Assembly: GCA_024639185.1 (NCBI GenBank) | Contig: JAHEIW010000003.1 | Location: 9,081 to 73,080, forward strand | Source: Deltaproteobacteria bacterium | GTDB taxonomy: Bacteria > Desulfobacterota > Desulfobacteria > Desulfobacterales > JAHEIW01 | Reading direction: 5' to 3' | DNA: 64,000 bases | Part shown: piece by piece, positions 1 through 64,000 of the stretch | Position numbering within the stretch: the stretch's first letter is position 1 | Layout: the number at the start of each line of letters is the position of its first letter | Position numbers and translations under genes: made by a program | The notes under the pieces: generated by a model | Database searches by the model: none | What the model saw: only the letters and a program-made list of their open reading frames with translations | Told to the model about the DNA's origin: nothing

Positions 1-370
1 TTATCTCCTGGCCTTCGGCAATCAGCTCCTCGATCTGCTGGCTGCGCCGGTTTTCAAATGCTTCCGGCTCCGGTTCGATGTCGGTTTCGGCTTCCAGTTC
101 GTCGGATTCTATCTGAAAAAGCCGCTCGTACTCCTTCAAATCAGCGGAAAAAACATCATCCACGTAAATAAATGCAGCCTGATTAAGACCGATATCCACA
201 AAAGCGGCTTGCATCCCGGGCAATACGCGCAAGACCTTGCCTTTATAGATGTTGCCGGTGACATCCGAATCATCCCCGCGATCGACATACAATTCAACGA
301 TGGTTCCGTCTTCCAAAAGGGCGACACGGGTTTCATGATTCAATACATTGATGATCAGCTGTTTATACAT
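1..370 (-). CDS. ribonuclease E/G family protein, N-terminal part (runs off window)
   Basis: The gene starts at an ATG on the minus strand (370) and continues past base 1, giving about 123 residues without a stop. It opens MYKQLIINVLNHETRVALLEDG and continues with an S1/OB domain containing YKGKVLRVLPGMQAAFVDIG, the signature of the RNase E/G N-terminus. These enzymes process and degrade RNA. An acidic stretch around residues 85-110 interrupts the S1 region, as is common in Rne/Rng proteins. It lies 95 bp downstream of a radical SAM gene on the same strand, a pairing often seen in deltaproteobacteria. The catalytic half is outside the window, so RNase E and RNase G cannot be told apart. Confidence 0.9.
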   Translation of the reverse strand, partial: MYKQLIINVLNHETRVALLEDGTIVELYVDRGDDSDVTGNIYKGKVLRVLPGMQAAFVDIGLNQAAFIYVDDVFSADLKEYERLFQIESDELEAETDIEPEPEAFENRRSQQIEELIAEGQEI

Positions 371-406
371 ACTTCAAAAGTTCCGCTTTTGTGCAAAGGG
401 CAAAGG

Positions 407-470
407 GCATGGAGCATAGCGTGAAATCCAGTTGCCGGTTGACGTGAAAAACAAACGCTCTGCTCTATGC
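407..470. repeat. inverted repeat between radical SAM gene and rne/rng
   Basis: Arms at 407-422 (GCATGGAGCATAGCGT) and 455-470 (ACGCTCTGCTCTATGC) pair with two mismatches. The right arm overlaps the end of the radical SAM gene. The wording (GCATAG, AAAGGGCAT) resembles the larger hairpin at 47213-47356. It may separate the two cotranscribed genes or affect mRNA stability; this is inference. Confidence 0.5.
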
Positions 471-2972
471 GCTTAGCTTTAATATAGTCGCTTGTTTGAC
501 CTGCGCTTCGTCAAATTTGAAAATATGGCGCAAAACATCAAACGGCCGTACGGTTTTTCCTGGCTCAGTTTGAAGGGTCAGTTCCAGACGCCTGGGATTG
601 CACAATTCACTGTTTACTACAATATCCTTTAAATTTATCTTTTTCAACTTTCCTTTTCGACCGCTGAGCGTAATGGTAAAATCCGGCTGCTCGTTAAAAT
701 GCTTCAGCAGTTGTTCATCGAATTGCCCTTCGGCCAGGTCCACCGTGTAACGGATGCACCGTTGCTGGTCACGCGGTAATTTTTTGGGGGCTAAAAGGCA
801 ATTGGTGATCACAAGACCGGCTGGCAGGTGATCGTTTAGCGCGTCCTTGACCTGCCGGGGCCGGACGTCGTCCGGTGCGGATAGGGTAAAGCGTTCCTGC
901 TGGCTTTCGATTCCCACCGGCAGTGGATCATCAAAGGAGATCTTGGGTTTGGGGTGAAATCCCTCTGAAAAGCGCACGGCAATCCCGGCCCGCTTTAAAG
1001 CGCGCTGAAAAATGTTGACCAGTTCAAGATGCCCGAAATAGCGGGCCTGATCCCGCTTGGTATAAAAGACAGTGAGTTTATTATAATTCACCGCTTGCTG
1101 TGCAACGCCCGGCGGCGTCCCGGAGGCATCGTTTTTGAAGCGCTTGTGGGTTAACGGCGCGATTTGTTCAAAATCACACACACCGCACTGGTTGCAGTCA
1201 TCCACCCGGCAATCGGCAGTATAAGCGCCTTTGAGCGCATTTTCCCATTCAGCAGCCAAAAATTCTTTGGTCGCCCCGGAGTCAATGTGATCCCAAGGCA
1301 GCGGTTCGCAGACATCTCTAGTCCGGAGGGTGAAAAAATCCGGATCTAAGCCCTGCTCTTTGAAAACCGCCCGCCACAGATCATATCGAAACTGATCGCT
1401 CCAGCCATCAAAACGGCAGCCTTTTTGATAGGCCGCCACCAGCAAACGACTCAATCTTCGATCGCCGCGGGCCCAGACCCCTTCCAGCCAGCTGACTTTC
1501 GGATCCTGCCATTTAAATTGGATCCCTGGCAATTTCAGATGCCCCTGCAGCCGCCGGATGCGCTCCTGGGATTCGGCCAAAGGCAGCTGGGCGGCCCATT
1601 GGAAGGGGGTATGGGGTTTGGGAATAAAGGTGGCCACACTGACATTAATCTTGCCCCGGCGCCCGGCGGTTTTTTTGATGTGTCGCAGGGATTTGACCAA
1701 ATCAACCAGGGCCTTCAAATCCGCTTCGGTTTCGGTCGGAAGTCCGATCATAAAATACAATTTGATGACCTGCCAGCCCAGGTCAAATGCATCTTTAACT
1801 GTTTTTGTGATTTCAGTGTCGCTGATATTTTTATTGATAACGTCGCGCAATCGCTGACTGCCGGCTTCAGGGGCAATGGTAAAGCCGGTTTTACGCACCG
1901 TTTTGATCAGGTTCATCAGTTCGGGCGTCAGCGTTCCAGCCCGCAGAGACGGCAGGGATACCGCCACATTCTGGCTTGCATAGCGCAACATCAATCGCTC
2001 CATCAGCGGTATGATACAACCGTAATCGCCGGTGCTTAGCGACAGCAGGGAGATATCTTCGTAACCGGTGCTGTTGATGGATTTTTCACACAGGTCGGCT
2101 AAAGAATCCGGTGAGCGTTCCCGCACCGGCCGGTAGATCATGCCCGCCTGGCAAAAGCGGCAGCCGCGGGTGCAGCCTCTGGCGACTTCCAGCCGCAGGC
2201 GATCGTGAACAGGTTTGCCAAAGGGGATGATCGGTTTGTGGGGGAAAGGCACCCGGTCCAGATCGGCGACAAGGGTCTGGGTCACACGGGCATAATCCGC
2301 ATGGCGCGGTTCCAGTTTCTGAAAACCACAGTCATCATAGCGCGGTCTGAAAAATGCAGGTATATAAACGCCTTCAATCTTTGACCACCGTTTTAAAAGT
2401 GCGTCTTTATCGCTGCCAGCGTTCTTTTTCCACTCCAGCCAGCCTTCGGCCAGCTGCAGGATGACACTTTCGCCGTCGCCAACAACCATGGCGTCGAAAA
2501 AATCCGCAACCGGCTCAGGGTTGCAGGTACACGGGCCACCGGCAATAATCAACGGGAACGATTCGTCCCGCCGGGCGGCATAAAACGGAATGCCTGACAG
2601 CTCCAAAATGGAGAGTATGTTCGTATAGTTCAACTCGTAAAGCAGGCTGAATCCGATAATGTCAAAGCGGCCAAGCGGTTGACGGGATTCCAGAGAAAAC
2701 AGGCGCAGCCCGGTAGCTCTGAGGTGCCGGTCCATATCCAATCCGGGAGCAAACACCCGCTCGGCGGCGATATCCGCATGTGAATTGAGAATATGATACA
2801 GGATTTGCATCCCGAAATGCGATGTACCGATTTCATATAGGTCCGGGAAGGCCAGCGCAAAACGCAGTTTGACACTGGCCGGATCTTTTTTGACCTGGTT
2901 AATCTCTCCTCCCAGATAGCGGCTGGGTCTTTCAACCAGCGGGAGTATATCTTCGATGGTTTTAATGCTCAT
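465..2972 (-). CDS. radical SAM protein fused to DUF2344 (TIGR03960/TIGR03936 type)
   Basis: A protein of 835 residues from the ATG at 2972; the frame can be extended to a TTG at 2993, which is less likely. An N-terminal B12-binding-like region is followed by a radical SAM core with the 4Fe-4S triad C267-x3-C271-x2-C274 in GCTRGCRFC. A Cys-rich segment (CRVDDCNQCGVCDF) may bind a further cluster. The last 220 residues, opening KLTVFYTKRDQARYFGHLELVN, are the DUF2344 'radical SAM-linked' domain. The family's substrate is not established, but it commonly sits directly upstream of an RNase E/G gene, as here, which hints at a role in RNA or ribosome modification. Confidence 0.92.
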   Translation of the reverse strand: MSIKTIEDILPLVERPSRYLGGEINQVKKDPASVKLRFALAFPDLYEIGTSHFGMQILYHILNSHADIAAERVFAPGLDMDRHLRATGLRLFSLESRQPLGRFDIIGFSLLYELNYTNILSILELSGIPFYAARRDESFPLIIAGGPCTCNPEPVADFFDAMVVGDGESVILQLAEGWLEWKKNAGSDKDALLKRWSKIEGVYIPAFFRPRYDDCGFQKLEPRHADYARVTQTLVADLDRVPFPHKPIIPFGKPVHDRLRLEVARGCTRGCRFCQAGMIYRPVRERSPDSLADLCEKSINSTGYEDISLLSLSTGDYGCIIPLMERLMLRYASQNVAVSLPSLRAGTLTPELMNLIKTVRKTGFTIAPEAGSQRLRDVINKNISDTEITKTVKDAFDLGWQVIKLYFMIGLPTETEADLKALVDLVKSLRHIKKTAGRRGKINVSVATFIPKPHTPFQWAAQLPLAESQERIRRLQGHLKLPGIQFKWQDPKVSWLEGVWARGDRRLSRLLVAAYQKGCRFDGWSDQFRYDLWRAVFKEQGLDPDFFTLRTRDVCEPLPWDHIDSGATKEFLAAEWENALKGAYTADCRVDDCNQCGVCDFEQIAPLTHKRFKNDASGTPPGVAQQAVNYNKLTVFYTKRDQARYFGHLELVNIFQRALKRAGIAVRFSEGFHPKPKISFDDPLPVGIESQQERFTLSAPDDVRPRQVKDALNDHLPAGLVITNCLLAPKKLPRDQQRCIRYTVDLAEGQFDEQLLKHFNEQPDFTITLSGRKGKLKKINLKDIVVNSELCNPRRLELTLQTEPGKTVRPFDVLRHIFKFDEAQVKQATILKLSA

Positions 2973-3040
2973 TGAGTTTGGGGTGATACACAAAACGCAA
3001 AATGTTTAACTTATTTTAATCATGCATCCATATATAGCCG

Positions 3041-3180
3041 AAAAGAGAAAGTGCCTAAAATGCCTAAAGTGAGCTAAAGTGACTAAAGTTGAGGAATTCT
3101 ATCATTTATAAAACGGCGGAGCGAAGTGACACCATAACTTTAGGCACGCCAAACTTTAGTTCACTTTAGTCACTTTTCGT
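3041..3180. repeat. degenerate TAAAGT-phrase palindrome
   Basis: The left part (3041-3090) repeats words like GTGCCTAAA, GAGCTAAAGT and GACTAAAGT. The right part (3135-3180) carries the complementary words CTTTAGGCA, ACTTTAGTTCACTTTAGTCAC. Together they can fold into a long imperfect hairpin in the divergent gap between the radical SAM gene and the HtrA gene. No gene is visible in this gap. Confidence 0.6.
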
Positions 3181-3344
3181 ATGTATTTAAGCCAGACTGA
3201 TTTCCTGGTGTACGTCATGTTACCAGATTCACTCAAATAATAGAAGAAGGTGTCTTTATTTTCATGGCAAGATGTTTATATTTGAGCAGCCATACGGGAT
3301 TGTGATGTCAAACTGCCCCGGACTGCAATACCGGAAGAAGATGT

Positions 3345-4757
3345 ATGCATAGACACCTTGACCGCATAAAAAATAATATGGGTTACAGCCTTTTTGCTTT
3401 ACTTTTTCTTCTTTTGGTATTTGGTTTGCCCCAACCGGGTTGGAGCCTGAAAACCGAACGCGAAAGCCCGATCGTACGGGCCGTGCGCAAAGTCAGCCCG
3501 GCTGTCGTTAATATAAGCTCCTCGTATGCCGTCCGCAAGCGCGCCAATCCCTTCTCCGGTTTCGGCATGGACCCGTTTTTCGAAGAATTTTTCAAAGACT
3601 TTTTTGACCCGCGTTTCGAAAGCCGCCAGGAAAGTGCCAGCCTGGGCTCCGGGGTGATCATCGACGGTAAGCGCGGCTTAATCCTCACCAACGCCCATGT
3701 GATTGAAAAGGCCAGCCAGATCAAAGTCGTGCTGGAAGATGAGCGGGAGTTCGATGCCAAAATCGTCGGCGCCGATCCGGATTCGGACCTGGCTGTGTTG
3801 CAGATTACGTCCCCAAACCGGTTGCCGGCAATCGACATGGGCAGCAGCGATGACTTGATGATCGGTGAAACGGTGATTGCCATCGGTAATCCTTTCGGCT
3901 TTTCGCATACGGTGACCACCGGCGTCATCAGCGCTGTCAATCGCAGCGTGCGCAGCGAAGAAATGGTTTTTCATGATTTTATCCAGATAGACGCCTCCAT
4001 CAATCCCGGCAACAGCGGCGGACCGCTGTTAAATATCAACGGTGATCTGATCGGCATCAATACGGCCATTTACGCCAAAGCCCAGGGCATCGGTTTTGCG
4101 ATTCCCATCAACAAGGCCAAAAAAATTATCGCCGACCTGATTCAATTCGGCGAGGTCATCCAGGCCTGGATCGGCATCAGCGTCCAGGAACTGGACCGCA
4201 AACTGGCCGGCTACCTGGATGTCCCCGGTAAGAAAGGCGTTGTGGTCAAAGCCGTGGAGTCCGGCAGCCCTGCCCGCAAAGCCGGCCTGCAGGAAGGCGA
4301 TATCATATTAGCGATCGGCTCAAAAAAAATAGCCTCACCGCGGGATTACTGGTCGGTCAAAAAAACATATGCCGCTGGAAATTCAGTTAAAGCCCGCATC
4401 TGGCGTGACAATCAAATCAAGACGATATCCATTAAATCCCGGGTTTTCCCCATGGAGCGCGCTGACGGCCTGGCCTTTCGCACTATGGGAATTCGAGTCA
4501 GCAATATCACAAAAGAAAACCGCAACTATTATCGTATCCGGACCCGTGAGGGCGTCGTGATTAGGGAAATTGCCCGCAACAGCCGCCTGGATCGAATCGG
4601 GGCGCGTCCGGGCGATGTCATCCGCCAGATTGACGACATGACGATTTCAAACACAGAAGATTTTAAAAAAGCCATTGTCAAATATCGTCAAAAACAATCG
4701 GTGGTCATCCTGCTGCAGAGGGGAGATCAGGGGTATTATATCACAGTTAAATTATAA
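3345..4757 (+). CDS. HtrA/DegP-type periplasmic serine protease with two PDZ domains
   Basis: A 470-residue trypsin-like protease and chaperone for damaged envelope proteins. The start at 3345 follows a GGAAGAAG ribosome site. A signal peptide covers roughly residues 10-35. The catalytic triad is visible: H118 in TNAHVIEKA, D148 in DPDSDLAVL and S224 in NPGNSGGPL. Two PDZ domains follow, around residues 260-360 (GVVVKAVESGSPARKAGLQEGD) and 385-470 (GVVIREIARNSRLDRIGARPGD). Length and order fit DegP/DegQ/MucD. A nested palindromic element begins at the base after the stop codon and is probably its transcript end. Confidence 0.95.
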   Translation: MHRHLDRIKNNMGYSLFALLFLLLVFGLPQPGWSLKTERESPIVRAVRKVSPAVVNISSSYAVRKRANPFSGFGMDPFFEEFFKDFFDPRFESRQESASLGSGVIIDGKRGLILTNAHVIEKASQIKVVLEDEREFDAKIVGADPDSDLAVLQITSPNRLPAIDMGSSDDLMIGETVIAIGNPFGFSHTVTTGVISAVNRSVRSEEMVFHDFIQIDASINPGNSGGPLLNINGDLIGINTAIYAKAQGIGFAIPINKAKKIIADLIQFGEVIQAWIGISVQELDRKLAGYLDVPGKKGVVVKAVESGSPARKAGLQEGDIILAIGSKKIASPRDYWSVKKTYAAGNSVKARIWRDNQIKTISIKSRVFPMERADGLAFRTMGIRVSNITKENRNYYRIRTREGVVIREIARNSRLDRIGARPGDVIRQIDDMTISNTEDFKKAIVKYRQKQSVVILLQRGDQGYYITVKL

Positions 4758-4902
4758 AGTTTGGATTCATAAATGGCCCTTTTTCCGATGAGCTGTGTTC
4801 TCCGCGAGTTTCAGCCCTCGACGTACTCTAAGTACGCCTCAAGCTGAAACCCTTGTGCGGCCTAGCTCATCAAAAAAATTGCCTATTTCTGATTCCAAAC
4901 TA
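4758..4902 (+). repeat. nested palindromic element, family A, copy 1 (3' of htrA)
   Basis: It begins immediately after the htrA stop. The outer arms are AGTTTGGATTCATAAATGGC (from 4758) and its imperfect complement ending at 4902. Inside, GATGAGC pairs with GCTCATC, then comes a conserved internal loop with TGTGTT on the 5' side, then GAGTTTCAGC against GCTGAAAC. The apex is built of GACGTACT and AGTACGCC. Copies 2-4 share this layout with different arm sequences. Confidence 0.75.
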
Positions 4903-4972
4903 AATTTCGTAAATTCTAAACCATCCACAATTAATAGATAATTTTGTCTTGGAAGCATTTAGGGAGGTTCGT

Positions 4973-5566
4973 ATGCACAAATTCATGTTACGGATAATGC
5001 TGGTCGGCTTGGCGGTGTTTTTCTTGTATGCCTGCGGCTACAATACCATGCAACAATACGAAGAGGCGGTTTTCAGCGCCTGGGGTAACGTGGAGTCCAA
5101 CCTGCAAAGACGGGCGGATCTGATTCCGAATCTGGTTGAAACCGTCAAAGGCTATGCCGCTCATGAAAGAGAAACCCTGGAAGCCGTGATCAATGCACGC
5201 GCCAAGGCCACATCTGTTGAAGTCTCGGCCGCCGACCTGAGCAATCCCGCCGCAATGCAGCAATTGCAGGCCGCCCAGGGGGAGCTGTCCTCGGCCCTGG
5301 CCCGCTTGATGGTGGTGGTCGAACGTTACCCGGATTTAAAAGCCAATCAGAATTTTAAAGATTTACAAAACCAGCTGGAGGGCACTGAAAACCGTATCAA
5401 TGTCGCTCGCCAGCGCTATAATCAAAGCGTGGAAACCTTTAATTTTTCGATTCGCAGGTTTCCCAACAGCCTGACCAACAAATTGCTGCTGCATCTGGAG
5501 CGCAAAGAATACATCAAAGCCGAAGAAGGTGCCGCACGCGCACCGGAAGTCAAGTTCAACGAATAA
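4973..5566 (+). CDS. lemA: LemA family protein
   Basis: A 197-residue LemA-type protein from the ATG at 4973, which follows an AGGGAGG site; an upstream in-frame TTG at 4949 is rejected because that site lies inside it. An N-terminal hydrophobic segment ends FFLYACGYN, so it may be a membrane anchor or a lipoprotein signal. The typical LemA core follows ([29 protein letters not shown]), then a coiled-coil region ([19 protein letters not shown]). LemA genes usually stand next to TPM-domain genes, as here. The biochemical role is not known. Confidence 0.93.
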
Positions 5567-5602
5567 CGCCAGGGGTGTAACGGATAAACGGACGTTGTGA
5601 AT

Positions 5603-6496
5603 ATGCCAAAACGCTATCGGGTCATTCAAATTCTGGTCGTGTGCGGGTTGATCTGTGCTTTCGGGGTTTCCAACCTTCTGGCACTGGAAGTCCCGCCGCT
5701 CACAGGTCGCGTAAACGACACCGCCGGAATGCTCTCCGCGACCACCCGGCAGCAGCTGGAGGACGTCCTGGCACGCCTGGAACAAACCGATTCCACCCAG
5801 ATTGTCGTTTTGACCATCCCAACCCTGGGCGGTGAGGTGCTGGAGGAATTTTCCATCAAAGTCGTGGACCAGTGGAAAATCGGCCAAAAGGGTCTTGATA
5901 ACGGCGCTGTGCTGTTGATTGCCAAAAATGATCGCAAGATTCGCATCGAAGTCGGTTATGGTCTGGAAGGTTCCCTGACCGATCTGATGGCCGGCCGCAT
6001 CATCGGTAACGTCATTGTGCCGCAATTTAAGGCCGGTAATTTCGACCAGGGTGTCATCAACGGCGTGCAGGCGATGATCAAAGTCGTCAGAGGCGAATAC
6101 AAGGCTTCTGATAAGGGGCCTGGCGGCGGAAGCCAGAGACAAAGAAAAGGCACGGCCGGACTTGGCGGCTTATTTGCGTTCATATTTTTCATCAGTATGC
6201 TGGGCCGGCTGCGACGTCCGCTGGGAATTGCCGCCGGCGGCATCCTGGCGCCGATCGCGGCATCCCTTTTCTTTAACCTTAGTTCCATGTGGCTGCTGCT
6301 GTCGATTCCCATCGGTTTGCTGGCCGGCTTGATTTTAAGTTTTCTGGGCTCGCCGCTCGTATTCGGTCACGGTCATCACCATCATCGCCACACCGGCGGC
6401 TGGTGGTCTGGCGGGGGCGGTGGGGGATTTTCAACCGGCGGGTTTGGCGGCGGAGGGGGCGGCTTCGGCGGCGGAGGGGCTTCCGGCGGCTGGTAG
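5603..6496 (+). CDS. TPM-domain (YgcG-type) membrane protein with Gly/His-rich tail
   Basis: About 297 residues. A signal peptide (residues 5-28) is followed by a TPM domain (about 30-170) with LTGRVNDTAGMLS, DSTQIVVLTIP, GQKGLDNGAVLLIAKNDRKIRIEVGYGLEG and the DLMAGRIIGNVIVPQFKAGN block. Two hydrophobic segments lie around residues 195-250. The tail is very rich in His (GHGHHHHRHTG) and then Gly. A GTG at 5597 is an alternative start. It lies 36 bp after lemA on the same strand, so cotranscription is likely. TPM proteins have been linked to membrane-protein quality control and to acid phosphatase activity; the exact role here is inferred only from family and context. Confidence 0.9.
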   Translation: MPKRYRVIQILVVCGLICAFGVSNLLALEVPPLTGRVNDTAGMLSATTRQQLEDVLARLEQTDSTQIVVLTIPTLGGEVLEEFSIKVVDQWKIGQKGLDNGAVLLIAKNDRKIRIEVGYGLEGSLTDLMAGRIIGNVIVPQFKAGNFDQGVINGVQAMIKVVRGEYKASDKGPGGGSQRQRKGTAGLGGLFAFIFFISMLGRLRRPLGIAAGGILAPIAASLFFNLSSMWLLLSIPIGLLAGLILSFLGSPLVFGHGHHHHRHTGGWWSGGGGGGFSTGGFGGGGGGFGGGGASGGW

Positions 6497-6607
6497 CGGC
6501 CATAATTCGGAAATAGGATCTGGTAATATGTTTAGGTTGTAAATCAGAAATTTAGCGGTGGCCATGTCATTTTCTGAAAGTCGCTATGACATTTAATGTG
6601 CAGGTGC

Positions 6608-6679
6608 CCCGATATTTGGGAGTTAACACACGCCACAGTTAAACCGAATGCCTAAGTGCACATAATCCCAAATATCGGG
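6608..6679. repeat. perfect 14-bp inverted repeat with 44-nt loop
   Basis: CCCGATATTTGGGA at 6608-6621 is exactly repeated as its complement at 6666-6679, in the 340-bp gap between the two TPM genes. There is no T-run after either arm, so it is not a classical terminator. It could be an operator, an mRNA stability element or a mobile-element scar. Confidence 0.7.
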
Positions 6680-6836
6680 TCACGGTGCAACCGGTCCGTC
6701 AAGTGCAGGCATATCGACTTTCAGAAAAAAACATGCCCGTCTGCCCGAAGTAGCACAGGCAACTTTTAAAAGGGGGCTATTTTGAACTGAACGATATTCT
6801 AATTGACTTCGGATTGACGAAACCGGGAAATAACGA

Positions 6837-7490
6837 ATGAAAGATCTGGCCCAAAATTTCTTAACCGATGATGAACGCAGCCGCGTGGAAGATGCGGTCA
6901 AGGCAGCGGAAAAATTGACCGCTGGCGAAATTGTCGTGATGATTATTTCGCGCAGTTATCAATATCCGCTGGCCAATGTCATCGGCGCAGCGAGCTTTGC
7001 GCTGCCGCTGGCATTGATATCGACGCCGCTGACGGGGTCATGGTTGTGGATCGGCGCACAGAATATGTGGCTGTTTTTGGGATTTCTCACCGTTTTTTTT
7101 ATCCTTTTCCATGAAATTATCAAGCGCACCGGTTGGCTTAAACGTCTTTTTATCTCTCAGCGGGAGATCGATGACGAGGTTGAAGAAGCCGCTGTGACCC
7201 AATTTTTCGATCAGGGCTTATACCGCACCCGCGATGAAACCGGCGTGCTGGTTCTGATATCCGTTTTTGAACGCAAGGTTTGGATCCTGGCAGATCAGGG
7301 TATCAACGCCAGGGTCCAACAAAACCAGTGGGATGATATCGTTTTCATGATCACAGAGGGCATCAAACAACAGCGCCCGGCGGATGCCATCTGTGCGGCG
7401 GTTGAAAAAATAGGGGATCTTTTAAAAACCCATTTTCCCGTCAAACCCAATGACACCGACGAACTGAAGAATTTGATCATTGAAACATAA
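6837..7490 (+). CDS. second TPM-domain protein, membrane-anchored
   Basis: A 217-residue protein starting MKDLAQNFLTDDERSRVEDAVKAAEKLTAGEIVVMI. The TPM fold is interrupted by two membrane segments around residues 45-65 and 75-95, then resumes with QFFDQGLYRTRDETGVLVLISVFERKVWILADQGI. This is the short TPM type that accompanies LemA plus a YgcG-like protein in many proteobacteria. It has no signal peptide, so the N-terminus probably faces the cytoplasm. It completes a likely three-gene group (4973-7490). Confidence 0.88.
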   Translation: MKDLAQNFLTDDERSRVEDAVKAAEKLTAGEIVVMIISRSYQYPLANVIGAASFALPLALISTPLTGSWLWIGAQNMWLFLGFLTVFFILFHEIIKRTGWLKRLFISQREIDDEVEEAAVTQFFDQGLYRTRDETGVLVLISVFERKVWILADQGINARVQQNQWDDIVFMITEGIKQQRPADAICAAVEKIGDLLKTHFPVKPNDTDELKNLIIET

Positions 7491-7661
7491 CAGCCGTTCA
7501 TACATTTTGCCCCTATCATCCAAGTCAATTCCAATCCTAAAGTTAAACACCATACAAATTTTACTAAAGTTCTTTTCGCAATGCACCGATAAGAATATTG
7601 GATCGACATCATATCAAAAACTGAATGATTTCGGTCGGCTCTTCTAACAACTGTTTTAGAA

Positions 7662-7752
7662 CGATTCTCAAGATAATGCCAAACTCTGAGTAATCAGGGG
7701 ACGGAAAGCCACGGGTCCGCCGGAGGTGGACGGCCGGGTTACCTACCGAGGC
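7662..7752 (+). promoter_or_regulatory. GEMM-I riboswitch (cyclic di-GMP type)
   Basis: The core matches the GEMM-I consensus. AATGCCAAAC precedes a P1b hairpin CTCTGA-GTAA-TCAGGG, closed by a GNRA tetraloop. Then come GGGACGGAAAGCCACGGGTCC, a stem closed by GTCC/GGAC, and GGACGGCCGGGTTACC. The position corresponding to G20 of the Vc2 riboswitch appears to be G, which favours c-di-GMP over cGAMP; this alignment was made by eye. An intrinsic terminator follows directly and the next gene is a flagellar hook/cap-like protein. A change C to G is seen in the normally conserved GACGCAAAGCC. Confidence 0.88.
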
Positions 7753-7794
7753 TAAAAAGCTGGGTTGCCCGGAAATGGTGGCTCAGCTTTTTTC
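7752..7794 (+). terminator. riboswitch-associated intrinsic terminator
   Basis: AAAAAGCTGGGTTG pairs with TGGCTCAGCTTTTTT across a short loop, using several G-U pairs, and ends in a six-T run. It lies between the GEMM aptamer and the ATG at 7825, the usual expression platform for transcriptional control by this riboswitch class. Confidence 0.8.
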
Positions 7795-7824
7795 ATTGGG
7801 CCGCCTGGATGGAAAGGTGATCAA

Positions 7825-9936
7825 ATGGAATTGAACGGGGGGATTAATCCATACGAAAGTTTTCGTTTTGGTTTCGGGTCCATCGATACCATTCGTCAAC
7901 AGCTTACAGCCGCGACGGCGCGCCAGCAGGACAAGGCTCCGGTGGACCGCGATCGGTCGATCTTCACCCACCAGCGGGTCATGCGCATGCGCGAGGCGGT
8001 GCAGGCCATCAAACCCGAGATGCTCGAGCCCGGCCAGGTTCAGGTTGCCAGCCCGGCCAGCGCCACATCGGCTTCCAGCCTGGGCCTGAATACAACGGCG
8101 ACGTCCGCCACCCTGCAGTCCACCGAAGAGGTCAATGCCTCGGCAACTTCATTTTCGGCAAGTGAGTCGGGATGGGAGGGTAGTTCCACGGCGCAGGCTT
8201 CCATCAGCGGCGAGTATGACGGCTCCAACGGTACGGACACTCTCACATTTAAAGTCGACATGGGCGGCACCCACGGCTCAGACAAACTGAAGCTCACGGT
8301 CACGGATTCCAATAACAACACAATTGATGTCATCAGTGTCAATAAAAAAGACACCGTCGACAAGCAATACAGTCTTTCCAACGGGCTAGTATTCACTCTG
8401 GGCGCGGGTGAGCTTGTCCAGGATGATACGTTCACGCTAAATGTTGATGATACGGTACCGACTTCCTATTCGCCAGCCGCACCGCAATGGGCCGGTTCGA
8501 CCGCATCGGCCACGGTTGCAGGTGTCTATGACGGTTCCAATGGCACCGACATCCTCACATTTTCAGTCACAGCAGGGGGAACGCATGGTCAGGACAATCT
8601 CCAGATCAGCGTATTTGATTCCAGCAACAATCAGATTGACCAGATCAATATTAACAGCGCGGACAGCATTGATCAGCAATACGCTCTTTCCAATGGCCTG
8701 ACCTTAACCCTGGATGAAGGGAATCTTTTGGAGAGCTCCAGTTTTACAGTGGCGGTTTACGGCAATCAGAGCGGCACCGTAAACCCGGATAATCCCTTTA
8801 ACGGAACCGGCAATGATGACCCGAATCTGGAAAAGGGATTCAGTGTTAGCGACGGCTCGTTTGACATCAACGGGACCAGCATTGATGTCAACGCCAGCGA
8901 TACCCTCAATGACGTGCTCGATCGCATCAACCAGTCGGATGCCGGTGTGACCGCCACCTTCGATTCCGCCAGCGAAACGGTGCGGCTGACCCACAAAACG
9001 GCCGGTGCCGGGCAGGATATCGTGCTGGCCAATGATACGTCCGGGTTTGTGGCGGCCACCAAACTCGACGGGGCAACGGCAACTCCCGGCACGGACAAAG
9101 ATGCAGATTTGACCCTGGCCGAGGTGGGCGCCTTTTCAGCGGTGCAAAGCGGCAGCATCAGCATCAATGGCGTCGCCATCGATATTGACGTCGATACAGA
9201 CTCATTGAACGACATCATCGATCGCATCTCAACTTCTGAGGCCGGCGTACAGGCCAGTTTTGACAGCTCCTCCCAGCGGGTCTCGCTGCGTGCCGAAAGC
9301 ACCTCCAGCCAGATGGAGCTTGCCGGAGGCAGCACCAATTTTTTCATGGCTGTCGGCATATCGGAGGGGACTTATAATGCAGTCGATGATCTGATTGAGG
9401 CCTCGAGCGTCAATGTGAGCGATGTCACCGACCGCATCGTAGACGCCATTGTTGAAGAAAACAGCGAAAAACCCTGGGAGCAGGCGCCGACAGTCAAAGC
9501 AGCACCGATCTCGGCAATAAAAAGCCAGATGCTGACCTCCCTGGTGGGCCGCATCGCCGGCTCCATGAATACGCTGTTTGATGATTCGGCTTTTGAGGGC
9601 GCGCCGGGCAGTTTCCTCGAAGACGCCCGTAACGGCATCCGCAACGCCATATCATCCTGGTCGGGTTCTGAAGGGCCGCAATTCAACACCGACTTCGGTA
9701 TCCACTTTGACTTTGATAAAACCAAAGAGGGGGTATTTAATTTCGGCCGGACGGAACAGCAGCAGTTTAAGTCTGCGCTGGCTACCCCGGAAGGTGCGGC
9801 TGCGGTGAGCAACGCCCTTTTCGGGCAGGATTCCGGCGGGCTGTTCAACCGGCTGCATGCCTCCCTGACCGCATCCGCCGCGGGTCTGGAAAGTGAAAAC
9901 AACGCGACCGGTGTTTATCTGGATATATCCGCCTAA
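7825..9936 (+). CDS. FliD-like flagellar hook/cap protein with hook-IN motifs
   Basis: A protein of 703 residues. The ATG at 7825 follows GGAAAGGTG; the frame could extend to 7765, but that part overlaps the terminator and is rejected. Two tandem modules of about 100 residues (around 115-215 and 220-320) share YDGSNGTD, TAGGTHG and YxLSNGL. Two flagellin hook-IN motifs follow (GSFDINGTSIDVNASDTLND near 343 and GSISINGVAIDIDVDTDSLND near 443). There is no signal peptide, as expected for a flagellar export substrate. It lies behind a c-di-GMP riboswitch, which suits a motility or adhesion protein. No other flagellar gene is in the window. Confidence 0.75.
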   Translation: MELNGGINPYESFRFGFGSIDTIRQQLTAATARQQDKAPVDRDRSIFTHQRVMRMREAVQAIKPEMLEPGQVQVASPASATSASSLGLNTTATSATLQSTEEVNASATSFSASESGWEGSSTAQASISGEYDGSNGTDTLTFKVDMGGTHGSDKLKLTVTDSNNNTIDVISVNKKDTVDKQYSLSNGLVFTLGAGELVQDDTFTLNVDDTVPTSYSPAAPQWAGSTASATVAGVYDGSNGTDILTFSVTAGGTHGQDNLQISVFDSSNNQIDQININSADSIDQQYALSNGLTLTLDEGNLLESSSFTVAVYGNQSGTVNPDNPFNGTGNDDPNLEKGFSVSDGSFDINGTSIDVNASDTLNDVLDRINQSDAGVTATFDSASETVRLTHKTAGAGQDIVLANDTSGFVAATKLDGATATPGTDKDADLTLAEVGAFSAVQSGSISINGVAIDIDVDTDSLNDIIDRISTSEAGVQASFDSSSQRVSLRAESTSSQMELAGGSTNFFMAVGISEGTYNAVDDLIEASSVNVSDVTDRIVDAIVEENSEKPWEQAPTVKAAPISAIKSQMLTSLVGRIAGSMNTLFDDSAFEGAPGSFLEDARNGIRNAISSWSGSEGPQFNTDFGIHFDFDKTKEGVFNFGRTEQQQFKSALATPEGAAAVSNALFGQDSGGLFNRLHASLTASAAGLESENNATGVYLDISA

Positions 9937-9942
9937 TACCGT

Positions 9943-10043
9943 TGGTGTCAGGTTTCAGTGTTCAGGTGTCAGGGCTCAATGACTCGTGGTTGCAGGTTGT
10001 GCGTTTCGTTTTACGGACCTCAGGCGTCAGTCCTCGACACGCA
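9943..10043. repeat. degenerate CAGGTGTCAG-phrase repeat
   Basis: Short variations of GTGTCAGGTTTCAGTGTTCAGGTGTCAG appear, with loosely complementary words (GACCTCAGGCGTCAGTCCTCGACACG) near 10020-10040. This resembles other intergenic phrase repeats in the window. No gene is visible between 9937 and 10279. Confidence 0.45.
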
Positions 10044-10220
10044 TTCCTTCTTTTTTGATCCTGACATTTAAATGCCTAAGCTTATCTAAACGGACGAATT
10101 CGCCAAAACTCCACCACGAACTACTAATACCCAATCATCTTTCATAGTGTGTGCCTTCCAAGAGTATATCTTGCCGACTTGGTATCACAATGCTATAAAT
10201 AAGATTAGAAGAATACCGAT

Positions 10221-10262
10221 TTAACCGGCACAACGGGCTCAACCGGCAAACCGGCTAAACCT
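10221..10262. repeat. ACCGGC-phrase repeat upstream of asnS
   Basis: The sequence repeats AACCGGCA, AACGGGCTCA, AACCGGCAAA and CCGGCTAAAC just before the asnS ribosome binding site. The same words return in the large hairpin at 34594-34702 and near 51445-51506. Confidence 0.5.
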
Positions 10263-10279
10263 ATCATAGGAGAGTCCCT

Positions 10280-11662
10280 ATGGAACGCACGAAAATATTT
10301 GAACTCTTGAATTCAGATGACTCTATGGAGCAGGTGTTGATAAAAGGCTGGGTCCGCACCCGACGCGATTCCAAAGGGTTTTCCTTCATCGAAATCAATG
10401 ACGGTTCCAGCCTGAAAAACATTCAGGTGGTGGCCGATGAAAAATTGCCCAATTATGCGGACGTCAAACAGTTGAGCACCGGCTCGGCCATCGCCGTTGG
10501 CGGCAGCCTGGTGGCATCCCAGGGCGGCGGCCAGCGCTGGGAAATCCAGGCCGATGATGTGCAAATCATTCATCTGGCGCCGGAAGATTATCAATTGCAA
10601 AAAAAACGGCATACAGACGAATTTTTACGAACCATCGCCCACTTAAGGCCCCGCACCAACAAGTACGGCGCTGCTTTTCGCATTCGCTCTGAGTTGGCTT
10701 ACGGGATTCACACCTTTTTTCGGGAGCGTGGTTTCCGATATCTGCATTCCCCGATTCTGACCGGCTCGGACTGTGAGGGTGCCGGGGAGCTGTTTCGAGT
10801 AACCACTCTGGACCTGAGCAAGCCGCCATTAAAAGAAGGCAAAGCCGATTACGCGCAGGACTTTTTCGGCACCGAGGCCAATTTGACGGTTTCTGGCCAA
10901 CTGTCGGCCGAGATGTTTGCCCTGGCCCTGGGAGATGTGTATACATTCGGGCCCACTTTCAGGGCCGAAAACTCCAACACCCGCCGCCATGCGGCTGAGT
11001 TTTGGATGGTGGAACCGGAGATGGCCTTCTGTGACCTGGACGGCAACATGGATCTGGGCGAAGAACTCATTCGTGAACTGACCACCTACGCCATCGATAA
11101 TTGTGCCGATGACCTGGAGCTTTTCGCCCGCTGGGTGGATAAAACCCTGATGGCTACATTGGAAAATATCGCCCAATCCGACTACATTCGTTTACCGTAT
11201 CGTGAAGCGGTGGATATCCTCGGTCAATCCGGCAAAAAATTTGAGTATCCCGTGGGCTTCGGCAACGATTTGCAGACTGAACATGAGCGCTTTTTGACCG
11301 AAGAACACTTTAAAAAACCCGTCATTGTCTATGACTACCCCAAATCCATAAAGCCATTTTACATGCGCGTCAATGACGATGGGGAAACCGTGGGTGCCAT
11401 GGATGTCCTGGTGCCGCGCATCGGTGAAATCATCGGCGGCAGCCAGCGTGAGGAACGCCTGGAGGTTCTCGAAGCGCGCATGGAGGAAATGAAAATGGAC
11501 AAAGCCCCCATGTGGTGGTACCTGGACGCCCGTCGCTATGGCAGCGTGCCCCACAGTGGCTTCGGGTTGGGCTTTGAGCGCTTTTTAATGATGATCACCG
11601 GCATCCGTAACATCCGCGACGTGATCCCGTTTCCAAGGACGCCCCAGAACATCGAATTTTAA
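10280..11662 (+). CDS. asnS: asparagine--tRNA ligase
   Basis: 460 residues, normal length. It charges tRNA-Asn with asparagine. The N-terminal OB anticodon-binding domain (about 18-115) contains VLIKGWVRTRRDSKGFSFIEINDGS. The class II core shows motif 2 (FRAENSNTRRHAAEFWMVEPE) and motif 3 (GFGLGFERFLM). The segment TEANLTVSGQLSAEMFALALGDVYTFGPTF is typical of AsnRS rather than AspRS. The start follows AGGAGAG at good spacing. Its presence suggests direct Asn-tRNA formation, though an amidotransferase outside the window cannot be excluded. Confidence 0.97.
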   Translation: MERTKIFELLNSDDSMEQVLIKGWVRTRRDSKGFSFIEINDGSSLKNIQVVADEKLPNYADVKQLSTGSAIAVGGSLVASQGGGQRWEIQADDVQIIHLAPEDYQLQKKRHTDEFLRTIAHLRPRTNKYGAAFRIRSELAYGIHTFFRERGFRYLHSPILTGSDCEGAGELFRVTTLDLSKPPLKEGKADYAQDFFGTEANLTVSGQLSAEMFALALGDVYTFGPTFRAENSNTRRHAAEFWMVEPEMAFCDLDGNMDLGEELIRELTTYAIDNCADDLELFARWVDKTLMATLENIAQSDYIRLPYREAVDILGQSGKKFEYPVGFGNDLQTEHERFLTEEHFKKPVIVYDYPKSIKPFYMRVNDDGETVGAMDVLVPRIGEIIGGSQREERLEVLEARMEEMKMDKAPMWWYLDARRYGSVPHSGFGLGFERFLMMITGIRNIRDVIPFPRTPQNIEF

Positions 11663-12287
11663 GCAGAAGCCATCATCATTCGGAGACGAACACTCCTGGT
11701 ATTAACCTGCCGGCGGATTGATCCGCAATGGCGAATTCAATGCATTTCTTTATTTAACGATGGTTTATCTAAATCCGCGAATTAAGCGGATCCACAATGG
11801 CCCCCGATGTACTGCATTTTATTAATCCCCGATTGACAAGAACCGACATCGATACTTTGTTCACATAAAGATACCTTTTTTGTGTGATAAAGTATAATCC
11901 GCAGATTGCTATATCCTGGACGGTTGTCCGGCTTACTTCTAACCGGCTGAATTTATATGTCCTATAATGACTCCCGCATTATGGTATGTCTTTTGCTTTG
12001 AATAGCTGACCAAAATGCTCACTGCCCGGTCTTAGGAAGAGGGGGCCCCCACCTTAAGCCGCATTACAGTCATATCTTTTTAAGCCATAAAACGTATCGA
12101 TCGACAAGATGACTTTATCGGATCTCCCGAACCGGTAACGGCCTTCAATTTACACGCGGGATTAAAATGGGAATCCAAATTCTGCCAGCGGGCAGGATTC
12201 GGTTTTCGGTTTGCCGCTCGAACCGTATTATTAATCGGAGGGTGCGGGGGGGCGCGGCGGGTCTGGTGAAAAAAAAAGGAGGTGGCT
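11663..12287. other. non-coding gap between asnS and lipoprotein gene
   Basis: About 620 bases with no convincing gene. It holds a GC-rich hairpin near 12030-12056 (CTTAGG, a GGGGGCCCCC centre and CCTTAAG) and a small hairpin near 12178-12200. The promoter of the downstream pair is expected here but no clear -35/-10 was recognised. Confidence 0.5.
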
Positions 12288-13847
12288 ATGATACACATGC
12301 GTATCCCAATCATTCTCATCCTGATGTTTTTGCTGGCGGCCTGCAACAGCGGAGGCGGCAGTGGATCGGGCGATTCTGGCGATTCTGGCGGCTCTGGGAG
12401 CTCCGGGGCAGTTACCCAGGTGGCCGAAAGCATGGAACGCTTAAGTGATGAGGAATTCAATGCACTAGCAGAAGAAGATAAAATGGGCGTCTCAAACAAA
12501 GTGATGGGGGCGCTTTTTAAGGGTGTTGCAGCGGATGATTTTTTTAATCTCGGGGCCGGGGTTGCGGCCCTTGCTCTGCAAACCCCTGAAAATTATGTGT
12601 CCAAAATAGAAAAAGATCTGTCCAAGCCCGTCAATGAAAGCTTGTATCGCAATCGAATCAAACAAAAATACGAGTTCGACGAAAAACAAGAACCCATCCA
12701 ATATCAACTGGCCTTGCTTTATGAAGTTCCGCTGAGCAAAAATTATTTTGAACTCTGGATGGTCTATCAGCTGACCAATACCATCCTGTTTTCGCCGGCC
12801 GTTGAGCTGGATACCGTTGCATATGAGGATGCGCGGCGCATATTTGAGCGCGTGTTGAACGCTATCCGCCAGGACAACTCAATTCGCCAGATCGTATATG
12901 ATCACATGATTTCTCAGGAAAACTGGCGCCGCTTTCGTTCACCGGAAGACAACACCCGCGAAATGATGGAAATATTTTTGAAACGCTTTAACGACGCCGA
13001 GGTGCCGCTGGCCGCCATGGCCTGCCAGAACTGGTCGCTGGAAGAAGATGATGATGAATACTTGCTGATCATCAGCCCTGAAAAAAACAGCGAGCCGGTT
13101 CAAATCCTGGAGACCACCGTGATCCAATGCACTGAATTTTATCAGGCAGTTGCCGATCATGCCGATTTGATCCCCACGGTGGTATCCACGCTGGTTGACA
13201 TTTTCTTTTACGGATATCTGCCGGAAGACAAGGCCCGGATTGTGGACGATATTGTTGAGGACGATCCGGTGACCTTTAACGATATATTCCAGAACATCCT
13301 CTTTTCAAAAGAATTTTTAATGAATGTGGAACGGCCAAAGTCATTCGAAGAAGTTTTTTTCAGCCTCAGCGACCGGCTGGACTGGTATGCCAGCAAGCGT
13401 TTTTTCAAAGACCTCAACCGGGTAACCAGCAGCTCGAATTTTCCCAGTCTCAACAACATGAAACAGGCCGCCATGACCTACAAACTGGGACGGCCGGCAC
13501 GCATACCCCTGGATACGCTAAGCTTTGCCTTTTATCATAAGGCCGTTCGCGAAAAGCTGTTAATCGACCGCAAAGGCAATCCCGATAACAACAACGATGG
13601 CGGCTGGCAGGAGTCGCTGATCAACGTAAATCTGATGCAAGACGACTTTATTGATTATTTGTTCCTAACGGTTTTGTCGCGCAACGCCAGTGAGCGAGAA
13701 TTGACCGAGCTCAATGCCGTTATTGCAGATAAGGGCTTTAACCGCAGCGACCGGAAAATGCAACAGGCCATGATCGTCCTGGATTACATATCCCGGCTGT
13801 CGGAATTATATCATACCCGGCCGTTTGAAAAGGAGGTGCAAGAATGA
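12288..13847 (+). CDS. large lipoprotein translationally coupled to a DUF1501 protein
   Basis: 519 residues from the ATG at 12288, just after AAAGGAGGTGG. The leader ends MFLLAACNSGGGSGSGDSG, with a lipobox (LAAC) and a Gly/Ser linker, so it is probably an outer-membrane lipoprotein. The rest is helical and acidic with no motif I recognise with certainty. The ATGA overlap with the DUF1501 gene means the two products are made together. In many bacteria DUF1501 proteins pair with DUF1800 proteins; this one occupies that position but does not show clear DUF1800 hallmarks, so it may be a diverged counterpart or a separate family. Confidence 0.85.
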   Translation: MIHMRIPIILILMFLLAACNSGGGSGSGDSGDSGGSGSSGAVTQVAESMERLSDEEFNALAEEDKMGVSNKVMGALFKGVAADDFFNLGAGVAALALQTPENYVSKIEKDLSKPVNESLYRNRIKQKYEFDEKQEPIQYQLALLYEVPLSKNYFELWMVYQLTNTILFSPAVELDTVAYEDARRIFERVLNAIRQDNSIRQIVYDHMISQENWRRFRSPEDNTREMMEIFLKRFNDAEVPLAAMACQNWSLEEDDDEYLLIISPEKNSEPVQILETTVIQCTEFYQAVADHADLIPTVVSTLVDIFFYGYLPEDKARIVDDIVEDDPVTFNDIFQNILFSKEFLMNVERPKSFEEVFFSLSDRLDWYASKRFFKDLNRVTSSSNFPSLNNMKQAAMTYKLGRPARIPLDTLSFAFYHKAVREKLLIDRKGNPDNNNDGGWQESLINVNLMQDDFIDYLFLTVLSRNASERELTELNAVIADKGFNRSDRKMQQAMIVLDYISRLSELYHTRPFEKEVQE

Positions 13848-15238
13848 TAACGAGAAGACAGTTTCTAAAAGCAGCCGGAATCGGGGGCCTTTCTTTGATG
13901 GCGCCACCGCTGCTCTGGAAAAACGAAGTACAGGCGGCTTTGCCGGATGCGCTCAATTATGCGGCACCGGCGGTGATCCCGCAGGTCATCCATATTTTCC
14001 TGTACGGCGGGCCTTCGGAGCTGGCCGGCAATCTGACCAACATTGAAGAAATCGCTGCTAACTCACAAAATCCATACCCGTCCAGCCTGGATCCGGATAA
14101 TGCCAACAGCGATATCACCGCCAATAATTTTTGGGGTGCTGCCGGCGGTGATATCATGGAGCAATTGCTGGACAACGGGCAAATGTCGTTGTATCGCACC
14201 ATCAACCGCATTAAAGATGACAACAAAGGCCACAGTCGTTGTATCTCTCAAAACCTGGTCGGCAACCTGGATTTATCCAAAGCAGGAATTGCCACGACCC
14301 TGGCGGCCATCATCGATAAATATAACCCTTTTGCAAACAAACAGGTTGATGAGTTGCTGCTGCCTTTTGTGACCTTTGAAGGCAATTCGCGGGTGTTCAG
14401 CCCGGGCGACCTGGACGTTCCGCTGGCCTTGCGGCCCCTGGCGCTGGATGCCAATTTCAACAATCCTTACGCGCGCTCCAGAAATAATTATCTGGATGCC
14501 AGCAACGAAAACGATAATGACCAAAAACTGGAAGAGCTGGCTCAGATACAGTCCAACTTATTTCCGCAATATGAAAACATCAATAACGCCCTGATTAAAC
14601 GCGCCGAGCTGGCGGGTTTTATTGAAAGCAGCTTTAACAGTGAAAAAATCATTGAGGATCTGCCTGTTGATCCGGGCACCGGGCAAAAGATCCAGTATCC
14701 GGACTCCAATTTCGGAAACCGGTTACGGGCCGCAGTCAGTCTGGCGATCAAGAATCCGGAAAGCATTTTCATCAGCCTGGGCAGCGGTGGGTTAGGTGGC
14801 TGGGACGATCATTCCGATTCTCTGACACGCTATCCGAGTCGCATACAGCGCCTGATGGAAGCCCTGCAGGCGGCCGCCCGCCATATGGCGCTGATGGAAG
14901 CCAACACGATTATCATCAACGTGTTCGGTGACTTCGGCCGGAATGTCAATGTGAACGACTCAAAGGGTTGGGACCACGGCAACAATCAGAATCTGTATAC
15001 CCTCGGCGGTGCCGATATACCGGATCGCGCCCTGGGAAAACTGGTCGGAAAAACCCGGCGTATCGGAACGGCTTTTCAAAACCGCCAATTTACCTCGCCG
15101 ACCGACGACAGCTATCAATGTGAACCTTTTGCCATTGCCTCGACCCTGTTTAAATACTTCGGTGTCCGGAATCCGGAAGTGCTCACCGGGGAGCCTGCCA
15201 TTGACGAATCCGATAACATACCCAACGAAAGGGCGTAG
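13844..15238 (+). CDS. DUF1501 family protein with Tat signal
   Basis: 464 residues. The N-terminus MITRRQFLKAAGIGG is a twin-arginine signal (RRQFLK), so the protein is exported folded. The body matches DUF1501: VIHIFLYGGPSELAG near residue 50, later SLGSGGLGGWDDHSD and FGDFGRNVNVNDSKGWDHGNNQNLYTLGG. The family belongs to the alkaline phosphatase/sulfatase superfamily, but its substrate is unknown. It starts inside the stop of the preceding lipoprotein gene (ATGA) behind an AGGAGG site. A terminator-like hairpin follows at 15343. Confidence 0.9.
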   Translation: MITRRQFLKAAGIGGLSLMAPPLLWKNEVQAALPDALNYAAPAVIPQVIHIFLYGGPSELAGNLTNIEEIAANSQNPYPSSLDPDNANSDITANNFWGAAGGDIMEQLLDNGQMSLYRTINRIKDDNKGHSRCISQNLVGNLDLSKAGIATTLAAIIDKYNPFANKQVDELLLPFVTFEGNSRVFSPGDLDVPLALRPLALDANFNNPYARSRNNYLDASNENDNDQKLEELAQIQSNLFPQYENINNALIKRAELAGFIESSFNSEKIIEDLPVDPGTGQKIQYPDSNFGNRLRAAVSLAIKNPESIFISLGSGGLGGWDDHSDSLTRYPSRIQRLMEALQAAARHMALMEANTIIINVFGDFGRNVNVNDSKGWDHGNNQNLYTLGGADIPDRALGKLVGKTRRIGTAFQNRQFTSPTDDSYQCEPFAIASTLFKYFGVRNPEVLTGEPAIDESDNIPNERA

Positions 15239-15342
15239 TCTCTGGCTCACATTTGCAACAATAAAGGTCTGTGAAGCAATTGCTTTTCGGCGAGTGTTGC
15301 GACTGAGTATGCGCGGCACCACCTGAAATCAACCATAACCAG

Positions 15343-15378
15343 GCGACGGTTGAAATTTATCAATCGTCGCTTTCTCTT
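15343..15378 (+). terminator. intrinsic terminator after DUF1501 gene
   Basis: GCGACGGTTGA at 15343-15353 pairs with TCAATCGTCGC at 15360-15370, with one mismatch, and is followed by TTTCTCTT. Confidence 0.7.
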
Positions 15379-15541
15379 GTAAGCGTTTGACTTCTTTCAA
15401 GAAAAAAAGCTATAATATATGTGATTCCTGACTCAATCTGCCAGCAAAATGGGTGCTCAATTCGAATAGCGCGCATCGTATACGAACGATGTGTTTGGTT
15501 TCAGAACGTCATAACCACTGCAGCAGGAAAGGCTTTTGGGA

Positions 15542-16039
15542 ATGCCCAACGCAATGCGCGGAAAATTGATTCTAAAAGCAGTACCGGCCGGAGACGCTGA
15601 AGAAAAAGTCGTAATGATGCTGCTTAAATTCGCAAAAACAGCTTCCGCAATCGAGCTAACCAAAAAGGTCCGAGATACGCCGTATGTGCTCAGCGGTGAT
15701 ATTGAAGCCGAAAAAGCGCTGATGTTCATCGAGGCGTTTCAAAAATGCGGGGCAACGGCAGTGTTTATCCCCCATGTAACCGAAGATGCCCCTGCCGAAC
15801 AGTTAGCTCCGGTCCAGAGGCCGCAGGTATTTTCTTTTGAATCAGATGCATCTTTTATGGATGAAGAAACCCCGCCGCCCATCCATGTAAAACCCCCCAA
15901 AAACGGCGTCCGTCGCTTAACCATGACACTGGTCATCATCTTATTCGTTTTATCCCTTGGTTTTCTCACATGGCAGCTCTGGCCGATTATCGGCGACAAG
16001 GTTCAGGAGATTATCAACTTCCTCAAAAACAACATCTAA
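15542..16039 (+). CDS. small protein with L7/L12-C-terminal-like domain and membrane anchor
   Basis: 165 residues from the ATG at 15542, nine bases after AGGAAAGG; a TTG at 15536 is less well spaced. Residues 5-75 form an alpha/beta unit (KLILKAVPAGDAEEKVVMML, then YVLSGDIEAEKALMFIEAFQKCGATAVFI) resembling the L7/L12 C-terminal domain used as a sensor module. A Pro-rich linker and one membrane segment (about 128-150, LVIILFVLSLGFLTWQLW) follow. A similar N-terminal module starts the membrane protein at 55890-57188. Function unknown. A family A palindrome starts at its stop codon. Confidence 0.75.
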   Translation: MPNAMRGKLILKAVPAGDAEEKVVMMLLKFAKTASAIELTKKVRDTPYVLSGDIEAEKALMFIEAFQKCGATAVFIPHVTEDAPAEQLAPVQRPQVFSFESDASFMDEETPPPIHVKPPKNGVRRLTMTLVIILFVLSLGFLTWQLWPIIGDKVQEIINFLKNNI

Positions 16040-16181
16040 AACCTGTCTCAAAAATGCGTCAAAGTGCTCAGGGCTGTGTTATCCCGTGAATTGAAATACT
16101 CACGTACTCCGTGTACGCTCTGTTTTCAATTCACGGGACGCCTTGCCCTGAACCCTAATCCACTATTTTTGAGACAGGTTT
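16039..16181 (+). repeat. nested palindromic element, family A, copy 2
   Basis: The outer arms AAACCTGTCTCAAAAAT (16039-16055) and the exact complement (16165-16181) start at the last base of the preceding stop codon. The middle helix is CAGGGC/GCCCTG. The conserved internal loop is TGTGTT opposite CGCCTT. The inner helix is about 15 bp (ATCCCGTGAATTGAAA against TTTTCAATTCACGGGA). The apex contains CACGTACT and GTGTACGC. Confidence 0.85.
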
Positions 16182-16238
16182 ACATATTTTTATGTTTTAA
16201 ATTAATTTCTGATTGCAAAAAATATCAAAAGTTAATGA

Positions 16239-16276
16239 TTTGAAACGCTCAGCTTTGGGACCGAAGCTGAGCGCTT
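16239..16276. repeat. hairpin CGCTCAGCTT
   Basis: CGCTCAGCTTTGGG is followed directly by the near-complement ACCGAAGCTGAGCG, giving a GC-rich hairpin with almost no loop in the gap before the macroglobulin gene. It has no T-run. Confidence 0.5.
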
Positions 16277-16401
16277 GTCGAGGTTGCCGCATATACACGG
16301 AAAAAGGGGTCCCGCTATAGTTAGCTATGCTAAAGAAGCGAACGCCATCTAACACAGTAGATGCAGTGAGATCGGCAAGCCCCTTGGGGTTTCAAATTTT
16401 T

Positions 16402-16496
16402 AGTGGTTGTTAAAATAACGTTTCTGAATTCAAACTTTTTTTACAACCACTTATGCCGCGCTTCCTTATTTCCGTATGTTATAAAAGTAAGCGGCG
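16402..16496. repeat. palindromic element, family B, copy 1
   Basis: GTGGTTGTTAAAATAACG, a short spacer, then TTTTTTTACAACCACTTATGCCGC, CTTCC and a second stem ending in AAGTAAGCGGC. The layout and the block ACAACCACTTATGCCGC recur at 27438 onwards. The remaining gap up to the gene at 16692 is AT-rich with no gene visible. Confidence 0.65.
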
Positions 16497-16691
16497 AAAA
16501 ATTTAGAAAGATAGTATTCCTTTTAATTATATTTTTGCTCTATTTTTAAAATTTCAAACGCTCACTTTAAGTAAAAGTTATGTAAAACATACCCCGCCCA
16601 TATTGACTGTAGCGGCAGACATTTATAGAATTTTAGCATACACGTTAAAAGCGACTCAAAACCATCACCGAAATTGCCGGGAATCCAATTT

Positions 16692-19600
16692 ATGAAAATA
16701 CAAAACATCATTTTGATTATCACAGCCCTTTTACTCGTATCCACACTGGCCTGGTCTGAAGACGCATCCCACCGTGACCTTCGCAGCCGGGCACAAAAGG
16801 CCTACACCGACGGCAACTGGCAGGATGCTTTTGAGCTGTATCGCCGGCTGAGCCTGGATCCCGCAGCCGATCCTAAAAGGATCGGTCCGGATTTTTCCCA
16901 GGCCTGGCAGTGTTTGCGCCAGCTGGGCCGATTGGATGAGCTGGACGGTTTCCGTGAAGCGGTCATAGAGCAACACGCCACCAATTGGCGACTTCTGCTA
17001 ACTGCGGCCCGCAGCTACAGCCAAAACTCCCATTGGGGCTATTTGATTGCCGGAGAATTTCAGCGTGGTCCCCACCGCGGCGGCGGGAAATATGTCAACG
17101 CCATTGCCCGCGATCGGGTTCGTGCATTGCAGCTTCTGCAAAAGGCCATGGCGCCAGCCGAATCGGATCCGCAAAAAGCTGAAGTCGCCCAGTTTTACAT
17201 GGAGTTTGCCCGTACCGTGCAGCAGCATCGCGGCAGTGCCCAGGCCTGGCGTCTGCAATATTTGACTGATCTTACTCATTTGCCTGACTACGAACCCGGA
17301 TACGGTCATGAGTATGGTCGTCGCACCCACTATGCACCGGTTGATACGCAGGGCCAGCCGGTTTACCATCACGTTCCAGAAGACTTTGACGCCGCTGCCT
17401 CAGACGGGGAACGCTGGCGCTGGCTGCTGGCCAGGGCCGTGGTGCTTGATCCGGCGCTGCAAGCCGGTGTTGAATATACCTGGGGCACTTTTTTGCTCCA
17501 GCAGTTTGGTGTGCAAACGCTGGCGGATTATGGCATCCTATACGGCCGTGGGGGCCCTGCAGACAATGCTGCGCACAAAAAAGATGACAGTGGCGCTTAC
17601 GCAGTTCACACTTTAGGCGACGGTGAAACCATTGCGCGGCTGGCGGTAGGGGTGCGGCGCTTTGATCTGCCTGATGAATTTAATTTCATTCATGTGTATA
17701 AAAAAATCCTTGAAAACGGCAATAACGGTCATCACGCAAATGCGACCCGGGCGCTGGCTCAGATCTACGAAAACCGGCGGCAGTATGATCGTGCTGTCCA
17801 ATACTGGCAACGCTATCAAAAATATAGTCGCAGCGCCGCCCAAAAACGAATTGATCAGATCACCAAAAACTGGGGTGTCTTTGAGTCCGGCGGCATGCAG
17901 CCGGCCGGCACAACACCCCGCGTTGAATATCGCTTTCGCAACGGCCGCCGTGTCGCGTTCAGCGCTCGTCGCATCCGCGTCAAACGGCTGCTCGAAGATG
18001 TAAAAGCATATATCCGCAGCGAAAACCGACGGCTAAAATGGCAAAGCATCAACCTTAACAATATCGGCTGGCGCATCGTTCATGAAAATCAGAACCAGTA
18101 TGTCGGCAAGCAGGTGGCCAGCTGGCAGCTGAAGCTGGATCCTGACGAGCGACACTGGGATCGGCATGTCACCGTTGAATTCCCTGATGCCCTTAAAACA
18201 GCCGGTGCATACCTGGTCACGGCCCAAATGCAGGACGGCAACGTCGCCCGCATCATCGTCTGGGTGGCCGATACGGTTATCGTTAAAAAACCGCTTAAAC
18301 AGCAGATGCTCTATTATGTAGCCGACGCGGTCAGCGGCAAAGCGTTGGCCGGTGTCAACCTCGAATTTTTCGGCTACCGCACCCGTTCGATTAAAGGCAC
18401 CAATCGTTACCGCATCCTTCACCGGGAATTAAACAAAGAAACCGACAAAAACGGTCTGGTAATTGTCGAACCCTCTCAGATGGCTCAAAATATGTCCTGG
18501 CTGGCAACCGCAACCACGCGCGCCGGGCGTCTGGCCTTTTTAGGTTTTTCCAATGTCTGGTATCCAAATTACTATGATAGCGAATACAACCAGACCAAAA
18601 CCCTGATCATGACTGACCGACCGGTATACCGCCCGGCCCAGACGGTCAAATTTAAGGCCTGGGTACGGCACGCCCGCTATGATAAAGCGAATACCTCTGC
18701 CTTTGCCGGTCAGCCGTTTAATGTTCGAATCCATAATCCCAAAAACGAGCAAATCTATTCGCAACGCCTGACGGCCGATGCCTATGGCGGTATCACAGGC
18801 GACTTTAATATCCCGGCCGAGGCACCTTTGGGCGTATACCGCATCTCCCATGACCATAGCAGCGTTTACGGTGGTCAGACCTTTCGGGTGGAAGAATACA
18901 AAAAACCCGAATTTGAGGTCAGCGTTGAAGCGCCTGCCGAACCGGTCATGCTCGGTGAAAAGATCACCGCCACGATTAAGGCCACCTATTATTTCGGCTC
19001 TGCGGTCACTGAAGCCCGGGTTCAATACAAGGTGTTGCGCACTGAACATGACAGCCGCTGGTATCCACGATTATACTGGGACTGGTTTTATGGACCGGGT
19101 TACTGGTGGTATGCCTATGATTATCCCTGGTATCCGGGCTGGAAAGACTGGGGCTGCCTTAGACCCATATGGAGCTGGTGGCCACAACGACCGCAGCAGC
19201 CACCGGAGATCGTGGCCGACGGCGAAGTTAACATCGGCCCGGATGGCACGGTTAAAATCCCCATCGATACCGCGTTGGCCAAACTGGTTCACGGCGACAG
19301 CGACCATCGCTATACCATCAAGGCCGAAGTGCGGGATCAGTCACGGCGAACAATTAGCGGCCAGGGTCAGGTGCTGGTGGCCCGCAAACCCTTTACGGTT
19401 TATGCCTGGTTAGACCGCGGCCATTACCAGATCGGCGATACGATTAACGCCAGCTTTAAAGCCCAAACCCTCAGTCGAAACCCGGTTGCCGGCCGGGGCC
19501 GGCTCAAACTGCTGCGCATCACCTATCGGAACAACCAGCCCCGGGAAACTGAAGTGGCCAGCTGGGACCTGGACACCGACGACCAGGGCAATGCCGCCCT

Positions 19601-22600
19601 GAAGATTCAGGCGTCCCGCTCCGGTCAATACCGTTTGTCCTATACCGTAAAGGATGGCAAAGAACATGCCATTGAAGGCGGCTATATTTTTACCGTCCGC
19701 GGCCGAGGGGATGACGGTGCCGACTATCGGTTTGCCAAAATCGAATTGATTGCCGATAAGACCGAATATGCGCCCGGGGACACGGCACAGTTGCAGATCA
19801 ACACCGATCGTGCCGGTGCCACGGTGGTGCTGTTTGTGCGCCCGGTCAACGGCATCTATTTACCGCCTAAAATAATCACCCCGCGCGGCAAAAGCGCCCG
19901 TGAGACGATAACCATATCAAAAAAGGACATGCCCAATTTTTTTGTGGAGGCATTTACCGTTTATGACGGCAAGGTGCACACGGAGGTGCGAGAAATTGTG
20001 GTGCCGCCTGAAAAACGGGTGCTCAGAGTAAACGTTACACCTGCCCAAAAAGACTATCGTCCCGGACAAACCGCCAAACTCAGCGTTCGGCTAACCGATT
20101 TTAATGGTGAGCCTTTTCAAGGCTCAGCGGTCATCAGCGTTTATGACCGCGCGGTCGAATATATTTCCGGCGGCTCCAATGTCCCGGAAATTCGCTCCTT
20201 CTTCTGGAAATGGCGCCGGCACCATCAATCCTACCGGGAATCCAGTTTGGAACGCTGGTTTGCCAACTTGCTCAAAAAAAAGGAAACCCCCATGATGCCC
20301 ATCGGGGTCTTTGGCAATCTGATCATAGCCGATGCGGCCGGTAAAAAGTCGCACGCCAAACAAACAATGGCCCGTTCTCAGGTAGCGCTTGAAGCCGGTG
20401 CAGCCCGGGCGCCCGCGTCGGCCAAAGCTGCGCTAGAGGAAAAAGCCGATGAATCAGGCCGATTTGCCGACAAGGAAGCTTCGGCTGACGACAATCTGGT
20501 CCAGCCAGCGGTGCGCAGCAAATTTGCCGATACCGCCTTCTGGTCGGCCGGCATCACCACAAATGCACAGGGTATGGCAGAAGTTACCTTTAAAATGCCC
20601 GAAAATTTGACCGGCTGGCGGGCTAACGTCTGGGCCATGGGACACGGCACCAGAGTCGGCCAGGGTGATGCCGCCCTGGTGACCCGCAAGGATCTGATTG
20701 TGCGCCTGCAGGCCCCCCGGTTTTTTGTGGAAACCGATGAGGTCGTGCTATCGGCGAACGTCCATAATTATTTGAAGCACCGCAAATCCGCTAAGGTGGT
20801 GCTCGATTTGGAGGGCGGTTGTCTGGCATTGGTAAAGGGCCAGAAACAAACCCAATCCATATCTGTTGACGCCGATGGTGAACAGCGCGTGGACTGGCGC
20901 GTTAAGGTCATCAAAGAGGGCGAGGCGGTGGTGCGCATGCAGGCGTTGACCAATGAAGAATCCGACGCCATGCAGATGCGCTTTCCGGTATATGTTCACG
21001 GCATGGTCAAGCAGGTACCTAAAAGCGGCGTCATCCGTGCCGATCAGAGCCGGGCCCAGATCCGCTTTCAGGTGCCCGCCGCCCGGCGCGTGGATCAATC
21101 CCGCCTGGAGTTGCGCTATTCACCGACGCTGGCCGGCGCCATGGTGGATGCCCTGCCGTATCTGGTCAGCTATCCATACGGCTGCACCGAACAAACCTTG
21201 AATCGATTTTTACCCACCGTGATCACCCAGCAAACCTTAAAGCGCATGGGTGTTGATCTGGCCGATATCAAAAACAAGCGCACCAATTTAAATGCCCAGG
21301 AAATCGGTGAAGACACCCGGCGGACCGAGCAATGGCAGCGCTACGATCACAACCCGGTATTTGACGAAGATGAAGTGGCATCCATGGTGGCTGCCGGCGT
21401 CGGCCGCCTGGTGGCCATGCAGCTGTCTGACGGCGGCTGGGGCTGGTTTAGCGGCTACGGTGAGCGGTCCTATCCGCATACCACGGCTCTGGTCGTTCAT
21501 GGGTTAGAGATCGCCCGGCAAAATGGGGTGATAATATCCGAGCAGGTGCTCACGCGGGGCATCCAGTGGCTCAAAAATTATCAGGCCAAAGAAATAGAGC
21601 GCTTGCGTCTGTGGGACCGCACCCAAAAGAAAGGAAAGCCACAGGCCGACAATCTGGACGCCTTTGTCTATATGGTGCTGATCGATGCGGGCGTCGAAAA
21701 TATACATATGCGCGCCTATCTGTATCGTGACCGCAACCGCTTGGCGGTTTATGCCAAGGCGATGTTCGGCCTAGCGCTGATTAAGGTCGAAGACGCTGAA
21801 AAACTGGCCATGATTATTAAAAATATCGAACAGTTTCTGGTGGTCGACGATGAAAACCAGACCGCCTATCTGAACCTGCCCAACAGTCATTACTGGTGGT
21901 ACTGGTATGGCTCCGAGTATGAAGCCCACGCCTATTACCTGAAGCTGTTGGCGCGCACCGATCCGGCCGGTAAAAAAGCGCCCGGCCTGGTTAAGTATTT
22001 ACTCAACAATCGCAAGCACGCCACTTACTGGAACAGCACCCGGGATACGGCGGTGGTCGTGGAAGCCTTTGCCGATTATCTGGCCGCCAGCGGTGAGGCC
22101 GCGCCGGATTTAACCCTGGACATTCACTTCAACGGCCAGAAGTTAAAAACGGTGCGCATAAATGCCCAAAACCTTTTTACTTTCGATAATAAATGGATTC
22201 TGGTTGGCAAACAGATTCCCGGCGGCACCCAGACGCTGACGCTTAAAAAAGCCGGCCGGGGCCCGATCTATTTTAATGCCTACCTGGATTATTTTTCCCT
22301 CGAAGACTTTATCACGCGGGAAGGTCTGGAGATCAAAGTTCAGCGCCGGGTCTTTCGCTTAAAAGAAATAGACAAAACAATTAAGGATGTCGGCTCACGC
22401 GGGCAGGTCGTTGATCGCCGGGTGGAAAAATACGAGCGCCGGCCGCTTGATAATGGGGCGACCTTAAAAAACGGAGAGCTGGTCGAAATCGAGCTGATCA
22501 TTGACAGCAAAAACGATTATGAATACCTGGTCTTTGAGGACATGAAGGCCGCCGGATTTGAACCCGTTGAGGTGCGCAGCGGCTACAGCGGCAATGAAAT

Positions 22601-22805
22601 GGGGGCCTATGTGGAATTCCGTGATCATAAAGTCGCCTTTTTCGTGCGTCGCCTGGCGCGCGGCAAACACAGTGTCAGTTATCGGCTACGGGCGGAAATT
22701 CCAGGTAAATTCAGCGCATTGCCCACCAGGGCCTATGCCATGTATGCACCGGAGCTGAAAGCCAATTCCGATGAAATCAAACTGATCATAGCTGACGATG
22801 AGTGA
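16692..22805 (+). CDS. bacterial alpha-2-macroglobulin family protein
   Basis: 2037 residues from the ATG at 16692. A signal peptide (about 1-20, IILIITALLLVSTLAWS) sends it to the periplasm. A helical, tetratricopeptide-like region follows (about 25-400). The macroglobulin domains include MG2 (TDRPVYRPAQTVKFKAWVRH near 641). The alpha-2-macroglobulin core has the thioester motif C1498-T-E-Q1501 in YPYGCTEQTLNR and the helical barrel (DGGWGWFSGYGERSYPHTTALV). The family traps proteases through a bait region and covalent thioester, protecting the envelope. An Ala/Lys-rich linker near 1220-1270 could be the bait. Residues about 790-830 are an unusual Trp/Tyr-rich insert. There is no pbpC neighbour. 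A TTG at 16674 is an alternative start. Confidence 0.93.
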   Translation: MKIQNIILIITALLLVSTLAWSEDASHRDLRSRAQKAYTDGNWQDAFELYRRLSLDPAADPKRIGPDFSQAWQCLRQLGRLDELDGFREAVIEQHATNWRLLLTAARSYSQNSHWGYLIAGEFQRGPHRGGGKYVNAIARDRVRALQLLQKAMAPAESDPQKAEVAQFYMEFARTVQQHRGSAQAWRLQYLTDLTHLPDYEPGYGHEYGRRTHYAPVDTQGQPVYHHVPEDFDAAASDGERWRWLLARAVVLDPALQAGVEYTWGTFLLQQFGVQTLADYGILYGRGGPADNAAHKKDDSGAYAVHTLGDGETIARLAVGVRRFDLPDEFNFIHVYKKILENGNNGHHANATRALAQIYENRRQYDRAVQYWQRYQKYSRSAAQKRIDQITKNWGVFESGGMQPAGTTPRVEYRFRNGRRVAFSARRIRVKRLLEDVKAYIRSENRRLKWQSINLNNIGWRIVHENQNQYVGKQVASWQLKLDPDERHWDRHVTVEFPDALKTAGAYLVTAQMQDGNVARIIVWVADTVIVKKPLKQQMLYYVADAVSGKALAGVNLEFFGYRTRSIKGTNRYRILHRELNKETDKNGLVIVEPSQMAQNMSWLATATTRAGRLAFLGFSNVWYPNYYDSEYNQTKTLIMTDRPVYRPAQTVKFKAWVRHARYDKANTSAFAGQPFNVRIHNPKNEQIYSQRLTADAYGGITGDFNIPAEAPLGVYRISHDHSSVYGGQTFRVEEYKKPEFEVSVEAPAEPVMLGEKITATIKATYYFGSAVTEARVQYKVLRTEHDSRWYPRLYWDWFYGPGYWWYAYDYPWYPGWKDWGCLRPIWSWWPQRPQQPPEIVADGEVNIGPDGTVKIPIDTALAKLVHGDSDHRYTIKAEVRDQSRRTISGQGQVLVARKPFTVYAWLDRGHYQIGDTINASFKAQTLSRNPVAGRGRLKLLRITYRNNQPRETEVASWDLDTDDQGNAALKIQASRSGQYRLSYTVKDGKEHAIEGGYIFTVRGRGDDGADYRFAKIELIADKTEYAPGDTAQLQINTDRAGATVVLFVRPVNGIYLPPKIITPRGKSARETITISKKDMPNFFVEAFTVYDGKVHTEVREIVVPPEKRVLRVNVTPAQKDYRPGQTAKLSVRLTDFNGEPFQGSAVISVYDRAVEYISGGSNVPEIRSFFWKWRRHHQSYRESSLERWFANLLKKKETPMMPIGVFGNLIIADAAGKKSHAKQTMARSQVALEAGAARAPASAKAALEEKADESGRFADKEASADDNLVQPAVRSKFADTAFWSAGITTNAQGMAEVTFKMPENLTGWRANVWAMGHGTRVGQGDAALVTRKDLIVRLQAPRFFVETDEVVLSANVHNYLKHRKSAKVVLDLEGGCLALVKGQKQTQSISVDADGEQRVDWRVKVIKEGEAVVRMQALTNEESDAMQMRFPVYVHGMVKQVPKSGVIRADQSRAQIRFQVPAARRVDQSRLELRYSPTLAGAMVDALPYLVSYPYGCTEQTLNRFLPTVITQQTLKRMGVDLADIKNKRTNLNAQEIGEDTRRTEQWQRYDHNPVFDEDEVASMVAAGVGRLVAMQLSDGGWGWFSGYGERSYPHTTALVVHGLEIARQNGVIISEQVLTRGIQWLKNYQAKEIERLRLWDRTQKKGKPQADNLDAFVYMVLIDAGVENIHMRAYLYRDRNRLAVYAKAMFGLALIKVEDAEKLAMIIKNIEQFLVVDDENQTAYLNLPNSHYWWYWYGSEYEAHAYYLKLLARTDPAGKKAPGLVKYLLNNRKHATYWNSTRDTAVVVEAFADYLAASGEAAPDLTLDIHFNGQKLKTVRINAQNLFTFDNKWILVGKQIPGGTQTLTLKKAGRGPIYFNAYLDYFSLEDFITREGLEIKVQRRVFRLKEIDKTIKDVGSRGQVVDRRVEKYERRPLDNGATLKNGELVEIELIIDSKNDYEYLVFEDMKAAGFEPVEVRSGYSGNEMGAYVEFRDHKVAFFVRRLARGKHSVSYRLRAEIPGKFSALPTRAYAMYAPELKANSDEIKLIIADDE

Positions 22806-22980
22806 CCATCCGAATTTTTTGTGAATATGCATTCAAGCGGACTGAATCGAAATGAATGCCAAGGCAGATAGATGATTTGACCCGATGGTGTGTGCTATTA
22901 CCAAGCCGGAGACGACGGGCCCAATCAGAGACAGAGTACAGCTGTCTTTTTAATCGCCCGTTGCCTATGGAACCAACATC

Positions 22981-23319
22981 TTAAAATCGCGGCAGGTGCA
23001 GTTCGTCAATATGGTGCTTATTTTCCCTGACAAAATGATTCACGTAAGGCGGAACCACCGCGCGGTTTAAATAATCTTTAAAATCAGCATCTATTTTCGT
23101 TTTGGGCACGGAGGCAACCGGCCAGTCTTCGGCTGATTTACAAAAAACATCGTATTCGCTTTGTCCGGTCACGCGCGATATTTTAAACAGATAAAACTCC
23201 ATAGAATTTTGATGCTTCCGGATCTGCCGGGCATTTAATTTGTACAGGGCCAGCAGTCCCATTCCCGCCAGGAGGGCAAAGCACACGCTGCCAACTCCAT
23301 TTATGATTTCTGCAAACAT
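22981..23319 (-). CDS. small single-pass membrane protein, unknown function
   Basis: 112 residues. The ATG at 23319 is preceded by an AGGAGAT site on the minus strand. One membrane segment lies near the N-terminus (VGSVCFALLAGMGLLALYKL), followed by a charged cytoplasmic or periplasmic tail of about 80 residues (ISRVTGQSEYDVFCKSAEDWP). I do not recognise the family. It is convergent with the macroglobulin gene and stands alone. Confidence 0.65.
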   Translation of the reverse strand: MFAEIINGVGSVCFALLAGMGLLALYKLNARQIRKHQNSMEFYLFKISRVTGQSEYDVFCKSAEDWPVASVPKTKIDADFKDYLNRAVVPPYVNHFVRENKHHIDELHLPRF

Positions 23320-23595
23320 CGACCTATCTCCTAAAATTAATCACTGTTATAAATATCGGCCAGATAGTGTGTAACCTTTAAACATATTTATGAATTCATT
23401 CGCCCAGCAGCAGGATGTTGCTGAAATGGGTCAAACACATCCAAAAGGCCAAAGGTAAATGTTAAGCACGATTTGTAAGTTGCAAATCATATGCCATTTA
23501 TACCGCAGGTTTGCGATCAGGCCCAGCGCACATGCTCAGGCATATTCACAAGAGGTCACATGGATTAGGACGGCGATTGCAACCCGCAGGTCGAC

Positions 23596-23727
23596 ATGCT
23601 TCTGCTGTCTTTGGCTCTGGTTGGAAGCATAGCGGTGGTTTACCTGAAGGTTGACCATATCCCAGAACGATTTACCGATCGTGTGTCAAATGCTGTCAAA
23701 TGCGATAAGATAATGTCAAGATTCTGA
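23596..23727 (+). CDS. possible 43-residue membrane peptide or gene remnant
   Basis: A short frame, MLLLSLALVGSIAVVYLKVD followed by about 23 polar residues and a stop. It has one hydrophobic segment but only a weak ribosome site. The reading frame extends upstream to DGDCNPQVD before a stop, so it may be the tail of a lost larger gene. It overlaps the TGTCAAATGC repeat at 23684-23703. Weakly supported. Confidence 0.2.
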   Translation: MLLLSLALVGSIAVVYLKVDHIPERFTDRVSNAVKCDKIMSRF

Positions 23728-23835
23728 AATATTTATAAATATCATTATTTTTTAGGTTGCTTTGATGGCTTCGCTTTGCTAAGCAAAAAGCAGGTTTTAT
23801 CTGTCCGAGCTTTATCCCATCCAGTTAAATCATAA

Positions 23836-24210
23836 CGGGTAGACACTGAAAAATTTGTCAAATTCCAGGACTTCCTGCCGACCCCTTACGTCAGGATTTT
23901 GGCGCAAGAGAACATGTTTATCTTAAGGCAAGATTCGAATATCGCTTTCATCGAACCGGACCGCGTGGTGTCTGCCCTGGACCAGACCCTTCCCAGTGGT
24001 TTGGACCGCATTCAGGCCGATCAGAACGACACCGCCAAAAACAATCCGGTAGATGTCGACATCGCCATCATTGATACCGGAATCGATCTGGACCACCCGG
24101 ATCTCAATGTCGTGGCGTCCATCAATTGTGCCCGCTGGTTCGGCGGCTGCGCCGATGGCGGTGACGACGGCGACAGCGACGGGACCCTTATTAAAATTAA
24201 ACGCCCCTGA
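23836..24210 (+). pseudogene. subtilisin-like (S8) protease remnant
   Basis: The open frame encodes the end of an I9-type propeptide (YVRILAQENMFILRQDSNIAFIEPD) and the beginning of the catalytic domain with the Asp motif DIAIIDTGIDLDHPDL. It continues to GCADGGDDGDSDG, exactly where the His motif (GHGTHVAG) should follow, but changes to TLIKIKRP and stops. The signal peptide, catalytic His and Ser are missing, so this is a fragment truncated at both ends. A TTG at 23899 is the first possible start. The surroundings (22.8-24.4 kb and 26.9-28 kb) also look decayed. Confidence 0.8.
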
Positions 24211-24249
24211 TCCGTTGACGTCATCAATTAACAGTTAACGCAAACCGGC

Positions 24250-24302
24250 GCCCATATATTTATGCACGGGGTAAAAGGGCATAAGTATATGGGCTTTTTT
24301 AT
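24250..24302 (+). terminator. strong intrinsic terminator
   Basis: GCCCATATATTTATGC (24250-24265) pairs with GCATAAGTATATGGGC (24279-24294), with one mismatch, followed by six T. It ends the transcript crossing the protease remnant and lies about 185 bases before the transporter gene, isolating it. Confidence 0.85.
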
Positions 24303-24487
24303 CCGAGCCGGGCGGCAAGCAAGTGATTCGACCTGTTGTCGGGCTTTGATTACGATAAATGATGCGACAGCGCAACGGCTTGCTTGTGGTGATTTTGATG
24401 CTTAAGATTTTCTAATTGGTTGGCCCCACGATCGGCGGGTGCAAGCGGCACCCGAATTCATTAAACCCAGGCTAAAGGGTGATTCTC

Positions 24488-26848
24488 GTGACACCGGAAA
24501 TTATCATGGTCCTGTCGATTCTGGCAGTGGCAATCGTGTTGTTGATCAGCGAATGGATCCCGATGGAGGTCACCGCCCTGCTGGCGCTGGGCGCCGTGGC
24601 CTTGACCGGCCTGGTCAACCCGGTTGATGCGCTTGCCGGATTTAGCAACCCTGCTGTTATTACGGTCTGGGCGGTTTTTATTCTTAGCGGCGGATTGACA
24701 CGAACCGGTGTTGCCAATGTCATCGGTCGATTTGTGCTGCGTATGGCAGGCGACAGTCAGACGTTGATGGTGATCGTCATCATGACGACCGCCGGTGTGA
24801 TGTCGGCCATCATGAACAATGTGGCGGTGGCCGCCCTGATGCTGCCGGTGGTCATGGATATTGCCCGCCACACCGGCAGCGCGCCCTCCCGGCTGTTGAT
24901 GCCCCTGGCATATGGTTCGCTGCTGGGGGGTCTGACCACCCAGATCGGCACGCCCCCCAACATCCTGGTCACCAACGCCCTGCAAGATGCCGGGCTCAAA
25001 ACCTACAGCTTTTTTGATTTTACACCCATCGGCCTGGTGATCATGTTCGGCGGTATTGCCGTGATGGTTTTTATCGGCCGTTACCTGCTGCCACAGCGCG
25101 ATTTAGCCAAAGAATCCTCGCGAACCAATAAGGTGGACTGGGCGTCTGGGGAAGAATCAAAGGAACAGTTGTTTAAAGTCCGTATCCCGGCGGCCTCAAA
25201 CCTGGTTAACAAGACCCTGGCGGACAGCCGTATGGGATCTGTTTTGGGCTGGAATGTGATCGGTATTACCCGCAAAGAGCACACTGTTTTGGCCCCCGGG
25301 CCCACTGATGTTTTACAGTCAGATGACCTGTTGACCGTTGAAGGCCGCATTGAAAATTTAGATGACATGAAAAACTGGCAGCAGTTAATTGTGGAAGATA
25401 AAAAAATCGATGTCACCGCACCCTATTCAGAGGAAATCAAAATCGGCGAGGTCCGCCTGCCGCCCGCTTCCCAGTACATCGGCAAAACCTTGAATGTTTT
25501 GGGTTTCCGCGATCAATTCGGCGCCAATGTGCTGGCCATATATCGTAACGGCAGTACCAAACGCACCCATCTGTCTGATGAGCCCCTGCAGCCCAATGAT
25601 CGAATGCTGGTGGCCGGTCAACAGGAGCGCTTGGAGCAACTCGCAGAAAAATCCGGATTCGATCAATTTCGCTTTGTCCCCCGTCAGGAACTGATCGATG
25701 TCTTTCATCTGCATGAACGCCTGATGGTCATGCAGGTACCGCCGGATTCGCCGCTGGCCGGAAAAACGCTCAAACAGAGTCGTTTGGGAGATGCACTGGG
25801 CAGCCGGGTTCTGGGTATCATGCGGGACAATGATCCTATCGTAATGCCCGAGCCCGATGAAATCCTGCAGGCCGGCGATCGGCTGGTGGTTGAAGGACGC
25901 CTGAGGGATTTTAAAGAATTGGAAGAACTTGAAAAACTACAAATTGAAAGACGCACCCGTCCGGATATTCAGTCCCTGATTACGGATAATGTGGGCGTGG
26001 TGGAGGCCATCCTTTCCCCCCAGACAACGCTGGCGGGCAAAACCCTGCGTCAGCTAAATTTCCGTGAAAAATACGGTTTAAATGTACTGGCCATCTGGCG
26101 CGGCGGCAAGGCCTTTCGGACGGATTTGCGGGATATGGATTTGCGTTTTGGCGATGCCATCCTGCTGTTGGGCCCGCGCGGCAAACTCCAGCTGTTGGGT
26201 CGCGAGCCGGATTTTGTGGTCCTGACGGAAATGGCGCAACGCGAAGTGCGCCTGGAAAAGATGAAAATCTCGCTGATGATCATGGCGGCGGTTCTTTTCC
26301 CGGTTATCGTGGGCTGGGTACCCATCTACATCGCTGCCGTGGTCGGAGCCGCTCTGATGGTGCTTTTTGGCTGCCTGACCATGGAAGAGGCCTACCGACA
26401 AATTGAATGGAAGGCCGTTTTTCTCATCGCCGGTATGCTGCCGCTGGGAACGGCTTTGGATCAAACCGGCGCCGCCCGGATGATCGCCGAGGGCGTGGTA
26501 TCATTGGTGGGTCCTTTTGGGCCCACAGCGGTGTTGTTCGGTCTGGTCAGCCTGACCTTTGTCGCCACCTGTTTTGTGCCCACCGCCGCCCTGGTGGTTC
26601 TAATGGCACCCATCGTGTTGAGTACCGCAACCACATTGGGCCTGTCGCCGCATGCCCTGCTGATGGGAGTGGCCATGGCCGCATCGGCCAGTTTTATGAC
26701 CCCGATATCGCACCCGGCCAATATTCTGGTCATGGGGCCGGGGGGCTATCGTTTCATGGATTATATTAAAGTCGGCGGTCTGCTGACTTTGGTCGTTTTG
26801 CTGATCATCGTTTTTATCTTGCCGTTTTTCTGGCCGCTGACCGGATGA
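24488..26848 (+). CDS. SLC13/DASS-type transporter with four RCK_C (TrkA-C) domains
   Basis: About 786 residues from the GTG at 24488, which has AAAGGG at suitable distance; a GTG at 24479 is also in frame. The N-terminal half-transporter (about 1-200) contains MSAIMNNVAVAALMLPVV and GSLLGGLTTQIGTPPNILVTNAL, typical of the SLC13/ArsB superfamily. Four consecutive RCK_C-like units lie at about 230-570, each with the pattern GKTL..., VLGI/VLAI and a final L.VEG or LLLG. The C-terminal half (about 590-780) repeats the transporter fold (FVPTAALVVLMAPIVLS, ASFMTPISHPANILVMGPGGY). The substrate is probably a carboxylate or sulfate anion with sodium; the RCK_C units suggest ligand gating. Confidence 0.88.
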   Translation: MTPEIIMVLSILAVAIVLLISEWIPMEVTALLALGAVALTGLVNPVDALAGFSNPAVITVWAVFILSGGLTRTGVANVIGRFVLRMAGDSQTLMVIVIMTTAGVMSAIMNNVAVAALMLPVVMDIARHTGSAPSRLLMPLAYGSLLGGLTTQIGTPPNILVTNALQDAGLKTYSFFDFTPIGLVIMFGGIAVMVFIGRYLLPQRDLAKESSRTNKVDWASGEESKEQLFKVRIPAASNLVNKTLADSRMGSVLGWNVIGITRKEHTVLAPGPTDVLQSDDLLTVEGRIENLDDMKNWQQLIVEDKKIDVTAPYSEEIKIGEVRLPPASQYIGKTLNVLGFRDQFGANVLAIYRNGSTKRTHLSDEPLQPNDRMLVAGQQERLEQLAEKSGFDQFRFVPRQELIDVFHLHERLMVMQVPPDSPLAGKTLKQSRLGDALGSRVLGIMRDNDPIVMPEPDEILQAGDRLVVEGRLRDFKELEELEKLQIERRTRPDIQSLITDNVGVVEAILSPQTTLAGKTLRQLNFREKYGLNVLAIWRGGKAFRTDLRDMDLRFGDAILLLGPRGKLQLLGREPDFVVLTEMAQREVRLEKMKISLMIMAAVLFPVIVGWVPIYIAAVVGAALMVLFGCLTMEEAYRQIEWKAVFLIAGMLPLGTALDQTGAARMIAEGVVSLVGPFGPTAVLFGLVSLTFVATCFVPTAALVVLMAPIVLSTATTLGLSPHALLMGVAMAASASFMTPISHPANILVMGPGGYRFMDYIKVGGLLTLVVLLIIVFILPFFWPLTG

Positions 26849-26989
26849 CCAAAATCAAAGAATAGGGCCCTAATGCGTTCTTATTCAAAAGCTCTCTGAC
26901 GATGAAAGAACCATCCATAAGATCGGTGGTGACATCGCCGCCAGTGTAGGACCGACCCGGAAGCCATCCGGGCACCGCGCCGGGAGCCC

Positions 26990-27213
26990 GGTGCCCGCAG
27001 CTGACTGCCGGCAAGCGGGTTAATCCACTTCGCAGAAAGGATGGGGATGTCATCGGTGTTGAAGTCGTAGGTGACCTGACCGTCGATGAACAGGCCGTGG
27101 AAGCGGGCGCTGTCGATGGTCAGTGCCTGCCGCCCCTCATATACCACATCGTTCCTCAGCTCCACGGACGGACCCCGCTTGAAAACAATCCGGCGCACCA
27201 CAACTGCGTTCAA
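26990..27213 (-). pseudogene. possible gene fragment (NAD kinase C-terminus-like)
   Basis: On the minus strand a frame reads RRIVFKRGPSVELRN..., then LTIDSARFHGLFIDGQVTYDF and NTDDIPILSAKWINPL, before running into low-complexity sequence. The beta-strand pattern and the phrase IDGQVTYDF resemble the C-terminal sheet of ATP-NAD kinases. There is no start region or ATP-binding part. I read it as a decayed fragment with low certainty; it could also be chance. Confidence 0.25.
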
Positions 27214-27437
27214 TGAAAGCAGGAACTGATTTATGAAGTTTAATAAAGGTATGGGGGGATAACCTAACCCGAACCAGAGACAAAAGCAGAATTGGCAAAG
27301 AACTAAATGATAGGCGTCGGCTTCCTGTTAAAAACCTTCCTCCATCCGGAATAGTTTATCCCCCCTGTAGGCCTCATGCTGACGGGTAATGTTCAAGCGC
27401 CTTATCAGAAAAATCGGTGATAAGTGCTCGTAGCTGT

Positions 27438-27590
27438 TAGCGGTTGTGAAAAAACGATCCGGTATTCAGGCGTTTTTTCTACAACCACTTATGCCGCACT
27501 TCCATATAGCGGAACGCTATTATGGAAAGCGGTAGAACAGCCATGCAGTATGATAGATGCCACCGTAGCAGATGGCAACAGGGGTTTAAA
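27438..27590. repeat. palindromic element, family B, copy 2
   Basis: The first stem is GCGGTTGTGAAAAAACG against CGTTTTTTCTACAACCAC. Then TTATGCCGCACTTCC leads into a second stem, CTTCCATATAGCG against CGCTATTATGGAAAG, and a third small stem around GATGCCACCGTAGCAGATGGC. The first two blocks match copy 1 at 16402-16496. No gene is visible between 27220 and 28005. Confidence 0.7.
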
Positions 27591-27620
27591 GGGAAAAAGT
27601 AAAATATTATCAAATATTTA

Positions 27621-27651
27621 CAGCATTTGACAGCATTTGACAGCATTTGAC
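27621..27651. repeat. three tandem copies of CAGCATTTGA
   Basis: CAGCATTTGA occurs three times in a row, followed by CAG. The complementary unit TGTCAAATGC occurs twice at 23684-23703, so the same 10-bp word flanks the transporter locus on both sides in opposite orientation. Confidence 0.8.
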
Positions 27652-28005
27652 AGTTACGACCCTGAAAAACTATAAAAATAGGAAAATCTGTAATAAATGA
27701 ACCGGATGGTTTTTGCATAAAAAACCATACAAAGGGATTAAAATAAAATGCTAGGAGCGCAATACAAGCGGAATTAAACTATTTTTTACTGTATTTTACT
27801 TAATTTTACAGTTTTTTACACATACATGGCGATTTTTTAAAAAAATGCTTCACATCAACCATTTTATCCCTTAAATGGTAATCGGGACATCGAATTTTCG
27901 GTGCCCAACAAATATTTTTAAAGAAAAAACATACCTTGCCGATACTATAGTAGGTCAAAAGCCAAGGGAAGTTTTCAAAAATAATGAGGACATCAGGTGG
28001 TATTT

Positions 28006-28287
28006 ATGATAAATGATCACATCGTGCAGCGCCGAAGCGGTGAAGATCGACGCAAAAAAAACGACAGACGCAGCGGATTTGACCGACGGAACGGTAGTTT
28101 CGCCAACGACTTTGATGAATTCAGCGAAGAAAATGTCTATACCACCAAAGAAGCCTGTGAATATCTTAAGATTTCGCGTCCCACTTACCTCAAGTACATT
28201 GCGGAGGGTCGCATCCGGGCCATTAAAGTCGGTCGCGGTTGGCGCACGCTCAAAACAGAACTGGATCGCTTTTTACGAGGAGACTAA
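28006..28287 (+). CDS. helix-turn-helix DNA-binding protein (excisionase/MerR-like fold)
   Basis: 93 residues from the ATG at 28006 behind AGGTGG. The N-terminus is strongly basic with the repeated pattern RRSGEDRRKKNDRRSGFDRR. The C-terminal half is a winged helix of the excisionase type: YTTKEACEYLKISRPTYLKYIAEGRIRAIKVGRGWRTLKTELDRFL. Such proteins are found as phage excisionases and as stand-alone regulators. No integrase or attachment site is visible, so a chromosomal regulator is more likely. It is followed by a stretch without genes and then the first sigma-54 promoter. Confidence 0.85.
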   Translation: MINDHIVQRRSGEDRRKKNDRRSGFDRRNGSFANDFDEFSEENVYTTKEACEYLKISRPTYLKYIAEGRIRAIKVGRGWRTLKTELDRFLRGD

Positions 28288-28660
28288 CGCTTTTCAGACA
28301 CAGCGTCATTAAATTCCTTCCTCCGGTAGCCTACAACTGCCAGCTTGTATTTCCTGCGCTTACGTTTTCATGCGCTCCATAGCGCCATTGCCCAGCCAAA
28401 AACCAACCTGCCAGCGTGAAGCCCATCAGCATTAGATGGTGCCTTCGGCCCCCATTTTAGGCGCGAACAAAAAAGTTAACGGGGTGTAGGAAATCAACGC
28501 TATTAAAAAAAACACGTGTTTACATCTGGTTATGCCACCTGATGCTCCCGGCCGGATGCCAATGGTGCAGGCAAAACCATACACCCGTACCCATCCAAAA
28601 TTCACTATTTTTAATATAAAATTAAACAATAACAATTGGTTATGAAGTTTTGCGCACCTT
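28288..28660. other. gap with possible membrane-protein remnant on minus strand
   Basis: No intact gene. On the minus strand, hydrophobic reading (FFLIALISYTPLTFLFAP) in one frame near 28450-28520 is followed by LMLMGFTLAGWFLAG in another frame near 28385-28435. That would suit a decayed membrane protein with a frameshift, but the evidence is slight. Confidence 0.25.
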
Positions 28661-28676
28661 TGGCATCCAGCTTGCT
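28661..28676 (+). promoter_or_regulatory. sigma-54 promoter upstream of small exported protein
   Basis: TGGCAT-CCAGC-TTGCT matches the -24/-12 consensus TGGCAC-N5-TTGCW with one change and exact spacing. Transcription would start near 28688, just before the AAAGGAGGTG site of the gene at 28714. Confidence 0.75.
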
Positions 28677-28713
28677 TTTAACATAAGCTAAAGCAAAGGA
28701 GGTGATCTTTTTG

Positions 28714-29016
28714 ATGAGAAAAACCTTATCCATTATCCTGGTCTGGCGCTGGCTTTTTGCCATCTTTGTCATCTCTGTAGCGGGCGTCGCCGCGACCCCT
28801 TACAAGGGGGAAATTCACACGACCCGGACCATCGTGGGAACCATCATCAATAAAAATCTAGACCTAGTTACCGTATGTTCACAAGAACATCCGGGCCAAA
28901 TTATAACCCTGAGCACCAATCCTAAATCCGAAAGACTGACCTTGCTGCCGGGTGATCAGATCATCGTTGAATACAGCCCGGATTATATCATCAGAACAAT
29001 TTCAAAGCAGGGTTAA
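28714..29016 (+). CDS. small exported protein, paralog of the 29488 gene
   Basis: 100 residues from the ATG at 28714 behind AAAGGAGGTG; a GTG at 28702 overlaps that site. A signal peptide (about 1-27, LFAIFVISVAGVAA) is followed by a small beta-rich domain: GTIINKNLDLVTVCS, then LTLLPGDQIIVEYSPDYIIRTI. The pattern (V..V....L.V.S...G..I.L, L..GDQV.I.Y) is shared with the protein at 29488-29784 and suggests an OB-like or SH3-like barrel. Function unknown. Its own sigma-54 promoter and the nearby sigma-54 activator suggest regulated expression. Confidence 0.75.
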   Translation: MRKTLSIILVWRWLFAIFVISVAGVAATPYKGEIHTTRTIVGTIINKNLDLVTVCSQEHPGQIITLSTNPKSERLTLLPGDQIIVEYSPDYIIRTISKQG

Positions 29017-29251
29017 ACGCCCGGCCGGTATAGAGGGCGGTCGGCCTTTAGTCTCTTTTAGGACAAAACCATACAAGCCGGCCATAAAAAGGATACGCAT
29101 TTTAAGCTATTGATATTTAATCAAATTATGCTTTTTAGGCCGCAAGAAGCCTGCGGCCCTGTAACCAAATTTATACAAAATAAAACTGACCTGCAGATTC
29201 ATAAACAAAAATATCTATATATATCAGCGAGATAAGTTGATAACCCCTGTG

Positions 29252-29267
29252 TGGCACAGCCCTTGCT
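29252..29267 (+). promoter_or_regulatory. sigma-54 promoter upstream of second small exported protein
   Basis: TGGCAC-AGCCC-TTGCT is a perfect fit to the -24/-12 consensus. Predicted start near 29278, leaving a leader of about 210 bases before the ATG at 29488. Confidence 0.85.
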
Positions 29268-29331
29268 CTTTCAAATACTCGGTATCGGAGGGATCCACAG
29301 ACCTCGTTGCGCCGAGTAAAACCAGGCGAAT

Positions 29332-29464
29332 CATGTAATCGAATCGATGCTGAGATTTGAAATGGGCTGTCAGTCAACATAGCAACCCGTCCGGAAAGGA
29401 GGTGCAATTTTGCGGGTGTAATACCATTAAAATGGATATCATACGGAATCAATTCGATTACATA
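29332..29464 (+). other. structured 5' leader (or small RNA) with closing stem
   Basis: CATGTAATCGAATCGAT (29332-29348) pairs with ATCAATTCGATTACATA (29448-29464) in 15 of 17 positions and closes about 100 bases with internal small stems (CCATT/AATGG near 29423). It lies entirely inside the transcript predicted from the sigma-54 promoter and ends just before the AAGGAG site of the gene at 29488. Confidence 0.55.
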
Positions 29465-29487
29465 CTAAACCAAAAAGGAGAAAACCA

Positions 29488-29784
29488 ATGCGTCAATTAC
29501 TGTTCAATAAGCCCATTTCAATGTTGATCATTACCCTGTTTGCTGTTTCTTTTGCAGCTGTAAGCATTTGCCAGGCCGCCGGTCCAGCCGGGGCCATTAA
29601 AGGGGAAGTGGTATCGGTGGACCCAAACTCTGGCATGCTTGAAGTGATGAGCCCGGAAGGCAAAACCATCATGCTAAATGCCGGAGAGCAAATCGAAGAA
29701 CTGAAAACCCTGCAAAAAGGCGATCAGGTAATGATTCAATACGATAAAAACAAAAATATACAATCCATCAACAAGGAAGGCTAG
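29488..29784 (+). CDS. small exported protein, paralog of the 28714 gene
   Basis: 98 residues; the ATG follows AAAAAGGAG. A signal peptide (about 1-30, LIITLFAVSFAAVSICQAA) is followed by a compact beta domain GAIKGEVVSVDPNSGMLEVM...GKTIMLNAGEQ and LQKGDQVMIQYDKNKNIQSI. This resembles periplasmic DUF1344-like small barrels. It is expressed from a consensus sigma-54 promoter with a long structured leader and closed by a strong hairpin at 29808. It is immediately upstream of a GlrK-like kinase operon. Function unknown. Confidence 0.8.
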   Translation: MRQLLFNKPISMLIITLFAVSFAAVSICQAAGPAGAIKGEVVSVDPNSGMLEVMSPEGKTIMLNAGEQIEELKTLQKGDQVMIQYDKNKNIQSINKEG

Positions 29785-29807
29785 CCCTTGCCTGACCTTC
29801 TTTGAAA

Positions 29808-29842
29808 GGGATAAAAGGGGCAGGTATTGCCCCTTTTATCCC
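29808..29842. terminator. strong bidirectional hairpin after 29488 gene
   Basis: A perfect 15-bp stem, GGGATAAAAGGGGCA against TGCCCCTTTTATCCC, with a 5-base loop. The A/T tracts lie inside the stem and there is no T-run after it. It separates the small-protein transcript from the kinase operon. Confidence 0.75.
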
Positions 29843-30057
29843 AATGCCGGCCGTCAGGTATCAGATCGGCTGCAAATCTCATCACGGATCCGTCTGCTTA
29901 CCCTCTTATTCGCGCTTTTATCAAAGCATTTCTAAATCGGTTGAGCCCTATAGCCCGTCTGGCGGTGGAAGATAAATGATGACCGCATTCTGTCCCATGC
30001 GCGCTCAATCCCGTTTCACGAGGACCTTCGGCAGGCTCAACCGCTGAACTGAAATCA

Positions 30058-31512
30058 ATGAAACTGACCATTTTTAAACGACTCACCTTTGGTTATGCGG
30101 CCATTTTGTTGCTGGTTGTATTTCTGGGCGTTTATGTGACCTTAAAGCTCAATCAACTCAACGGGCTCAGCCGGGAAATTGCAACCGTGCATTTCAATCG
30201 CTTAACGCTGACGGAACATTTTATGGACAAGCTCTTTTCCCAGGTCAGTTTTGAGAAAAAATATCTCATCTCACGAGATGCTGACTTCTTAAAAAAATTC
30301 TGGGAGATACAGTTTCAGATAATTGAAGATATCCGCAAACTGGAGGCCTTGCCGGATACGGTAGAAAACAAGAATCTATTCACCCAGATCCAGACCGATT
30401 ACGGCCAATTTTTATTGCTATTCAGAACCGAAATAGAAGCGCTGAAAAAAAATTTAAACTACCCGCGTCTCAAATTCCAGCAACAAAAGGATAATCTGGT
30501 TGATCAAATTAATCAGCGCCTTAGACAAATGATTCACATCAGCCGCTTGCAACGTGATAAAAAAATTAATGCCTCCAGCCAAATTAGCTCCCGGGTTTTG
30601 CAGGTAACAACGATTACAGCCGCATTGGCCATCCTGCTGGGATTGCTCATTTCCTTTTATAACACTCGCGGTATTAACCGCTCCATCGTAAGATTACAGA
30701 AAATGACCACAGAAATTGCCAAGGGTAAATTCGAAGAAATCGATACCATCACATCACCACCGGAAATTAAGGCGCTATGCGATGATTTTAACCTGATGTG
30801 CGAGCGCCTCAGGGAACTGGATGAGATGAAAAAAGACTTTATCAGCCATGTTTCCCACACCCTGCGAACGCCGTTGACCGCCATGAAAGAAGCCAGCCGG
30901 ATGCTGATGGAAGGCACATATGCCGATGTTCCCGCCAAGCAAAACGAATTGCTGGCCATTACACAACAAGAATGTGAACGCTTGATTGATTCGGTGAACC
31001 GAATCCTGGATTTGTCCCGTATGGAAGCCAAAATGATGGATTATCAGCTAAAGCGAGGTCTCTTATTTCCGGTCATCCAACAAACGGTATTAAAACTGGC
31101 ACCGATTGCCCAACGAAAAAAAATCGATCTTGAATTAAGGCCATCGCGCAATCTGCCGGCTGTCAAAATGGATGAAGAACGTATCGCCCAGGTCATGGAA
31201 AATCTGATCGGCAATGCTCTAAAATTTTCGGCTGCCGGTGGAACAGTGATAATTGCTGCCTCCCTGAAAAACCAAGGACAGCACTATATGGAAGTTTGTG
31301 TTGCTGACAGCGGTTGCGGTATCCCGCGGGAAAATATGGGAAAAATATTTGATCGATTTCAACGCATCGATGGCGGGCAAAACACCCCCCTGGGAACAGG
31401 CCTGGGGTTGTCGATTGCCAAACACATCGTCGCTGACCATGGAGGTAAGATATGGGTGCGAAGCAAACCCGGACAGGGCAGCAGCTTTTACTTTACGTTG
31501 CCGGTTGCGTGA
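30058..31512 (+). CDS. sensor histidine kinase, GlrK/QseE-like
   Basis: 484 residues. The N-terminal membrane segment (about 13-31) and a second near 180-200 bracket a periplasmic domain. A HAMP domain (about 200-255) follows. The HisKA domain has H267 in SHVSHTLRTPLTAMKEA. The HATPase shows the N box (MENLIGNALKFSAAGG), G1 (VADSGCGIP), F box (KIFDRFQRI) and G2 (GTGLGLSIAKHIV). It is the first gene of a three-gene operon, kinase, small lipoprotein and sigma-54 response regulator, the order of E. coli glrK-qseG-glrR. The signal sensed is presumably an envelope state; that is inference. Confidence 0.9.
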   Translation: MKLTIFKRLTFGYAAILLLVVFLGVYVTLKLNQLNGLSREIATVHFNRLTLTEHFMDKLFSQVSFEKKYLISRDADFLKKFWEIQFQIIEDIRKLEALPDTVENKNLFTQIQTDYGQFLLLFRTEIEALKKNLNYPRLKFQQQKDNLVDQINQRLRQMIHISRLQRDKKINASSQISSRVLQVTTITAALAILLGLLISFYNTRGINRSIVRLQKMTTEIAKGKFEEIDTITSPPEIKALCDDFNLMCERLRELDEMKKDFISHVSHTLRTPLTAMKEASRMLMEGTYADVPAKQNELLAITQQECERLIDSVNRILDLSRMEAKMMDYQLKRGLLFPVIQQTVLKLAPIAQRKKIDLELRPSRNLPAVKMDEERIAQVMENLIGNALKFSAAGGTVIIAASLKNQGQHYMEVCVADSGCGIPRENMGKIFDRFQRIDGGQNTPLGTGLGLSIAKHIVADHGGKIWVRSKPGQGSSFYFTLPVA

Positions 31513-32045
31513 TCTGGGCCATGATGGCCATGGGATGCCTGCATTGGCCGCCACAGCCGCAGGGCGAGAAACAATTAGTTGAGGCCAGACAACGTTTGGC
31601 TTCAGGCGATTACAGCAGTGCCCTTGCAATAAACCGGCGTGTGCTGGCACAGTTTCCGACACGTCTGGCAGATCAATCACTTTTTCAGATCGGCTTGGTT
31701 TATGCGCACCCGCACAATCCGGATCGAAATATCCAAAAAGCAGTCGACTCCTTTCAGGGCATCATCGACCGCTATCCCACAAGCCAGCTGCAACCGGATG
31801 CCCATTTGTGGTTGGCCGTCCTGGATCAGCTCAGAGCCCAGGAAGGTCAAATACGGTTTTTAACCCAGCGCAGTGCTCCTCTGAAAAAGGCGCTAAAAAT
31901 GCAAAAGAAGAAAATAAGCCAGCTACAGGACCAGCTGGAAAAGTTAAAGCGTATCGACATTCATATGGAAGAAAAAAAGCGAGACGCCATACCGCCGGCA
32001 GAAGAACTAAAGGAAAAAGGAAATGGAGAAAATTCTGGTAGTTGA
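31452..32045 (+). CDS. QseG-like lipoprotein with TPR-like repeats
   Basis: 197 residues. It begins inside the kinase gene (61-base overlap) behind a GGAGG site at 31441, so the overlap is probably real and couples translation. The leader offers two lipobox-like cysteines, VAGC and the later AMGC. The body contains TPR-like helices (LVEARQRLASGDYSSALAINRRVL, AVDSFQGIIDRYPTSQLQPDAHLW) and a C-terminal coiled coil (KALKMQKKKISQLQDQLEKL). In enterobacteria QseG sits at the same place and modulates the kinase from the outer membrane. Sequence similarity to QseG itself could not be tested here. Confidence 0.75.
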   Translation: MGAKQTRTGQQLLLYVAGCVIWAMMAMGCLHWPPQPQGEKQLVEARQRLASGDYSSALAINRRVLAQFPTRLADQSLFQIGLVYAHPHNPDRNIQKAVDSFQGIIDRYPTSQLQPDAHLWLAVLDQLRAQEGQIRFLTQRSAPLKKALKMQKKKISQLQDQLEKLKRIDIHMEEKKRDAIPPAEELKEKGNGENSGS

Positions 32046-33384
32046 TGATGATCCCAGTATTCTTAAAGTGGTTCGAATGCGACTGGAAGCCCAGGGATAT
32101 CGGGTAACCACTGCCTTTGATGCCCAAAAGGCCATTGACCTGGCAGCCGACAATCGGTTTGATGCCGCCCTGCTCGATCTAAAGCTCAATGGCAAAGACG
32201 GCATTCAATTGATGCAGGATTTACATCACATCAACCCGGAAATGCCGGTCATTATCCTGACCGCTTACGGTACGATTCAGAGTGCTGTGGCCGCCATGAA
32301 AAAGGGGGCTTACAGCTATTTGACAAAACCATTTGATCACGAAAACCTTTTGCTGCAGACCCGAAATTGCCTGGAACGCAGCCGTCTGACCAAAGAAGTG
32401 AAAAATCTCAAAAAAATCGTCAAAGAACGCTACGGTTTTGAAAACATCATTACTAAAAGTGAAACGATGCAGGCGGTCCTGGATCAGGTTGCCCAGGCCG
32501 CAGAATCGGATGCCAATGTGTATATTGAGGGAGAAAGCGGGACCGGAAAAGAGCTGATTGCCAAAACACTGCATCTGGCCAGCGCGCGTAAAGATGGACC
32601 CTTTGTGGCCATTAATTGTGCCGCCATACCCGAAACCCTTCTGGAAAGCGAGCTTTTCGGCTACCAGAAGGGTGCCTTTACGGACGCCGCTCGAAATAAA
32701 AAAGGCCTTTTTTTACAGGCCCATCGGGGAACCTTTTTTCTGGATGAGATCTCGGAAATGCCACTATCGATGCAGGCCAAAGTCTTACGGGTGTTGCAGG
32801 AAAAAGAATTTTATCCGGTCGGCGCCCAAAAGACGGTTAAAGTCAACACCCGCTTTATTGCCAGTTCCAACAAAAACCTGGAAGCAGAGGTTAAAAAAGG
32901 GGCGTTTCGGGAAGATCTTTTTTACCGCATTCATGTCATCGCCATACACCTGCCGCCGCTGCGCCGGCGTAAAGAAGACATTCCCCTGCTGGCCAATTAT
33001 TTTTTAAACAAATACGCCCGGGAAACACAAAAAGATATCGCCGGATTTACGCCCTCGGCCCTGCAAAAGCTGATGTTACACGATTGGCCGGGTAACGTGC
33101 GCGAGTTGGAGAATACGGTTGAGTGTGCGGTTGCGCTGGCCACTGAAAATATCATTTCGGAAACGTCGATTCTGGCGGATCACAACGTGGCCGAAAGCGG
33201 CCTGCGGTCTTTAAAAGATGCTAAAGAGGATTTCGAGAAAAATTATCTAACCCAGTTGATTGAACTGACGGGCGGCAATGTTAGTCAGGCCGCTAAACTG
33301 GCCGGAAAATACAGAGCTGATCTATATCAATTGTTAAAAAAATACGGTATCAAAGCAGCCGACTATCGCAGGACGCCACATTGA
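32023..33384 (+). CDS. sigma-54-dependent response regulator, GlrR/QseF-like
   Basis: 453 residues. The receiver domain (1-120) has acidic pocket D8-D10, phospho-acceptor D52 and the KP pair (TKPFDHENL). The AAA+ domain has Walker A GESGTGKE, the sigma-54 contact loop GAFTDA, Walker B GTFFLDEI and the R-rich sensor PPLRRRKEDIPLL. A C-terminal Fis-type helix-turn-helix reads GGNVSQAAKLAGKYRADLYQLLKKYGI. It overlaps the lipoprotein gene by 23 bases. It activates sigma-54 promoters; two such promoters lie 3-4 kb upstream and are the obvious candidate targets. Confidence 0.93.
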   Translation: MEKILVVDDDPSILKVVRMRLEAQGYRVTTAFDAQKAIDLAADNRFDAALLDLKLNGKDGIQLMQDLHHINPEMPVIILTAYGTIQSAVAAMKKGAYSYLTKPFDHENLLLQTRNCLERSRLTKEVKNLKKIVKERYGFENIITKSETMQAVLDQVAQAAESDANVYIEGESGTGKELIAKTLHLASARKDGPFVAINCAAIPETLLESELFGYQKGAFTDAARNKKGLFLQAHRGTFFLDEISEMPLSMQAKVLRVLQEKEFYPVGAQKTVKVNTRFIASSNKNLEAEVKKGAFREDLFYRIHVIAIHLPPLRRRKEDIPLLANYFLNKYARETQKDIAGFTPSALQKLMLHDWPGNVRELENTVECAVALATENIISETSILADHNVAESGLRSLKDAKEDFEKNYLTQLIELTGGNVSQAAKLAGKYRADLYQLLKKYGIKAADYRRTPH

Positions 33385-33655
33385 CCGACAGACTGTCAGC
33401 GGTGCCCTCCCCCGCAAAAAAAAAACCAAGATTTGAGCGTCTTCCTCTACCAATGACCTGACTTTTGCACACCTTTGGACAAATAGCATCTTTTTTAAAA
33501 TAGACAAACCGTCGCAACGGATTTATGTTTTAGTTTCATCATCCCAATTTGAGAATGAAGGTTGTCGTACTTGCGGTTGCAGTTGACCGTTGACACAAAC
33601 TATATTGACTTTGCACAAGCTCTGATATGGACACAAAAAGCGTAGGAGACAGAAA

Positions 33656-34564
33656 ATGAAATCGATTAAACTGGCGTCCATGGACTGCGAACAAGTCTGT
33701 ACGGAAATCGAAGATTTTGTAATCGAGGTGGTGCAGCAGGCCGCTTCGAGTGGATGCGTGATCGGGTTGTCCGGCGGTGTGGATTCGAGCACGGCGGCGG
33801 CACTGATTAAAAACAGTTTTGATCACTATAATGCCGAACGGGTCGGAGATGAGCAGGCACTTGAACTGGTGGGATATATATTGCCGTCAAGCATCAATGT
33901 GGATGTGGATGAAACCGATGCCGCATCTGTCGCCAAACATCTGGGGCTGCGCTACGAAACCCTTAGCATCGAAGCCCTGGTGGAATCGTTTAAATTGACC
34001 AATCCGGAAGCGTTTGAAAGTAAATTCCATAAAGGCAATATGATCTCCAGAATCCGTGCCAATGTTTTGTCAACTAAAGCAGCAACGGAAATTAAAACCC
34101 TGGCCGGAACCGGCAACCGTGATGAAGATTTCGGCATCGGTTATTATACCCTTTTCGGGGACGGGGCTGTGCATTTCAGCCCGATAGCCGGTTTACCCAA
34201 ACGGCTTGTGCGGCAAATGGCCCGTTTCCTGGGTCTGAACAAAAAGATTGTTCAGCGCGAACCGACGGCCGGTTTGGAACCGGGTCAAAGTGACTTTAAA
34301 GACCTGGGGTATGATTATGATGTGGTTGAAATAATCACCGAGGGCCTGGCGCAGGGATTTTCAGAAGACAAGTTGATCAACCATCCCCAAATTGTTCAGC
34401 AGGTCGAAAGTCAGCTCCAGCATTACCTGTCCGTCTACGACGCCAGTAAATTTGACTCGGTAAAAGCGGTGGTGCAAGATGTGCTCAAACGCCATCAACA
34501 GGCTAAAGAGAAAATGAAGATCATCCATCCGCCAACACCCCGGATCACTTTATCGTATGACTAA
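33656..34564 (+). CDS. nadE: NAD(+) synthetase
   Basis: 302 residues; the ATG follows AGGAGA. It carries out the last step of NAD synthesis, amidation of deamido-NAD with ATP. The PP-loop S39-GGVDSS is intact and KAATEIKTLAGTGNRDE, GYYTLFGDGAVHFSPIAGLPKRLVR and EPTAGLEPGQSDFKDLGYDYDVVE are family hallmarks. It lacks the N-terminal glutaminase domain, so it is the ammonia-dependent type. It stands alone; the 270 bases before it hold no gene. The bases after the stop (AACCCGTCTCAAAATT) look like a remnant of a family A outer arm. Confidence 0.93.
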   Translation: MKSIKLASMDCEQVCTEIEDFVIEVVQQAASSGCVIGLSGGVDSSTAAALIKNSFDHYNAERVGDEQALELVGYILPSSINVDVDETDAASVAKHLGLRYETLSIEALVESFKLTNPEAFESKFHKGNMISRIRANVLSTKAATEIKTLAGTGNRDEDFGIGYYTLFGDGAVHFSPIAGLPKRLVRQMARFLGLNKKIVQREPTAGLEPGQSDFKDLGYDYDVVEIITEGLAQGFSEDKLINHPQIVQQVESQLQHYLSVYDASKFDSVKAVVQDVLKRHQQAKEKMKIIHPPTPRITLSYD

Positions 34565-34593
34565 AACCCGTCTCAAAATTACATCTAAGTTTT

Positions 34594-34702
34594 TCGGGTT
34601 GAGCCCGTTACCCGTTCGCCCGTTTGCCGGTTAAAGGATAAAATGAAACATTTTCCTTTCTTAACGGGCCTAACCGCCTTAACCGGCTCAACCGGCCAAC
34701 CG
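34594..34702. repeat. large imperfect hairpin of AACGGGC/AACCGG phrases
   Basis: The left arm (34594-34644: CGGGTTGAGCCCGTTACCCG ... GGTTAAAGG, AAAATG) and right arm (34649-34702: CATTTTCCTTTCTTAACGGG ... CCGGCTCAACCGG) are imperfect complements with only a four-base loop. Both arms consist of repeated 8-10-base words. It sits between nadE and a broken gene. Confidence 0.75.
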
Positions 34703-34717
34703 AATTGGAGATGAAAT

Positions 34718-35030
34718 ATGTCCGCAGAATCCTTGCGCAAACAGCTATACGGATCCTTTAAAAACCGTGCCATGATGTATTGGCATATCTATCAGGCGCT
34801 GGAAAAAGAACTCGGCGAGCAAAAAGCGACTAAGATTTTAAAACGGGGGATTTATAATCGCGGGCTGGCAGGAAGCGGGTCTGAAAGATAGCGACATCGC
34901 CCGGATGTGCGATATTGCAGCCTGTGTTGATAAAGGCACCTTTGAAGGTGCCGGATTTGGTTTTTCAATCGAAACCTGGACATCCGGACAGCAGGGATGC
35001 TGCCGGTTGAAAATAAGGCCCGGCAAATAA
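34718..35030 (+). pseudogene. frameshifted L-2-amino-thiazoline-4-carboxylate hydrolase-like gene
   Basis: The ATG at 34718 follows GGAG and reads LRKQLYGSFKNRAMMYWHIYQALEKELGEQKATKILKRGIYN, then stops early at 34889. The neighbouring frame continues sensibly: GWQEAGLKDSDIARMCDIA, CVDKGTFEGAGFGFSIETW, TSGQQGCCRLKI, ending at 35030. The two halves match the order of an ATC-hydrolase-like domain, so one frameshift or small deletion near 34850-34870 has broken the gene. The combined product, about 105 residues, is also short for the family. A sequencing error is an alternative. Confidence 0.65.
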
Positions 35031-35213
35031 AACCGACAATCCGCAAAAAAAAGCTAAAGTTCAGCGTATTTTTGCAGATAATAATATCGGGGAGGTTGTG
35101 ATTTTTCCGGTATTGTCCTGCAAGCCGCAAAATTCAAATTGCCCCATAACAGCGCAGCGTTCAGCGTGCGGATAATCGATCCGCTAATGATTGCCAAGCC
35201 TTGGGGGGCTTTG

Positions 35214-35579
35214 ATGTGTAAGAATCTTATCCGTTCCGTGTCAACAGTGCTCATCGTCACCTTCGCCTGTTTGATCGTCGGCTGTAATTCGATTCCTGTG
35301 CCGGAAGAAAAAAAACCCTACATCGGAACCTGGGAGGGCGTCGGCTTTCACCTGACCATAACTGACAACGGCGGCGTTGATTACAGGCGGGTAAAGGGGA
35401 AACGTTCAACAAAAATCTCCGGCCCTTTGAAAAACTTCAAGGGAGATGATTTTATCGTCGGTGTGTTATTTTTCACAACCACATTTGAGGTGCATCAGCC
35501 GCCCTACCTGGATGGCGGCGACTGGTACATGGTCATCGACGGTGTTGAATTGAAAAAAGTCGCCGGACCCCTAACCTGA
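35214..35579 (+). CDS. small lipoprotein, unknown function
   Basis: 121 residues from the ATG at 35214 behind GGGGGG; the longer upstream frame lacks a signal and is rejected. The leader ends FACLIVGCNSIPVPE with a good lipobox (IVGC). The mature part is a small beta-rich domain (YIGTWEGVGFHLTITDNGGVDYRR, WYMVIDGVELKKVAG), reminiscent of lipocalin-like or DUF-type binding folds. It is followed after 28 bases by another lipoprotein gene; the two are probably cotranscribed. Confidence 0.75.
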   Translation: MCKNLIRSVSTVLIVTFACLIVGCNSIPVPEEKKPYIGTWEGVGFHLTITDNGGVDYRRVKGKRSTKISGPLKNFKGDDFIVGVLFFTTTFEVHQPPYLDGGDWYMVIDGVELKKVAGPLT

Positions 35580-35607
35580 CCGTTTCAATTCACAGAGGAG
35601 TTAAAAC

Positions 35608-36072
35608 ATGCGGTTGATAAGGGTGGGACTTGTGGTTCTCCTGGGATTTTTACTGATTTCATGTGTCACGGCATCCGAGCCACGATTCAACAGTTTGCGG
35701 GCCGCAGATCAGCAAAAAATCCAGCAGCAATTAGAAAACAACTGGTCTGAATACATCATTTACTATATTCCGCAGCATGCCGTTTTATTCGACCCCAAAG
35801 ATGACAGCAACACCTTGAAGGTCAGCGGTCGCTGGACAAGGGTGGGCGATCAAAAGACCTGGATAGAAATTTTGCGGCAAAACACCCAGAGCACGGACAG
35901 CTTTTTCAGTGTCTGGATGGGTTCAAGATCCGGATTTCTTGAAATTATCGGACCCGATGAACAGCTCTTTGGCTATCTGGTCCATGAAAAAATGGATCTG
36001 GTGGCGTTTAAAATCATCGACCGCAATACGATGCAAATCTTTTACTCACCGCAGAGAATCGAAGGACCTTAA
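35608..36072 (+). CDS. small lipoprotein, unknown function
   Basis: 154 residues behind AGAGGAG. Lipobox LISC at the end of a clear signal (VGLVVLLGFLLISC). The mature part, VSGRWTRVGDQKTWIEILRQN and MQIFYSPQRIEGP, is beta-rich with no family I recognise. It pairs with the preceding lipoprotein (35214-35579) and is convergent with the aminotransferase gene. Confidence 0.75.
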   Translation: MRLIRVGLVVLLGFLLISCVTASEPRFNSLRAADQQKIQQQLENNWSEYIIYYIPQHAVLFDPKDDSNTLKVSGRWTRVGDQKTWIEILRQNTQSTDSFFSVWMGSRSGFLEIIGPDEQLFGYLVHEKMDLVAFKIIDRNTMQIFYSPQRIEGP

Positions 36073-36095
36073 TATTTTGTGTATTGGATGAGCTC

Positions 36096-37310
36096 CTATT
36101 TTAACCTCTTTTTAATCAGCTTGCCTAGTTCGGCCACAGCCGCGGCAATCACCGTTTCACCGGACTGAGAATAGGACAGTCGAAAGGTGTGGGCTCCGCT
36201 GCCGTCTATGAAAAAGGGTTCACCGGCTACAAAGGCAACGTTATGCTCAATGGCTTCGGCCAGAAGGTTTGCGGCATCAATTGTTTGGGGCAGTTGAATA
36301 AATATAAAAAACCCGCCGTCCGGTTGATTCCATTGAACCTGTTCGGGAAAATGGGCCGCCAATTGCACGAGCATAAAATCCCGTTTACGCTTATAGTGTT
36401 GATTGTTCAGCTGAACGCGCTTTGCCCACTGCCCGCTACGGATAAATTCCAATAAAATATACTGGGCCAGACTGTTGGTGGCAACATCAATAAACTGTTT
36501 GGCCACCACCATTTTTCGAATCATTTCAGGAGGACCGATGGTCCAGGCCACGCGCAGGCCCGGAGCAAATGTTTTGGACATCGAGCGCATATGCACAACC
36601 CGACCATGAGCATCCAGAGAAATAACCGGTGGAAGATGGTCACCCTCAAATCGTAAATCTCCATATGGATCATCTTCAAAAATGACCAGATCATAGTGCT
36701 CCGCCAGCTCGACAAGATGTTGGCGCCGCTCAAGTGATAATGTGGTTCCCGTCGGGTTTTGAAAGTTGGGTATGACATATACGCCCTTGACCTGCTGACC
36801 ATTTTTCTTTAACCGCTGCAACTGATCTTCAAGTTGCCGGGTATTCAGCCCGTTATCATCAACGGCCACTCCCTGGAGTTGGCCACAGGCGGCCATAACG
36901 GCGCCGGTTCCCCCAAAGTAGGTCGGCAGGCCCACAAAAACGACGTCATCAGGGTTGATAAGTACCCGGCAAGCCAGATCCATACCCTGGGCCGAACCGG
37001 CCGTAATGACAATATGATCCAGATCGCAGGCGATGCCATAGCGATCTGCGGCCAGATGGGCAAGTTCCTGCCGCAATTCGGTCACCCCCTCGGTTGCGCC
37101 GTATTGCAAGGCTTTGCCGGCTTTATTTTTGAGCAACTTGTTGGTAATGCGAATGATTTCTTGACCTGGAAAAACAGCCGGGTCCGGCCAACCACCGGCC
37201 AAAGATTTCATACCCGGTAAATCAACCAGTTTGTTAATTTCACGAATGGCCGATGGCACCGCACAGCAGGCACTTTTAGAGTACAAATGTTGCAGGTTTG
37301 ACGTTGACAT
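36096..37310 (-). CDS. PLP-dependent aminotransferase (class I/II, 2-aminoadipate transaminase-like)
   Basis: 404 residues from the ATG at 37310 behind GAGGTTC. Fold type I aminotransferase: substrate region MKSLAGGWPDPAVFPGQEI, YGATEGVTELRQELA, NPTGTTLSLERRQHLVELA and the PLP lysine in RSMSKTFAPGLRVAW. These match the LysN/ARO8/PatA-like group acting on aromatic, branched or aminoadipate substrates. It has no N-terminal GntR domain, so it is an enzyme. It lies 19 bases after the thymidylate synthase-like gene on the same strand. The true substrate cannot be told from sequence. Confidence 0.9.
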   Translation of the reverse strand: MSTSNLQHLYSKSACCAVPSAIREINKLVDLPGMKSLAGGWPDPAVFPGQEIIRITNKLLKNKAGKALQYGATEGVTELRQELAHLAADRYGIACDLDHIVITAGSAQGMDLACRVLINPDDVVFVGLPTYFGGTGAVMAACGQLQGVAVDDNGLNTRQLEDQLQRLKKNGQQVKGVYVIPNFQNPTGTTLSLERRQHLVELAEHYDLVIFEDDPYGDLRFEGDHLPPVISLDAHGRVVHMRSMSKTFAPGLRVAWTIGPPEMIRKMVVAKQFIDVATNSLAQYILLEFIRSGQWAKRVQLNNQHYKRKRDFMLVQLAAHFPEQVQWNQPDGGFFIFIQLPQTIDAANLLAEAIEHNVAFVAGEPFFIDGSGAHTFRLSYSQSGETVIAAAVAELGKLIKKRLK

Positions 37311-37329
37311 AATGAACCTCGATGCGGGA

Positions 37330-38121
37330 TTAGGTTCTTAAACAGCGCAGATTCGCCAGATCTTCTGCATAACCGTAAAGGTGTAATCCTTTACTTTCGA
37401 CTACCATCTGGCCGTCCTCAACACCAATTTCGGCTGCCATGTACTCTTTGAGGTTTTGAATGGCAGCCAGGTTGGCGGGAAAGCCGTTCCATAAATCCCA
37501 GGAACGAAAATAAACAAAAAAGTTTAAGCCGTTATTCTGAATTCGGGTATCAATCGATCGCAGGCAAGGGGGATCCAGTAAGGTTAGATCCGAAGGGTGG
37601 GCAATTTGAAGGACCAGTTGATTATTGCGCTCGCCAAACTTGCGATAGGTATCAATCACCCATTCGATCTGGTTCAAATACAACTGGCCGTCTTCTTCAA
37701 AAACAATCTTTCCGTCAACTTCGCGTTTATCGATGATTTTACTATTGGATGTATGCCACCAGTGGAGTTTGTCGCCCGATAGCGGGACGCGCACCAGGCG
37801 CTCACCATAGGTGTAGGACTCGCCCGGTTCTTTGCGCGCCGACATAAGATACTCAATATAGGCCCGGTCATAACCGGGGCCACCGTAAATATAATCGTGC
37901 TCTACCGGATTGGGTATGCCGCAGGCTGGCGGAATATCCGGAATCAGGGGTTGGGTTCCGGGATGTTTGACATGACCCATGAAATAATCATATTCAAGGC
38001 GGGTTTGGCCTTCATATGAACCGCGATCGATGACAAAACGTTTGCCGTGATCCAAAATATCATGCACCGCCTGGAACCATAGATCCGGCAAGTCCCTGGC
38101 GTTTATATTGTGGATCTCCAT
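37330..38121 (-). CDS. thymidylate synthase homolog, archaeal ThyA-like
   Basis: 263 residues. The ATG at 38121 follows AGAAGGAAA; the frame extends to 38172 without a better site. The C-terminal half has the ThyA signatures in order: a catalytic Cys in LLDPPCLRSIDTRI, the dUMP-binding block YFRSWDLWNGFPANLAAIQNL (compare RSxDxxxGxPxN) and a HLYGY (HxY) element. The spacing resembles the short archaeal thymidylate synthases rather than E. coli ThyA. It could make dTMP or act as a dCMP/CMP hydroxymethylase-type relative; the residue deciding between uracil and cytosine is not clear by eye. Confidence 0.7.
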   Translation of the reverse strand: MEIHNINARDLPDLWFQAVHDILDHGKRFVIDRGSYEGQTRLEYDYFMGHVKHPGTQPLIPDIPPACGIPNPVEHDYIYGGPGYDRAYIEYLMSARKEPGESYTYGERLVRVPLSGDKLHWWHTSNSKIIDKREVDGKIVFEEDGQLYLNQIEWVIDTYRKFGERNNQLVLQIAHPSDLTLLDPPCLRSIDTRIQNNGLNFFVYFRSWDLWNGFPANLAAIQNLKEYMAAEIGVEDGQMVVESKGLHLYGYAEDLANLRCLRT

Positions 38122-38189
38122 GTTTTTCCTTCTACTGGCAATGTTATAATTTGCTACATTACCACCAATCAAATTGCCTTGGGGTTAGT

Positions 38190-38243
38190 TAACGGGTTCA
38201 AAGGTTCAGGGTACAGGGTTTAGGGTTTAGGGTTTAGGGTTTT
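38190..38243. repeat. GGGTTTA tandem repeat in phrase repeat
   Basis: GGGTTCAAAGGTTCAGGGTACA leads into GGGTTTA at 38216, 38223 and 38230 and GGGTTTT at 38237. The unit equals the plant telomere repeat but here is clearly part of an intergenic phrase repeat. Confidence 0.8.
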
Positions 38244-38323
38244 GCTATTAACACTGTGTACTCCATTGCCCAGCATATGGATTTTATAATCAGAAGTGCA
38301 GTTTAGATGATCACGATTATTTG

Positions 38324-38465
38324 AAATTATCTCAAAAATAGTAGATCACGTCCAAGGGCAAGGCGAAAACCGATTCAAAAGTGGAGTATACACGACAGTA
38401 TTCGAGCATTTTGAATCGGTTTTTAACACAGCCATTGGGCGTAAGATGCATTTTTGAGATAATTT
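38324..38465 (-). repeat. nested palindromic element, family A, copy 3 (3' of gyrB)
   Basis: The outer arms AAATTATCTCAAAAAT (38324-38339 and complement 38450-38465) are perfect and end exactly at the gyrB stop. Read in the gyrB direction: a helix CCAATGGC against GCCCTTGG, the conserved internal loop TGTGTT opposite CGCCTT, then an inner helix of about 15 bp (AAAACCGATTCAAAA against TTTTGAATCGGTTTT). The apex contains CTCGAATACTGTCGTGTATACTCC in part. Confidence 0.88.
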
Positions 38466-42034
<3,569 letters not shown>

Positions 42035-42332
42035 AATATATTCCTTATTATAACATATAATAAAATAATAATAGATATAGGATGTTTATAAGTTTAATAA
42101 CTTTTTAAGGTTTTAGATTAATTTATAAAAATTAAAAAAATAGTGATCACAATCCTATTAATTTAAACCCAATAAAGGGTTCGATATGATCATATATATA
42201 CGAATGTCGATAACTGTTCATTTATCAACCGTCTATTAACAGTTTATGATCAAAAACCTGTTAAAAAAAGCACAAAACAAATACGTTGAATATAAAGATT
42301 AAATTCGACTATTTATAAACATTATAGCTAAA
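42035..42332. other. candidate replication origin / dnaN promoter region
   Basis: A very AT-rich gap directly upstream of dnaN-gyrB. Three DnaA-box-like sites with two changes from TTATCCACA are visible: TTATAAACA on the minus strand at 42084-42092, TTATCAACC at 42222-42230 and TTATAAACA at 42313-42321. AACTGTT at 42212 and AACAGTT at 42238 form an inverted repeat around the middle box. A/T tracts could serve as an unwinding element. No dnaA is in the window, so origin function is a hypothesis. Confidence 0.45.
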
Positions 42333-42863
42333 CTAAGCCCGGGATTGACTCCACTTTTTAATCAAGGCGATATCGCGTTTTTGCCAGTTGTCCGATAGTC
42401 GGTATTTAATAAAGGTTTTATATAATTTTTCTATAAATTGCAAGATCTTATCGTAAAGAAAGATTTTTTCCAAAACAACGCCTTCCATATCTTCCGGGCC
42501 TTGCGGCGCTGCAATTATAGGTGTCTGTATACTGCTCAGATTGAGGCTTTCACCCTTTAATGTGAATTGCCATTTTTGATCGGCGGATCGGTAAACCAGG
42601 TTCAGTTCAGCCACCAGAGCGCCTTTCTGCAAGGCCAGCATGGCTTCTTCGAGACCGGCATTTTCACCCTTAATGGTAATCCGTTCAACGTCCTTTTTAT
42701 GTCGCTTTTCAAGCACAATTCGGTTGCCGATTTCCAGTGACGTTAAATCAGAATCAGCCTTTCTGAGAATAGTCGGATCCTGATCAATAGCGAACCACAG
42801 CCATGTTAAAAATTCTTCACCTAAAAATTTAAATCGGTTATATGCGACAGCAATATCCAACAT
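42333..42863 (-). CDS. RdgC C-terminal-half-like protein
   Basis: 176 residues. It contains FLGEEFLTWLWFAIDQDP near the start and IGNRIVLEKRHKKDVERITIKG, LQKGALVAELNLVYRS, an order that resembles the second half of RdgC proteins (EFLTWLW, then a Lys/Arg-rich strand and GK.V..L.L). It lies 11 bases after the gene for an RdgC N-terminal-like protein on the same strand. I infer that RdgC is encoded by two genes here. The protein has no signal peptide or membrane segment. Confidence 0.6.
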   Translation of the reverse strand: MLDIAVAYNRFKFLGEEFLTWLWFAIDQDPTILRKADSDLTSLEIGNRIVLEKRHKKDVERITIKGENAGLEEAMLALQKGALVAELNLVYRSADQKWQFTLKGESLNLSSIQTPIIAAPQGPEDMEGVVLEKIFLYDKILQFIEKLYKTFIKYRLSDNWQKRDIALIKKWSQSRA

Positions 42864-42874
42864 GTTTTTTTAAA

Positions 42875-43489
42875 TTATCCTGTAAATGGGGTCCGGGTGA
42901 GTTCAAGAAGGATATCTTTTTCCGTATCTTTTAGGTCAGCGGCATAGTGTGCCGCCGTGTAGGGAATCATGCGAATCAGCGTTAAATCAAATGATCGCAA
43001 AAAAAGCGTTTCCAATTCCTCATTGGCTGCCTTGAGATTGGAAAAAAACCACAATTGGGAATCCTCATAATTCCAGATAATATCAAATAAATTGGGCGTC
43101 GCCGGAACCGTTGCATACAGACGATCCATGACCTGGTCCCGAATGCGCTCTTTTTCGCTACGTGACAAATACGGTCGGCCACTTTCAGCCAGTCGCTTTT
43201 CTGATTCGATGACCACGTGTTTTTTTACCAATTTAACCGGCACGCTTTTACGGTCAATTCGTAATGAAAAAACCAGATAATTTCCATACACGAACGAGGA
43301 TCCGCCAAAATCCGGTTGATAGGGCTTTTCAAAGGATGTCCAGCCGACGGCTTTATCCAGAGTCGGATCATCTATTTCTGAAATGGCATTTTTTTTAAGC
43401 CCGGCCGCCAGTGTTTCCAGAATGGGATTTTTAAGTTTCCCCTGAATCTGGTAGCGCGTTATAGAAACCGAACTGGATAGTAAACTCAT
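42875..43489 (-). CDS. rdgC: RdgC-like recombination-associated protein, N-terminal part
   Basis: 204 residues from the ATG at 43489; the frame extends to 43537 through a GTG but the extra part looks non-coding. Features shared with RdgC are GWTSFEKP, YLVFSLRIDRKSVPVKLVKKHV, RPYLSRSEKERIRDQVMDRLYATVPATPNLFDIIWN and LWFFSNLKAANEELETLFLRSF. RdgC binds DNA as a ring and limits RecA activity at forks. The usual protein is about 300 residues, so this is short; the missing part seems to be the next gene. It lies in a DNA-maintenance cluster with dnaN and gyrB. Confidence 0.7.
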   Translation of the reverse strand: MSLLSSSVSITRYQIQGKLKNPILETLAAGLKKNAISEIDDPTLDKAVGWTSFEKPYQPDFGGSSFVYGNYLVFSLRIDRKSVPVKLVKKHVVIESEKRLAESGRPYLSRSEKERIRDQVMDRLYATVPATPNLFDIIWNYEDSQLWFFSNLKAANEELETLFLRSFDLTLIRMIPYTAAHYAADLKDTEKDILLELTRTPFTG

Positions 43490-43539
43490 ATAGTTACCAT
43501 TGCATCTGTTGATGGAAGGGTTTGCCGGAATTACCACGG

Positions 43540-43592
43540 GTTGTCAACCAGCACATACTGATAACGCTCTGAAGGAAAGCGGTAAAACACCA
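43540..43592. repeat. degenerate family B remnant
   Basis: GGTTGTCAACCAGCACATACTG is followed by AACGCTCTGAAGGAAAGCGG and TAAAACACC. Compare AACGCTATTATGGAAAGCGG and TAGAACAGCC in copy 2. This looks like a truncated third copy of family B. Confidence 0.4.
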
Positions 43593-43790
43593 TATATAGT
43601 ATACGCTGTATATTATTATGAATATATAACGTGTTTGCTAACAACTAACAAGTTAAATTTAGGGTTAAAAAAAGATCTCAAAAATGGTATAAAGATGAGG
43701 TTTGCCAGTTGGCCCGTGGGCCCGTTTATCATTTGTTCTCCTTGGCACCCTAAATAGCCTAAACGCCACTTGTGTTTTGAAGAAAATTCC

Positions 43791-46700
43791 ATGAAATTTA
43801 TTGCCGATTTACACGTTCATTCCAAATACTCCAGGGCGACTGCCAAGAACCTTGATCTGGAAAATTTATACATTGCCGCCCAGTTAAAAGGTGTTACGGT
43901 TGTGGGAACCGGTGATTTTACATACCCGGCCTGGTTTGAAGAAATTTCAGATAAATTGGTTGCCGCTGAAACCGGTTTATACAAACTAAAAGCTGAACAT
44001 GCGCGGCTTTGCGATCTACAGGTTCCGGAGGCCTGTCGCGGTCCGGTGCGTTTTATGCTGGTTACTGAAATCAGCAACATCTATAAGAAAACTGGTAAAA
44101 CGCGTAAAAATCACAATCTGATATTTGCCCCGGACGTGGATGTTGCCCGGCAGCTCAAAAACCGGCTGGATAAAATCGGCAACATTCGATCGGACGGCCG
44201 ACCGATCCTCGGGTTGGATGCCCGGGATTTACTTGAGATGGTGCTTGAAACCTCTGACGACGCATTTTTAATCCCGGCTCACATCTGGACCCCCTGGTTT
44301 TCGGTACTGGGATCAAAATCCGGTTTTGATTCCGTTGGCGATTGTTTTGAAGACTTAACCCCGCATATTTTTGCAGTTGAAACCGGGCTGTCTTCTGATC
44401 CGGCGATGAACTGGCGCGTGTCATCTTTGGATGAATTTACTTTGGTGTCCAACTCGGATGCGCATTCCCCGCTTAATTTGGGGCGCGAAGCCAATATGTT
44501 CAATACCGAGCTATCCTATGCGGCCATAAAAACAGCCCTTAAAACCGGTAATCCGGAAGAATTTCTCGGCACCCTGGAGTTTTACCCTGAAGAGGGCAAA
44601 TATCACATCGATGGTCATCGTGCCTGCAACGTTTCTTTCTGGCCTGCGGCGACGCTCAAACATAATGGCCTATGCCCGGTTTGCAGCAAACCCCTGACGT
44701 TGGGCGTCTTGCATCGTGTTGAAGAATTAGCCGATCATAATGAAGGCCGCAAAGCGCCCCGGCATGCGCCCTACCACAGCATTATTCAACTGCCGGACAT
44801 TCTGTCTGAGGTAATGCAGGTAGGTCCCAAATCCAAAAAAGTCACCCGGGCCTATCAAAGCGCTTTGGACAAACTGGGTTCGGAATTTAACATTTTACAC
44901 CATCTAACGACCGATGCGATTGAGCAGGCCGGCATACCGCTTCTATCTGAGGCAATCCGGCGCATGCGTGATCAGGAAATCAGCGCCATCCCCGGCTTTG
45001 ACGGGCAATATGGGCGGATTCAAATTTTCAAGGAGCAAGAACGAGCAGCGCTTCTGGGCCAGCAATCACTTTTTGCGCTCAGCGAGCCCCGGGCGACCGT
45101 TTCTGTTACCAACGATCCCCCGTATTCCCTCAAAGTGCCCCGTAAAGAGCCGGGTGATTCCCGTGAGGCTAAATTAAACCGTACGTCAGCGCACATCCAT
45201 ATTCACCAATTGAACGACGAGCAGCGTCGGGCGGTAGAGCATTCCGAGGGTCCCCTGCTGATTGTTGCCGGGCCCGGCACCGGTAAAACCCAGACCCTGA
45301 CAATGAGAATCGCACACTTTATAATGCATAAAGGTATTGCCCCCGAATACATACTGGCAGTAACCTTTACCCGCAAAGCGGCTGAGGAAATGCAGCAGCG
45401 CCTGCACACGGTTTTGGGCGACCGGCATCCATTGCCTCTGACGGCCACCTTTCATTCCCTGTGCTATAAAATATTAAGCGATCAAAATCCAAATAAGACT
45501 TTCGGTATTATCGATGAAGATGATCGTAAAAAATTAATCGATGAAGCGCTCAAAAGGGTCAGGGGTTTCGGGGTTGAGGTTTCCTTAAAACCGCGACAAT
45601 TACGCGACCAAATTGCGGCGGCCAAACAGCAAATACAGGGTCCGGAAGATATAGCTTCGGCGCAACACTTCAGCGTTGATGACCGCGCACTGGCCGAGGT
45701 GTATCACAGCTATCAAAACCTGTTATCCATTCAGGGGCTTTATGATTATGAAGATCTGATTTTTAACGTTGTCCGTCTGCTCGAGAGCGATCCACGGATT
45801 TGCAAAACATACCGGCGTCAATTTGAGCATATTTTTGTCGATGAATATCAGGACCTCAATCATGGACAGTATCGTATCATAAGGGCGCTGGCTCCCTCTG
45901 ATGCCGCCAGACAAAATTTATGCGTCATCGGCGATCCGGACCAATCTATTTACGGGTTCAGAGGATCAGACGTTCGGTATTTTACCCGTTTTATGGATGA
46001 TTACCCCCATGCAGCTGTTATTGAATTAACCCGAAATTATCGATCGACGGAAACCATTCTGGATGCATCCTATCAGATCATTCAGGATCATCGTTTGCAT
46101 ACCGGTGACACCCGGACCCACTCGATGATCGATGGTGTTGAAACCATCAGCATCCTCGAGCTGGCCAGCGCCAAAGCTGAAGCCTGGGCTATCGCTGGAA
46201 CCATCGGCCAGTTGGTGGGTGGTTCCGGTTTTCATTCCATCGACACCGGCCAGGTGGCGGATGCCAATCTCATTTCTGCCTGCAGTTATGCCGATTTTGC
46301 GGTTCTGGTTCGCACGCACCATCAACTGAATATTATTGCCGAGGTCTTTCTACAGGCGGGTGTGCCCTTTCAGGTTGCCAGCCGTAAAAATTGGTTTGAA
46401 CGCTGGGGCCTGGCCGAACTGATTTCACTATTAAGCATTGTGGCGGGATACGGTAGTGATCTGGATTTAGACAACTGCCTGTCGCTATATGGTGTCGGAC
46501 TGAATAAAAAGGCAACCGATCAGTTTAAATCCTGGTGTTATTCAAAAAAATTATCCCGGCATAACGGTTTGGACAATGCCAGACGTTTTCCGGTGCCGGG
46601 TTTAAACCGTGCTCAGCAGCAAAAGCTCATCGATTTTAGCGACACACTGGCCGGCATTAAAAATGAGACGAGCGGTATGAACATTGCCGAAAAATTACAG

Positions 46701-47210
46701 CATCTATCCCGGATCCCACAGCTGGCTGCCATTATGGGCACCCACCGGCAATCCCGGGAGATATTTGGCAACCTGCTAAGCCTGGCCGCAGATTATGATA
46801 AAGACCTGGCCGCCTTTTTAGCGACAGCAGCGCTGCACACAGACACCGATGTTTACCTGTCGCGCGCGGAAAAGGTTGCCGTGATGACGATGCATGCGGC
46901 CAAAGGCCTGGAATTTCCGGTGGTGTTTATCGCCGGGTGTGAAGACGATTTGATTCCCTTAAACCATCAGGGCAGCATACAGGCCGACCCGGCCGAAGAA
47001 CGCCGGCTGTTTTATGTGGCCATGACCCGGGCCATGCAGCAATTATACCTGACACGGGCTAAAAAACGCAGCCGATACGGAAAACTTTTGACCCGCCAAC
47101 CCTCTCCATTTCTGGCCGACATTGAAAGCCGTATCAAAAAAGAAGAATCTCCGCAGAAAAAATCCCCCGGGAAGAAAGTAAAGCAGCAGCGACAGCTCAA
47201 ACTCTTTTAG
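43791..47210 (+). CDS. endonuclease Q (PHP) fused to UvrD-type helicase
   Basis: 1139 residues from the ATG at 43791. The N-terminal PHP nuclease (about 1-410) has DLHVHSKYSRATAKN, GTGDFTYP, HIWTPWFSVLGSKSGF and NSDAHSPLNLGREA, plus a zinc site with CPVCSKPLTLGVLHRV near 294; this is EndoQ, which nicks 5' of deaminated bases. The superfamily 1 helicase (about 460-1125) has Walker A GPGTGKTQT near 491, DEYQDLNHGQ near 684, GDPDQSIYGFRGS, LTRNYRST, MTMHAAKGLEFPVVF and EERRLFYVAMTRA. The fusion suggests nicking followed by unwinding during repair of deaminated DNA. It neighbours rdgC and dnaN divergently. Confidence 0.92.
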   Translation: MKFIADLHVHSKYSRATAKNLDLENLYIAAQLKGVTVVGTGDFTYPAWFEEISDKLVAAETGLYKLKAEHARLCDLQVPEACRGPVRFMLVTEISNIYKKTGKTRKNHNLIFAPDVDVARQLKNRLDKIGNIRSDGRPILGLDARDLLEMVLETSDDAFLIPAHIWTPWFSVLGSKSGFDSVGDCFEDLTPHIFAVETGLSSDPAMNWRVSSLDEFTLVSNSDAHSPLNLGREANMFNTELSYAAIKTALKTGNPEEFLGTLEFYPEEGKYHIDGHRACNVSFWPAATLKHNGLCPVCSKPLTLGVLHRVEELADHNEGRKAPRHAPYHSIIQLPDILSEVMQVGPKSKKVTRAYQSALDKLGSEFNILHHLTTDAIEQAGIPLLSEAIRRMRDQEISAIPGFDGQYGRIQIFKEQERAALLGQQSLFALSEPRATVSVTNDPPYSLKVPRKEPGDSREAKLNRTSAHIHIHQLNDEQRRAVEHSEGPLLIVAGPGTGKTQTLTMRIAHFIMHKGIAPEYILAVTFTRKAAEEMQQRLHTVLGDRHPLPLTATFHSLCYKILSDQNPNKTFGIIDEDDRKKLIDEALKRVRGFGVEVSLKPRQLRDQIAAAKQQIQGPEDIASAQHFSVDDRALAEVYHSYQNLLSIQGLYDYEDLIFNVVRLLESDPRICKTYRRQFEHIFVDEYQDLNHGQYRIIRALAPSDAARQNLCVIGDPDQSIYGFRGSDVRYFTRFMDDYPHAAVIELTRNYRSTETILDASYQIIQDHRLHTGDTRTHSMIDGVETISILELASAKAEAWAIAGTIGQLVGGSGFHSIDTGQVADANLISACSYADFAVLVRTHHQLNIIAEVFLQAGVPFQVASRKNWFERWGLAELISLLSIVAGYGSDLDLDNCLSLYGVGLNKKATDQFKSWCYSKKLSRHNGLDNARRFPVPGLNRAQQQKLIDFSDTLAGIKNETSGMNIAEKLQHLSRIPQLAAIMGTHRQSREIFGNLLSLAADYDKDLAAFLATAALHTDTDVYLSRAEKVAVMTMHAAKGLEFPVVFIAGCEDDLIPLNHQGSIQADPAEERRLFYVAMTRAMQQLYLTRAKKRSRYGKLLTRQPSPFLADIESRIKKEESPQKKSPGKKVKQQRQLKLF

Positions 47211-47212
47211 CC

Positions 47213-47356
47213 GGCATAGCGCATAGTGCAAAGGGCATAGCGTAATAGCGCCTTATCCGATCTATCAAACTTATCGATTACCCTATGCGCCATGCTCTCT
47301 GCCCTATGCCGAAAACGCTGCCCCACACCCTATGCTCCTGGCGCCTGCCATAGCCC
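47213..47356. repeat. large imperfect hairpin of CATAGCGC phrases
   Basis: The left words (GCATAGCGCATAGTGC, AAAGGGCATAGCG) are complemented on the right (CCCTATGCGCCATGC, CTGCCCTATGCC, CCCTATGCTCC). The words match those at 395-470. It starts directly after the EndoQ-UvrD stop, so it may end that transcript. From 47357 to 47645 the sequence is AT-rich with no gene visible. Confidence 0.65.
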
Positions 47357-47645
47357 CATGATACTGGTATTTCACTAAAGCTTTCATGAATTTGGGTCGA
47401 TATTTTATATGGAATGCATGACCGGCTGATGGTTGCGGTATAGACCTTGGGCGACTGGTTTTTAGCAGCCACAAGATATAGAGGGGTGTTAAATAAGTAA
47501 TTAATATAATTATATATTATTAATAAATCCTTGAGTTTCAGAAAAAAGTATTGTAAAATTTATTATACGATCTAAACGCGCATTTAAATTGGCTCCTGCT
47601 TTTGGGGGAAAGCGAAAAATGGGCCTAAATTGACGCTGAGGAATA

Positions 47646-48239
47646 ATGGGCGGACGCGGACCTAAATATTTGCAACTTTTTGTTTTTTCTCTTGCTTTAC
47701 TTGCCTTTGTGCCATCGGGGTATGCGGATATTTACCGTTACATCGATGAAAACGGGGTGATGCATTTTACCAACACCCCGACCTCCAATACCCAGGAATA
47801 CAAACTTTATCTTAAAGAAAGAACAACCTTTTCCAGAAAGTTTTACGCCACCGACAAATATGATCGGTTAATCTCCAACGCTTCAGCACAAACCGGGATC
47901 GATTCACGCCTGTTAAAAGCCATGATTAAAGCCGAATCGGACTTTAATCCGCGGGCTATCTCCAAAAAAGGCGCCATGGGGCTGATGCAGATCATGCCCG
48001 AGAACTTCAAAATGCTGGATCTGCAAAATCCATTTGATCCCTGGCAAAATATCAGGGCCGGTGCGCGCTATTTTCAACAGCTCTACGAGCGTTTCAATGG
48101 CAAACTGGCGCTTTCGCTGGCGGCCTACAATGCCGGGCCCACCGCTGTCGACCGCTATAAAAGAATCCCGCCCTATAAAGAAACCGAAGAGTATGTTCGA
48201 CGGGTCCTCAGGTATTATCGAAACCTTAAACAACTTTAA
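47646..48239 (+). CDS. lytic murein transglycosylase (SLT) with DUF4124 N-terminus
   Basis: 197 residues. A signal peptide (about 8-27) is followed by a DUF4124 element (DIYRYIDENGVMHFTNTP) and a lysozyme-like SLT domain (about 72-195). The catalytic glutamate is E97 in AMIKAESDFNPRAISKKGAMGLMQIMP, with the later AYNAGPTAVDRYKRIP. It cleaves peptidoglycan glycans with 1,6-anhydro ends. The small size suggests a dedicated enzyme, for example for building an envelope apparatus, but no secretion genes adjoin it. Confidence 0.92.
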   Translation: MGGRGPKYLQLFVFSLALLAFVPSGYADIYRYIDENGVMHFTNTPTSNTQEYKLYLKERTTFSRKFYATDKYDRLISNASAQTGIDSRLLKAMIKAESDFNPRAISKKGAMGLMQIMPENFKMLDLQNPFDPWQNIRAGARYFQQLYERFNGKLALSLAAYNAGPTAVDRYKRIPPYKETEEYVRRVLRYYRNLKQL

Positions 48240-48314
48240 TCCAGCGCTCCTTCGCTCCTTTCTCAGCGTTCAGATCTCAGTACCCGTGCCTTGTCCTGCC
48301 CAAAGGGTTAAAAT

Positions 48315-48659
48315 TTGAGTCAATTAAATGACTTTTTGCCAATAAATCTATTGTTTAAAAGCCCTTTAGATCTTTGCCTGAAGATTCCCCCCCTGCCGGC
48401 GGCTCTCAATCGCCTGATAAGCGAAATCAATCGATCCGAACCCGACATCGATCGGCTGGTGCAGTACATATCCGCTGATCCTGAAATTACCGCCAGGGTG
48501 ATCAAAACGGTCAACTCCTCCTTGTATTCACCGCGTGTTCCGGTTGCCGATGTGAAACGGGCCGTTACCATGCTGGAGGCGATTCTATTTAACCGCATTA
48601 TCGGCGGGCTTCCCTATCCCCTGTGGCGGGCGTTTTTCTTTTCTGCAAGCGATCGATGA
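48315..48659 (+). pseudogene. truncated HDOD-domain protein
   Basis: The frame starts with TTG at 48315 (AGGG upstream; no ATG) and encodes the first part of an HDOD domain: LCLKIPPLPAALNRLISEINR, VQYISADPEITARVIKTVNSSLYSP and VADVKRAVTMLE. HDOD domains are about 200 residues and occur in c-di-GMP or chemotaxis-related regulators. Here the sequence ends after about 90 residues of similarity and runs antisense into the end of the alkaline phosphatase gene. I interpret it as a fragment left after a rearrangement. Confidence 0.7.
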
Positions 48660-49743
48660 GAATTTGACCCACGCGAGCATTATCCAATATTCCGCTGAAA
48701 TCGGCACTCGATGGTCCATAGGCAAAGATGGGGACCATTGATGCCGTGTGCCCGCCGGTTGTGAATGCGGTTGCGGAAACCTGCCGGTCTTGAATCGAAC
48801 CGTCGTGCAGTGCGAGCCCACCGGCCTCGTGATCAGCGGTTACCACCATCAAGGTGCGACCTTCTGATTGGGCAAAATCCAGTGCTGCGCCAATCGCAGT
48901 ATCAAAATCGAGCATTTCTGAAATAATGTTAGGCGCATCCTTATGGTGGGCGGCCCAGTCAATCTGAGAGCCTTCGACCATCAGGACGAATCCATTGGTA
49001 TTTTTTGATAGAATTTGAATGGCCAAACGGGTTAACCGGGCCAGCGTATAATCACGGTTCGCTGCTGCGGGCAGACCTCCGGGTGCCAGCAGGGCCGCCA
49101 ATTTTTGGCCGTCGCTGTTCGCTGATAAGTTATCAGCGCTCAGCACCAGCGGCATGCGGGATTCGAGGGCTGCCAGTAAATTCTTATCATCTTTTCGCCG
49201 GCTGCCTTGCCTGGAAGCCGGCACAAAATACCCCCGGCCCCCGCCGATTAAAACATCGATGCCGCTGTTGACAATCTGTTCGGCGATCTCGGCCTGCTTG
49301 CGACGGTTATCCACGTGGGTCATAAAAGCTGCCGGCGTGGCATGGGTAACCGATGAGGTCACCACCACACCGGTGGACTTACCCACATCCCGGGCGTGTT
49401 CAAAAAGGGTTTTTAAGGGAGTGCTGTCCGGCAAAACCGAAACGGCCCGGTTGTTGGTTTTTTTTCCGGTTGCTAGCGCAGTTGATGCCGCCGCTGATTC
49501 GGTCACCAGCCGGTTGGCCGAATGGGTGGTCACCAGACCGCTGACAGGAAATTTTTCCAGGTTTAAGGTGCCCGCTGCGATCTTGCCGGCGGTAATGTGG
49601 GCCACACCCATGCCGTCGCCGATGCATAAGATAATGTTATGCGGATAATGGTTGCCAGCGTCACAACCCAGCAGAAGAAACGCACAAAGAAGGCACATAC
49701 GATAAAGGCGGAAGGATTTTATTAAATCCAGAAGAGAGCTCAT
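48598..49743 (-). CDS. phoA: alkaline phosphatase, lipoprotein type
   Basis: 381 residues. The leader ends FLLLGCDAG, so C27 is a probable lipidation site. The catalytic core shows IILCIGDGMGVAHI with the first metal aspartate, nucleophile S83 in VTESAAASTALATG, THATPAAF, MVEGSQIDWAAHHKD, VVTADHEAGG and TTGGHTASMVPIFAYGP. It hydrolyses phosphate monoesters in the periplasm. It follows a small lipoprotein gene by 13 bases; no Pho box was recognised. Its 3' end overlaps the truncated HDOD frame by 62 bases. Confidence 0.93.
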   Translation of the reverse strand: MSSLLDLIKSFRLYRMCLLCAFLLLGCDAGNHYPHNIILCIGDGMGVAHITAGKIAAGTLNLEKFPVSGLVTTHSANRLVTESAAASTALATGKKTNNRAVSVLPDSTPLKTLFEHARDVGKSTGVVVTSSVTHATPAAFMTHVDNRRKQAEIAEQIVNSGIDVLIGGGRGYFVPASRQGSRRKDDKNLLAALESRMPLVLSADNLSANSDGQKLAALLAPGGLPAAANRDYTLARLTRLAIQILSKNTNGFVLMVEGSQIDWAAHHKDAPNIISEMLDFDTAIGAALDFAQSEGRTLMVVTADHEAGGLALHDGSIQDRQVSATAFTTGGHTASMVPIFAYGPSSADFSGILDNARVGQILIDRLQKRKTPATGDREARR

Positions 49744-49756
49744 TTTGATAACGGAG

Positions 49757-50263
49757 TCAAGGGGTTGAATCCTTTGAAGTTGCCATCGCCAGAACCCGCT
49801 CGACGATTGAACGGGCGATCTGATCAGATTTATCCAGGACCGAGGCCGAGGTCATGGCATCCACACCGGGTGTATCAGGCTTCCAACTATCCTGGATGCC
49901 GGTGGTCAATACAATTATTTTATTTTTCTGGGGCTCACGATCGATAAAACTTTCTACCCGGGGGTCCGGCCGCCCGGCCATGCACCGGTTAATGATCACA
50001 ATGGCAGAAAATTCAGCAGTGGATTGACTTTTGAGACCGTTGACATCAATGATCTTTAAATAAATGGCGTTTTGATTCAGACGATCATAGATTTCAGACA
50101 CCACAGCCTGTTTAAACTTGCTATTCTGGGTGGCCACCAGAACTTTCTTGTCAGAAGCAGCCGGCAGGCCACTTTCAATCGTTTCTACCGGCTGTGATGC
50201 ACACCCCCAAACCACCAGACTCATCCCTATCAACAATTGTCGGATCATGATTCTGAATTCCAT
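49757..50263 (-). CDS. small lipoprotein upstream of alkaline phosphatase
   Basis: 168 residues from 50263, or 163 from the ATG at 50248. Signal with lipobox WGCA (SLVVWGCASQPVET). The mature part looks like an alpha/beta, flavodoxin-like fold: KKVLVATQNSKFKQAVVSEI, AIVIINRCMAGRPDP and KIIVLTTG. This agrees with an 'eroded' Rossmann-type domain of unknown function. The 13-base gap to phoA implies cotranscription and perhaps a joint role. Confidence 0.75.
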   Translation of the reverse strand: MEFRIMIRQLLIGMSLVVWGCASQPVETIESGLPAASDKKVLVATQNSKFKQAVVSEIYDRLNQNAIYLKIIDVNGLKSQSTAEFSAIVIINRCMAGRPDPRVESFIDREPQKNKIIVLTTGIQDSWKPDTPGVDAMTSASVLDKSDQIARSIVERVLAMATSKDSTP

Positions 50264-50380
50264 CTTGATTTGTTTGCGCGATTGGCTGTTTTAAGAAAAC
50301 ATAAGCATTGTCCAAAGAAAGCAAGCCGATCAAGGCTGATTTTCATAACTTTGTAGCCTTGTCTTTAAGGTTTTGGCGGT

Positions 50381-50746
50381 TTAGCGGGGCAACTGGATGG
50401 TAACGGTTTTGCCGCCGAAGCCGTGGACCGAGTCGTGGGCCTGAATGGTTACGGCGGAGATGCCTGTGGGGATCGTCACACCACCCAGACTGCGCGTAAA
50501 CGGTTGCTCGTTTTCATGCGGATGATGAAGCGTGCGTGTAGCCAGTACGGTAACGTCGGAGGCCACCACGTCCCATTTATTGGCATAGTGGTCCCACCCC
50601 TTGTCCTCGTGGCGCACGGTCACGAAAAACTGGAATGTATCGGGGCCGGTCGCTTTGACATCGACTTTCAACACATCAGCTTCATCCGTAAAACCGGAGC
50701 TCATCAGCATCACTGTGCACAAAACCATTGTGACTAAGACCTTCAT
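50381..50746 (-). CDS. small exported protein, unknown function
   Basis: 121 residues from the ATG at 50746; the long frame upstream is antisense to the next gene and is rejected. A signal peptide (about 1-19, VLVTMVLCTVMLMSSGF) is followed by a beta-sandwich-like domain: DTFQFFVTVRHEDKGWDHYANKWDVV, RTLHHPHENEQPFTRSLGGV and VHGFGGKTVTIQLP. The motif GWDHYANKWDVV with several His suggests a metal- or ligand-binding periplasmic protein. The gene lies 16 bases after the hexapeptide protein gene, so the two are likely cotranscribed. Confidence 0.75.
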   Translation of the reverse strand: MKVLVTMVLCTVMLMSSGFTDEADVLKVDVKATGPDTFQFFVTVRHEDKGWDHYANKWDVVASDVTVLATRTLHHPHENEQPFTRSLGGVTIPTGISAVTIQAHDSVHGFGGKTVTIQLPR

Positions 50747-50762
50747 GGTAAGTCCCTTCCGT

Positions 50763-51131
50763 TCAGGAAAGCAGGGTGTCATCAACATGGCTCGCAAATT
50801 CTTCGGATCGAACTTCGGTCGCGCCGGTGGCGATATAGGCATGAGATGCCACCCGGCAACCCAGGAGGGTGGCATGGGGGCTAATAAAGGCATGCTCGCC
50901 GATTCGAACCGGATGATCGACACCTTCAACTCTGGTTGCACGGACAACCGCATTTTCACAAATGATGCAGCACGCCCCGATCTCAACGCCCGATGCTTCT
51001 GAATCGATGACGGTGCCAAACATCACGCGCGCCTGTGCGCCCACTGTAACATTGCCACAAATAACGGCTGTGGGCGCAACATAGACCGACGTATCTATCC
51101 TGGGCTCAATCCCCCGATGCTTGATCATCAT
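50763..51131 (-). CDS. left-handed beta-helix (gamma-carbonic-anhydrase-like) protein, short
   Basis: 122 residues starting behind GGAGGATG. Hexapeptide repeats are visible: YVAPTAVICGNVTVGAQARVMFGTVIDSE, VEIGACCIICENAVVRAT, VRIGEHAFISPHATLLGCRVASHAYIATGA. This is the gamma-class carbonic anhydrase/PaaY fold. The family usually has 170-200 residues; this one lacks the C-terminal helix and the last coils. The metal-binding histidines are not all evident (H in FISPHATLL is present), so catalytic activity is doubtful. Confidence 0.75.
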   Translation of the reverse strand: MMIKHRGIEPRIDTSVYVAPTAVICGNVTVGAQARVMFGTVIDSEASGVEIGACCIICENAVVRATRVEGVDHPVRIGEHAFISPHATLLGCRVASHAYIATGATEVRSEEFASHVDDTLLS

Positions 51132-51444
51132 AGCTTTCTCATCCTCCGATCATAATGATTTTTTTTACCTACCAGAGAGCCGCTTATCGTTTCATAAATA
51201 ATCCCTTGAAGCTGGGCCGGTCATGTAAATTTCTTTCAGGCGCTATGATTTGCAAGTTGCCTGTGGCCTGATAGTTGGGATGATATCAACACTGTCGCTG
51301 AACCCAGGGCTCAAGGATTAATCATCCCGAATATCAGGCCAATGGGAGCCATGCGGGTAGCACACCAGCATAGCGCCTTTCAGAAAATAACATGACCTCA
51401 CCCGACGTTGAGCCCGTTATAAAAAGAAAAGAACGGATTTTTGT
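51132..51444. other. non-coding gap
   Basis: About 310 bases upstream of the beta-helix gene with no gene visible. It should contain that gene's promoter; no clear boxes were recognised. Confidence 0.4.
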
Positions 51445-51506
51445 AACCGGCAAACGGGCCAATCCCGTTTCACGGGGGCCTTCGGCCGGCATCGGGCTAA
51501 ACTGGT
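51445..51506. repeat. AACCGGCAAACGGGCC phrase hairpin
   Basis: AACCGGCAAACGGGCC, AATCCCGTTTCACGGG and GGCCTTCGGCCGGC fold into short stems (CCCGT-TTC-ACGGG). It ends next to the stop of the SDR gene at 51508. The block AATCCCGTTTCACG with GGACCTTCGGC recurs at 30008-30031. Confidence 0.55.
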
Positions 51507-51507
51507 T

Positions 51508-52251
51508 TTAAATACCCCATCCGCCTGATATTGGAATAGCAGCCGCAGTAATATAAGAAGCCTCGTCCGAGGCCAGAAAGGCAACCACACTGGCAATTTC
51601 TTCGGCCTCGCCCATGCGGCCTAAAGGGGTCTGATCGACAATGGGCTGTTTGTACTTGTCGGCCATGAATTTTTCGATGGTGGGTGTGCGGGTTAGACCC
51701 GGCAGGACTGCATTGACGGTGACACCCTGCGGGCCGGCTTCTTTGGCCACCGATTTGGTCAGTCCGATCACCCCGGCCTTGGCCGTGGAATAGGCCACTT
51801 CGGCTTTGGCTCCGGTCAGGGCGTAAATCGAGGAGACATTGATCACGCGGCCCCAACCGGCGATGCGCATATCCGGCAGCAGCAGCTGAATCAGTACAAA
51901 CGGGACAACCAGATGGATAGCGAGAACATCTAAAAAGTCGTCACTGCTAATTTTGGCCGTGGTTCCGGGTCGGTCATAACCGGCATTGTTTACCAGAATA
52001 TCGATGCGCCCTTCCTGCTTTGCTTCCTGAACGGCTGCTTTTAGCACTTGGATGTCCGTCAGATCCAGCGACCGGGTGAAGACCTGCCTGCCCATGGCCT
52101 TGATATTTTTAGCTGTGGCTGAAAGGGTCTTGGGATTTTTGTCCAACAAGACCACATCCGCGCCCTTTGAGGCCAGGACCTCCGCACAGGCCCGACCGAT
52201 CCCCTGTCCCGCCCCGGTTATCAATGCCTTATGACCGCTACGATTCGCCAC
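51508..52251 (-). CDS. short-chain dehydrogenase/reductase, FabG-like
   Basis: 247 residues from a GTG at 52251, six bases after AAGGAG; the longer frame overlaps the upstream gene. The Rossmann motif is TGAGQGIGRA, then NNAG, and the catalytic Ser-Tyr-Lys set in VINVSSIYAL and VAYSTAKAGVIG. The end IPISGGWGI is typical of FabG-like reductases using NAD(P)H. The GTG lies 11 bases after the stop of an NAD(P)-binding protein gene, so they form an operon. The substrate is unknown; there are no fatty-acid synthesis genes around. Confidence 0.92.
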   Translation of the reverse strand: MANRSGHKALITGAGQGIGRACAEVLASKGADVVLLDKNPKTLSATAKNIKAMGRQVFTRSLDLTDIQVLKAAVQEAKQEGRIDILVNNAGYDRPGTTAKISSDDFLDVLAIHLVVPFVLIQLLLPDMRIAGWGRVINVSSIYALTGAKAEVAYSTAKAGVIGLTKSVAKEAGPQGVTVNAVLPGLTRTPTIEKFMADKYKQPIVDQTPLGRMGEAEEIASVVAFLASDEASYITAAAIPISGGWGI

Positions 52252-52262
52252 GCCTGTCTCCT

Positions 52263-52892
52263 TCAGTACGTCAAAAGGGGTGTTTTTGATAAATATTGTT
52301 TTGAATGTAATTCGGTTAATATGAAATGGGCCACATCCGCGCGTGATATTTTTCCGGCTTTGATGCCTTCCAGATCGGTCAGTGCCCGATAGGTTCCGGT
52401 TAGCGGACCATTGGTCAGAAATCCCGGGCGCACAATAACCCATTCCAGCTTCGATTTCCGCACCAGTTTTTCCTGGCGGTCTTTGTCTGCATAAATGGTT
52501 TTCAGCAAAAGCGGATTAAAGATTTTATCATAGAAAAATCCGCCATGATGTTTGCTATCGCCGGCACCGATTCCGGTAACACAGATTAAAAGGCCTGATG
52601 CACTGCCGGTCATGGCATCGATAACGTTTTCGGTGCCCGCTGAAAATACGCTGACCGGTTTGCGGGTCGGATTGATTCCAATGGTGATGCATACGGCCTG
52701 CTGATCTGCAACAGCATTTCTGACAGCCTCTTTGTCGCGGATATCACCCTTGACCAAATCCAGCCGTTCGTCAAGAACCGGCAGCCGCCCGGGATCGCGC
52801 ACCAATGCCCTTATTGAATGGCCGTCATCAAGGGCCTGTTCAACCAAGCTTCGGCCGATTCCGCGGGTTGCGCCAATGACCAATAGTTTCAT
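52263..52892 (-). CDS. NAD(P)-binding protein, NmrA/atypical SDR type
   Basis: 209 residues. N-terminal dinucleotide-binding motif LLVIGATRGIGRSLVEQALD, then VKGDIRDKEAV and VCITIGINPTRKP. The later VIVRPGFLTNG and ADVAHFILTEL match the atypical SDR (NmrA/SDR_a5) group, which acts as reductase or redox sensor. There is no Tyr-Lys pair, so classical dehydrogenase chemistry is doubtful. It is cotranscribed with the FabG-like gene and follows the AlgH-like gene by 18 bases. Confidence 0.9.
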   Translation of the reverse strand: MKLLVIGATRGIGRSLVEQALDDGHSIRALVRDPGRLPVLDERLDLVKGDIRDKEAVRNAVADQQAVCITIGINPTRKPVSVFSAGTENVIDAMTGSASGLLICVTGIGAGDSKHHGGFFYDKIFNPLLLKTIYADKDRQEKLVRKSKLEWVIVRPGFLTNGPLTGTYRALTDLEGIKAGKISRADVAHFILTELHSKQYLSKTPLLTY

Positions 52893-52910
52893 CTGCAGCT
52901 TTTCCCGGGC

Positions 52911-53747
52911 TTAGTTGGATTGAGGGGCGCCTTGCTCCAGACGCACCCATTTTATGGTTGCCCGTCGAATCAGGTCCTGCCAGAGTGCCTTGGGGTCGAG
53001 ACTAAAAATGCTATCCGCGTCCGCCTGTAAGACATGCCAGTCGCCCCGGGTGCGCTCAAAATCGAGCTGATTGGGCGCCCAGCCGGCATAGCCTGCATAC
53101 AGGCGAAACGGCTGTTCGGCACTTCCCTTTTTGATGAGGCCCTCCAGCACCTCCCAGCTTGCACTCATATAGACATTATCAATGACGGGCTTAGCTGCCG
53201 CCGGGGTCTGATTTGATCGAATGAGCATCAGCATCTGATTGCCGGCCACCGGGCCGCCGACGTAGACCATATCCTTGCGCTGCTTGAGCGCTTTTACGTC
53301 AGGAAACACCGTTGACAGCTTAACGTTTGATGGCCGATTGATCACCAGCCCCATGGCCCCGTCCGGCCCGTACTCAATCAACAGCACCACCGTCTCACTA
53401 AAATTAGGATCGCTTAGCCGACGGCTGGCCACCAAAAATTTCCCCTTAGCCAATTTTTCCCGAGGACCCGGTGTGCCGGGGCCTTCTTTGGGAATGGCTG
53501 CTTCGAATAACCGTTCGGGCGGCTTTTGACTGCGTGCCCCCGCACGAACGTTGGGGCCCAAAAATGGCCAGCCGTTCAATACCAGCAACAATGTCAGCCA
53601 GAGGTAAAATGAGCGCCGATGCGGACGCCTGTATGAGAGGGTGCCAGCTGTCAGGGTCACCACCTTTGTGTGCCAACTAAAGTTTGAGATAACGATTCGC
53701 ACTTCAGGGTTCGATGGGCGGCAGGCTGTGAAAAGAAAACCCCGCAT
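52911..53747 (-). CDS. YqgE/AlgH family protein with N-terminal membrane anchor
   Basis: Up to 278 residues. The UPF0301 domain (about 100-270) has GKFLVASRRLSDPNFSETVVLLIEYGPDGAMGLVINRPS, VYVGGPV and RLYAGYAGWAPNQLDFE. Unusually it is preceded by a hydrophobic segment (FYLWLTLLLVLNGWPFLGP), so the domain is probably exported or anchored, whereas most family members are cytoplasmic. The start is uncertain: 53747 or a GTG near residues 28-29. It opens a run of three genes on the minus strand. Confidence 0.85.
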   Translation of the reverse strand: MRGFLFTACRPSNPEVRIVISNFSWHTKVVTLTAGTLSYRRPHRRSFYLWLTLLLVLNGWPFLGPNVRAGARSQKPPERLFEAAIPKEGPGTPGPREKLAKGKFLVASRRLSDPNFSETVVLLIEYGPDGAMGLVINRPSNVKLSTVFPDVKALKQRKDMVYVGGPVAGNQMLMLIRSNQTPAAAKPVIDNVYMSASWEVLEGLIKKGSAEQPFRLYAGYAGWAPNQLDFERTRGDWHVLQADADSIFSLDPKALWQDLIRRATIKWVRLEQGAPQSN

Positions 53748-53963
53748 TCATCATGTGATACGGGGTGTTTTCAACAGGCCATCTTCGATCCTTCCGGGCG
53801 AATGCGTTCAGATCTTTTTATGCGGAATCACCTATCGTTTGGAGCTCGGTGAATCTTTTTGATATTTACCCACAAATCATTTGCGGAGTCAAGAATACAA
53901 CCCCTAAATAAATTTACGCGTGCGCGCCAATCCGTCACATCTCAGCCGGCCGATCAACGGGTT

Positions 53964-54494
53964 TTATGTGCTAAAACCGATACCATTAAAGGCCTCCAGG
54001 CGGGCTTTGCGAACTCGCCAACGGCCTTCTGTTTTGAGCATTTCAAAATTAAGCTGGTACAAATCGGCGTTGTCGCCCACCTTTTCGATCCAGCCCCTGG
54101 GGTCGCCATAGAGGTCTCTTAGTTCGGGCATAACCCGCTCCTTCTTAACGATCAAAAAATATATTCCACACAACGCCCGATCATCTTCGGCCGAAAGCGT
54201 CACCGAAGGTTTGGGATACAAAATTTTTATTTGGCCATAGTGCTTCAAAGCCGACCGGATGATGCGCTTGATTACCGGACGATTGTATCCGCCCGGTTGA
54301 CCTACGATGTCATCGGTGGCCAGCTCCATCAATCCATTGATATCATGGGCTTCGGCCAGCACGGCCCCTTTTTGAACCAGCGCCCGTATGGCTGCGGCAT
54401 CATCTTGCTGCGAGCAGGCGGACGTCACCAAAAAGAAAACCCATGCGAGCATGGACAATCGCAGCGATTTCCGGCGGCGGGTAACCCCTCTCAT
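53964..54494 (-). CDS. lipoprotein with NTF2/SnoaL-like domain
   Basis: 176 residues. The leader MRGVTRRRKSLRLSMLAWVF ends FFLVTSACSQQ with a lipobox (TSAC). The mature part starts with helices AAAIRALVQKGAVLAEAHDINGLMELATDDIVGQPG and has strands SAEDDRALCGIYFLIVKKE and FEMLKTEGRWRVRKARLEAF, the order seen in SnoaL/DUF4440-type folds. The function is unknown. It is isolated by gaps of 216 and 298 bases, in which no further genes are seen. Confidence 0.75.
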   Translation of the reverse strand: MRGVTRRRKSLRLSMLAWVFFLVTSACSQQDDAAAIRALVQKGAVLAEAHDINGLMELATDDIVGQPGGYNRPVIKRIIRSALKHYGQIKILYPKPSVTLSAEDDRALCGIYFLIVKKERVMPELRDLYGDPRGWIEKVGDNADLYQLNFEMLKTEGRWRVRKARLEAFNGIGFST

Positions 54495-54792
54495 GATAAA
54501 GCCCCGGTATTGTCATGTGTTATATTGACCGCTATTGTAAATGCGGCTGCGGAACTTGTGATGAATGATGGTGGATGATGGGTTGATTTTTTCAATCCAG
54601 GTTTGTAAGACGGCATTCATTTATCAGCCCCTTTGGTTTATCACACGTAACGGACATTCAGACAAATCGATACCAGAAGCGAACACTTTTTACAACTTGG
54701 CAAAACATTTTTCCTTTTCCGTTTGGCTTGATGTGATAGTGGGTTTGAATAGTGCTTTTGGAGTTGTTTGTCCGCTGGTTTTTATGATGGTT

Positions 54793-55869
54793 TTAAAAAG
54801 GCAGCAACTCCAATTGGGAAAACACCATATAGGCAAACAGACAAATATAGCCCCATACCAGATATGCAACAAATGAACAGGTACTCTTGCCGGGCAGATG
54901 GTTAATGTTAAACGTATGCTTCTTTTCCTTCAGATAATCGGAGTATAATTTACAGCAGGAGATAACATAAATGGGTTTGAGAAACAGTTTAATCACACCG
55001 GTGGCAACTAAAATCGGTATGCCTGCGACCAAACAAAAGTTAAAAAATTCATGCTCAGGGTTTAATAATTGCACGCAAAAGCCATAAAATTCATGCTCAG
55101 CATCTATTTGTGTTAGGAGCTTGACCAAACAATAGAAAGAACCGGTATAGGCCAGAATACCAACGATCCAGCAAAGGACTGAATATCCCCCCCTTAATTT
55201 GATGACATCCCAGAGTTTACTTCTCACAAAAAGGACCGATGTTTTACCCGCATCGATCAATCCCCGGCCGGAGAGCAGGGCCGGCAGAACGCCGGCGGTG
55301 CCAACTTTCCAGGCATAATACATGGCCTCACCCGCGGTATGATCAACGATATTGATGTGATCATTTTTTTTGGGCAGCCGCCGCAGGATTGCCGTTACCG
55401 TCCACCAGCTGTCGGCCGTCTGAAACATCCACAAATTGCTGGCATTGGACAAGGCCATCGAAAAGCATCCGGCAATGGTAGACGGATGCCCCTGTTGCCT
55501 CAGGAAATGTGCAGCGCCCATACAGCCGGTTAGGATGCCGATCGGATAACTGGCAAGCGCAACGCAAAAAAGGCTCCAAACGCCGATCAGCAGATTGGGT
55601 AAAATTTGGACAATCTCGGTTTCTGATTCCCAGATCTCCATGGGAATCCAGGCAATGCATTCAACCCACAGGCGATACACCATGCCAAGGACGGCCCATT
55701 GCAATAGGGCAAAGAGAATAATCTCTTTTTCTTTAAAGATTAATCCCATCGCGTAAACAATACGGCCGGAAAAATCGAGCAGGTTTTTACCTTTCCAGAT
55801 TTGCTTTTTGACGCCCCGTTGGTGCAGATAATGCTTTGTGGCGATTCCAATGAAATCCAAACGGAACAT
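54793..55869 (-). CDS. multi-pass membrane protein, unknown function
   Basis: 358 residues with about six hydrophobic segments (for example IILFALLQWAVLGMVYRLWV, LLIGVWSLFCVALASYPIGILTG, YSVLCWIVGILAYTGSFYCLV, FNFCLVAGIPILVATGVIKLFL, SFVAYLVWGYICLFAYMVFS). The middle region EAMYYAWKVGTAGVLPALLSGRGLIDAGKTSVLFV resembles integral proteins of the DUF6159 kind, but I am not certain. A short internal duplication EHEFYGFC...EHEFFNFC is present. It lies 20 bases after the DUF4870-like gene, so they probably form an operon. Confidence 0.75.
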   Translation of the reverse strand: MFRLDFIGIATKHYLHQRGVKKQIWKGKNLLDFSGRIVYAMGLIFKEKEIILFALLQWAVLGMVYRLWVECIAWIPMEIWESETEIVQILPNLLIGVWSLFCVALASYPIGILTGCMGAAHFLRQQGHPSTIAGCFSMALSNASNLWMFQTADSWWTVTAILRRLPKKNDHINIVDHTAGEAMYYAWKVGTAGVLPALLSGRGLIDAGKTSVLFVRSKLWDVIKLRGGYSVLCWIVGILAYTGSFYCLVKLLTQIDAEHEFYGFCVQLLNPEHEFFNFCLVAGIPILVATGVIKLFLKPIYVISCCKLYSDYLKEKKHTFNINHLPGKSTCSFVAYLVWGYICLFAYMVFSQLELLPF

Positions 55870-55889
55870 AATGTGTCATCCCTCACCAG

Positions 55890-57188
55890 CTATCGGCTCG
55901 GATATTTTTTTTGCGGAATAAGCCGCAGGCACATGGGATAGCGATAAAATTCACCCTGATTGGCTTTGACGCCGGCAACGATGACCATAATGAGGCCGAA
56001 CAGCATCAGACCGAAGATCAGAAAAATACCGATAACAATCAGGATTAAAATGGCTGATATCATCATATAGATAAAAAGCGAGATCTGGAAATTAAGTGCT
56101 TCCTTGGCCTGATCGGCAACGAATTCGGATTCATTTTTCTTTAATTGCCAGACGACAAAAGGGCCGATAAAATTGCCCAGCGGCACGATCATTGAACTAA
56201 ACGTGCTGATATGGGCCCACATCCCCCAGTTATTTTCCTGATCCTCACTGAGCGTCGCGTTCTCCGGTGTGCTGTTGTGGTTTTGACGTTTGACCAGAAC
56301 CACCAGCCCCATAATCGAGCCAGCGAGAAAGCCGAAAAAAATCAGCACTCCTCCCCAGATGCTGCCCTTGATCATCTCCCATAGTTCAAAGCGGCGCACC
56401 AGAAGATGGTCGCTGCCTGGAATTTCGCCGTCAACCGTAACGCCATAGGAGCCCAGGGTGTCCAGCTTGACCTGAGCGATGGCCTGCAGCACCGTGCTGC
56501 CATTTTCTTCGGTATAGGGGATTTCAGGCGGCTGCAGGGCCAGTTCTTTTCCAGTGGCCAGATCCATCAGATAGATGTCAAAATCCCGGCCCAGGCGATT
56601 ATTGGCCATATTAAATACGCTGTATGCTGCGGTTTGATAAAAAAAGACATAGGTTCCGGGATTATCGATCTGAATATCGGTTTCGCCCGGCACATTCAAG
56701 CGGGTTTCGGTGCTTAAATAGGCATGCAGGGTGTTATACAGCGTCATCCCGCCGGCAATCATCGGAATCAGAAAAACCAATACCGCAACGGCATACCAGA
56801 TTCTGCCGGGGCCGGTTGCCGTCGGCACCGGTTGGGCAACGGCGGCCGGTGATGCTTGAACCGCCGTTTTCCTCTGAGTCGACGGAACGGGAGCGGCCAC
56901 ATCCATCTGGGCTGTTTGCGCGGGCAGCGGCGGCGGTGGGGTCGCGCCACTATTTTCTATCGGGCTGATGATGCAATCCGCACCAGCATCTTTGAGAGCA
57001 CCATTGATTTTCAGGGCGGTTTGATGATCGACATTTTTCTTGATCACAAATCGCTTGCCCGAAAACAATCTATAAATCGTTTCTTCATCAGCTTTTAAAA
57101 GCGTTGCCAGATTGGATTTGACTTCATCGAGGTCCCATCCCGGAATAATGCGCCCCGAAAAATCAACATTGTACAGCATTCCAGACAT
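55890..57188 (-). CDS. L7/L12-like domain plus DUF4870-type membrane domain
   Basis: 432 residues behind GAGGAAA. Residues 1-75 form an alpha/beta module (VDFSGRIIPGWDLDEVKSNLATLLKADEE, RFVIKKNVDHQTALKINGALKDAGADCII) similar to that of the protein at 15542-16039. A Pro/Ala linker leads to a membrane segment and an extracytoplasmic beta-domain. The C-terminal 110 residues (NWGMWAHISTFSSMIVPLGNFIGPFVVWQLKK, DQAKEALNFQISLFIYMMIS) are a DUF4870 (Tic20-like) domain with three segments. Function unknown. The next gene 20 bases downstream is another membrane protein. Confidence 0.85.
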   Translation of the reverse strand: MSGMLYNVDFSGRIIPGWDLDEVKSNLATLLKADEETIYRLFSGKRFVIKKNVDHQTALKINGALKDAGADCIISPIENSGATPPPPLPAQTAQMDVAAPVPSTQRKTAVQASPAAVAQPVPTATGPGRIWYAVAVLVFLIPMIAGGMTLYNTLHAYLSTETRLNVPGETDIQIDNPGTYVFFYQTAAYSVFNMANNRLGRDFDIYLMDLATGKELALQPPEIPYTEENGSTVLQAIAQVKLDTLGSYGVTVDGEIPGSDHLLVRRFELWEMIKGSIWGGVLIFFGFLAGSIMGLVVLVKRQNHNSTPENATLSEDQENNWGMWAHISTFSSMIVPLGNFIGPFVVWQLKKNESEFVADQAKEALNFQISLFIYMMISAILILIVIGIFLIFGLMLFGLIMVIVAGVKANQGEFYRYPMCLRLIPQKKYPSR

Positions 57189-57418
57189 AATCGTTTCCTC
57201 GTACGTTTTTTAGGGGGTATTCCGCAGCAATGACGCTGTCAGCCCCTAGTCTATCTTCGGCTAAATAAAGGAAATGGTTTAGATTTTTTTAGATTTTTGA
57301 CCTGCTGATGGTGATTTGATATGATGGCATCGATTTTTGGATTGATGCGGCTTAAAGGAGGCCATTGGTTGTCTGTACGATTGCTGAGAGATAAGCGTTG
57401 TTTTGTGTGTGGTGAGGA

Positions 57419-57994
57419 TTACGTCTGAATCAGGCTCAAAAAGTATTGATGGAAACGGGTATCAGTGGTCAGTTCAGGATGAAATGCGGTTGCCAGAAGT
57501 CTATCTTCAATTGCGGCCACCGGAGTGCCGTCTGCCAGATGGGCTAGCATGAGGACCCGTCCTTTGGTTTGAACCAGCTTGGGCGAACGAATAAATATTC
57601 CCGGAAATGGAATTGAATCTCCGTTTTTTAAGACATTTACGTATACATCTTCTTTAAAACTGTCTTTTTGCCGGCCAAAAGCATTGCGTTCAACCACAAT
57701 ATCCATAACACCCATAAGGGGCTGATCCATTCCAATTGCCTTGGCCATGAAAATCATGCCGGCGCAGGTGCCCCAGACCGGTCTTTCCCTGGCAAATTGG
57801 CGCAAAGGGTTCATCAGCTGATACATGACGGCCAATTTGCCGATGGTGGTACTTTCACCTCCGGGTATGATGAGCCCATCGATGTCATTTAATTCTTCAG
57901 GCAAACGCACCTCGACCGCTTCCACATCAAGCTGCCGCAGCATATGGATGTGTTCACTAAATGCGCCCTGTAATGCTAACACACCGATTTTCAT
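57419..57994 (-). CDS. pdxT: pyridoxal 5'-phosphate synthase glutaminase subunit PdxT
   Basis: 191 residues from the ATG at 57994; the longer frame crosses a repeat. It releases ammonia from glutamine for PdxS in the DXP-independent vitamin B6 pathway. MKIGVLALQGAFSEH, GLIIPGGESTTIGKL, catalytic C77 in WGTCAGMIF and the His-x-Glu of TAFHPELT are all present. It lies 146 bases after pdxS; the spacer is a palindromic phrase repeat rather than the usual short gap, which could uncouple their expression. Confidence 0.96.
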   Translation of the reverse strand: MKIGVLALQGAFSEHIHMLRQLDVEAVEVRLPEELNDIDGLIIPGGESTTIGKLAVMYQLMNPLRQFARERPVWGTCAGMIFMAKAIGMDQPLMGVMDIVVERNAFGRQKDSFKEDVYVNVLKNGDSIPFPGIFIRSPKLVQTKGRVLMLAHLADGTPVAAIEDRLLATAFHPELTTDTRFHQYFLSLIQT

Positions 57995-58006
57995 TATTAT
58001 TATTTC

Positions 58007-58110
58007 ACCACAGAGTTCACAGAGCACATAGAGATAGTATTTAAAAGATGTATCGAAAAAGCCACGACCAATGCTTTTTATACGCTGTGATCTCTGTGTG
58101 CTCAGTGGTA
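58007..58110. repeat. CACAGAG-phrase palindrome between pdxS and pdxT
   Basis: ACCACAGAGTTCACAGAGCACATAGAGAT (in parts) on the left is complemented by CTGTGATCTCTGTGTGCTCAGTGGT on the right. It is an imperfect hairpin of about 100 bases sitting inside the pdxST operon. Confidence 0.7.
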
Positions 58111-58140
58111 AAAAAACATCATTCAATTCAGCAAGGTTTC

Positions 58141-59049
58141 TTACCAACCGCGATCAGCCAGGGTTTCCCCTTCGGCCAATGTGCTGACACTGATACCGAC
58201 CATGGGCTCACCCAGATGTTGACTGATCTCAGCCAGGATTTTCGGATCCTTGTAGTGGGTGGTGGCTTCAACAATCGCCTTTGCCCGGCGGGCCGGATCG
58301 GCGGATTTAAAAATACCGGAGCCCACAAATACGCCATCTACGCCGATTTGCATCATCAAGGCAGCATCCGCCGGCGTGGCAATGCCACCGGCCGCAAAAT
58401 TAACCACCGGCAAACGGCCCAGTTCTTTGGTGTGTTTGACGACTTCATAGGGTGCACCCAAATCCTTGGCATAAGCCATTAGCTCATCGTCCGGTTTGGC
58501 TTTTAAATCACGGATGGCGCCCAATACCGTGCGTGCATGGCGCACCGCCTCGACAATATCACCGGTTCCGGCCTCACCTTTTGTTCGAATCATGGCGGCC
58601 CCTTCACCGATCCGGCGCAGCGCCTCACCCAGATCCCGGCAGCCGCAGACAAACGGAATCGTAAAAGGATGCTTGTCGATATGATGGCGCTCATCGGCCG
58701 GGGTCAACACCTCACTTTCATCCACATAATCAACGCCAATGGCTTCTAAAATCTGAGCCTCTACAAAATGACCGATGCGACATTTGGCCATCACCGGTAT
58801 ACTGACCGACTGCATAATTTCTTTGATCAATGCCGGATCGGACATACGGGCTACACCGCCATGCTCGCGGATATCTGCCGGAACCCGCTCCAGGGCCATC
58901 ACCGCAACGGCACCGGCTTCCTCGGCAATGACAGCATGCTCGACGGATACCACATCCATAATGACGCCGCCTTTGAGCATCTGTGCCAGCCCGCTTTTGA
59001 CGGTGAAGCTGCCCACCCTGTCATCTGATTTTTTTTCATTCGTTTCCAT
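58141..59049 (-). CDS. pdxS: pyridoxal 5'-phosphate synthase lyase subunit PdxS
   Basis: 302 residues behind GGGGGG. It condenses ribose 5-phosphate, glyceraldehyde 3-phosphate and ammonia to PLP, forming a dodecamer with PdxT. The highly conserved blocks [68 protein letters not shown] and [17 protein letters not shown] are seen. The usual VVN at the active site strand reads VVS here. Divergent to it is a MocR/PdxR-type regulator, its probable controller. Confidence 0.97.
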
Positions 59050-59252
59050 TGGATTTCCCCCCCGGTGAAATGAAATTCAGGTGCTTGATTTGAGTTGCGG
59101 CTATAGTAGCGGGTGTGTTAAAGAAAAAACAGATACAGATAATTATAAAAATAAGCATAACAGTTTGGCTGTTCCCAGAAAGGCGAAACACCCATTTCGC
59201 CCAATAGATGCTATTTTAGGGCCTAAAAACAAACGGTTTTAGCGGAGAAAAT
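59050..59252. promoter_or_regulatory. divergent control region of pdxST and MocR-type regulator
   Basis: A 200-base AT-rich spacer. It contains the near-repeat ACAGATACAGATA (59129-59142), the inverted repeat AACAG-TTTGG-CTGTT (59159-59174) and a second small inverted pair GCGAAAC...TTTCGC near 59183-59200. MocR/PdxR regulators bind direct repeats in such divergent regions; which of these is the operator is not known. Confidence 0.5.
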
Positions 59253-60707
59253 ATGGATCCAGTCAAAAAAACATTTCGTTATCGACATCTGGCCGAAGAG
59301 ATTGAACAAAAAATTCTGAGCGGGACGTACCAGCCCGGAGAGCGGCTACCTTCGATCCGCAAACTGCACAAGCAATCCAACCTGAGTATTTCCACGATCT
59401 ATCATGCCTACCTGGAACTGGAGTCCATGGGACTGGTTGAGGCCCGACCCAAATCCGGCTATTACGTTAACCCCGTCGCCCTGCAAAACCTAAAAATCCC
59501 GCGATTCAAAAAAGAGTCCTTTCCGCCTAAAAAAGTCAGATTGTCATCCATGATAAATTCGGTCATATCGGCCATCAGCAACCCTTATCTGTTGCCCCTG
59601 GGCTCGACGGTGGTCGATGCGAAACTAATGCCCTTCAAGCACTTTTCCAGAATCCTGAAAAATCTCTCCCATGTGGAATTACAATCCATGATCTCATATT
59701 CTCCCTCGGAGGGGTATGCTGAGCTTCGCCGTCAGATTGCACTGCGAACAGTGGGCGTTTTGGAAGGCATCGCGCCGGAAGATATTATTATTACCAATGG
59801 CTGCATGGAAGCAGTGGCCCTGTCCATGCTGGCCATTGCACGGCCGGGGGGTACCATCGCGGTTGAAACCCCGACGAATTTTGGTTTTCTGCAGTTGCTG
59901 CAGGAACTGGGGCTCCTGGTAATGGAGGTGCCGGCTGATCCCAGATATGGTGTGGATTTAGACGAACTGGAAAAAATTTTTTGCCGCAACACCATCAAGG
60001 CCTGCCTGCTGATACCGAATTTTCACAATCCCCTGGGCGCCCTGATGCCCGACGATCATAAGATCAGATTGATTCAATTAATCAATCAATATGACATTGC
60101 GGTGATCGAGGATGACATCAGCTCCGAGTTGCATTTTGGGCCTAAACGGCCGATGCCCTTAAAATCATATGATACGCAGGACCGGGTGATCACGTGCTCA
60201 TCCTTTTCAAAGACCCTGGCACCGGGTTTGCGAATCGGTTGGGCCATTCCGGGCAAGCGATACATGGAAAAGGTTCAGAATTTAAAAGCCGCCACAACGG
60301 TTTCGACCTCAACCCTGGATCAATACATGATATCACAATACCTGGCCGAAGGGGCTTTTGAGCGTTACAGCAGGCGGTTGAGGCACTTGCTGAAAAAGCA
60401 GGTCGTCAGAACCGCTTTTGCCATCCAAAAACATTTCCCACCGGGCACGCGTCTGGCCATACCTGAAGGCGGGACCCTTTTGTGGGTCGAGCTCCCTTTG
60501 CAGGTCGACGGCTTGCAGGTATACCGCAAGGCCCTTGAGCATCATATTGCCATCATTCCCGGGGTGGTATGCTCCAACGCCGGGCAATTTAAAAATTTTA
60601 TCCAGATCAGCTGCGGGTCACCGGTTACAGAAGATATGGAAAGGGGAATAAAGCGATTGGGTGAGATCGTATTTGATTTTTCGGACGCCAAACGGCCAGC
60701 ATCTTAA
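59253..60707 (+). CDS. MocR-family (GntR-aminotransferase) regulator, PdxR-like
   Basis: 484 residues; ATG behind GGAGAAA. The N-terminal winged helix of GntR type (about 8-75) has LAEEIEQKILSGTYQPGERLPSIRKLHKQSNLSISTIYHAYLELE. An aminotransferase-like domain (about 110-475) has YSPSEGYAELRRQIALR, NGCMEAVALSMLAIARPGG, NFHNPLGALMPD and the PLP lysine in CSSFSKTLAPGLRIGW. Regulators of this kind sense PLP; the gene is divergent from pdxST, as in PdxR systems of actinobacteria and firmicutes. Activation of pdxST under PLP shortage is inferred. Confidence 0.9.
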   Translation: MDPVKKTFRYRHLAEEIEQKILSGTYQPGERLPSIRKLHKQSNLSISTIYHAYLELESMGLVEARPKSGYYVNPVALQNLKIPRFKKESFPPKKVRLSSMINSVISAISNPYLLPLGSTVVDAKLMPFKHFSRILKNLSHVELQSMISYSPSEGYAELRRQIALRTVGVLEGIAPEDIIITNGCMEAVALSMLAIARPGGTIAVETPTNFGFLQLLQELGLLVMEVPADPRYGVDLDELEKIFCRNTIKACLLIPNFHNPLGALMPDDHKIRLIQLINQYDIAVIEDDISSELHFGPKRPMPLKSYDTQDRVITCSSFSKTLAPGLRIGWAIPGKRYMEKVQNLKAATTVSTSTLDQYMISQYLAEGAFERYSRRLRHLLKKQVVRTAFAIQKHFPPGTRLAIPEGGTLLWVELPLQVDGLQVYRKALEHHIAIIPGVVCSNAGQFKNFIQISCGSPVTEDMERGIKRLGEIVFDFSDAKRPAS

Positions 60708-60740
60708 TTTTTAGCGAGGCATCAGCGATCAACAATTGGT

Positions 60741-60914
60741 TTATTGAATATCATCGACGGTGTAGGTGCCCCATTGTCCGATTTTGACGATACCGTCTTC
60801 TTCCAAGCCCTCTTGAATCGATTGAAATACCGCATCAACCGCTTTGGCAGCCGTCTTTTTGGGAAGATCATCCAGCTTTTCGGCCACTCTTTTGACCAAT
60901 TCGGTTTTATTCAT
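60741..60914 (-). CDS. HU/IHF-like protein lacking the DNA-binding arm (57 residues)
   Basis: A minus-strand gene of only 57 residues. The ATG at 60914 is preceded by AGAGGTG. MNKTELVKRVAEKLDDLPKK and AVDAVFQSIQEGLEEDGIVKIGQWGTYTVDDIQ match the helical half of HU/IHF proteins (MNKTELV..VAEK, A.DAVF..I...L..G..V.I..FGT..V). The protein stops where the beta-arm that wraps DNA should begin. It could dimerise but not bind DNA in the usual manner, so it is either a regulator of HU or a truncated gene. Confidence 0.75.
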   Translation of the reverse strand: MNKTELVKRVAEKLDDLPKKTAAKAVDAVFQSIQEGLEEDGIVKIGQWGTYTVDDIQ

Positions 60915-60944
60915 CTGCACCTCTTTGTGTTGAAGTAAAAAATG

Positions 60945-61171
60945 GCTTTAAAACGGTCTATTATGGTCGATGGCACGGCGCAAATCGATTAAAAAGTGGA
61001 GCGTACATATCGTGGCTTGAAGCCACTCCCACATCTATTCGTAAACAGGGTTGGTTATCATGTTCGTATCCATAAAAATTTGTGGGAGCGGCATCTTGCC
61101 GCGATATTCGAGTATTTTAAACCAGCTCGGAACACAGCCATCAGCCATATGAGGCGGTCTCAAAGCTATTT
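60945..61171 (-). repeat. family A palindrome, copy 4, with a REP-like element inserted
   Basis: Read in the direction of the gene at 61172-61594, whose stop it abuts: GATGGC pairs with GCCATC, with the conserved loop TGTGTT opposite CGCCGT, then a weaker inner stem (GGTTTAAAATACTCGA against AAAGTGG...ATCGAT). In place of the usual apex lies a second palindrome, ATCGTGGCTTGAAGCC at 61008 and GGCATCTTGCCGCGAT at 61093-61108, with CACTCCCACA and TGTGGGAGC between. The latter resembles common bacterial REP sequences. Confidence 0.75.
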
Positions 61172-61594
61172 CTATTTCCAGCCAATGACCTGATACCCTT
61201 TATCCCGCAAACACTGCTCAACGAAGCGGCGCTCAATTTCATCCGGGTCGCCTGATTTCCAGGCACCCCGCATCAATCCGCCTGCACCGCCGCCGGCGGC
61301 ACCGGCTGCCAAACCGCGGCCTGTGCGGCCCCTGACGGCGCCGATCGCTCCGCCGATCGCTGCTCCTGTGGCAGCCCCCTTGCCTGTTGATACGGCCACA
61401 TTCTTGCCGGCATCGGTTTCATGGCCATGATCGGCCGCCAGCTGAATACAGTCATCAATATCGGCGATGGCTACAGATTCGCCTGCCGACTTGTAAGTGT
61501 AATTTGGATAAAGAACCGGGCGTTTTTTTGAACAGGCGGCCATCACAATGATGATGGTGAACAGGCAAACGGTCATTGTCAAATATTTTTTCAT
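61172..61594 (-). CDS. glycine-zipper lipoprotein
   Basis: 140 residues from the ATG at 61594; the longer frame lacks a better site. Lipobox MAAC after a clear signal (TMTVCLFTIIIVMAACSKK). DIDDCIQLAADHG precedes a glycine-zipper stretch GAATGAAIGGAIGAVRGRTGRGLAAGAAGGGAGGLMRG, able to insert in or associate with the membrane. The C-terminus ERRFVEQCLRDKGYQVIGWK is typical of this family of outer-membrane lipoproteins (YMGG-like). Function unknown. Confidence 0.85.
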   Translation of the reverse strand: MKKYLTMTVCLFTIIIVMAACSKKRPVLYPNYTYKSAGESVAIADIDDCIQLAADHGHETDAGKNVAVSTGKGAATGAAIGGAIGAVRGRTGRGLAAGAAGGGAGGLMRGAWKSGDPDEIERRFVEQCLRDKGYQVIGWK

Positions 61595-61883
61595 ATGAGT
61601 CGCAGCTTTCAAACCTGCACGCGCGTCACAGCCCCAAAGGGCATGCAGCGTTAACATTAAGAGTTACAGGATTTCATAGCATGTAAATGAATAACAAGCT
61701 GGGGCTGTATCTGCATAATCGCAACTTATGCTTATTATAAAATCAAAAATGGCGGCGATCAAGACCATTGGATGAAAATCGTATTAACCTTTTAACCATT
61801 CCATAATCATTCCTTAGTATGACTGACGTTTCCCGGTGAAATGTTGTCGACATATCCCGGTAGTGCGGTTTATGGTTTCAGGA

Positions 61884-62246
61884 TCATGTCTGGGGGTCGG
61901 CCTTTTCGTCCGATTCAGACCTCATACTGCCGAGATCGGGATAACAGGCGGATGGATCATCAGCGGAGGTAACGTCCGGTAAAGGGTAAAGCTGGCGTCG
62001 GCTTGAACCTTTGTGTAATCTTTCATGCAGGAAGTATAATAGATAAGCGATGACGATTCCAAGGAAAATAAAAAAAGCAACGATTAAAAGGGACTCTACC
62101 AGGGTCGCCATAGCGGCACCGAAATTTTCGCTCTTTACCATACGGTATACAACCGTAAAGATGAACACCAGCATGGCCGCAATAAACAAGGCTGCCTGCA
62201 AGGGTTTCATCTTACGTCCCTGTCGGCTGATAAGCGGTCGCATCAT
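61884..62246 (-). CDS. small membrane protein with two transmembrane segments
   Basis: 120 residues from 62246, or 108 from the ATG at 62210, which has AGGGACG upstream. Two hydrophobic segments (ALFIAAMLVFIFTVVYRMV and LLIVAFFIFLGIVIAYLLYFL) are followed by an acidic, probably unstructured tail (SADDPSACYPDLGSMRSESDEKAD). I do not recognise the family. The 290 bases downstream, before the zipper gene, hold no gene. Confidence 0.65.
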   Translation of the reverse strand: MMRPLISRQGRKMKPLQAALFIAAMLVFIFTVVYRMVKSENFGAAMATLVESLLIVAFFIFLGIVIAYLLYFLHERLHKGSSRRQLYPLPDVTSADDPSACYPDLGSMRSESDEKADPQT

Positions 62247-62390
62247 TTTCGGCCCCCGGTTGGCTTTAGATCTTTATCCATTACCGGCTTATTTCGGCCG
62301 GTATGGCGCCCGTATGCATAATATATCAATATGTTATGCGTCTATTCCATCGGCCAAATGGGAATACCAGGTGGGATTTGGCCGTCTGTG

Positions 62391-63038
62391 TTATTCAAAG
62401 GTTAAGGTAGCGACTATTTTTTCCAGTTGATGGAGGCCGGATTCGTCCTGATAGGTCAACGCCATCATTAAGGCATATCCTTTCATGATGGTGGCATACT
62501 GTCGTTGCCGAATGACAACACCCGGTCCCATGGTGATCTCGGTTTCCATGATGTCAAATGTTACCCCATCGATGGTCTTTTCATAGATCTCTTTCGGATA
62601 AGAGACTTTCATACGGCTGAATTTCATCAATTTTTTTGCATGGTAATGGTAATCGCTACCTCTTTTGATACCGGGTGCATGTTTTACTTTTTCGGCAATC
62701 AACATGATTCCCGGGTTGGTGGTAACAGCCGCTCCGGGTGGATGTTCGTAAGCTGTTAACAAATTGATGCTTTGGAGATCTGCCGCTTTGATGGCGGCCT
62801 TCAAACTTTTATTCTCCCCGGCGACAATTTCGCCGCCGCGTTTCATTATTTCCAGCCGGGATTCCAGATCCAGAACGTGCCAGGAATCCGGGATGCTGAG
62901 CATCAGATCAAAAAAGGTATTGGTGTAGTTGCCGGTCTCAAACGTTCCGAAATCAATCGCTTTTTTATCACTGCAACTGGTCATCGAAACGCTGCAAACC
63001 AGCCATACGACCAGCATCATGCGTCGCACAATTTTCAT
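62391..63038 (-). CDS. lipoprotein of unknown function
   Basis: 215 residues behind AGGA. Signal and lipobox MTSC (VVWLVCSVSMTSCSDKK). The mature domain begins FDLMLSIPDSWHVLDLESRLEIMKRG and ends YALMMALTYQDESGLHQLEKIVATLTF, a layout seen in PsbP/LpqN-like domains (small alpha/beta fold with an N-terminal 'F.I.IP..W' strand). That assignment is tentative. The gap before it (63039-63301) contains only a promoter-sized region. Confidence 0.75.
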   Translation of the reverse strand: MKIVRRMMLVVWLVCSVSMTSCSDKKAIDFGTFETGNYTNTFFDLMLSIPDSWHVLDLESRLEIMKRGGEIVAGENKSLKAAIKAADLQSINLLTAYEHPPGAAVTTNPGIMLIAEKVKHAPGIKRGSDYHYHAKKLMKFSRMKVSYPKEIYEKTIDGVTFDIMETEITMGPGVVIRQRQYATIMKGYALMMALTYQDESGLHQLEKIVATLTFE

Positions 63039-63301
63039 TTTTCAGCGGTCCTTACAAATTTTTGTCAATTCCGTATCGATACCGAGCAAATGCATTGAAT
63101 ACACAATATAGAGTATATCGGAAAACCCTGCACACTGCAATTTTTTCTGCTCGCCATGTGTATTAAAGCGCAACTCTCCGATTGCTGATGCCGGCACCAG
63201 TGCTTATGTTTTTCCAGTCAAAAGAATTCGGAAAAAGACCATTTTTCTGCGGGTTCAACGGGCGAAACGGAAAAACCGGTCAATTGATATGGGAGGTCAT
63301 C

Positions 63302-63712
63302 ATGGAAGTGTTAAACTGGCAAGAGTGTGAAGATGTTCAGATAAAAAAATTCCCTTATCGGGGCCAGCAACTTGATGTCAAAGGCATTAGCATTCGCTGG
63401 CTGTCAAAGCACGGTGATGACGGTACCGGCTATCCGGAGTATGGTCTGCGGTTTTTTACGGCCCAACCCGGCGGAGAGATCCCCATCCACAATCATTTCT
63501 ATCACCAGACCATGTACATCCTCAGCGGCCGCTTTGAGTGCTACCAGTATGATCCTCAAACCGATGAAGTTGTCAAAAAATCGGTTTGCGGTGCCGGTGA
63601 TGTGATCTATGTACCCAGCCTGGAGCCCCATGGCATGAAAAATATCAGCGATAGTGAATCAGCCACTTTTTTGTGCTGTATCTGTAATGTTTACGACAAC
63701 GCGGGTGAGTAG
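63302..63712 (+). CDS. cupin-domain protein
   Basis: 136 residues from the ATG at 63302 behind GGGAGG; the longer frame is rejected. A single conserved barrel carries motif 1 PGGEIPIHNHFYHQTMYILSGRF and motif 2 GDVIYVPSLEPHGMKN, with metal-binding H-x-H and the later H. Small cupins bind a metal and act as enzymes or ligand sensors. No neighbour indicates the substrate. The sequence FLCCICNVYDNAGE ends with a pair of cysteines. Confidence 0.88.
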   Translation: MEVLNWQECEDVQIKKFPYRGQQLDVKGISIRWLSKHGDDGTGYPEYGLRFFTAQPGGEIPIHNHFYHQTMYILSGRFECYQYDPQTDEVVKKSVCGAGDVIYVPSLEPHGMKNISDSESATFLCCICNVYDNAGE

Positions 63713-63773
63713 CAAAGGTGTTTTTGCACATGGCAAGGGCATTGCTGCTTAGCACGCAACTGCACGGCTGCTG

Positions 63774-64000
63774 TTAATTGTTCGCCGGTAACATTCCGAA
63801 ATGCCTTACTTTGTTCATCACCAATTGGGTTTCAAGTGGTTTTACCATAAAATCATCGCAGCCATCCCTCAGACAGGCCATCACCATTTCTTTTTGTGAC
63901 ACGCCGCTGACCATGATAATTTTTGCCTTGAGTTTGTCCGGAATCCCTTTATTTTTTTCAAGTTCCCGAATTTTAGTTAAAACCTGGCTTCCATTCATTT
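63774..64000 (-). CDS. CheY-like response regulator, C-terminal part (runs off window)
   Basis: The last 75 residues of a receiver domain: NGSQVLTKIRELEKNKGIP, KIIMVSGVSQKEMVMACLRDGCDDFMVKPL, KVRHFGML. The conserved Ser/Thr (MVSG) and Lys-Pro (VKP) are present; the phospho-acceptor aspartate lies beyond base 64000. It ends without an output domain, so it is probably a stand-alone receiver. Confidence 0.85.
   Translation of the reverse strand, partial: MNGSQVLTKIRELEKNKGIPDKLKAKIIMVSGVSQKEMVMACLRDGCDDFMVKPLETQLVMNKVRHFGMLPANN

What the first reader, a model, noticed from the sequence alone, without database searches (positions are those of the whole stretch)
38324..38465. Family of nested palindromes with a conserved asymmetric internal loop and covarying helices, always at stop codons
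Seen directly: four elements (4758-4902, 16039-16181, 38324-38465, 60945-61171) share one design. From the stop codon of a gene they read outer arm, middle helix, TGTGTT, inner helix, apex with ACGTACT/AGTACGC-like words, inner helix, CGCCTT-like strand, middle helix, outer arm. The loop strands are nearly constant, while the middle helix is GATGAGC/GCTCATC, CAGGGC/GCCCTG, CCAATGGC/GCCCTTGG and GATGGC/GCCATC: different sequence, still paired. All four abut the stop codon and keep one orientation relative to the gene, on both strands. Covariation plus constant loop suggests selection on a folded RNA or DNA: a terminator or 3'-end element, a protein-bound RNA motif, or a MITE-like element that targets gene ends. 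I know no named family with this layout.
Basis: partly seen in the sequence, partly recalled or inferred. Interest (0 to 1): 0.8.

Follow-up and report, generated by a model that had tools for sequence, protein, structure and literature searches.

The report
Folding repeat seated on stop codons
About a hundred copies of a 145-base repeat lie scattered through this bacterial genome, and over half of the copies placed start at a gene's stop codon; their paired stretches change together while their loop words stay nearly constant in the sampled genomes of the phylum, and the repeat is likely a mobile hairpin that would travel as one folded strand and land on stop codons without breaking the gene.

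Summary
The four elements belong to one family. The genome has at least 103 matches; I placed 91. In 54 of 91 the first bases overlap the stop codon of the upstream gene, while 4.1% of non-coding TA sites are stop codons. Copies occur in 41 of 58 genomes (own included) and in 67 of 297 genomes of the phylum. No Rfam family matched. Covariation is strong: 980 two-sided changed cells against 278 shuffled.

Two points change the reading. First, the strand that folds better is the complement of the one described: G·U/A·C is 140/31 there and 48/53 on the gene-sense strand; a riboswitch control gives 59/7 and 34/35. Second, close copies at the same stop codon in sister species differ mostly on one side of a pair (59 one-sided, 13 two-sided). 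So the fold is likely selected while copies spread rather than at each gene. I read it as a TA-ended, MITE-like hairpin recognised by shape, with an unknown mobility protein. A U-tract is not clearly enriched, and Y1 transposases, IS630, integron integrases and reverse transcriptases are each missing from some element-rich genomes.

The parts
38324..38468 (+). Element 1, written on the strand that folds better (complement of the gyrB-like gene's sense strand). Its last three bases are the reverse complement of that gene's stop codon.
   Evidence: R1 bits 158.9; fold -61.3 kcal/mol, z -11.6; gene 38466-40919 (-) hits DNA_gyraseB, PF00204
38324..38339 (+). Outer arm, 5' strand of the folding strand; differs between copies but stays paired
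   Evidence: fold; pairs 2-14 with 139-151 of A13
38447..38465 (+). Outer arm, 3' strand of the folding strand, next to the gyrB stop codon
   Evidence: fold
38359..38364 (+). Loop word CAAGGC (gene-sense GCCTTG); CCTTG is nearly invariant
   Evidence: gene-sense CCTTG columns 39-40 of 40 each; pair 39-112 G-C in 41 of 41
38425..38431 (+). Loop word AACACAG (gene-sense CTGTGTT)
   Evidence: gene-sense C 39, T 33, G 39, C 29, G 40, T 40, T 33 of 40 (the fourth is C in most genomes, T here)
38466..38468 (-). TAA stop codon of the gyrB-like gene, which is also the element's terminal TAR
16037..16180 (-). Element 2, folding strand; the gene on + ends with TAA at 16037-16039
   Evidence: R1 bits 141.5; fold -77.9, z -12.1
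4756..4900 (-). Element 3 (a second sequence type), folding strand; after a trypsin/PDZ protease gene that ends at 4757
   Evidence: R1 bits 107.6; fold -73.9, z -12.3; Pfam hits
60940..61174 (+). Element 4, folding strand; 97 nt at the apex instead of 6. The gene on - ends with TAG at 61174-61172
   Evidence: R1 bits 84.0, 97 nt in place of 6 at the apex
61007..61103 (.). The 97-nt apex insert, with an inverted pair of REP-like words (GTGGGAGTGGC / GTGGGAGCGGC)
   Evidence: sequence and alignment; the REP label is recalled, not tested

Best explanation
The four window elements belong to a dispersed family of 145-base hairpins that is likely a non-autonomous, MITE-like mobile element, predicted to move as one folded single strand and to insert at the TA of stop codons. 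Shown: the family, its covariation, the strand on which the fold is better, the nearly constant loop words, the stop-codon placement in this genome and in nearby genera, and presence or absence between sister species. Inferred: (1) a trans-acting protein recognises the shape and the loop words (gene-sense CTGYGTT / CGCCTTG), so helices may change if both sides change. (2) Many copies end in TA with A or G inside, so a copy placed in TAA or TAG leaves a stop codon and does no harm. (3) The fold is maintained while copies spread; a seated copy then mostly decays. The protein, and whether the strand is single-stranded DNA or RNA, are unknown; I lean to DNA because no conserved promoter-like position lies upstream of the folding strand.
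For: Dispersed, many copies: 103 matches in G000, with 150 of 1379 candidates scored, so a lower bound. Covariation: 42 of 46 pairs with two-sided changes, 980 cells against 277.6 shuffled, 0 of 500 shuffles (alignment fitted to the model); 31 of 35 pairs in a MAFFT alignment not fitted to a structure, 40 copies from 39 genomes. Strand: complement E -29.2 and G·U/A·C 140/31; gene-sense E -17.5 and 48/53; riboswitch control 59/7 on its true strand and 34/35 on the reverse. The preference is seen in copies antisense (66/12, 20 copies) and sense (67/17, 17 copies) to neighbours; 4 unassigned copies give 10/6. Stop codons: 54 of 91, of which TAA 39, TAG 12, TGA 3; TGA is 99 of 340 genes of the window and the 400 kb sample. 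In best copies of G001, G004 and G005, 10 of 20. Turnover: a copy at the same stop in 13 of 28 (G002), 5 of 29 (G001) and 2 of 15 (G003) best-hit gene ends; at one gene the relative lacks the 145 nt but keeps similar spacing to a conserved downstream stretch (L093/L149). Decay in place: in 12 close ortholog pairs 59 one-sided against 13 two-sided changes outside the GTG helix (67 and 13 with it); in 6 distant pairs 27 against 75 (33 and 75 with it). No flank position beyond +6 exceeds 0.23 bits.
Against: No mobility protein found: Y1_Tnp is absent from G013 (52 copies) and G054 (48); IS630 DDE_3 from G000, G001, G002 and G004; RVT_1 from G002, G013 and G037; integron integrase over its cut-off from G001, G003 and G004. 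No mobility event was observed. TA at the paired 3' position is seen in 16 of 56 own copies, and 14 of 56 have it one base off, so a target duplication is not proven. Three columns with a G·U consensus give much of the strand signal; without them it is 54/35 in the 41-row alignment, and 133/47 summed over 82 copies of G000. In place the bias points the same way but weakly (complement G·U 23, A·C 12, close pairs), so selection at the gene is not excluded. One conserved small helix (GTG/CGC) has a U·G on the gene-sense strand in 56 of 91 copies. At one gene the arm reaches into the coding sequence and a synonymous change is matched in the other arm (L161/L172).
Confidence: 0.47

Rival explanations
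1. A cis-acting 3'-end element of the host gene: a hairpin right after the stop codon that ends transcription, protects the mRNA or stalls the terminating ribosome.
For: 54 of 91 copies start in the stop codon, on the gene's strand. PMC12306157 cites a study in which E. coli REPs within 15 nt of a stop codon stall ribosomes (passages read). The gene-sense strand also folds strongly. T is 0.41-0.47 at +4 to +11 after the element against 0.22-0.31 after ordinary stops, and runs of six T are commoner (6 of 91 against 5 of 336). Some arms change on both sides between orthologs (L037/L174, L018/L140).
Against: No G·U preference on the gene-sense strand (48/53; control 59/7). TTTTT is not clearly enriched (9 of 91 against 25 of 336). 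52 of 72 best-hit gene ends in sister species have no model hit at the same stop. Close orthologs are mostly uncompensated.
Confidence: 0.18
2. An RNA transcribed from the complementary strand (antisense to the gene end), for instance a protein-binding or regulatory RNA present in many copies.
For: The strand that folds better is the complement, with a riboswitch-like G·U excess and consensus G·U pairs.
Against: No Rfam family over its gathering score. No positional conservation in the flank that would hold its promoter. The strand preference does not depend on neighbouring gene direction.
Confidence: 0.15
3. A neutral DNA palindrome kept paired by copying one arm onto the other during replication (quasi-palindrome correction), with no selected fold.
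For: Inner helix replaced as a block with outer arms kept (L103/L156); an arm that reaches into a coding end is matched by its partner (L161/L172).
Against: Copying would erase unpaired loops, yet ten loop-word columns average 0.95 majority frequency against 0.58 for outer and inner helix columns. It predicts similar G·U and A·C on both strands, which is not seen.
Confidence: 0.12
4. Relics of integron-type attC sites, which also follow genes and recombine through the folded bottom strand (recalled).
For: Same layout: gene, stop codon, hairpin, with the folded strand antisense to the gene.
Against: No attC R-box words seen at the ends (recalled consensus, by eye); dispersed copies; integrase not over the cut-off in G001, G003 and G004, which have 54, 45 and 31 matches.
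Confidence: 0.04

Closest known systems
TA-ended bacterial MITEs with long stem-loops (ERIC/IRU, Correia/NEMIS, RUP; table in PMC2229807, passages read)
   Same: 100-200 bp, paired ends, many dispersed copies, TA at the termini in part of the copies
   Different: Here end sequences vary widely but stay paired, loop words are nearly constant across sampled genomes of a phylum, one strand folds better, over half of the placed copies in this genome sit at a stop codon, and no IS630 transposase domain was found in this genome
GTAG/CGTC-tagged REPs and BIMEs with RAYT Y1 transposases (PMC3733652, passages and abstract start seen; the RAYT link is recalled)
   Same: Palindromes, mostly downstream of genes; the paper says GTAG REP termini often provide the TAG stop codon
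   Different: REPs are described as 20-40 bp; this element is 145 nt with several internal loops, and Y1_Tnp is absent from two element-rich genomes
Integron attC sites (recalled; titles and abstract starts seen)
   Same: Follow the stop codon; the folded strand is the complement of the gene's sense strand; arms vary while pairing is kept
   Different: No R-box words seen, no arrays seen, no match with integrase presence

Membership tests
Bacterial MITE (TA-ended, non-autonomous) | Short, many dispersed copies with inverted-repeat ends | tested here: met
   145 nt; 103 matches in G000; 69 of 91 own copies pair at least 8 of 10 bases in the outer arm
Bacterial MITE (TA-ended, non-autonomous) | TA at both termini / target duplication | tested here: inconclusive
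   Paired 3' TA in 16 of 56 own, 13 of 26 diverse and 7 of 13 G001/G004/G005 copies with a 5' TA; 14 of 56 own one base off (L044 and L046 are in two of the sets)
Bacterial MITE (TA-ended, non-autonomous) | Filled and empty sites between relatives | tested here: inconclusive
   20 of 72 best-hit gene ends filled; one pair (L093/L149) with similar spacing, others too diverged or with partial remains
Bacterial MITE (TA-ended, non-autonomous) | Resident transposase able to move it | tested here: inconclusive
   IS630 DDE_3 has 0 matches in G000, G001, G002 and G004, so that partner is not met; other DDE families were not tested
REP/BIME with RAYT | Y1 transposase in the same genome | tested here: not met
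   0 Y1_Tnp in G013 and G054, which have 52 and 48 matches
REP/BIME with RAYT | 20-40 nt unit with GTAG or CGTC foot | tested here: not met
   145-nt unit; ends mostly TAR
Integron attC | Integron integrase in element-rich genomes | tested here: not met
   33 of 58 genomes over the cut-off, not G001, G003 or G004
Integron attC | R'/R'' box words at the ends | tested here: inconclusive
   Not seen by eye in printed ends; no attC profile was run
Intrinsic terminator | U-tract after the hairpin | tested here: inconclusive
   TTTTT within 22 nt: 9 of 91 against 25 of 336 genes; T-run of six: 6 of 91 against 5 of 336; a broad T excess at +4 to +11
Known Rfam RNA family | Match at the gathering score | tested here: not met
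   Window: only c-di-GMP-I at 7668-7746; two single copies searched loosely gave only matches far below gathering scores

The most novel reading that the evidence does not exclude
A phylum-wide mobile element with no sequence-defined ends: a 145-base hairpin recognised by shape on one strand only, driven by an enzyme outside the four mobility families tested, that uses stop codons as harmless landing sites by rebuilding the stop with its own terminal TAR.
Probability: 0.21. Interest if true: 0.9.

Novelty: new variant of a known kind. Interest (0 to 1): 0.73.

Why it matters
A structured repeat with strong covariation and a riboswitch-like strand preference, without a match in the Rfam searches made here, occurs in 67 of 297 sampled genomes of the phylum. 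If it moves by shape, it would be another case beside integron attC sites (recalled) where fold rather than sequence marks a mobile end, with the stop codon as a safe harbour. It also warns that covariation plus position after genes does not prove a host 3'-end RNA: strand bias and ortholog comparison point elsewhere. The family gives a ready model (R1) and clear tests.

Tried and rejected
Tested and not supported: terminator tail (mixed); gene-sense RNA; REP/RAYT partner; IS630 partner; reverse transcriptase partner; integron integrase partner. An early idea that outer arms are copied from the target at insertion was dropped: arms of different copies share a consensus. A first mismatch count (A·C far above G·U) mixed in conserved loop positions and was replaced by stricter counts and then by the two-strand comparison with a control. 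A helix count on the fitted alignment gave G·U 175 and A·C 158 with the small GTG helix included, which hid the bias. In a draft I wrote that close orthologs show no strand bias (A·C 23, G·U 19); the recount without the GTG helix gives 23 and 12, so I mended it and lowered the best reading from 0.5 to 0.47 and the novel case from 0.22 to 0.21. A first pattern with a wrong gap gave no match. The first 12-row alignment A2 had two rows on the wrong strand and was redone. No blastn match in plasmids (L253 copy) or phages (L042 copy). Paper searches listed no paper that I could tie to this element; only listings were read there, and passages of three papers.

Rows dropped: of 103 matches, 11 of the weakest were not fetched and 1 was an opposite-strand duplicate; of 109 rows, 18 overlapping rows were dropped to give 91. 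The 400 kb sample came from five long contigs already known to carry copies, so its 8 places are not an unbiased density; two of the 8 are not in the list. The samples from other genomes are their best-scoring copies. Copy counts are capped at 54 and 10 scored candidates per genome. Ortholog counts used 25 non-independent comparisons; searches used 18. One search used 82 of 91 own copies.

Full report
What is there. The four elements were read from the sequence. A corrected pattern search gave 11 copies in the genome. With one window copy added they made a covariance model, R1, of 145 positions and 46 pairs. R1 finds four matches in the window and 103 in the whole 5.09 Mb genome, where 150 of 1379 candidates were scored. 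A 400 kb sample of five long contigs, all already known to carry a copy, has 8 distinct places, two of them new. So about 100 copies, possibly more, fits. Element 4 was not in the model and still scores 84 bits; its apex holds 97 nt instead of 6, with two REP-like inverted words.

Context. I fetched 91 distinct copies with flanks and called genes by codon use. 71 of 91 follow a gene on the same strand, 15 the opposite, and 5 have no called upstream gene. In 54 the element starts 1 to 4 bases before the end of the stop codon; in 7 the stop lies a little further inside the arm. Of the 54 stops, 39 are TAA, 12 TAG and 3 TGA; among 340 genes of the window and the 400 kb sample TGA is 99. Only 233 of 5616 non-coding TA sites are stop codons. 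Neighbour direction is not special: after 63 stop-type copies the next gene is same-strand 42, convergent 19, none 2; in the background 263 and 70. In samples of best copies the start abuts a stop in 10 of 31 (29 genomes), 10 of 20 (G001, G004, G005; two copies shared with the first set) and 2 of 22 (nine other genomes of the phylum).

Fold and covariation. On 101 distinct own rows, 89.3% of cells pair against 67.1% shuffled, 42 of 46 pairs have two-sided changes, and slid controls drop to 27-45% paired (this alignment is fitted to the model). On 40 copies from 39 genomes aligned without structure, RNAalifold predicts 35 pairs, 31 with two-sided changes. In that alignment the loop words stay: majority frequency averages 0.95 in ten word columns and 0.58 in outer and inner helix columns.

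Which strand folds. The same script (MAFFT, RNAalifold) was run on both strands. Elements, 40 rows: gene-sense E -17.5, G·U 48, A·C 53; complement E -29.2, G·U 140, A·C 31. A known RNA from related genomes, the c-di-GMP-I riboswitch (30 loci): true strand G·U 59, A·C 7; reverse 34 and 35. The top 60 rows of the own set give 91/70 and 288/56. On the complement with 41 rows the consensus energy is -42.25, and three columns have a G·U consensus. The bias is similar for copies whose complement is antisense (66/12) or sense (67/17) to neighbouring genes, with 10/6 in four unassigned copies, so transcription of neighbours does not explain it. Without the three columns it weakens to 54/35 there, and in G000 to 98/36, 8/3 and 27/8 for three context groups. 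Stricter local counts in own copies agree: gene-sense A·C to G·U 23:8, 32:3 and 27:4 in outer, middle and inner helices; in the diverse set they are 4:8, 9:2 and 7:2, and in the distant set 5:2, 2:3 and 2:1, so the signal is uneven. One conserved pair runs against it: the small GTG/CGC helix has a gene-sense U·G in 56 of 91 copies.

In place or in flight. Thirty gene ends that carry a copy were followed into three sister species by best protein hit; a second own gene end found in the same loci makes 31. A copy stands at the same stop in 13 of 28, 5 of 29 and 2 of 15 comparisons. Among 12 close pairs, outside the GTG helix, changes are one-sided 59 times (gene-sense A·C 23, G·U 12, other 24) and two-sided 13 times. 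Among 6 distant pairs two-sided changes dominate, 75 to 27; these may be replaced or converted copies rather than one copy changing. This is the main reason I place selection on the fold in the spread of copies more than at the gene, but the weak in-place bias (23 to 12) leaves room for both. Counter-examples exist: L037/L174 and L018/L140 have compensated outer-arm changes, and at L161/L172 a synonymous coding change is matched in the other arm. Partial remains with only the first arm occur (L025 in G003, L078 and L019 in G002).

Spread and partners. Partners tested on the same 58: Y1_Tnp, IS630 DDE_3, integron integrase and RVT_1. Each is missing from at least two element-rich genomes. One sister genome (G001) has two contigs of the same lengths as public records of an uncultured Desulfobacterales bacterium, isolate FCS_Desulfobacterota_01.

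Known things. No Rfam match to the elements. Bacterial MITEs of similar size with TA ends are tabulated in PMC2229807 (passages). PMC3733652 says REP termini often give the TAG stop codon to flanking genes (passages). PMC12306157 cites a study in which REPs within 15 nt of a stop stall ribosomes (passages). So the elements work like shape-recognised hairpin repeats. Membership in MITEs is partly met, in REPs and attC sites not met, in terminators undecided.

Limits. Gene calls come from a simple codon-use script trained on the window. Samples from other genomes are best hits. RNAalifold favours G·U, which the control addresses. Related copies are not independent, so raw counts overstate significance. 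No expression or mobility data are at hand.

Noticed in passing
window 7668-7746 (+): c-di-GMP-I riboswitch (Rfam RF01051, 64.8 bits) upstream of the ORF 7765-9936; seven matches in the whole genome at E up to 0.001.
   Followed up: partly
window 38206-38243: Tandem run of GGGTTTA-like units between the gyrB element and the next gene; GGTTCAG-like runs also follow gyrB in a sister species.
   Followed up: no
window 61007-61103: Inverted pair of GTGGGAG(C/T)GGC words set into the apex of element 4, REP/BIME-like by recall; GTCCGCC..GGCGGAC-type palindromes sit at the apex in relatives (L182, L175, L132).
   Followed up: partly
L175, L104, L164, L160, L163 near the element's 3' side: A second dispersed stretch resembling 'TTGAACACCTTAATGT...AAGACGTGAAATCCCGC' recurs in part or whole beside or inside elements in several genomes.
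   Followed up: no
G053 (4.2 Mb relative): 43 reverse-transcriptase matches, many identical in score, and a cluster of Y1_Tnp matches near 3.85-3.89 Mb.
   Followed up: no
58 genomes of the order: 33 of 58 genomes have an integron integrase over the curated cut-off.
   Followed up: no
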